This document shows positions 1 to 33,632 of a DNA stretch of 33,632 bases, in pieces. This stretch comes from Actinomycetota bacterium (GTDB lineage: Bacteria; Actinomycetota; Actinomycetes; S36-B12; UBA5976). The DNA is taken from the NCBI GenBank assembly GCA_009885745.1, contig VFKC01000007.1, forward strand, positions 1 to 33,632, in the 5' to 3' direction. The translations under genes and the position numbers were made by a program. The notes under the pieces were generated by a model. It was not told the origin of the DNA and searched no databases. It worked only from the letters and a program-made list of their open reading frames with translations. Each line of letters opens with the position of its first letter. Position 1 is the first letter of the stretch.

Positions 1-168
1 ACGTTTTTGAACCCCAAGCATAAGTTCGCGGCGAATTGTGAATTTGTCGAATCATGGAAACTACAGAACACCTTCGACAATCGTAGGAATAATTCTCTTA
101 AGCATACTTTCCAACGCGCACACAACTACATCTTTGCCAGATTCACTCGCATCAGTTGCTCAATCTAG
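1..168 (+). CDS. Possible C-terminal fragment of a protein of unknown function (5' end outside the window)
   Basis: Frame 1 is open from base 1 to TAG at 166-168: TFLNPKHKFAANCEFVESWKLQNTFDNRRNNSLKHTFQRAHNYIFARFTRISCSI*. It ends 4 nt from the ychF stop, matching the tight convergent ends seen elsewhere in the window. No family recognised. Confidence 0.35.
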   Translation, partial: TFLNPKHKFAANCEFVESWKLQNTFDNRRNNSLKHTFQRAHNYIFARFTRISCSI

Positions 169-172
169 ACTT

Positions 173-1246
173 TTAAACGTTGAACCTAAATTCAACAACA
201 TCCCCATCAGCCATTACATACTCTTTACCTTCAATGCGAACTTTCCCTTTAGCCTTGGCCTCTGCCATAGATCCAGCCTCAACCAAATCTGCAAATCCAA
301 CGACTTCGGCTTTAATAAAACCCTTCTGGAAGTCAGTGTGAATTACGCCAGCGGCCTGTGGGGCTGTTGCGCCTTTATCGATAGTCCAAGCGCGTGATTC
401 TTTTGGACCGGCAGTCAAATAAGTTTGCAGTCCTAGTGTGCTAAATCCAACGCGGGAAAGAACAGCCATGCCACTTTCTTGTTGACCCACTGACTGCAGC
501 AATTCAAGGGCTTCAGCATCATCAAGTTCCGCTAAATCCGCTTCAAGTTTTGCATTTAGAAATACTGCTTCAGCTGGTGCCACCAACGCGCCGAGTGAAT
601 CCTTGAGTTCCTCATCTACCATTTCGTCATCGTCCAGATTGAAAACATAAATGAAAGGCTTGGCCGTCAACAAAAATAATTCACGAATTGGTTCGGCATC
701 CAATGAAGAGGCAAAGATTGTTTGACCGGCATTTAGGATCTCCACTGCCTTTTCTGCAGTAGCTAAAACTTCAGCGCGAGACTTATCCTGTCTGGCTTCC
801 TTGGCTAGGCGTGGGATTGCTTTTTCAAGAGTCTGCATGTCAGCCAGGATTAATTCAGTATTAATCGTCTCGATGTCACTACTTGGTGAAACTTCACCGT
901 CGACATGGATGACATCTGGATCTTTGAACGCGCGAATCACTTGACAGATTGCGTCGGACTCTCGAATGTTAGCTAGGAACTTATTACCAAGGCCTTCGCC
1001 TTCACTTGCTCCACGCACGATTCCGGCGATGTCCACGAAAGTAACGGTGGCAGGAAGAATTCGTTCAGACCCGAAGATTCCGGCAAGTACTGGCAATCTG
1101 GCATCTGGGACAGCCACCACACCAGTGTTTGGTTCAATTGTTGCGAAAGGATAATTTGCTGCTAGCACATTATTTTTCGTCAATGCATTGAACATGGTTG
1201 ACTTACCGACGTTTGGGAGTCCGACAATTCCAATAGTTAAGGCCAC
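173..1246 (-). CDS. ychF: Redox-regulated ATPase/GTPase YchF (OLA1 family)
   Basis: MALTIGIVGLPNVGKSTMFNALT G1 motif, NYPFATIEPN, C-terminal TGS-like region with DFQKGFIKAEV; GTG start. Confidence 0.95.
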   Translation of the reverse strand: MALTIGIVGLPNVGKSTMFNALTKNNVLAANYPFATIEPNTGVVAVPDARLPVLAGIFGSERILPATVTFVDIAGIVRGASEGEGLGNKFLANIRESDAICQVIRAFKDPDVIHVDGEVSPSSDIETINTELILADMQTLEKAIPRLAKEARQDKSRAEVLATAEKAVEILNAGQTIFASSLDAEPIRELFLLTAKPFIYVFNLDDDEMVDEELKDSLGALVAPAEAVFLNAKLEADLAELDDAEALELLQSVGQQESGMAVLSRVGFSTLGLQTYLTAGPKESRAWTIDKGATAPQAAGVIHTDFQKGFIKAEVVGFADLVEAGSMAEAKAKGKVRIEGKEYVMADGDVVEFRFNV

Positions 1247-1329
1247 GGCTCACAATCGTAGCCCTATTGGGGACTCGCATTGCCCACGCGGGCACTCAAG
1301 TTGCATTCAAGTCGCGATAGCGTAAGCAG

Positions 1330-1740
1330 GTGACTGAAAATATTGAAACTGTGGAACCAGCAATTGCAAACAAGTTGGACATTACTTATTTGCGAGTTTT
1401 AATCCTAAACCTCTTTGCCATGTCATTAATTATGGGAATAGATGTGATCTCAGACAATAAGATCTCAGAGTTTTCTGCAGTTGGTTTGGTTGTTCTTGCG
1501 TTCATCACTTCGCTTGTCGTTCGTCGAGGGGATTTTCTAGCGGCAGTCTGGAGTCCAGCTATTGCTTGGCTTTTTGCCGTTTTAACTGTCGGCCAACTTG
1601 CCCTAAAGGATTCTGGATCATTTCGAATCAAAGAAGCGGCACACATTGTGAATAGCCTTGCTGATTTTGCCTATTGGATTCTGGGCGCGACCGCTATCGC
1701 AATCGTCGTCACATTTGTTAGACGCTTTCTGAAGCCTTAA
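1330..1740 (+). CDS. Small integral membrane protein (DUF6542-like, about 4 TM segments)
   Basis: 136 aa hydrophobic protein between ychF and ispH; GTG start with TAGCGT exactly 6 nt upstream. DUF6542 assignment rests on context and hydropathy only. Confidence 0.6.
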
Positions 1741-2683
1741 TTTCCCGGCGCAATTCAGGTGGTAACGAGAAAATTAAGTGCTCTTCAGCAGTCGTGACTT
1801 CTTCAACATCCGAGAAATTGCGGGCTGCCAACCACTCTAAAACGCTGTCAACCAATATCTCAGGAACTGAGGCCCCACTTGTTAAGCCAACGGTTTTAAC
1901 CCCTTCTAGCCATTCCTCTTTAATTTCAGCCGCACTATCTACTCGATATGCTGCATCGGAACCAGACTCAAGAGCGACATCAACCAACCGAACCGTATTT
2001 GAAGAGTTGGCTGAACCCACCACAATCATCAACTCACATTTGGCTGAAATTTCTTTAACTGAAACTTGGCGATTTTGGGTGGCATAACAAATGTCATCAC
2101 TCGGTGGATCAAGCAACTGCGGGAAACGTTCACGAAGACGATCTACTGTTTCAAGAGTTTCATCGACCGACAAAGTAGTTTGTGAAAGCCAAGCAACTGG
2201 ACGACTTGGGTCAATAACAACATCTTCAACATCTTGTGGGTTTTCTACCAGAGTCATGTGCTCAGGGGCTTCGCCCATCGTGCCTTCAACTTCTTCGTGA
2301 CCTTCATGACCAATGAACAAAATTTGATAATCATCTTGAGCGAAACGTCGCGCTTCAGCATGCACTTTGGTCACTAGCGGACAGGTCGCATCAATAGTCT
2401 TGAGATTTAGCGAGGCGGCTTCGGCATGAACTGCAGGTGAGACACCGTGAGCGCTGAAAACTACAACCGAATTTGGTGGAATCTCGTCGGTTTCTTCTAC
2501 GAAAATTGCGCCTTTGGATTCCAGTACTGAAACGACATGGACATTGTGCACAATCTGCTTGCGCACATAAACCGGAGCGCCGTAATGCTCAAGGGCTTTC
2601 TCAACCGTCACAACAGCGCGGTCTACGCCAGCGCAGTATCCGCGCGGTTTAGCTAAAAGCACTTTTCCAGAAAATTCACTCAC
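1718..2683 (-). CDS. ispH: 4-hydroxy-3-methylbut-2-enyl diphosphate reductase
   Basis: [53 protein letters not shown] motifs of IspH/LytB. Confidence 0.96.
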
Positions 2684-2735
2684 CCCTCTATCGTAGGCGA
2701 AGCATTACGCTCTTGCTTCACGGCAGAATAGAAAC

Positions 2736-3959
2736 ATGTCAATTTCCGAACCCCTTAAAGCCGGCAGCGATCCTGCGGTGGCCCTGTCTGTGCAAAAAGT
2801 CAGTGCAATGGTGGGAAATTATATTGATCGACTCGGCGAGATATGGGTTGAAGGTCAATTAACCCAAGTAAGTCCAAGTCGTGGACTGACATTTTTAACT
2901 CTGCAAGACATGGAATCAGAGGTCATTGTCAAACTTCACAGCGCGCCCGGCATCCTTGATTCAGTGGTGCCAAAAATTGAACAAGGTTCACGAGTTATCG
3001 CACAGGTCAAGGCTGATTGGTGGCCCCGCAAAGGCACGATGCAATTCAAAGTCCGCCAAATCAGAGCAGTCGGTGTCGGCGAACTCATGGCTCGGCTTGT
3101 TGCGCTTCGAGAACAGTTGAGTGCGGAAGGTCTTTTTGATCAAGCCCGCAAGAAACCACTACCGTTCCTACCACGCAGAGTAGGTCTTGTAGTTGGTAAG
3201 AATTCGGATGCGATGCACGATGTCATGAAAAATGCGAAACGCAGATGGCCAGATGTAATTTTTGAAGTGCGCGAAGTTGCCGTTCAAGGAGTTAATGCAG
3301 TCCGCCAAGTTAGCGAAGCCATCAGGGAACTCGATGCGATCGAAGACATTGATGTGATCGTGGTATCTCGTGGAGGTGGATCATTCGAAGATCTTCTTGC
3401 CTTCAGCGATGAATCGCTGATTCGAGTTGTTGCCAGCGCCCAGACACCAATCGTCTCAGCAATCGGGCACGAAGAAGATAAGCCAATCATCGACTACGTA
3501 GCCGACTATCGCGCCTCGACCCCTACAGATGCTGCGCGCAAAATTGTTCCGGATGTTTTACAAGAGATTTCTGAAATCAGAAACTCGCGTGTGCGAATCA
3601 ATCAGATTCTGAATCAAGTGCTGACTCAAAAGGAACAACAACTCCAATTACTTCTCAATAAACCTGCACTGGCAAATCCAACTCAACTTATTGATCAGCG
3701 AATTGTCGACAACAATGGTCGTAGAAATATTATTTTGGAAATTATCCGCAATAAAATGACACTTGAATCAGCCCAACTTAAGGGTTTGAATGCCACGTTG
3801 AAGGCTCTTTCCCCACTTGGCACTTTAGAGCGAGGGTTTTCCATTGCCCGCGATGCGCAAGGAGCCATCATTAAGTCAGTCAAATCTGTGGTTACTGGCC
3901 AGAAGCTAACTATCAGAGTTGCTGATGGTGAGATTTCCGTTACTGCGATAGAGAGTTAA
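2736..3959 (+). CDS. xseA: Exodeoxyribonuclease VII large subunit
   Basis: N-terminal OB-fold; VVSRGGGSFEDLLAFSDE, SAIGHEEDKPIIDYVADYRASTPTDAA, C-terminal LERGFSIARD. Confidence 0.95.
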   Translation: MSISEPLKAGSDPAVALSVQKVSAMVGNYIDRLGEIWVEGQLTQVSPSRGLTFLTLQDMESEVIVKLHSAPGILDSVVPKIEQGSRVIAQVKADWWPRKGTMQFKVRQIRAVGVGELMARLVALREQLSAEGLFDQARKKPLPFLPRRVGLVVGKNSDAMHDVMKNAKRRWPDVIFEVREVAVQGVNAVRQVSEAIRELDAIEDIDVIVVSRGGGSFEDLLAFSDESLIRVVASAQTPIVSAIGHEEDKPIIDYVADYRASTPTDAARKIVPDVLQEISEIRNSRVRINQILNQVLTQKEQQLQLLLNKPALANPTQLIDQRIVDNNGRRNIILEIIRNKMTLESAQLKGLNATLKALSPLGTLERGFSIARDAQGAIIKSVKSVVTGQKLTIRVADGEISVTAIES

Positions 3960-4165
3960 GCGCCTTGAGCGTCTGGCTTAACAGCCTCTAGCCTTGCCCG
4001 AGCCCCTGCCAAACGTTCTTCGCAAACAGTTGCTAGGCGTTCACCTTTTTCCCAGAGTGTGACCATGTCATCTAGAGGTAAATCTTTATCTTCGAGTTGG
4101 GCGACTACTTCATCAAGTTGATGTTTTGCCTGCTCATAGGAGAGGTCGGTGATTTCATCTGACAT
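3956..4165 (-). CDS. xseB: Exodeoxyribonuclease VII small subunit
   Basis: MSDEITDLSYEQAKHQLDEVVAQLEDKDLPLDDMVTLWEKGERLATVCEERLAGARARLEAV. The ORF-track start at 4222 is probably too long; the internal ATG at 4165 matches family length. Confidence 0.88.
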   Translation of the reverse strand: MSDEITDLSYEQAKHQLDEVVAQLEDKDLPLDDMVTLWEKGERLATVCEERLAGARARLEAVKPDAQGA

Positions 4166-4190
4166 AGGTAACACAATACTTTGCCATTTT

Positions 4191-4736
4191 TTAATTCTTC
4201 GCCGATACCAGCGAGTTTGCAAAACTTTTTAGGGCTTGCCAGCTTGTGGTGCCATAAACCACGGATGTCACATCACCTGAGACGCGATACAAAACTCGAG
4301 TTAATGGCCGTGACTGCTCACACTTTTTCCAGGTAGCTCCCTCGATTACAACAACGCCAGCGCAAACGCCATTGCCATTAACGCTTCTTACAATTTGCCC
4401 GGTCGTGCCATTTGACTGCCAAAGCGCAAGATACTGATTCTTACCTGTTCTCAATCCCAGATACCAGCGAACATCTCCTGCCATGCCGTATGACTCAGAT
4501 TCAAAGCGGGCTCTGGTAACCACTGATCCACTCGGCAACTTTTCTGGGACCAAAATTGGCAATTGCGATTGACTAGTTGCCAGTGCAACAGCGCCTGCGT
4601 AATCAACCATTTCCACACTCTGATTTTTGGGGCGGTAAGTGACAATCAAGATAACTGCGACTAGGGCAAGCATCACACCCATTGATAAAACCATGTCGCG
4701 CGCATTTTCGCGTCCGCGCGGTTTACCAGAAGCCAT
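4191..4736 (-). CDS. DUF4245-family membrane-anchored protein
   Basis: One N-terminal TM helix (MVLSMGVMLALVAVILIVTY) plus extracytoplasmic domain; located next to xseB and fumarase. Start set at ATG 4736, which has CAAGAT exactly 6 nt upstream; the ORF-track start at 4802 would run through the divergent fumarase promoter. Confidence 0.75.
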   Translation of the reverse strand: MASGKPRGRENARDMVLSMGVMLALVAVILIVTYRPKNQSVEMVDYAGAVALATSQSQLPILVPEKLPSGSVVTRARFESESYGMAGDVRWYLGLRTGKNQYLALWQSNGTTGQIVRSVNGNGVCAGVVVIEGATWKKCEQSRPLTRVLYRVSGDVTSVVYGTTSWQALKSFANSLVSAKN

Positions 4737-4813
4737 GGCTCTATCTTGCCTTGAGTTCGCACATCTTGCGCACGAACACAGATACAGCGTGCTCTCGGGC
4801 ATAGGCTAGAAGT

Positions 4814-6475
4814 ATGGAGTTTCACTATCAGGACATGTTGCCTACCAAGGATGCCAATCCAGAATGGCGCCTGATTACAAGTGATGGCATCTCGACTACT
4901 CAAGTAGGAGATAGGACTTTTCTTCAAATTGATCCAGAAGTCTTAAAGCTAGTTGCCTACGAGGCAATCCACGACATTTCACACATGCTGCGCACAAGTC
5001 ATCTAACTCAATTACGTGCGATTATTGATGATCCTGATGCATCACCCAATGATCGCTTTGTCGCAATAGATTTACTGAAGAATGCCAACATCGCAGCTGG
5101 CGGGGTATTGCCCATGTGTCAAGACACCGGCACCGCAATTATCAGCGCCAAGCGCGGCTCTCAAATCCTTACCTCAGGTATGGACGAAGAACATCTGAGC
5201 GCTGGAATTTTCGATGCCTTCACAAAACTCAATCTGCGATATTCCCAAATGTCTCCAGTAACCATGTGGGAAGAAAAAAATACTGGGACAAACTTGCCTG
5301 CCCAAATTGAGATTTATTCTGATACCAAACCTGGACATGAAAACCGCTATGAACTACTTTTCATTGCGAAAGGCGGCGGTAGCGCAAACAAAAGTTTCCT
5401 CTTCCAAGAAACAAAGGCCGTCCTAAATAAAGCTAGTTTCATCAAGTTTCTTGATGAGAAGTTGCGCGAAATTGGCACATCAGCCTGTCCTCCATATCAC
5501 TTGTCAATTGTGGTTGGCGGAACAAGCGCCGAGTATGCGCTCAAAGTTGCCAAGTATGCCAGCACAAAATATCTCGACTCGATGCCAACAGAAGGTGGTA
5601 TCGAAGGAAGCGGTTTCCGTGATCTAGAGATGGAAGCCGAAGTTTTAAAACTAACCCAAGGTTTTGGAATTGGCGCCCAATTTGGTGGTAAGTATTTCTG
5701 TCACGATGTGCGCGTAATCCGACTCCCGCGCCATGGTGCTTCATGTCCTATTGCAATCGCAGTTTCTTGCTCTGCTGATCGCCAGGCTTTGGTAAAAATA
5801 GATGCTACTGGCGCGTACATCGAACAGCTTGAACGCGATCCTGCTCGCTTTTTGCCTGAGGTAACAGACGAGCACCTTGACGACAACGTGGTTCATGTTG
5901 ATCTGAATCAACCAATGGATGAAATTCGCAAAACCCTCTCGCAACTTCCAGTGAAAACACGAATCATGTTGAGCGGTCCACTCATTGTTGCTCGCGATCT
6001 GGCCCATGCGCGCATTCTTGAAATGCTCGACCGCGGCGAACCAATGCCCGAATATTTCAAGAATCACGCGGTGTATTACGCAGGTCCAGCCAAGACTCCA
6101 AAAGGTTATGCATCAGGTTCCTTCGGACCTACGACTGCAGGGCGCATGGATGCATACGTTGACAGATTCCAACAAGAAGGTGCCTCAATGGTGATGCTCG
6201 CAAAGGGTAACCGGAGTAAAGCCGTCACAGCAGCATGTGCAGAACATGGCGGTTTTTATCTTGGTTCAATTGGCGGACCTGCTGCTCGGCTGGCTAAAGA
6301 CAACATCCGCAAAGTTGAAGTCTTAGATTTTGCGGATTTGGGCATGGAAGCTGTTTGGAAGATTGAAGTAGAAAATTTCCCAGCCTTCGTCGTTGTTGAT
6401 GACAAAGGAAATGATTTCTTTGCTGAGACGCTTAGACCAGTAACTCTAAACATTGCTGTTGGTCCACCGGCTTAA
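4814..6475 (+). CDS. fum: Fumarate hydratase, class I (Fe-S)
   Basis: [67 protein letters not shown]. Confidence 0.95.
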
Positions 6476-6483
6476 CTGATTTT

Positions 6484-7791
6484 CTAAGTAGGAAATTCTT
6501 CCAATAACTCAGTGACCAGTGCTGCAATTGGTGAACGTTCAGATCTAGTCAGTGTTACGTGCGCGAATAACGGGTGACCTTTCAGTTTCTCAACTACAGC
6601 AACCACTCCGTCGTGTCGACCGACTCGAAGGTTGTCACGTTGAGCCACATCATGGGTTAGGACAACTCTGGAATCTTTACCAATACGCGAAAGCACCGTT
6701 AACAAGACATTGCGCTCAAGAGATTGAGCCTCATCAACAATCACGAAACTGTCATGCAATGATCGTCCTCGAATGTGAGTAAGCGGCAAAATCTCAATTA
6801 TTCCTCGATCGACAATCTCGTCAATCACATCTGGAGAAACAACCGCGGACAGTGTGTCAAAAACAGCTTGAGCCCATGGCGACATTTTTTCGTTTTCCCC
6901 ACCAGGCAAGTAGCCAAGTTCTTGACCACCCACCGCATACAACGGTCGGAAAACTACAACCTTTCGATGCTGCTGTCGTTCCATTACAGCCTCGAGTCCA
7001 GCGCACAAAGCCAGTGCACTCTTACCTGTTCCTGCCCGCCCACCTAAAGACACGATGCCAATGTCGTTGTCTAACAACAGGTCAAGAGCGATTCGCTGCT
7101 CGGCACTGCGCCCACGCAATCCAAAAGCTTCGCGGTCGCCACGAATAAGGCGAAGTCGTTTATCAGGAGTCACTCGGGCAAGGGCACTGCCACGTTCACT
7201 AGCGAGTACTACCCCCGTGTGACATGGAAGTTCTTGTGCAGCAGAACTATCAATGACTTCATCTGCGTAAAGCGCATCCACTTCACTCGCGCTAACTTCC
7301 AACTCGGTTAAGCCCGTCCAGCCGCTAGAAGGGACTATTTCCGCACGATATTCCTGCGCCTCAAGTCCTAAAGCAGATGCCTTTACCCGCATTGGCAAAT
7401 CTTTGGAAACTAAAACCACATCGTGGCCTTCAGTGGCAAGATTTCTAGCTACGGCCAGAATTCTGGTGTCGTTGTCCCCTAGTTGAAAACCGGCCGGCAA
7501 GATTTCGACATCAGTGTGATTGAGTTCGACGTGCAATGTGCCACCGGCATCACCAATCGGAATAGGCACATTCAGTTGACCGTGCTTAATTCGTAAATCA
7601 TCTAACGCACGCAAAGCAGACCTAGCGAAGTAGCCAAGTTCGGGGTGCGTGCGCTTTGCTTCAAGTTCCGTGATCACCACAATCGGCAAAACAACTATGT
7701 GTTCATCAAATCTAAAAAGTGCACCAGGATCTGAAAGTAAAACACTAGTATCCAAGACAAATGTTCTCGTCGGTGCATCATGATGTGCCAC
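6484..7791 (-). CDS. PhoH family protein with N-terminal PIN domain (PhoH2-like)
   Basis: PIN start [14 protein letters not shown]; PhoH ATPase: [50 protein letters not shown]. Confidence 0.93.
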
Positions 7792-7820
7792 GCGGTCACC
7801 CCAAGTTTCAGTTATAACTC

Positions 7821-7851
7821 GGGCAGGACTGGCACCTGCCCTATTGTTTTG
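7821..7851 (+). terminator. Candidate intrinsic terminator (hairpin plus U-rich tract)
   Basis: GGGCAGG-ACTGGCA-CCTGCCC perfect 7-bp GC-rich stem, followed on + by TATTGTTTTG. Confidence 0.45.
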
Positions 7852-7988
7852 TAACTTACGCCCACGCCTGTTTGCTTTGTAGCCGCCACGCCGAACTCAG
7901 TTGTGACTAACAGGTTAATGATTTATCTCTATCGCTTTCGCTGTAAAGTAAATTTCTCCCCCATCAGGTGTGTGCTTGCCCAGGGCGA

Positions 7989-7994
7989 TAGTCT
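7989..7994 (+). promoter_or_regulatory. -10 element of uppS (leaderless)
   Basis: TAGTCT-gaatat-GTG. Confidence 0.6.
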
Positions 7995-8000
7995 GAATAT

Positions 8001-8777
8001 GTGAGCAGAATAAAAAGTCTTGTCGGTGAAATTGCCTACGACTTATACGGGCATCGTCTCACTGCGCGACTACCTGCAGATCAGGTACCAAAACATGTCG
8101 GCGTCATTCTTGATGGCAATCGCCGCTGGGCTGCAGAGTCTGGCTCAACGAGCGCACATGGGCATCGCGCAGGTGGTGCAAAGATTCAAGAATTCCTCGG
8201 TTGGTGTGAAGAAATTAACGTCAAGGTAGTGACTTTGTGGTTGCTTTCAACAGATAATCTGGCCCGCGAGCCAAAAGAGTTATCCGCGCTATTGAAAATT
8301 ATTGAGACCACCATCGAAGATTTAGCAGCAACAAAGAAATGGCAAATACATCCTGTCGGTGCACTTGATTTACTCCCAACACATACAGCAAATGTTCTGC
8401 GCAAGGCACAAACAGACACCAAAGATTGTCAGGGCATTTTGGTTAATGCCGCCATCGGCTACGGCGGTAGACAAGAAGTAGTAGATGCCGTCCGGTCGTT
8501 ACTTAAAGAACATTCAGCAAGTGGAACATCACTAGATGAACTTGCTGGGATGCTAACGATTGAGCACATAGCCGATCACCTCTATACGAAGGGTCAACCT
8601 GATCCAGATCTGGTAATTCGCACCTCGGGCGAGCAGCGTCTCAGTGGCTTTCTTCTTTGGCAGAGCGCACATTCGGAATTTTATTTCTGTGAAGCCTATT
8701 GGCCAAACTTTAGAAAAATTGATTTTCTAAGATCAATCAGAGCATTCGCTGCTCGCAATCGTCGTTTTGGAATTTAA
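8001..8777 (+). CDS. uppS: Isoprenyl transferase (cis-prenyltransferase, UppS family)
   Basis: [65 protein letters not shown]. Confidence 0.92.
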
Positions 8778-10867
8778 CTAATAACTCTCTTGCTACCAAT
8801 CAATTTTTTTAATTCTTCTAAATCGGTTGTCGGCGCCTCGCACACAAAATTTCGACAGACATACGCTGTATCAAGGTTGTTAACCCGACTTCTCCCTTCA
8901 CTCAAGGGCAGTTCATCAACAAGCGAGTAGACAAAGCCTGGCGCGGTACCCCAAGGAATTTCATTGGCCATGGGCGAATCAGTCGAGGCCGCAATCGCTA
9001 TTTCCCGGGGACCATCTAGCCAGGCAACTAAATTTGCCGCAGCCCAGCCCGCAAAACGCGGATGGTCATGAACTATTGGGACAAGACGCGCAAGCAACTT
9101 TTCTGCCCATGCGAACATTTCTACTTCGCCAGTAAGCGCCGCATAGGTGAGCGCTGCCTGAGATGCACCAGACCAACCTGAAGGAGTCACATTATCTGTT
9201 GGATCTGTTTGACGATGAATTTGATCCTCAATGACACTTGGCGCATCATCGGCGGTATCTACAAGCCCCTGTCCTTGGACAAAGTGAGTTTGTATGTCGT
9301 GCAATAAGACCCCGGCTAGGTCTAACCACGTTTTGTCTCCTTGGGCCTGAGCCAGGGCCAGAAATGCGTTGGCAACATTAGCCTGATCTTCCAAAACCCC
9401 TGGTGCGTGATGCCCTGCTACCCCATCGCGCGATACTCGCACTAGACGATTTGGTTGATCCGGATTCCCGCCAAGATGCACTGACAACAACAAATCAGCT
9501 GCTTGTTCCGCAGACTCAATCCAGTCCTGGCGGTTCAGAAGAGAGCCGGCTTGGACCAACGCTTGTATCGTCAAACCATTCCATGATGCAACAATCTTGT
9601 CGTCGCGACCAGGTCGCTCACGAAGGTTGCGTTGCGCTATTAGTTTTTTGCGAATCTTTTCAATGCGCTCAGATTCGTTTGAATCCTGATATTGAGTCAG
9701 GATGCTTGTGCCCTCTTCGAAGTTTCCTGCAACAGTTACTGCGAAGTACTCTGCCGCAAATTTTCCATCAGGTTCACCAAGAGTCTCCACAAGTTGAGAC
9801 ATAGTCCAAACATAAAAGGCGCCTTCGCGTGATTCGTCATGTTTTACATCAAAACTGTCGGCATCCAAAGCTGAAGCAAAGCCACCCTCTGGTGTTTGCA
9901 TTTGTTCAATCAAAAATGAAGCAGTCTCTTCGATTACTTTTTTTGCTAAAGGATTTCCAGAAATTCGATACCAACTTGTGTATGCGCTCAGCAACTGGGC
10001 ATTGTCATAAAGCATCTTTTCAAAATGTGGCACAAGCCATCCATCATCCACGCTGTACCTGGCAAATCCACCATCGAGTTGATCGTAAATTCCACCGCGT
10101 GCCATTCTTTCAAAAGTCTTAGTCAACATTTCAGTTATTCGCAGATCGCTATCTTGCTCATTAAGCATCAAGTAGCTCTCAAAGCGCATCAAGAATTCCA
10201 ACACCATAGGTGACGGGAATTTTGGGGCACCGCCAAATCCACCGTTGATTGGATCAAATGAATTGGCCAATTGAGTGACTGCTGACCTAAGTGATTCAAA
10301 AACTGAATCCTTATCCAACTGCAACTCATCACGGTTTACGAACTCACCACGCTCGCCAATTGCCTGCATAATTCGATTTGCGGAGTCACCAACTCTTTCT
10401 CGCTCATTTGTCCAGGTATCGCCAAGTGCCAGGACAACTTGAGTGAAAGATGGCATTCCATGTGATGGGGTTGCTGGAAAGTAAGTGCCCGCGTACCAAG
10501 GCTTGCGCTCATGGTCCAACCACACAGACATAGGCCAACCGCCATGACCTGACATGGCTTGGGTTGCTTGCATATAAAGAGAATCAACCGCAGGTAACTC
10601 TTCACGATCAACTTTTATATTTACAAAACCTGCGTTCAATAACGCAGCCACATTTTCATTCTCAAAGCTTTCATGTGCCATCACATGACACCAGTGACAC
10701 GCACTGTAACCAACGCTTAGGAAAATTGGCACATCTCTGCGCTTAGCCTCATCGAAAGCCTCTTGGCCCCATGGGTACCAATCAACTGGGTTATCGGCAT
10801 GTTGAAGTAGGTAGGGCGATGTTGAGTCAGAAAGTCGATTAGGCACACTTAATTGTGCCAGTTTCAT
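8774..10867 (-). CDS. Thioredoxin-domain protein, DUF255/YyaL (spermatogenesis-associated 20-like)
   Basis: [97 protein letters not shown]. Confidence 0.94.
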
Positions 10868-10928
10868 GGGATATTAGTTCTACTACGAGGTGTCAATTGA
10901 ATGCCAACGAAGTGAGGATAATTTGAGT

Positions 10929-12053
10929 ATGCGCAAATTCTTTTTGATGTGTTCAATTTCGGTCCTGGTGGCATCAGTTTTCTCGCAACAACTAGCCCAA
11001 GCATCAGTCAAGACCATCAAGTCTCCACGAGTGCTAAATGTTGTAACCACAGGAGACCTGCTATTACATGAGCGCATGTGGACCCAGGCGCGAACTGATG
11101 GCAAAAATGGGAATTGGGATTTCTTTCCACAACTCTCGGGCGTCGGTTCAATCATTAAAAAATCTGATTTGGCGCTATGCCATCTAGAAACTCCCCTTGC
11201 AAAGTTGGGCGGGAAATATACGGGCTATCCAGTATTTCGCTCCCCACCGCAAATCGTTTCTGCCGTAAAGCGACTTGGCTTTGACATGTGCGATCAGACT
11301 TCTAATCATTCTTTTGATGATGGCGAAGCTGGAGTAAAAAGAACGATTGATTTTCTAGATGCTGCCGGCATTGCACACACTGGCACATACAAATCTGAAG
11401 CAGCCTCAAAGAAACCACTCATCATGACCGTACAAAGTTCTGCTGGTCCGGTAAAAGTAGGAATCATTGCATTTACATATGGCTTCAATGGATTCCCCTA
11501 CCCAAATGATCACAAATGGCTGGCAAACCAGACAAGTTTCTTAAAAGTCGCTCAAGCGGCTAAGGCTTGTCGTGATGCGGGCGCTGAAGTTGTAATTGCA
11601 AAAATGCATTGGGGTAGTGAATACGCCAACTACCCAAATAGCAATCAACTCTTATTGGCAAACAAAATTGCCAGAACGGGACTTGTGGATCTTATTGACG
11701 GAGACCACACGCACTCGGTCGAGCCGATTCAAAAGATTGGTCGGATGTGGGTTGCCTACAGCCATGGAAATTTGGTGGCTTCACAGCCAGACCCTGAATC
11801 TGTGCAATACGAAGGGGTCATCAATCGCTGGACCTTTACCGAGCAACCAAACCATCGATTCATTGTGACTAAAGCGGAATATGCCCCGACTCTCATCACA
11901 CGTAATTTCCCAGTGCGTGTTCTTGATGTCAATCGCGCATTAAAGACAGGTCGTTGGGTGAGCACAAATAAGACCAGACTCAAAAAGGCGATGGAACGCA
12001 CATCAAAGACGATTAAGTCGATGGGTGCCAAAGTCAGTTTGATTCAGGAGTAA
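10929..12053 (+). CDS. CapA family metallophosphoesterase (PGA_cap), secreted or anchored
   Basis: N-terminal signal MRKFFLMCSISVLVASVFSQQLAQA; VVTTGDLLLHERM, TSNHSFDDGEAGVKRTIDFLDAAGIAHTG, AKMHWGSEY, DGDHTHSVEP. Start set at ATG 10929 (GATAAT 6 nt upstream) rather than GTG 10890. Confidence 0.85.
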   Translation: MRKFFLMCSISVLVASVFSQQLAQASVKTIKSPRVLNVVTTGDLLLHERMWTQARTDGKNGNWDFFPQLSGVGSIIKKSDLALCHLETPLAKLGGKYTGYPVFRSPPQIVSAVKRLGFDMCDQTSNHSFDDGEAGVKRTIDFLDAAGIAHTGTYKSEAASKKPLIMTVQSSAGPVKVGIIAFTYGFNGFPYPNDHKWLANQTSFLKVAQAAKACRDAGAEVVIAKMHWGSEYANYPNSNQLLLANKIARTGLVDLIDGDHTHSVEPIQKIGRMWVAYSHGNLVASQPDPESVQYEGVINRWTFTEQPNHRFIVTKAEYAPTLITRNFPVRVLDVNRALKTGRWVSTNKTRLKKAMERTSKTIKSMGAKVSLIQE

Positions 12054-12556
12054 CGAACAGGGACTTGGATTTCATTTCGTCGCAAAAACCAAGGCGTCCA
12101 TGGTGGGTCAAATCTTGCGAATCTTGCTTCACCATCTTGAACTAGTCCATCTTTGTTCAAACCATCAAGAAGTATCCCAAGTTTGGCTAGATATGATTGC
12201 TTCGTCCAACGACCAGAAAATCTATGAACCGCGACGAGCTCACTGGGTATCACGTTTAATGAAACATTTTGATCTGATGGATCTGGTAGATCGGTTCGCG
12301 AATAGTTGCTGGGCATAACAAAACTAACCACATGCTCGTCACCACGAGGGTGCTGAATCACGGGTGCAGTCATCGCAACTTTTGCGCCCGCATTATTTCG
12401 ACCACTGATAAATGCAATTAATGGGCCAAAACCTCGACTACCGGCACTTTCAAATTCACCAGTCACTGCTACCTGTGCTAACACGCACTGGGCATACTCG
12501 CGTACTTCATAGCCATCAAATCTCTTAACAACTTCGAATTTTTGTTCTTCAGTCAT
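12044..12556 (-). CDS. SOUL heme-binding family protein
   Basis: FEVVKRFDGYEVREYAQCVLAQV, RGFGPLIAFISGRNNAGAKVAMTAPVIQ, VSFVMPSNYS. Confidence 0.9.
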   Translation of the reverse strand: MTEEQKFEVVKRFDGYEVREYAQCVLAQVAVTGEFESAGSRGFGPLIAFISGRNNAGAKVAMTAPVIQHPRGDEHVVSFVMPSNYSRTDLPDPSDQNVSLNVIPSELVAVHRFSGRWTKQSYLAKLGILLDGLNKDGLVQDGEARFARFDPPWTPWFLRRNEIQVPVRYS

Positions 12557-12632
12557 GTTCTAAGGATAGGCCGGCAGATGTTAAGTTCGTGGCCCATTAA
12601 TGTGAAATGCCATTGACCACGAACTCACACAA

Positions 12633-13292
12633 CTAGTCGTTGGAAACATCCAACTCGATAAGACCGAAGTCATAGCCTCGACGTCGATAGAGCACACTGC
12701 ATTTTTGCGTGTCAACGTTACTAAACAAATAAAAATCGTGGCCGACTAATTCCATTGCCTCTACCGCTTGCTCAACCGTTATAGCCAAACTTTCAATTTG
12801 TTTTGTTCGCACTACAAGCGGACCACTCAGTAAGACGATTTCGCCGTCCACATTGTCGCCGTCCACATTGTCGCCGACCTCGGGAGTAACTTGCTCTTGG
12901 TCAAGAACGGATTCCACTATTTCGTGCTTTGGTTGAATCCGTCGATGTTCTACTGACTTTGCTTTGTCATGCATTCGACGGAGACGTTCCTGAAGTCGTT
13001 CATAGGCCAAATCCAGAGCTGTGTATTTATCAGAGGCATGAGCTTCGGCTCGCAGTACTGGTCCCTCTCCATTGCAGGTGAGTTCTACTTCATATGCACG
13101 ATCGTGTTGACGAGGATTTGCCTCGTGAGAAACTTCAACATCTACATGCCGAAACGGCATTGCAAATCGGTTTATTTTAGACACCTTTTCCACTGCATGT
13201 TCTCGGAATCTGGATGACACATTGGCATGACGCCCGCGAACAACTATGGAAAGTACGTTGTCGCCGAATGTGATATTTGCTGGTGTTGTCAT
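12633..13292 (-). CDS. hpf: Ribosome hibernation-promoting factor, long form (HPF/RaiA)
   Basis: N-terminal S30AE/RaiA domain (SIVVRGRHANVSSRFREHAVEKVSKINRF) and C-terminal dimerisation domain (LVVRTKQIESLAITVEQAVEAMELVGHDFYLFSNVDTQKCSVLYRRRGYDFGLIEL); SD GAAAGGA before ATG. Confidence 0.94.
   Translation of the reverse strand: MTTPANITFGDNVLSIVVRGRHANVSSRFREHAVEKVSKINRFAMPFRHVDVEVSHEANPRQHDRAYEVELTCNGEGPVLRAEAHASDKYTALDLAYERLQERLRRMHDKAKSVEHRRIQPKHEIVESVLDQEQVTPEVGDNVDGDNVDGEIVLLSGPLVVRTKQIESLAITVEQAVEAMELVGHDFYLFSNVDTQKCSVLYRRRGYDFGLIELDVSND
12841..12870. repeat. 15-bp tandem duplication inside hpf
   Basis: tcgccgtccacattg x2, then tcgccg; encodes the duplicated linker DNVDGDNVDG. Confidence 0.85.
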
Positions 13293-13329
13293 TTTTTATT
13301 TCCTTTCATAGCAGGGATATTTTTAGGTA

Positions 13330-13603
13330 AAAAGTTAATGACGCCCACCCAGCCGACCTGATTTTCGACCCCACAATCGCCTACAGAAGTCCTCGCAGCG
13401 TCAATCGCCACTAATAACCTTCTCTTGGATCGTTGGCCATCTGGACCAACGGCAAGGTAGGACTTACTTCTAAGCCGCACCGTGATCGAACGACCAAAAG
13501 TCGCCTTACGTGGACCGCTTAGCCTGCGGCTGGCATCGGCTTGTAGTAGACCAACTCCAAAGAGTCGCCCTACTACGCAATCACGGACCCGGGTGGGCGC
13601 CAT
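13330..13603 (-). ncRNA. raiA RNA: raiA-motif structured RNA (leader of hpf/raiA)
   Basis: Lies between comF and hpf. Closing stem GCGCCCACCC (13600-13591) with GGGUGGGCGU (13350-13341), 10 bp including one G-U. Hairpins: GUAGUAG/CUACUAC (13576-13570 with 13549-13543); CGUUGGUC-CAGAU-GGCCAACG (13451-13431); GGCUUA-GAAG-UAAGUC. Promoter TAGCGT at 13615-13610 places the 5' end at about 13603. Confidence 0.8.
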
Positions 13604-13609
13604 ACCTAC

Positions 13610-13615
13610 ACGCTA
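13610..13615 (-). promoter_or_regulatory. -10 element of the raiA RNA / hpf transcript
   Basis: TAGCGT on the minus strand, 6 nt upstream of A13603; identical hexamer to the one serving the 1330 gene. Confidence 0.5.
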
Positions 13616-13627
13616 ATGCCTCTCGGT

Positions 13628-14251
13628 TCATCCACATATAGAAATCCCAAAAACTTTTTGAGCACCTGCGATTTTCAGTGCTTTAGCCGCTTCGTTAAGT
13701 GTTGAACCAGTTGTAACAACATCATCAAGAATTACTACAGTCCCAGAAATTCTCGCAGTAGCACTAAATGCATCTTGCAAATTCTGCTGTCTTTTTATGG
13801 CGTCAAGTCCAACTTGATCTTGCACGACTCTATTTAGTTTCAGTATTGGATTGATGGAGACATCTCTGTGGCCAAGATTGCGCAACTCTCTTTGTAAACC
13901 TTGCGATAACTTCAAAATAGTGTCTGAGCCGCGCACTCGTATTTTTTCGATTGCGCTTGGAATAGGGACTATCGCTGCCGGAAGATTAGCGACTGGCAAA
14001 ATCTGCCAGGCTACTGCCATCGCTTTAACTAACGCGGGCATTGCTCGGGCATCGCCTTCTTTTATCCCTAATAACGCCGAGCGAAGCCATCCTGAGTAAT
14101 TACCCGCACAGGCAACTGTAGAAATATACTCGAATGTATTTCTTTCGTGCGGTCTCAACTTAGTTATACATGACGGGCACAGAATGTGACCAAGTTTTTT
14201 GCATCCACAACATGTCGATGGGAAAATTAAATTTACAAAGTCGTTTAACAT
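13628..14251 (-). CDS. comF: ComF family protein / phosphoribosyltransferase
   Basis: N-terminal CCGCKKLGHILCPSC zinc motif; C-terminal PRT motif VVILDDVVTTGSTLNEAAKAL. Confidence 0.9.
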   Translation of the reverse strand: MLNDFVNLIFPSTCCGCKKLGHILCPSCITKLRPHERNTFEYISTVACAGNYSGWLRSALLGIKEGDARAMPALVKAMAVAWQILPVANLPAAIVPIPSAIEKIRVRGSDTILKLSQGLQRELRNLGHRDVSINPILKLNRVVQDQVGLDAIKRQQNLQDAFSATARISGTVVILDDVVTTGSTLNEAAKALKIAGAQKVFGISICG

Positions 14252-14323
14252 CTAGCCATTGCAACACTGCACTTCAACCAAGTAAATAAATTAAAATAAT
14301 CTGGTGAAAAATTTAGGTTGGGT

Positions 14324-16033
14324 CTAACGAGTGAAGAACGGTGCTTGACCTTCTGCAATCTTTTTCCATGCACCTACTTCTTTGGTTATCACATATTCAC
14401 TTGTCCCATCGACAATTGAAAGGACCACAAGCCCTCGTGAATTGACCGCAAGATGCTGGGCGCCAATAGGGACAACTTTGGAATCGGTGTAACCATCTGC
14501 CGTTGAAACTGTAAACAATTGATCTACAGCAGTGTCTATTCTGCCCAGCACGACTAGTTTATTTTCAGATTGCCACGCTATGTCGCGCACGGTATTTATG
14601 CTCTGTTCTACGCGATGGATGCCGATAATCTGCGACACTCCATTAGTCGAGTCCAACATTCCAGCAGCGATAAAATCTTGCGAACCGTAAGTGAAGATTA
14701 ATGCAACCTGAACCCCATCAGGGGCAATCGCAATTTTGCGAATCTGACTTTCATCGCCCACATTATTGTAGGCAACATATACCTGACGGTATTTCCCATT
14801 TGCTGAATATCTCGCAACTCCGCGACCGTAATCTGCCACGTAAACATTTTTCTTTAAGTCCCATGTTGGTCTTGATAATGACTCACCTCGGGCTATTAGC
14901 TTGAATCTGCGGGTATTCTCATTGGCGATAAATAGTTTTTTAGAATCACCAGAAACAGCAGACACGTGCGCACCTGAAAGAGAGTTTGCAACTTCTCCAA
15001 TACTTGTTTCATCAGCAAGTGCCAATGTCCAAATTTTCTTTTCACCTTGATCGGCATCAGAATTAACTCCACTTGTGCCTACAACTACATTCAAGACATT
15101 TGCCTGTGATGCATCTAGCGGCAGGAAGTCAACAAGATCAGCCCGAGACATTTCCGCTGGAAAACCTGGAGTCGTTAATTGTTGACCTGAAACGGTAATA
15201 CGAACTCGATTAACTAATGGTAGAGATGTTAACGTCGATACAATTTGAGCGACTAAAGCCTTACGGGCCGTGACCGAAGCACCAAGCACATCTGAGGTTA
15301 AATCGACTTTGGCTAGGCCATTTACAATCGGCACCGCACCAAAAGTCAGCGCAGTATCTCTCGGGATTGCACTGGCTTGGACGCTGGACAACATGCTTCT
15401 GGGACCGAGTAACAATGTTTCCATCAGTTTGGTAGCCGCCCCAGCATTACCCTGAGCGACCAAAATTGAATCTGGAATTAGAGTTTTTAACTGATGATCT
15501 AGAAAATAAACCGGGTAGCCGCGAAATGACCGAACAGCATCACTTTGGGTCAAGAACACTCCATCGCGAAGTTGGCTGATTCTCCATTCACCGTCATCGT
15601 TTTGGGTCAAACCAAAATACTCTTGCAGCTGTACCGATGGCTCTGCTATTTCCAGATGACCAGACTCGTTCGCCGAGCTAATCAACGGTGCAGAAAAAAT
15701 AACACCGCCGACTTCGTTACTCACTGACAATCTTGTTTCGTCAAAAACTGCAATGCCCGCATCAGAATCCCAAGATTGCGCAATTGACCTAGCGAGATAT
15801 TGGCGGGCAATTGAATATCCATTACTTGAATCCGCACAAGCCTGAAAGAAACTCTTAACAAGTTCTTCCGGGCTCGCCCCACGCGCTGGCGGTCTAGCAA
15901 TGACTCGGATTAGCTGTGAGTCAGGTGCGGTCGCAACTGTGTCATCAATTTGTACTCTTGAACTTTGTGGAATGTTGGCGCAACCAGTAAATGCAAATAT
16001 GCCAATTAATATGAACAAAACTGATTTACGCAT
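14324..16033 (-). CDS. lpqB: Lipoprotein LpqB (GerMN and beta-propeller domains)
   Basis: MRKSVLFILIGIFAFTGCANIP lipobox; GerMN-like region; immediately downstream of mtrAB. Start set at ATG 16033, overlapping the mtrB end. Confidence 0.92.
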   Translation of the reverse strand: MRKSVLFILIGIFAFTGCANIPQSSRVQIDDTVATAPDSQLIRVIARPPARGASPEELVKSFFQACADSSNGYSIARQYLARSIAQSWDSDAGIAVFDETRLSVSNEVGGVIFSAPLISSANESGHLEIAEPSVQLQEYFGLTQNDDGEWRISQLRDGVFLTQSDAVRSFRGYPVYFLDHQLKTLIPDSILVAQGNAGAATKLMETLLLGPRSMLSSVQASAIPRDTALTFGAVPIVNGLAKVDLTSDVLGASVTARKALVAQIVSTLTSLPLVNRVRITVSGQQLTTPGFPAEMSRADLVDFLPLDASQANVLNVVVGTSGVNSDADQGEKKIWTLALADETSIGEVANSLSGAHVSAVSGDSKKLFIANENTRRFKLIARGESLSRPTWDLKKNVYVADYGRGVARYSANGKYRQVYVAYNNVGDESQIRKIAIAPDGVQVALIFTYGSQDFIAAGMLDSTNGVSQIIGIHRVEQSINTVRDIAWQSENKLVVLGRIDTAVDQLFTVSTADGYTDSKVVPIGAQHLAVNSRGLVVLSIVDGTSEYVITKEVGAWKKIAEGQAPFFTR

Positions 16034-17588
16034 CAACATCACTCGGTTTAATCGGGGCAGTCGTGTACGGGGCATTAACTCTTCGCGGCAGGGTCAAGAC
16101 GAATTGTGCACCCTTGTTTGGGCGACCCCAGACCTTGATATCCCCGCCATGCAATTGAGCATCTTCCATCGAGATAGAAAGGCCAAGACCACTTCCGCCC
16201 AAGGTGCGAGCTCGTGATGGATCGGCACGCCAAAATCTGCCAAAAACTCGTTCTTGATCTTCTTCAGACAAACCCTGACCACTGTCGCGCACACTTATAG
16301 ACACTGCTTCATCGCTGGATCGTAGCTTCACCACAACGGGCTTACCTTCGGAATGTTCGATTGCATTCGCGACAAGGTTGCGAATGATACGCCCGATTCT
16401 TCGCGAGTCTCCCTCGATAAAGGCGTAGGTCTGAGTTGAATCAAACGAGAGATATGTTTCATGAGCGGTTGCAATTCGCGCATCATTTTCAACGATGTCT
16501 CGAGTCAGTGCGACTAGATCAATAGTGGAAGCTTCCAGGCCGCCCGCGCCTGCATCAAAACGACTAATCTCAAGCAAATCATTGAGGAGATGAAAAAATC
16601 TTTCAACCTGTCGCTGTAAAAGTTCAGCGCATCGCGCTGTTTCTGGATCAAATTTGCTGCGTGCGTTATAGATCAATTCACTAGCCATTCGAACTGTTGT
16701 CAATGGCGTACGAAGTTCGTGAGAAACATCAGATACGAACTGCTGTTGCACTAATGAGAGTGTCTCCAGACGGGTGATTTGGCTTTGTAAACTATCGGCC
16801 ATCTTGTTGAAGGACCCGGCAAGCCGCGCCATGTCATCTTCACCATGCACATTGAGTCGGCTGCCCAGATCACCCTCTGCGAATTCTTCGGCAACCTCAG
16901 CCACTCGACGAACAGGCTCTGTGACCCGAGCTGTGACAAACATCGCCAAAACCACAAGCCCAACCAATAAAGCCAAACCGGTTACCGCTACGCCTCTTCG
17001 GACAAGGTCTACAGAATGCTGCTCGTTGGCAAGTGGGAATAATAAGAAAAGTTCGTATTGACCAACATTGGGAACATTGACTGTGTTACCCACAATAATT
17101 CCCGGTACTTGGGTTCCATCCTCGTAAGTTATCTTTGCGTATACCCAAGCTTGCTTACGATTTTGTTGCAGTGATTCGCGCAGAGATAACGGGATTGAGG
17201 ACTCAGCGACCAACTTTGTTCCTCGTTGTGGTGCCCCACTAATTGATGGATCACTTAAAAATAAAGCGTCAAATATTCCTGGCGTTCCTGCTCTAATCGC
17301 TAACGCAGTAATGACTGAGTCAACTAAGCGAGTGACATTAGGTTCGCCAACTCCAGTCTCAGTTGCATCAAGAAGATTCTGGATTTCCTGCTGCGCCGAT
17401 GATGCCTCAATGGAAGCTGCCTTTTGTTTGGCATCTAGCAGACCGCCGACAACCTGATTGAGTAGCAACGCACCGACAATGCCAATGACAATCGCGGTAA
17501 CTCCAAGAGTGATTAGCACTAATCGCAATTGCAGATTTCTGCGCCAGACGTTTAACGCCTTTGCCAGGAATAAGGGCAGGTTGGCCAC
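16026..17588 (-). CDS. mtrB: Two-component sensor histidine kinase MtrB
   Basis: HAMP (ARVTEPVRRVAEVAEEFAEGDLGSRL), H-box FVSDVSHELRTPLTTVRMA, N-box NLVANAIEHSEG, G-box GSGLGLSI. Confidence 0.95.
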   Translation of the reverse strand: MANLPLFLAKALNVWRRNLQLRLVLITLGVTAIVIGIVGALLLNQVVGGLLDAKQKAASIEASSAQQEIQNLLDATETGVGEPNVTRLVDSVITALAIRAGTPGIFDALFLSDPSISGAPQRGTKLVAESSIPLSLRESLQQNRKQAWVYAKITYEDGTQVPGIIVGNTVNVPNVGQYELFLLFPLANEQHSVDLVRRGVAVTGLALLVGLVVLAMFVTARVTEPVRRVAEVAEEFAEGDLGSRLNVHGEDDMARLAGSFNKMADSLQSQITRLETLSLVQQQFVSDVSHELRTPLTTVRMASELIYNARSKFDPETARCAELLQRQVERFFHLLNDLLEISRFDAGAGGLEASTIDLVALTRDIVENDARIATAHETYLSFDSTQTYAFIEGDSRRIGRIIRNLVANAIEHSEGKPVVVKLRSSDEAVSISVRDSGQGLSEEDQERVFGRFWRADPSRARTLGGSGLGLSISMEDAQLHGGDIKVWGRPNKGAQFVLTLPRRVNAPYTTAPIKPSDVDA

Positions 17589-17591
17589 GAT

Positions 17592-18269
17592 CTAGTTTGA
17601 TCCGGCCTTGTACCCAACGCCGCGAACTGTCATGACAATTTCAGGATTTTCTGGATCATGTTCGACCTTTGCGCGAAGTCGCTGAACATGCACGTTCACT
17701 AATCGAGTATCAGCCGCGTGACGATATTCCCAGACCTCTTGCAAAAGCGATTCACGAGTGAAGACCTGCCATGGGCGCTTGGCCAATGTGGTTAGCAACT
17801 TGAATTCTAAAACGGTCAAAGGAATGACCTCTTCGCCACGTTTGACGGTGTGACCAGAAGTGTCAATAACCAAGTCGCCAATTTCTATTTCTTTGATTCC
17901 TGTTGGCTCGATTTTGCGCAATCTCGCTCGGATTCTTGCGATAAGTTCAGAACCAACCACTGGCTTTATGAGATAGTCGTCAGCACCGGCTTCAAGCCCA
18001 TTGACGATATCTTGCGAATCACCTCGAGCGGTAAGCATCACAATTGGGACACCGCTTTCGAGCCTAATAGCGCGACAAATTTCAATCCCGTCGCGACCAG
18101 GCAACATCAAGTCAAGCATCAAAAGATCTGGCTTTGCCCGACGGAAGAATTCCAGTGCGCTCAGACCGTCATAACAAATTGCTGTCTCATAGCCCGCACC
18201 ACGAAGACTCATACTGATCAATTCAGCAATGTCTTTCTCATCTTCAACGATAAGAATTCTTTGTGCCAC
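17592..18269 (-). CDS. mtrA: Two-component response regulator MtrA (OmpR/PhoB)
   Basis: ILIVEDEKDIAELI, DLLMLDLMLPGRDGIEICRAIR, C-terminal winged helix ESLLQEVWEYRHAADTRLVNVHVQRLRAKVE; SD AAAGGTAAG. Confidence 0.96.
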   Translation of the reverse strand: MAQRILIVEDEKDIAELISMSLRGAGYETAICYDGLSALEFFRRAKPDLLMLDLMLPGRDGIEICRAIRLESGVPIVMLTARGDSQDIVNGLEAGADDYLIKPVVGSELIARIRARLRKIEPTGIKEIEIGDLVIDTSGHTVKRGEEVIPLTVLEFKLLTTLAKRPWQVFTRESLLQEVWEYRHAADTRLVNVHVQRLRAKVEHDPENPEIVMTVRGVGYKAGSN

Positions 18270-18374
18270 AGATACTTACCTTTCGAAAATCGCGAGACCT
18301 AAATCAATTACCTTGAATTTACCGCAGAATAGCCAATGTTCGCACCACGGGGACGTACTCATAACAACTAGAGA

Positions 18375-18380
18375 TACTCT
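18375..18380 (+). promoter_or_regulatory. -10 element of gtrA-family gene (leaderless)
   Basis: TACTCT-aggcta-ATG. Confidence 0.6.
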
Positions 18381-18386
18381 AGGCTA

Positions 18387-18863
18387 ATGCACATTTCTAG
18401 CCTAGTAAAACGCTTTCGCGTTGAGGCCAGCAAGTTCGGAATCATTGGGCTTGCTGCTTTTATTGTGGATTTTGGAGTATTTAATCTGCTTTTAAATGGT
18501 GGCGATGGCATCCTTGGCGATCATCCAGTAACCGCAAACATTATTTCTGGGGTCACTGCGACTTTTGTCGCTTATTTTGGAAATCGCTATTGGACTTTCC
18601 GATACCGCGCACGCAGTTCATTTCGTCAAGAGTATTTTATATTTTTTGTGCTTAACGCAGTTGCTCTTGCAATCGCATCAATCTGTGTAGCGGTCTCGAG
18701 TTACGTCTTTAACCAGGACAGCACATTGTCGGTAAACATCGCCAAATTTGGTGTGGGACTTCCGCTCGGGACAATCTTTAGATTCTGGAGTTATCGCAAG
18801 TGGGTTTTTAAAGCCCATCCTGAAGTACCCGAACTCATTACGGAAGATACTTCAACAAACTAA
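18387..18863 (+). CDS. GtrA family membrane protein
   Basis: KFGIIGLAAFIVDFGVFNLLL, TFVAYFGNRYWTFR, C-terminal FWSYRKWVF; 4 TM segments. Confidence 0.88.
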   Translation: MHISSLVKRFRVEASKFGIIGLAAFIVDFGVFNLLLNGGDGILGDHPVTANIISGVTATFVAYFGNRYWTFRYRARSSFRQEYFIFFVLNAVALAIASICVAVSSYVFNQDSTLSVNIAKFGVGLPLGTIFRFWSYRKWVFKAHPEVPELITEDTSTN

Positions 18864-19693
18864 TCCGATGAATTTGTAGCATCCGCTGCTCGCACGTGTT
18901 CAACATCTCCAACTGATATGTCGCGGACTACTCCATCTATTTCTATCTGCAATGCGCCATCACTCGAAACTGCAATCGCACGTCCTCGTAGAGCCTCGCC
19001 GGCAATTTGGCTAATGCGAAGTTCCTGTCCGAGAGTGCAGCAAGCCTCTCGATACTGATCCATCCAATTCTCAAGTCCCAGATTCTGGGCATTGGTGATT
19101 TCAGAGAAATTCGAGATTACCCGCGCTATTAATTTCTCGCGCTCAATTGTGAATCCAGCCAGACTTAAAGAACTTGCCATCTGCGTTGGCAATTCACTTT
19201 CATCGAGGTCAACATTTAAACCGATGCCAACTACCAAAACATCTTGATGAAGTTGCACCAATATGCCACCGAGTTTGCGCAAGACCTTTTGCTCGTCAAA
19301 GGTCACGATGTCATTTGGCCATTTGAGATGCGCCGCTGCGCCCAAGCTTTCTAATGACTGAATTACACACAGTCCCGCAAAGAGTGGAACAGTCGAGATT
19401 GGAATCTGGATCTTCTCTCTACTTAACGCAATGCTCATTGCAATGCCCGCACCCCAAGGGCTCGTCCATTCGCGTTCGAGTCGACCCCTACCTTTTGTTT
19501 GCTCATCTACTGTGACAACTAAGCCATCGAACAGCGCTAAATCGCTGAGGTGCTCCAGAATCACATCATTGGTAGAGGTTACTGAATCAAAGATTTCCAC
19601 TTTTGCCCAGTTATTTTCCAGAGTCTGCAATTCCTGCACGATTTTGGCAGGTTGCAACCCACGCCGATGCGCTCCCCCAAGTTTGCTATCCAT
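18860..19693 (-). CDS. birA: Biotin--[acetyl-CoA-carboxylase] ligase (BirA, no DNA-binding domain)
   Basis: SVTSTNDVILEH, DEQTKGRGRLEREWTSPWGAGIAMSI, HLKWPNDIV, KLGGILVQ. ATG 19693 used; the ORF-track start 19774 overlaps the divergent AccD CDS. Confidence 0.93.
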   Translation of the reverse strand: MDSKLGGAHRRGLQPAKIVQELQTLENNWAKVEIFDSVTSTNDVILEHLSDLALFDGLVVTVDEQTKGRGRLEREWTSPWGAGIAMSIALSREKIQIPISTVPLFAGLCVIQSLESLGAAAHLKWPNDIVTFDEQKVLRKLGGILVQLHQDVLVVGIGLNVDLDESELPTQMASSLSLAGFTIEREKLIARVISNFSEITNAQNLGLENWMDQYREACCTLGQELRISQIAGEALRGRAIAVSSDGALQIEIDGVVRDISVGDVEHVRAADATNSSD

Positions 19694-19698
19694 ATCGC

Positions 19699-19705
19699 TA
19701 GGGTA
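19699..19705. promoter_or_regulatory. Overlapping bidirectional -10 element (birA / acyl-CoA carboxylase)
   Basis: TAGGGTA: + reads TAGGGT, - reads TACCCT; the minus hexamer is exactly 6 nt from the birA ATG. Confidence 0.55.
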
Positions 19706-19731
19706 GGCGAAGGAACATAACGGAGGTAACA

Positions 19732-21321
19732 GTGAGCGCCGATAAGGGTGAAATTTCCATCGACATTCATACAACAGCGGGCAAATTAGCTGATTTAGAG
19801 AATCATCGCGCTCAAGCTGATGAACGCGCCCAAACCGCTGCGGTAAAACAGCATGCCCGGGGCAAGCTCACGGCCATGGAGCGCATCGAGCATTTACTTG
19901 ACGAAGGTTCCTTCCAAGAACTAGATGGCCTTACTCGCCATCGTTCAACAAACTTCGGGATGGATGCCAACCGCCCTTACGGAGACGGGGTCATCACTGG
20001 CTACGGCACGATTGATGGCCGTCCAGTTTGCGTGTTCTCCCAGGACTTCACTGTTTTTGGCGGATCGCTAGGCGAAGTGTTCGGACAGAAAATCGTCAAG
20101 GTCATGGATCTTGCCCTGAAGACCGGCTGTCCGATGATTGGCATTAACGATTCAGGTGGTGCACGCATTCAAGAAGGTGTCGCATCGCTTGCCTTGTATG
20201 GCGAAATTTTCAAGCGCAACACTCGTTCATCTGGCGTTATCCCGCAGATCTCATTGATGCTTGGCCCAAGTGCAGGTGGCGCGGTTTATTCTCCAGCGCT
20301 AACTGACTTTATTGTCATGGTCGATAAAACATCACATATGTTCATTACCGGTCCTGATGTAATCAAGACAGTTACTGGCGAAGATGTGGAATTTGAAGAA
20401 CTAGGTGGCGCTCGCACGCACAGCACAAAATCTGGTGTTGCTCACTACATGGCTCATGATGAAGAAGATGCTTTTGATTACGTGAAGCACCTCCTGTCAT
20501 TTTTGCCAAGCAACAATCTTGACGAAGTGCCTTCGCATGATGTTGAGGCTGACCTTGAGATCAGCGAAGAAGATCGCGAACTAGATACCCTCATCCCTGA
20601 TTCACCCAATCAGCCTTATGACATGCATACGGTTATTGAGTCTGTACTTGACGATGGCGAATTTTTGGAAACTCAAGGTCTGTTCGCCCAAAACATCATC
20701 ACGGGCTATGGCCGTATCGAAGGCCAGAGCATAGGCATCATTGCTAACCAACCGATGCAGGTTGCTGGCGCCTTAGATATTGATGGCAGCGAGAAGGCCG
20801 CTCGATTTATGCGCACTTGCGATGCATTCAACATTCCAGTGGTCACATTTGTTGATGTGCCTGGATTCTTACCCGGCACTGACCAAGAATGGCAAGGCAT
20901 CATTCGCCGCGGAGCAAAACTTTTGTACGCCTATTCAGAGGCATCAGTCCCGCTAGTTACTGTGATCACTCGCAAGGCATACGGTGGCGCTTACCTTGTT
21001 ATGGGCTCAAAGCACCTTGGCGCAGACATTAACTTGGCTTGGCCAACTGCGCAGATTGCCGTGATGGGCGCTCAAGGCGCAGTCAACATTTTGTACCGTA
21101 AAGAACTTGCTGGTGCTAGTGATCCAGTCGCTGAACGCGCGCGCCTAGTTCAGGAATATGACGACACTTTGGCCAACCCGTATCAAGCTGCTGACCTTGG
21201 TTACATCGATGCTGTCATCCAGCCAAATGAAACTCGTGTTGCTATCACTCGCGCACTTCGCAGCCTTAAGGGTAAGCGTCAGACAATGCCACCGAAGAAG
21301 CATGGGAACATCCCGCTGTGA
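19732..21321 (+). CDS. accD/pccB: Acyl-CoA (propionyl/acetyl-CoA) carboxylase beta subunit
   Basis: Carboxyltransferase motifs [73 protein letters not shown] before GTG. Confidence 0.95.
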
Positions 21322-21518
21322 GTCTTGACCTGCGCGTAGTTAAAGGCGAGCCAACTGACGAAGAGTTGGCTGCGGTGATTGCAGTTTTGACCAGCGTCAT
21401 TGCTAAGGAAGCTGCCAAAGCGCGCCCGACATCAACTTGGCAAGATAACGCTCGCAAGATGCGCACACCTAGCCCTACTGGCTTAAGTGGCTGGCGAAAT
21501 TCGGCTCTCGCACGCTAA
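21318..21518 (+). CDS. accE: Acyl-CoA carboxylase epsilon subunit
   Basis: 66 aa; [23 protein letters not shown] with C-terminal W/R-rich tail; overlaps the beta subunit stop by 4 nt. Confidence 0.85.
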
Positions 21519-22138
21519 TGACTTCTCACTTAGTTCTGCTCGCCTCTGCCTCGACCTCGCGTTATCGCCTACTTAAAGACGGCGGAATCACTCCGCTTGT
21601 TCAAGTCAGCGACGTAAATGAAGATGCGATTGCAATTCAACTTGGTCCTATTAGCACAAGCGAACTGGTCGTGGCGCTTGCCACTGCAAAGGGACAAGCG
21701 GTTATCTCTAACATCACAGTGACCGAATCACGAGACTTACTTGTTATTGCCGCCGACTCGATGCTCGAGTTTGAAGGTAAAAGTTATGGCAAGCCAAGCA
21801 CCCCAGTTGAGGCAATTCAGCGTTGGCAAAACATGCGTGGCAAATCTGGTTACCTTCATACCGGCCACTGGGTTCACGATTTAAAAACTGGTCAAACTCA
21901 AACCGGAACTGCAGGGGCCATTGTCGAGTTCGCTGAAGTGTCTGACCTCGAGATTGAACGATATGTCGCAAGTGACGAACCAATGCATGTAGCTGGTGGT
22001 TTTACTCATGAAGGTCGCAGCGCTGCATTCATTCAAAAGATGGATGGCGATACACCTGCAGTTGCCGGACTTTCCATGGTGTTAATGCGCGAATTAAGTA
22101 GCAAACTCGGGATTGACTGGACTTCACTCTGGCAGTAG
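21518..22138 (+). CDS. maf: Maf family nucleotide pyrophosphatase
   Basis: LVLLASASTSRYRLLKDGGI, VIAADSMLEFEGKSYGKP, VAGGFTHEGRSAAFI; TAATG overlap with accE. Confidence 0.92.
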   Translation: MTSHLVLLASASTSRYRLLKDGGITPLVQVSDVNEDAIAIQLGPISTSELVVALATAKGQAVISNITVTESRDLLVIAADSMLEFEGKSYGKPSTPVEAIQRWQNMRGKSGYLHTGHWVHDLKTGQTQTGTAGAIVEFAEVSDLEIERYVASDEPMHVAGGFTHEGRSAAFIQKMDGDTPAVAGLSMVLMRELSSKLGIDWTSLWQ

Positions 22139-22207
22139 CCGGCATGCAGCCTTGGTATGGCTCGTTTCCAATAGAATTGCACGATAAGAGTTGCGACAGG
22201 AGAACTT

Positions 22208-23980
22208 GTGAGCGCGAATAAGAAAATCACTTCAGTGTTGATTGCCAACCGTGGTGAAATTGCAATTCGCGTTGCTCGCGCCTGTAAAGATGCCGGTATC
22301 AAGAGCATCGCAGTCTATGCCGAGCCTGATCGCGATGCCCTCCACGTTCGTGTTGCGGATGAGGCATTTGCTCTTGGCGGAAGCACCGCAGCTGAAAGTT
22401 ATTTAGTAATCGACAAGATTATTGACGCTGCCAAAAAATCTGGCGCAGATGCCGTTCATCCTGGCTATGGTTTCCTTTCCGAGAATGCTGATTTTGCCCA
22501 AGCCGTAATTGACGCCAAATTAATTTGGATTGGGCCATCGCCACAAGCAATCCGCGACCTAGGTGACAAAGTTTCGGCTCGTCACATCGCGGCTCGCGCT
22601 GGCGCCCCACAAGTTCAAGGAACTCCTGACCCAGTTAAAGATGGTCAAGAAGTTGTTGAATTTGCCAAGGCCCATGGTCTGCCTATCGCAATCAAAGCTG
22701 CCTTTGGTGGTGGAGGTCGTGGCCTTAAGGTTGCGCGCAATCTCGAAGAAATCCCCGAGTTATTTGATTCAGCAGTTCGCGAAGCTATCGCTGCCTTTGG
22801 TCGCGGAGAATGTTTTGTTGAGCGCTACCTAGACAATCCGCGCCACGTTGAAACTCAGTGCCTTGCAGATACTCATGGCAATGTTGTGGTGGTTTCAACG
22901 CGCGATTGCTCGCTCCAGCGTCGTCATCAAAAACTTGTTGAAGAGGCACCTGCACCTTTCTTGTCTGATGCTCAAGTCACAGAACTTTATGCCTCGAGCA
23001 AGGCAATCTTGAAGGAAGCCAACTACGTAGGTGCAGGAACTTGCGAGTTCCTAATCGGTCTAGACGGAACTATTTCGTTCCTAGAGGTCAACACTCGCCT
23101 CCAGGTTGAACATCCGGTAACTGAAGAGGTTGCTGGCATTGACTTAGTCCGCGAACAATTCCGTATCGCGCAAGGTGAAGAAATTGGCTATGACGATCCG
23201 CAAATTCGCGGCCACTCGATTGAATTCCGAATCAACGGCGAAGATCCAGGTCGTGGCTTCTTACCGGCACCTGGTGTTCTATCTACTTGGAAAACCCCAA
23301 GCGGCCCTGGTATTCGGGTGGATGCTGGATTCTCCCAGGGCGATGTAATTGGCGGAAATTTCGATTCGCTGCTTGCCAAATTAATTGTCACCGGAAGCAC
23401 GCGCGATGAAGCTCTGGCTCGTTCACGCCGCGCACTTGATGAGTTCGAAGTTGATGGAATTGCAACCGCACTTACTTTCCACCGTGAAGTTGTTCGCGAT
23501 CCCGCTTTTGCGCCAAGTGAACCGACAACACCTTTTAGTGTGCACACTCGTTGGATTGAAACTGAATTCAAGAACGTTATCCCGGCATACTCGGGCACAT
23601 CTGTTGACATCGAGGCAACAACTTCGAGTTCTCCAATTACTATTGAAGTTAACGGCCGCCGAATTGAAGTTGTCCTGCCTGGAGACCTCGCGATTGGTCA
23701 GCAGGCTAAGGGTGCCAAGAAATCAAGTCGCAAGAAGTCCGGCAAGACTCAACTTGGAGATTCAGGCGACTCAGTAGTTGCCCCAATGCAAGGAACAATT
23801 GTGAAGGTGGCTGTTGAAATCGGCCAAGAGGTAGCAGTTGGTGAACTTGTCGTTGTACTTGAGGCGATGAAGATGGAACAGCCGTTAAATGCACACAAGG
23901 CTGGAGTTATCGCCAGCATCAGCGCTGTGCTTGGCGACACTGTTATAAGTGGCACGGCGTTACTTGAAATAACTGACTAA
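22208..23980 (+). CDS. accA/pccA: Acyl-CoA carboxylase alpha subunit (biotin carboxylase-BCCP)
   Basis: [50 protein letters not shown]; biotinyl site [12 protein letters not shown]. Confidence 0.96.
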
Positions 23981-25354
23981 CTATTTAGTTGTGTTATGCA
24001 GCCTTAGGGCCGCTTCGGCTATTGAGCCAGTGAGCGATGGATAAATAGTGAAAGTGTGTGCAATCTGATCAACCGTTAAACGGTTTTCAACGGCCAAGGC
24101 GATGGAGAAAATTAATTCACTTGCTTTAGGTGCAACAACAACTCCGCCGACAACAATTCCAGTGTCTGGCCACGAAAATAGTTTGACAAAACCTTCAGAA
24201 ATTCCCTGCATTTTGGCTCGAGCATTTGTGGCAAGCGGCAAAGTCACTGCGTTTGCTTCAACCGCACCACTATCAATGTCTGCTTGGCTTACTCCAACTG
24301 TGGCGATTTCTGGATCAGTAAAAACGTTACTCGAAGCAGTGTCCAAATTAAGCGGAGCTACCGAATCGCCAAGTGCATGCCACATTGCGATTCGTCCCTG
24401 CATTGCTGCTACTGAGGCCAGCATCAAAACACCGGTGCAGTCGCCGGCTGCATAAACGCCACGGATATTTGTTCGACTTACTTTGTCCACTGTGATGAAA
24501 CCAGTTTCAGAAGTTTCCACTCCCACTGCCTGCAAACCAAGATCTTGAGTATTAGGCAATGAACCAACTGCCATTAAGCAATGCGAACCTTGCACCAAAT
24601 CACCCGTAGCAAGTTCAACTTCTACTCCGTTAGCCGTGCGACGCACTGCAACCGCTCGTGACTTTTCTAGCAAGGTCATTCCACGATCGTTGAAAACTTT
24701 TTCAATGACATCCGCAGCATCAACATCTTCACCTGGCAAAACTTTGTCTCTTGATGAGATAAGAACAACATCACTACCCAAAGCCAGATAGGCGCTAGCA
24801 AACTCAGCGCCAGTCACACCGGAACCAACAACGATTAACTTCTCGGGCAACTCTTGTAGGTCATACAACTGCTCCCAACTAAAAATGCGTTCACCGTCAG
24901 GAAGTGCAGATGGCAACTCTCGTGGTCGAGCACCAGTGGCTAACAAGATTGCATCAGCAGTAAGGGTTTCAGTTGACCCATCACCCGTTGTCACTTCAAC
25001 GCTTGAGGAACTTGTTAGGCGGCCAGTGCCAGCAATTATGCGAACACCAACGCCAACAAGTCGCGCTGAAATATCAGAACTTTGAGTAGCCGCCCATTTC
25101 TTTAAGCGAGCATTCACTTCGCTCAAGTCCACAGTGACCTCTGTTGTGTGCACTCCTAGCACTGCTGCTCCACGAATATCTGTGGCTGCTTCGGCTACTG
25201 CGACAAGTGCCTTACTTGGAACCACGTCCGTAAGGACAGCTGAACCGCCAATTCCATTGGCTTCGATGATGGTTACCTCGGCGCCGAGTTGTTTGGCAAC
25301 GAGTGCCGCTTCATATCCACCAGGACCGCCACCAACAATAACTACATGTGCCAC
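23981..25354 (-). CDS. lpdA: NAD(P)H-quinone dehydrogenase LpdA-type flavoprotein
   Basis: VVIVGGGPGGYEAALVAKQLGAEVTIIE, VYAAGDCTGVLMLASVA, TIYPSLTGSIAEAA; no CxxxxC (GIGGSAVLTDVVPSKAL). Start set at GTG 25354 (CAAGAT 6 nt upstream). Confidence 0.9.
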   Translation of the reverse strand: MAHVVIVGGGPGGYEAALVAKQLGAEVTIIEANGIGGSAVLTDVVPSKALVAVAEAATDIRGAAVLGVHTTEVTVDLSEVNARLKKWAATQSSDISARLVGVGVRIIAGTGRLTSSSSVEVTTGDGSTETLTADAILLATGARPRELPSALPDGERIFSWEQLYDLQELPEKLIVVGSGVTGAEFASAYLALGSDVVLISSRDKVLPGEDVDAADVIEKVFNDRGMTLLEKSRAVAVRRTANGVEVELATGDLVQGSHCLMAVGSLPNTQDLGLQAVGVETSETGFITVDKVSRTNIRGVYAAGDCTGVLMLASVAAMQGRIAMWHALGDSVAPLNLDTASSNVFTDPEIATVGVSQADIDSGAVEANAVTLPLATNARAKMQGISEGFVKLFSWPDTGIVVGGVVVAPKASELIFSIALAVENRLTVDQIAHTFTIYPSLTGSIAEAALRLHNTTK

Positions 25355-25590
25355 CTGTTCATCTTGTCGTATTTCGCTGCACAACTACAAAAAAGCGGAC
25401 TTACCTGGAGAAATTTACTCCTTGGAAACATAGGCAAGGCCTGTGCAATCAAAAATGGCTAGTCATTAGTTTGCATGGGTGTGAGTTTGCTGACAATGCA
25501 ACGAAAATGCGCTCTAGCCGTGGCTGAATTGCCTAATCGCCACTACGCTTGAGGTAACAAATCCTTAAGAGATCGTCGAAAGGCACTGGC

Positions 25591-25980
25591 ATGGCATCAA
25601 GAGGGACCCTTTATCGGGGTCGCGAAGGCATGTGGTCGTGGGTTGCCCACCGCATTACCGGCGTTGCCGTATTTTTCTTTCTGTTTGTTCACGTTCTTGA
25701 TACCGCACTAGTTCGCGTTTCTGCTGACTCGTACAACTTGGTTATCGAAACCTACAAGACCCCAATAGTTAACTTCATGGAAGTTGGCTTAGTTGCTGCT
25801 GTTTTGTATCACGCATTAAATGGAATTCGTTTGATTTTGGTCGATTTCTGGAGCAAGGGGCCGAAATATCAGCGTCACATGCTCTGGACAATTCTTGTCA
25901 TCTGGCTCATCGTGATGGTTCCGGGCGCTTACTACATGACAATCCACACCATTGAAGCAATGTTTGGAAGTGCAGCATGA
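25591..25980 (+). CDS. sdhC: Succinate dehydrogenase cytochrome b556 subunit
   Basis: GREGMWSWVAHRITGVAVFFFLFVHVLDTA; heme-ligand region LYHALNGIRLI. Confidence 0.94.
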   Translation: MASRGTLYRGREGMWSWVAHRITGVAVFFFLFVHVLDTALVRVSADSYNLVIETYKTPIVNFMEVGLVAAVLYHALNGIRLILVDFWSKGPKYQRHMLWTILVIWLIVMVPGAYYMTIHTIEAMFGSAA

Positions 25981-26381
25981 GTAGAACCCCAGAGGCTTTA
26001 TTAGCTCCGCGTTCGGCGCGCAGTGGTCGCACAAACTATGAACTTTATTCATGGTTATTCATGCGTATTTCCGGAATTATCTTGGTGTTCCTTGTGCTTG
26101 GCCACCTTTTCATCATGAACATCCTTGATGGTGGCGTACAACGAATCAATTTTGCATTCGTGGCTGGTCGTTGGGCTAGCCCATTCTGGCAAGTCTGGGA
26201 TCTGACGCAATTGTGGCTAGCCATGCTTCATGGCGGCAATGGTCTGCGCACAATCATCAACGACTACGCCGAAAATGATCGCGTTCGCCTTTGGCTCAAG
26301 TCCCTGTTGTACATCTCCGTTATTTTCATCGTGCTTCTTGGCACGCTAGTAATTTTCACTTTCGACCCATCGATCGCTTAA
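25977..26381 (+). CDS. sdhD: Succinate dehydrogenase hydrophobic membrane anchor subunit
   Basis: YSWLFMRISGIILVFLVLGHLFIMN, LHGGNGLRTIINDY; 4-nt overlap with sdhC. Confidence 0.92.
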   Translation: MSRTPEALLAPRSARSGRTNYELYSWLFMRISGIILVFLVLGHLFIMNILDGGVQRINFAFVAGRWASPFWQVWDLTQLWLAMLHGGNGLRTIINDYAENDRVRLWLKSLLYISVIFIVLLGTLVIFTFDPSIA

Positions 26382-26399
26382 TCGCTCACAAGGAGCAAA

Positions 26400-28145
26400 A
26401 TGCAAACGCATAAGTACGACGTAATTATTGTTGGTGCCGGTGGCGCCGGCATGCGCGCTGCTCTTGAGTCGAGCCAACGTGGTCGTACTGCTGTTCTGAC
26501 CAAGCTCTACCCAACTCGCTCACATACCGGTGCTGCTCAGGGTGGAATGTGTGCAGCACTAGCCAATGTCGAAGAAGACAACTGGGAATGGCATACATTC
26601 GACACAGTTAAGGGCGGCGATTACTTAGTTGATCAAGATGCTGCCGAGATTATGTGTCGCGAAGCAATTGATGCGGTAATCGATTTAGAAAAAATGGGAT
26701 TGCCGTTCAATAGAACACCTGAAGGCAAGATTGACCAGCGCAGATTTGGCGGTCACACGCGCAACCATGGCGAAGCCGCAGTGCGTCGTTCATGTTTTGC
26801 TGCCGATCGCACTGGTCACATGATTTTGCAGACTTTGTACCAAAACTGCATCAAGAACAATGTGGAGTTTTACAACGAGTTCTATGTTTTAGATCTTTTG
26901 CTGAACAAAGATGCTGATGGTAATCCCATTACTTCCGGTGTTGTTGCCTATGAACTTGCCACTGGCGAGATTCACCTTTTCCAGGCCAAGAGCGTTGTGC
27001 TTGCTACTGGTGGTTTTGGCAAGGTCTTCAAAACTACTTCCAATGCCCACACTCTTACTGGTGATGGCATGGGAATTGTTTATCGCAAGGGTCTTCCGCT
27101 TGAAGACATGGAGTTTTATCAGTTCCACCCAACAGGCCTTGCTGGCCTTGGTGTGCTTCTTACTGAAGGTGCACGTGGCGAAGGTGGCATCTTGCGTAAC
27201 GCTTCGGGTGAACGCTTCATGGAGCGTTATGCGCCTACTATTAAGGACCTTGCCCCGCGCGACATGGTTGCTCGGGCAATGGTTCAAGAAGTGCGTGAAG
27301 GTCGTGGCGCTGGTCCATACAAGGACTACGTTTACCTAGACCTCACTCACTTACCTGCTGAGCAAATCGAATCCAAGTTGCCAGACATCACTGAGTTCTC
27401 GCGGACTTACCTTGGTGTGGATCCAATCACCGAGCGTGTGCCAGTATTTCCAACCGCGCATTACGCTATGGGTGGCGTGCCAACTGATGTTGAGACTCGC
27501 GTACTTCGCGATAACACCAATGTTGTTCCTGGTCTGTTTGCGGCCGGCGAAGTTGCTTGTGTTTCAGTACACGGAGCTAACCGTCTTGGCACTAACTCCC
27601 TGCTAGACATCAACGTATTTGGTCGTCGTGCCGGAATTGCTGCGGCTGAGTATGCGGCAACTGCGGACTATGTTGACTTGCCGGATTCACCAGCAGACCT
27701 AGTTGTGAACATGGTCGAGAATCTAAAGAACAGCACTGGTACTGAACGCGTTGCTCCTATCCGCAAGGCCATGCAAGACACCATGGACATGAACGCTCAG
27801 GTTTACCGCACGGATGAAACGCTAAGGACCGCCTTGCAAGATTTGCGTGACCTGAAGGTTCGTTACGCGAATGTCAGCATCCAAGATAAGGGCGCTCGTT
27901 ACAACACTGATTTGTTAGAAGCAATCGAGCTTGGCTTCTTACTTGATCTTGCTGAGGTCCTAGTTGTTGGCGCACTTGCGCGTAAAGAATCTCGCGGAGG
28001 ACATGCACGCGAAGATTTCCAAACTCGTGATGACGAGAACTTCATGGTGCATACCATGGCTTACCTAGACGAAGCAGAAGGTGTTCGCCTTGGTTATAAG
28101 CCAGTCACGATGACCCGTTACCAGCCGATGGAGCGCAAGTACTAA
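26400..28145 (+). CDS. sdhA: Succinate dehydrogenase flavoprotein subunit
   Basis: [91 protein letters not shown]. Confidence 0.97.
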
Positions 28146-28957
28146 TGACAAATACAACTGAAACTTCATTCGAAGCCAACATTGATGCACTTGCAGCTGC
28201 AAATGCCACAGCCGATGTTGAGCCGGCAACTCCTGAGGCAATTCCACAGGCATTCCCAATCACAGTGCGCGTGCGTCGCTTTGATCCAGATGTGGCCGAA
28301 GAGCCGTACTGGCAAGATTTTCAAGTTGATGTGTTCTCAACCGATCGTGTTCTTGATGCTTTGCACACAATCAAGTGGGATCAAGATGGCACATTAAGCT
28401 TCCGTCGTTCTTGTGCCCATGGTGTTTGTGGTTCAGATGCGATGCGCATCAATGGACTTAATCGCCTTGCTTGCAAGACTCTGATCAAGGACTTGAATGC
28501 AAAGGAACCAATCACAGTTGAAGCCATCAAGGGTTTGCCCCTTGAAAAAGACCTCATCGTGAACATGGAACCATTCTTTGCTGCTTACCGCGAGATTATG
28601 CCATTCCTGATCACCAATGGTCATGAGCCAACTAAGGAGCGCCTGCAAACTCAAGAAGAGCGTGCGCGCTTTGATGATTCCACAAAGTGCATTCTGTGTG
28701 CTGCTTGCACAACAAGTTGCCCGGTCTTTTGGACTGATGGTCAGTACTTCGGTCCGGCTGCAATTGTTGGCGCACACCGATTCATCTTTGATAGTCGAGA
28801 CACTGGCGCCTCAACTCGACTTGAGATTCTGAACTCCAAAGAAGGTGTCTGGCGTTGTCGCACAACCTTTAACTGCACCGAGGCTTGCCCACGCGGAATT
28901 CAAATTACCCATGCGATTGCTGAAGTAAAACAAGCACTAATTCGCGGCAAGATTTAG
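28145..28957 (+). CDS. sdhB: Succinate dehydrogenase iron-sulfur subunit
   Basis: SFRRSCAHGVCGSDAMRINGLNRLACKT (2Fe-2S), CILCAACTTSCPVFW, CRTTFNCTEACPRGI. Confidence 0.97.
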   Translation: MTNTTETSFEANIDALAAANATADVEPATPEAIPQAFPITVRVRRFDPDVAEEPYWQDFQVDVFSTDRVLDALHTIKWDQDGTLSFRRSCAHGVCGSDAMRINGLNRLACKTLIKDLNAKEPITVEAIKGLPLEKDLIVNMEPFFAAYREIMPFLITNGHEPTKERLQTQEERARFDDSTKCILCAACTTSCPVFWTDGQYFGPAAIVGAHRFIFDSRDTGASTRLEILNSKEGVWRCRTTFNCTEACPRGIQITHAIAEVKQALIRGKI

Positions 28958-29005
28958 TCAGTAATTTCCTATGCTTTAGCCCGCTAGAAAATCTCTTGTT
29001 TTGGT

Positions 29006-29656
29006 TTAAAGCAATGCTCCAGCAAGTTCGCCAACTGTCGTGACTATTTGACTTGCCGCAGCAGCAACTAGTTCCCCATCACCGGCATAACCCCAGGTGA
29101 CGCCGATGCTTGGTAAACCATGTTCTTGGGCGCCGAAGATGTCATGTTCGCGATCACCAATCATGACGATGGAAGTTTCTGGTGACATCTGTAATTCATT
29201 TAGCGCATGGGCAATAACTAGCGCCTTAGTTCCACGCAAGGCTCCACTTTCATCCGAGCCAGCAATAACCTCAAAATGATGTTCCAATTCAAAGTGGCGC
29301 AAGATGTTTACCGCGGCATAATCAACCTTTGAAGTTGCAACAGCCACCCGTGTGCCGGCGGCATTTAAATCTACCAACAATTCTCGGATACCTTCGTAGA
29401 CCGAGTTTTCGTAAGCGCCAGTTTCGTTGTAGTACTCGCGGTAATGCTTCACCGCGACTGGCAAATCTTCTTTGGCCACTCCAGCAAAATCACTAAACGA
29501 GGTCCACAAAGGTGGGCCCAGATATTTGCGAAGCTCATCTGGCTCAGGATGTTCAATACCCATCGCCGTCAAAGCGTGCAAAACACCGTTAGCGACGCCT
29601 AACCCTGAGTCCGTCAGAGTTCCATCAAGGTCAAAGAGAACAACATCGAAAGCCAC
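29006..29656 (-). CDS. HAD-superfamily hydrolase (phosphoglycolate phosphatase-like)
   Basis: VVLFDLDGTLTDSG, VAVATSKVDYAA, VMIGDREHDIFGAQEHGLPSIGVTWGYA. Confidence 0.92.
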   Translation of the reverse strand: MAFDVVLFDLDGTLTDSGLGVANGVLHALTAMGIEHPEPDELRKYLGPPLWTSFSDFAGVAKEDLPVAVKHYREYYNETGAYENSVYEGIRELLVDLNAAGTRVAVATSKVDYAAVNILRHFELEHHFEVIAGSDESGALRGTKALVIAHALNELQMSPETSIVMIGDREHDIFGAQEHGLPSIGVTWGYAGDGELVAAAASQIVTTVGELAGALL

Positions 29657-30645
29657 TAGATTGCAAATCCAATTTTTGTGTAGACGTCCTTGACCGTGGC
29701 AGCAGCAATTTCGCGAGCACGATTTGCCCCATCAACCATTAGCGATTCAAGTTCGGCGCGATCGCCCATTAACTCAAAGACACGATTTTGGAATGGTTCG
29801 GCAAATTCTAGAACTGTAGCGGCAACTTCTTTTTTAAGGTCGCCGTACATTCGGCCAGCAAAAGAATCGACTAACTCGGGCACAGCAGTCCCGGTGTACG
29901 CAGACAAAATCGTGAGCAAGTTAGAAACCCCAGGCTTGTTGATGACATCGAAACTAATCTGCGTATCCGAATCAGTGACAGCTGACTTAATCTTTTTTTC
30001 TGTCACCTTCAGCGAATCAAGTAAGTTGACACAACCGGCAGGCGATGACTTACTCATCTTTGCGGTTGGATCCTGTAGGTCCATAATCTTCGCGGTTGCC
30101 TTAAGGATGTGTGGCTCTGGAACAACTAATGTTTGGCCAAAGCGACCGTTAAACCGGATTGCTAGGTCTCTAGTTAGCTCAAGGTGTTGACGCTGATCTT
30201 CACCAACTGGAACGGCATTTGGGCGATAAAGCAAAATGTCGGCAGCCTGCAAAATTGGGTAAGTTAGCAACCCCACGCTCGCACTTGATGCGCCACCTTT
30301 GGCTGCCTTGTCTTTGAACTGGGTCATCCGATTGGCTTCACCAAGTCCAGTCAGACATGACAAGACCCACATTAATTGCGCGTGTTCAGGAACTTGGCTC
30401 TGCACAAAAATTGTGGATTTCTTTGAATCAATGCCCAACGCTAAAAGTTGAGCGAAAGATAAAAGCGTGCGTTCGCGTAGCTGTGCTGGGTCTTGTTCAA
30501 CCGTGATGGCGTGCATATCAGCGATGAAGTAAAGGCACTCGTGGGTATCTTGCATCGATACCCAATTAGTTAATGCCCCTAGGTGATTACCGATGTGAAA
30601 ACTATCTGCAGTCGGTTGAATACCTGATAAAACCCGAGGTGTCAT
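29656..30645 (-). CDS. trpS: Tryptophan--tRNA ligase
   Basis: VLSGIQPTADSFHIGNHLGAL, KMSKSSPAG (KMSKS), PVGEDQRQHLELTRDLA. Confidence 0.97.
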   Translation of the reverse strand: MTPRVLSGIQPTADSFHIGNHLGALTNWVSMQDTHECLYFIADMHAITVEQDPAQLRERTLLSFAQLLALGIDSKKSTIFVQSQVPEHAQLMWVLSCLTGLGEANRMTQFKDKAAKGGASSASVGLLTYPILQAADILLYRPNAVPVGEDQRQHLELTRDLAIRFNGRFGQTLVVPEPHILKATAKIMDLQDPTAKMSKSSPAGCVNLLDSLKVTEKKIKSAVTDSDTQISFDVINKPGVSNLLTILSAYTGTAVPELVDSFAGRMYGDLKKEVAATVLEFAEPFQNRVFELMGDRAELESLMVDGANRAREIAAATVKDVYTKIGFAI

Positions 30646-31949
30646 TCGCCTATTCTCTCATCGTCTGGCACGTCATTGCGCACAACACGGATGCGCGAAA
30701 TGCGCAGTGCATCCATCTCGACCACAGTCAAAGTCGCATTTTGGTGAACAATTTCATCGGTGATTGCTGGCATGCGCCCCAAACCAGCCGCCATGAAACC
30801 AGCCACTGTGTCGTAGGGACCTTCGGGAAGTTCCAAACCTGTTTCATCATGAAAGTCATCAAGATTTAGTAGCCCATCAACCACAACATCTTTACTCGGC
30901 GGAATAACGCCTTCGGATGCATCCGTGTCGTATTCGTCGCGGATGTCACCGATGAGTTCTTCGACAAGATCCTCAAGAGTCACGATGCCATCCGTGCCGC
31001 CATATTCATCCACGACGATAGCCATGTGGGCACCAGCGGCGCGCATGTCTGACAATGCTGGGATGACTCGCTTTGATCCGGGCAGTCGAGCTATCTCGCG
31101 TACTAGGTCACCTACCCGAATTGAACGTTCACGAATGTCTGGCGCCAAAATATCGCGCACATGCACAAAGCCAAGGATCTCGTCTTGTGAGCCATCACTG
31201 ACTGGATAACGTGAATGGGGTAGTTCGCTAATAATTTTGGCTGCCTTGAATGCGGGTAAGTCCGCGTCAAGAAATGCAACTTCAGTTCGCGGAATCATAA
31301 CCTCGCGGATTTCGCGCTTGCCTGCTTCAAATACATCGTCAATCAGTTCGCGTTCTGCCGTGGTGAGTTCCTCATGAGCGGCAACCATGCCACGTAATTC
31401 TTCACCAGAAATTTGTTCACGGCCTGCAGTAGGGCTTCCACCAAGAATGCGCACGACCACATTTGTGGATTTTGAGAGAAATCCAATAAATGGAGTGAAT
31501 ATCTTTGCTATCACATCAATCGGGCCAGCCAAGAACAATGAATAACGTTCAGCGTGCTGTATTCCCAAACGCTTTGGCACAAGTTCAGCCAGGACCAAAG
31601 ATAAATAGGCGACGACCAGAGTGGACAGCAGAAATGAAACCGTCTCAGCTGTTCGTGCAGAAAGACCTAAATCTTCAAGACGTGGAACCACTATTGGCGA
31701 AATACGCTTTTCGCCGTAAGCAGCGGAAAGAAAACCGGTAAAGGTAACCCCGACCTGGCCTGCTGCTAAAAAGCGGTTGGGATTCTTGACTAGCTTTTCT
31801 AGGCGCTTACCGCGTCGACCGTGGGTTTCAGATAGTTTCTGGACCTGACTGTCGCGCAATGTCATGAGCGCAGTTTCCGCGGCCACAAAAAATGCGCCGA
31901 CAATCATGAAAACTAGAACAGTGCCAATAATCGGCAACAAGGCAATCAC
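30642..31949 (-). CDS. Hemolysin/CNNM family transporter (DUF21, CBS pair, CorC_HlyC)
   Basis: N-terminal DUF21 membrane domain; VMIPRTEVAFLDAD, RYPVSDGSQDEILGFVHVRDIL, VVDEYGGTDGIVTLEDLVEELIGDI. Confidence 0.94.
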   Translation of the reverse strand: MIALLPIIGTVLVFMIVGAFFVAAETALMTLRDSQVQKLSETHGRRGKRLEKLVKNPNRFLAAGQVGVTFTGFLSAAYGEKRISPIVVPRLEDLGLSARTAETVSFLLSTLVVAYLSLVLAELVPKRLGIQHAERYSLFLAGPIDVIAKIFTPFIGFLSKSTNVVVRILGGSPTAGREQISGEELRGMVAAHEELTTAERELIDDVFEAGKREIREVMIPRTEVAFLDADLPAFKAAKIISELPHSRYPVSDGSQDEILGFVHVRDILAPDIRERSIRVGDLVREIARLPGSKRVIPALSDMRAAGAHMAIVVDEYGGTDGIVTLEDLVEELIGDIRDEYDTDASEGVIPPSKDVVVDGLLNLDDFHDETGLELPEGPYDTVAGFMAAGLGRMPAITDEIVHQNATLTVVEMDALRISRIRVVRNDVPDDERIGE

Positions 31950-32086
31950 AATATGAGTCTACCGTTGGACGAGTGCCTAGAGTTGTGCTGTCAATGCACT
32001 GCGAGTTTGGCAAGTGAGTTACCTATTGCGCAATGGATCTGGTGAATCCAAGCAACGTTTTGTTGCATGCACTCGGCAAGCAACAT

Positions 32087-32114
32087 GCCGCATTCACCTT
32101 GCGGCATTCACCCT
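32087..32114. repeat. 14-bp near-perfect tandem repeat upstream of the Fic gene
   Basis: gccgcattcacctt / gcggcattcaccct (12 of 14 identical). Confidence 0.75.
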
Positions 32115-32143
32115 GCCAAAGGGCAAGAACACCGCTTCTGGTC

Positions 32144-32198
32144 TTTGTTATATTGTTGCTTGCCAAATATAACAAAAGCGGCACTATAGTTATATTGT
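32144..32198. promoter_or_regulatory. Promoter and operator-like array of the Fic gene
   Basis: TTTGTTATATT (32144-32154) - 11 nt - AATATAACAAA (32166-32176) perfect inverted repeat; third half-site GTTATATTGT (32189-32198); -10 TATAGT (32185-32190) exactly 6 nt before GTG 32197. Confidence 0.7.
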
Positions 32199-33399
32199 GG
32201 ACCTAAAAGCCTTCCAAGAATACGCCCCCGGCTACATTGTCGACATTTCCGGTAGTGACCCAGCCGGTGGAGAGTGGCGCTCAAGAGCCTTTGTTCCAAA
32301 GCCTTTGCCCAACACATCCCCCACACTCAGCGCCGAAACCTTCAACCAGATCTCTGCTGCACGAGCTGCCCTGGCCGCTCTCGAGGGATCAGCGATTCAC
32401 CTACCAAACCGATGGGTATTTCGGCATGCCACCTTGCGCCGTGAAGCCCAAAGCACCTCGGCACTGGAGGGAACTTTCGCTCCCATTGAGGATGTCCTCA
32501 CCGCAAGTTCCGACGATCCGCAAGATGATGCGATGTCGGAAGTGCTTCGCTATGTCTCGATGGCTAGTCACGCCTTTGCCTCCGTCATGAGCGGACGCCG
32601 GTTAAGCATGAACTTGATCTGCGAATTGCACGGCGAACTGCTGCGCGAGAGTGCACTTGAGAATGAAGCCGGTCGATTGCGGGAAACGCAAGTGATGATC
32701 GGTTCACATGTACCTGGAACGCCGCTACAGGTTGTGCTGGATAATGCGCGCTTTGTGCCAAGCCCACCCGGAGATCAACTTCAAGCCGGCATGGATCAAT
32801 TGGTTGCCTGGATGGGTAGTGACTTGAGTCAGCACATTGACCCAGTCGTTGCTACGTCCATGTTGCACTATCAGTTTGAATGTCTGCATCCTTTTGTGGA
32901 TGGCAATGGGCGCCTCGGTCGCCTACTCGTTGTGTTGTATTTGCTGCAAGGTGGATTAATCACAGAGCCAACTCTGTTTGTGTCACCGTGGTTTGAGGCA
33001 CGTCGAGATAAGTATTTTGAGTCACTCTTACGAGTAAGCACACACAATGATTGGGATTCATACATCCGCTTCTTTGCTCAAGGAATTGAGGAGTCCGCCA
33101 ACAATACGGCTGAACTGATGCAGGCGCTCACAGAAATTCAAGGCGAGCTCAAGGATCAACTGGTAGCAGCTGGCATACGTGCAGAGAGCGCACAGAGGCT
33201 CATTGATTACGCCATTTCTAATCCGACATTTACCGTTGCGCAAGCCGCAGAGAGCACCGGAATTTCCTACCCTCGAGCCAATAAAGTCATTGCACAACTT
33301 GTTGAACTCGAGATTCTTAACATTGTTGATACCACGGCATACAGGCGGAGGTTCTTTGCGCCGAAGATCCTCAAGGCATTAAGTCGATCTAGCAAATAG
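32197..33399 (+). CDS. Fic family protein (AMPylator) with C-terminal winged-helix/HTH
   Basis: Fic motif HPFVDGNGRLGR; N-terminal inhibitory motif TSALEG ([S/T]xxxE[G/N]); C-terminal HTH FTVAQAAESTGISYPRANKVIAQLVELEIL. Confidence 0.95.
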   Translation: MDLKAFQEYAPGYIVDISGSDPAGGEWRSRAFVPKPLPNTSPTLSAETFNQISAARAALAALEGSAIHLPNRWVFRHATLRREAQSTSALEGTFAPIEDVLTASSDDPQDDAMSEVLRYVSMASHAFASVMSGRRLSMNLICELHGELLRESALENEAGRLRETQVMIGSHVPGTPLQVVLDNARFVPSPPGDQLQAGMDQLVAWMGSDLSQHIDPVVATSMLHYQFECLHPFVDGNGRLGRLLVVLYLLQGGLITEPTLFVSPWFEARRDKYFESLLRVSTHNDWDSYIRFFAQGIEESANNTAELMQALTEIQGELKDQLVAAGIRAESAQRLIDYAISNPTFTVAQAAESTGISYPRANKVIAQLVELEILNIVDTTAYRRRFFAPKILKALSRSSK

Positions 33400-33412
33400 C
33401 GCTTAGTCCGAC

Positions 33413-33632
33413 CTAAAAGTTAAATATCGCAGTTACTGGGGCGTGATCGCTCCAGCGTTCGGCGTAGGTATCAGCGCGATTGACGACAACATCGGTGCAA
33501 TATTGGGCTAATTTCTCAGTTGCCAAATGGTAATCAATGCGCCAGCCAGCATCATTGTCGAAAGCTTGCCCGCGCCAAGACCACCAGGTGTATGGCCCTT
33601 CAATTTCGCCAGCAACTTTGCGGCCTAAATCT
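33413..33632 (-). CDS. xthA: Exodeoxyribonuclease III, C-terminal part (5' end outside the window)
   Basis: Reverse-strand translation ending at TAG 33415-33413: DLGRKVAGEIEGPYTWWSWRGQAFDNDAGWRIDYHLATEKLAQYCTDVVVNRADTYAERWSDHAPVTAIFNF*. WSDHAPV is the ExoIII/AP endonuclease C-terminal motif. Confidence 0.9.
   Translation of the reverse strand, partial: DLGRKVAGEIEGPYTWWSWRGQAFDNDAGWRIDYHLATEKLAQYCTDVVVNRADTYAERWSDHAPVTAIFNF

Follow-up and report, generated by a model that had tools for sequence, protein, structure and literature searches.

In the window, by which we mean the whole 33,632-nt stretch of DNA analyzed here, the gap between comF and hpf carries what is on sequence evidence a genuine raiA-motif (ModT) structured RNA and no protein gene. 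We consider it very probable that this ModT RNA has its own promoter, acts in trans and is no riboswitch of hpf, and serves a core function that operates without HPF or cyclic di-GMP (c-di-GMP). raiA/ModT RNA is present in thousands of species. Here, in an actinobacterial genus with small genomes, the RNA is under clear structural selection, and hpf has apparently been lost at least 2 times. Genomes without hpf and without both c-di-GMP domain families remove 2 popular explanations of raiA/ModT RNA.

Identity and structure of the RNA

In a scan of the window against all Rfam families (cmscan), a curated cut-off was exceeded only once, by RF03072 (raiA), which matches 13344–13597 on the minus strand and covers the full model (1–209) with 150.8 bits and an E value of 7.5e-38. 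The gathering score of this family, its curated cut-off, is 101.3 bits. The initial annotation had claimed a member of the raiA family at this place and had named the covariance-model search beforehand; the match bears the claim out. The genome to which the window belongs has no second copy of the RNA; in genomes counted as RNA-negative, raiA matches at E values up to 10 scored at most 13.8 bits and were taken as noise. The RNA spans 254 nt (13344–13597), or 13339–13602 if the full closing helix is counted. The interval first proposed, 13330–13615, is slightly generous, yet it takes in a −10-like box at 13615–13610. When folded, positions 13339–13604 (minus strand) reach −118.2 kcal/mol (z = −4.5), a stability equaled by none of 200 dinucleotide shuffles.

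The domain had been placed in the comF–hpf gap, and these 2 genes do flank it. Upstream lies comF (13628–14251, minus strand; phosphoribosyltransferase domain, Pfam PF00156), and downstream lies a long-form hpf (12633–13292, minus strand) with an S30AE and a C-terminal domain (PF02482 and PF16321). Both are usual neighbors of the raiA motif. The RNA and hpf share a strand, with 51 nt between the end of the RNA and the hpf start codon. The comF gene is part of an mtrA-mtrB-lpqB-comF-like run (13628–18269, minus strand) of response regulator, histidine kinase, LpqB lipoprotein, and ComF genes, the usual actinobacterial setting. Directly after hpf follows a gene for a SOUL heme-binding protein (12044–12556, minus strand; PF04832). 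A comF motif check matched 23 of 35 loci, with a pattern too strict for high-G+C loci, and we do not count its misses as evidence that comF is absent there.

Strong evidence for the structure comes from covariation among 27 full loci from related genomes, 62–99% identical to the window. In their alignment, a structure of 77 pairs, counted with a P8 register shifted from the better one found by RNAalifold, keeps 93.0% of 2,069 cells paired, and 38 of the 77 pairs show double changes. On each of 5 covariation measures, all 500 shuffles fall short of the observed value, and slid controls, in which partners are moved by 1–3 columns, attain a pairing of only 32–45%. RNAalifold independently finds 36 of 72 pairs to covary. 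The signal is strongest in P2 and P7, and the raiA-motif helices P1, P3, and P5–P8 are conserved and covary here. Where compensatory changes had been set against codon-like variation as the test of an RNA, the homologous loci show compensatory base-pair changes without third-position bias.

All helices lie on the minus strand. The 10-bp helix described initially, GCGCCCACCC (13600–13591) with GGGUGGGCGU (13350–13341), is real and extends to the 14 pairs of the closing helix P1 (13602–13589 with 13352–13339), where 9 pairs show double changes. Inner P1 (CCG + UGAUU, 13579–13586) pairs with 13353–13355 and 13359–13363; all of its cells are paired (100%), and one pair covaries as A-U/G-C. The hairpins reported within the domain are likewise confirmed as P2, P5, and P7. 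P2 (13543–13576), which the cmscan alignment shows as inserted with respect to the Rfam model, has double changes in 6 of 6 outer pairs; P5 (13489–13505) has 87% of cells paired and 2 pairs with double changes; and P7 (13424–13456) has double changes in 9 of 10 pairs. The P3a/P3b stem-loop (13514–13540) changes from GCCG/CGGU to ACUG/CAGU in one locus (L025), with 100% of its pairs kept. Its loop, AGCCGCA (13531–13525), forms one side of the pseudoknot pk-1, and UGCGGCU (13473–13479) supplies the other through 7 pairs with 13525–13531. These are 100% paired across the 27 loci, with one double change from A-U to G-C (L004), and the pk-1 seen by cryo-EM also has 7 pairs (PMC11751092). P4 (CCAC 13510–13513 with GUGG 13371–13374) is invariant in 27 of 27 loci; it is compatible with pairing and presents no variation on which covariation could act. 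The 5′ arm of P6 (13457–13461) pairs with 13380–13384, fully (100%) and with double changes in 2 pairs. In the RNAalifold register, the P8 stem-loop (13387–13420) pairs AGGU 13420–13417 with ACUU 13390–13387, and both sides of its outer pair have changed in 15 of 27 sequences.

The initial account of the raiA family understated how well it has been studied, as knock-outs and cryo-EM structures have been published (PMC11706538, PMC11751092, PMC12286853). The RNA shares with RF03072 its full-length match, the P1–P8 layout, the 7-pair pk-1, and comF and hpf (raiA) as neighbors. It differs in its long P2 insert, and its relatives often have no hpf downstream, in genomes that may lack hpf, GGDEF, and EAL. 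The C. acetobutylicum raiA RNA (PDB 9CXF, 9ELY) has the same helices and the same loop-to-junction 7-pair pk-1 (PMC11751092), but it measures about 210 nt against 254 nt in the window, whose organism, judged by lineage, is probably no spore former. C. difficile ModT is its own transcription unit, and its short form ends just after P1, at the place of a U-rich tract in the window's genus (PMC11706538). Unlike the window's RNA, it has no P2, and it affects c-di-GMP levels, whereas the enzymes for c-di-GMP are missing from the window's genome.

The overlapping reading frame

An open reading frame (ORF) of 104 codons (13289–13603, minus strand) runs over the RNA. It had been called spurious, and we agree: across the 27 loci, the frame is open in 13 and broken by stops in 14, and it has no Pfam match. 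Indels in P2, P5, P7, and P8 shift the frame among relatives, and even the conserved 3′ core, GTGGGGTCGAA, is read in 2 different frames among the open loci (8 vs 5). Where the window differs from its relatives, the changes fall about equally on the 3 codon positions; between 2 of the loci (L001 vs L004), they number 11, 10, and 10 at codon positions 1, 2, and 3, with no third-position excess.

Leaderless mRNAs occur in actinobacteria, and the ORF could be read as a small leaderless protein gene: its ATG at 13603 coincides with the predicted transcription start, and its end overlaps the hpf start (ATGA). The frame is open in the window as it is in the 13 loci, and ATG or GTG stands at the start place in 16 of 27 loci. 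Against this reading are the in-frame stops and frame-shifting indels, the core that is most conserved and yet read in 2 frames, and the lack of both a third-position excess and a Pfam family. The recurrent RTG, moreover, is probably accounted for by a purine start site together with the outer bases of P1. We therefore regard a leaderless gene as extremely improbable, and we reject a protein-coding reading of the ORF on its broken frames, its core in 2 frames, its lack of position bias, and its lack of a Pfam family. At raiA loci, automatic ORF calling is misleading, and so is the Rfam label of cis-regulatory riboswitch.

The RNA without hpf or cyclic di-GMP enzymes

Sequence comparison indicates that the RNA is not tied to hpf. 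The description of the motif as found upstream of raiA/hpf holds in the window; as a functional tie, it does not, since other genes follow the RNA in congeners. In the window's genus, the downstream gene is hpf in 5 loci, an MFS transporter in 11 (Pfam-tested in 2 and assigned by sequence likeness in the remaining ones), and another gene in the rest, and in 3 loci of the genus the downstream genes lie on the opposite strand.

Across the order, we counted genomes that were 90% or more complete and 5% or less contaminated, which gave 80 genomes, mostly metagenome-assembled. The RNA occurs in 22 of them, and hpf (PF02482) is absent from 7 of these 22. Conversely, hpf is present in 15 of 22 RNA-positive vs 18 of 58 RNA-negative genomes; co-occurrence thus exceeds separation, in a comparison that phylogeny confounds. 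Many RNA-positive genomes of the window's genus have no PF02482 match, and one of them (G015) is 98% complete in 10 contigs; another genome (G045, locus L010) has hpf. In G019, comF and hpf stand 166 nt apart with no RNA between them. The RNA is equally well kept with and without hpf: 94.1% of cells are paired, with 30 covarying pairs, in hpf-negative genomes, and 93.5%, with 29, in hpf-positive ones. In a comF tree with several weak forks, the hpf-negative G002 falls inside a supported hpf-positive group, and we conclude from this position that hpf has been lost at least 2 times in the genus. In another genus of the same family (g6; G062, G063; L054, L055, L036, L071), hpf is short, about 102–126 aa, with the N-terminal domain only. 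Within one family, the hibernation factor thus seems to be eroding stepwise, from the long two-domain form of the window to the short form and on to loss. A further hpf frame (G030:C2:9033-9584) contains 2 TGA codons, either as a decaying gene or as a matter of assembly or code.

The c-di-GMP enzymes show a similar separation from the RNA. Domain searches found neither GGDEF nor EAL in the window's genome (G000, 97% complete) or in 6 RNA-positive congeners of at least 90% completeness (G003, G010, G013, G014, G015, G016). The same searches found both domains in 3 other congeners (G002, G008, G022), and hence they work in this genus. Incompleteness of metagenome-assembled genomes might explain a gene missed once but hardly in 7 genomes. 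In G002, G008, and G022 (contigs C35, C145, and C6), the sole GGDEF and EAL domains of each genome are at most about 2 kb apart, and the pair looks like one c-di-GMP module, gained or retained.

These distributions bear on 2 explanations of the RNA, as a cis-regulatory riboswitch that controls hpf translation or transcription and as an RNA that acts mainly through c-di-GMP. The former has in its favor the Rfam type of RF03072 (Cis-reg; riboswitch) and the 51-nt same-strand distance to hpf, with no terminator seen in the window. Its difficulty is that the RNA remains intact in congeners without hpf, before unrelated or oppositely oriented genes; the downstream gene varies within the genus, and no constant association with one regulated gene was found there. 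Trans complementation in 2 clostridia also excludes a cis-only action in those species (PMC11706538). A cis-riboswitch of hpf is disfavored by the persistence of RNA structure in hpf-negative congeners, and we judge it unlikely; a cis effect on hpf is nonetheless possible, on sequence layout, in the window's organism. The c-di-GMP route was proposed for C. difficile, where a modT mutant has changed c-di-GMP levels (PMC11706538), and it gains some plausibility from tested RNA-positive genomes of related families (f3, f7), with 3 to 39 GGDEF proteins each. Yet 7 RNA-bearing genomes, the window's included, have neither GGDEF nor EAL; therefore, the C. difficile link cannot be the universal route. 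As the main mode of action, c-di-GMP is very unlikely, and as the sole route here it is ruled out, barring unrecognized c-di-GMP enzymes in these genomes.

The new constraint on raiA/ModT RNA is that not every bearer can depend on HPF or c-di-GMP for the core role of the RNA. Genomes without hpf, GGDEF, and EAL provide a minimal background in which to seek the core function of the RNA.

Transcription signals and proposed role

The RNA looks, from its flanking sequence, like its own transcription unit. A −10-like box, TAGCGT (13610–13615, minus strand), emerged from locus comparison: a TANNNT element precedes the RNA by 16–19 nt in each of 35 loci, which are related and not 35 independent trials; shuffled upstream sequence gave a mean of 1.89 and a maximum of 8, and an earlier count over 27 loci gave 27 of 27. 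A simple scan of the window returned no full sigma-70 match, and we claim no clear −35 box because that stretch overlaps the coding end of comF. Transcription is predicted to start near 13603–13602, at the outer end of P1.

Directly after P1 stands a U-rich tract (13329–13338, minus strand), a possible 3′ end of a short transcript. Over positions +6 to +13, 18 loci from the window's genus are enriched in T (81 of 144, compared with 42.8 ± 5.0 and a maximum of 59 in 5,000 shuffles). Transcription probably continues past the RNA into hpf, since neither a short-loop terminator nor a full sigma-70 match turned up in a simple scan of the window. C. difficile has a short ModT isoform, and readthrough yields a longer one (PMC11706538); by analogy, the layout of the window would be compatible with such isoforms.

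We propose that a promoter of its own, located between comF and the RNA, would drive transcription of the RNA, which would fold into a compact pseudoknotted structure. As cells leave growth, this stable structured RNA would act in trans, probably as part of a ribonucleoprotein. Work on Clostridia has documented trans action, an abundant transcript, and stationary-phase phenotypes, with trans complementation in C. difficile and C. acetobutylicum (PMC11706538). For the window's RNA, sequence shows that it belongs to the family, what structure it has, that the −10-like box is conserved, and that the RNA persists where hpf, GGDEF, and EAL are gone; expression, trans action, and a protein partner in this organism we infer by analogy. 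An abundant, stable transcript acting in trans is suggested here by the conserved −10-like box. Since the RNA and its promoter-like site persist without hpf and c-di-GMP enzymes, its basic job can probably be done without either, and its core function would need neither HPF nor c-di-GMP.

More tentatively, and at odds that we put well below even, the ancestral role of raiA/ModT RNA may have been a core one in RNA or ribosome metabolism, catalytic or as a ribonucleoprotein, independent of HPF, c-di-GMP, and sporulation. If so, the phenotypes seen in clostridia would arise downstream of that role, and relatives without hpf, GGDEF, and EAL would keep the RNA for the core role alone.

In 3 loci (L014, L017, L019), a long G+C-rich hairpin follows the RNA (for example, AACTCTGCAACGC-ATTC-GCGTTGCAGAGTT) and could be a terminator before the next gene.
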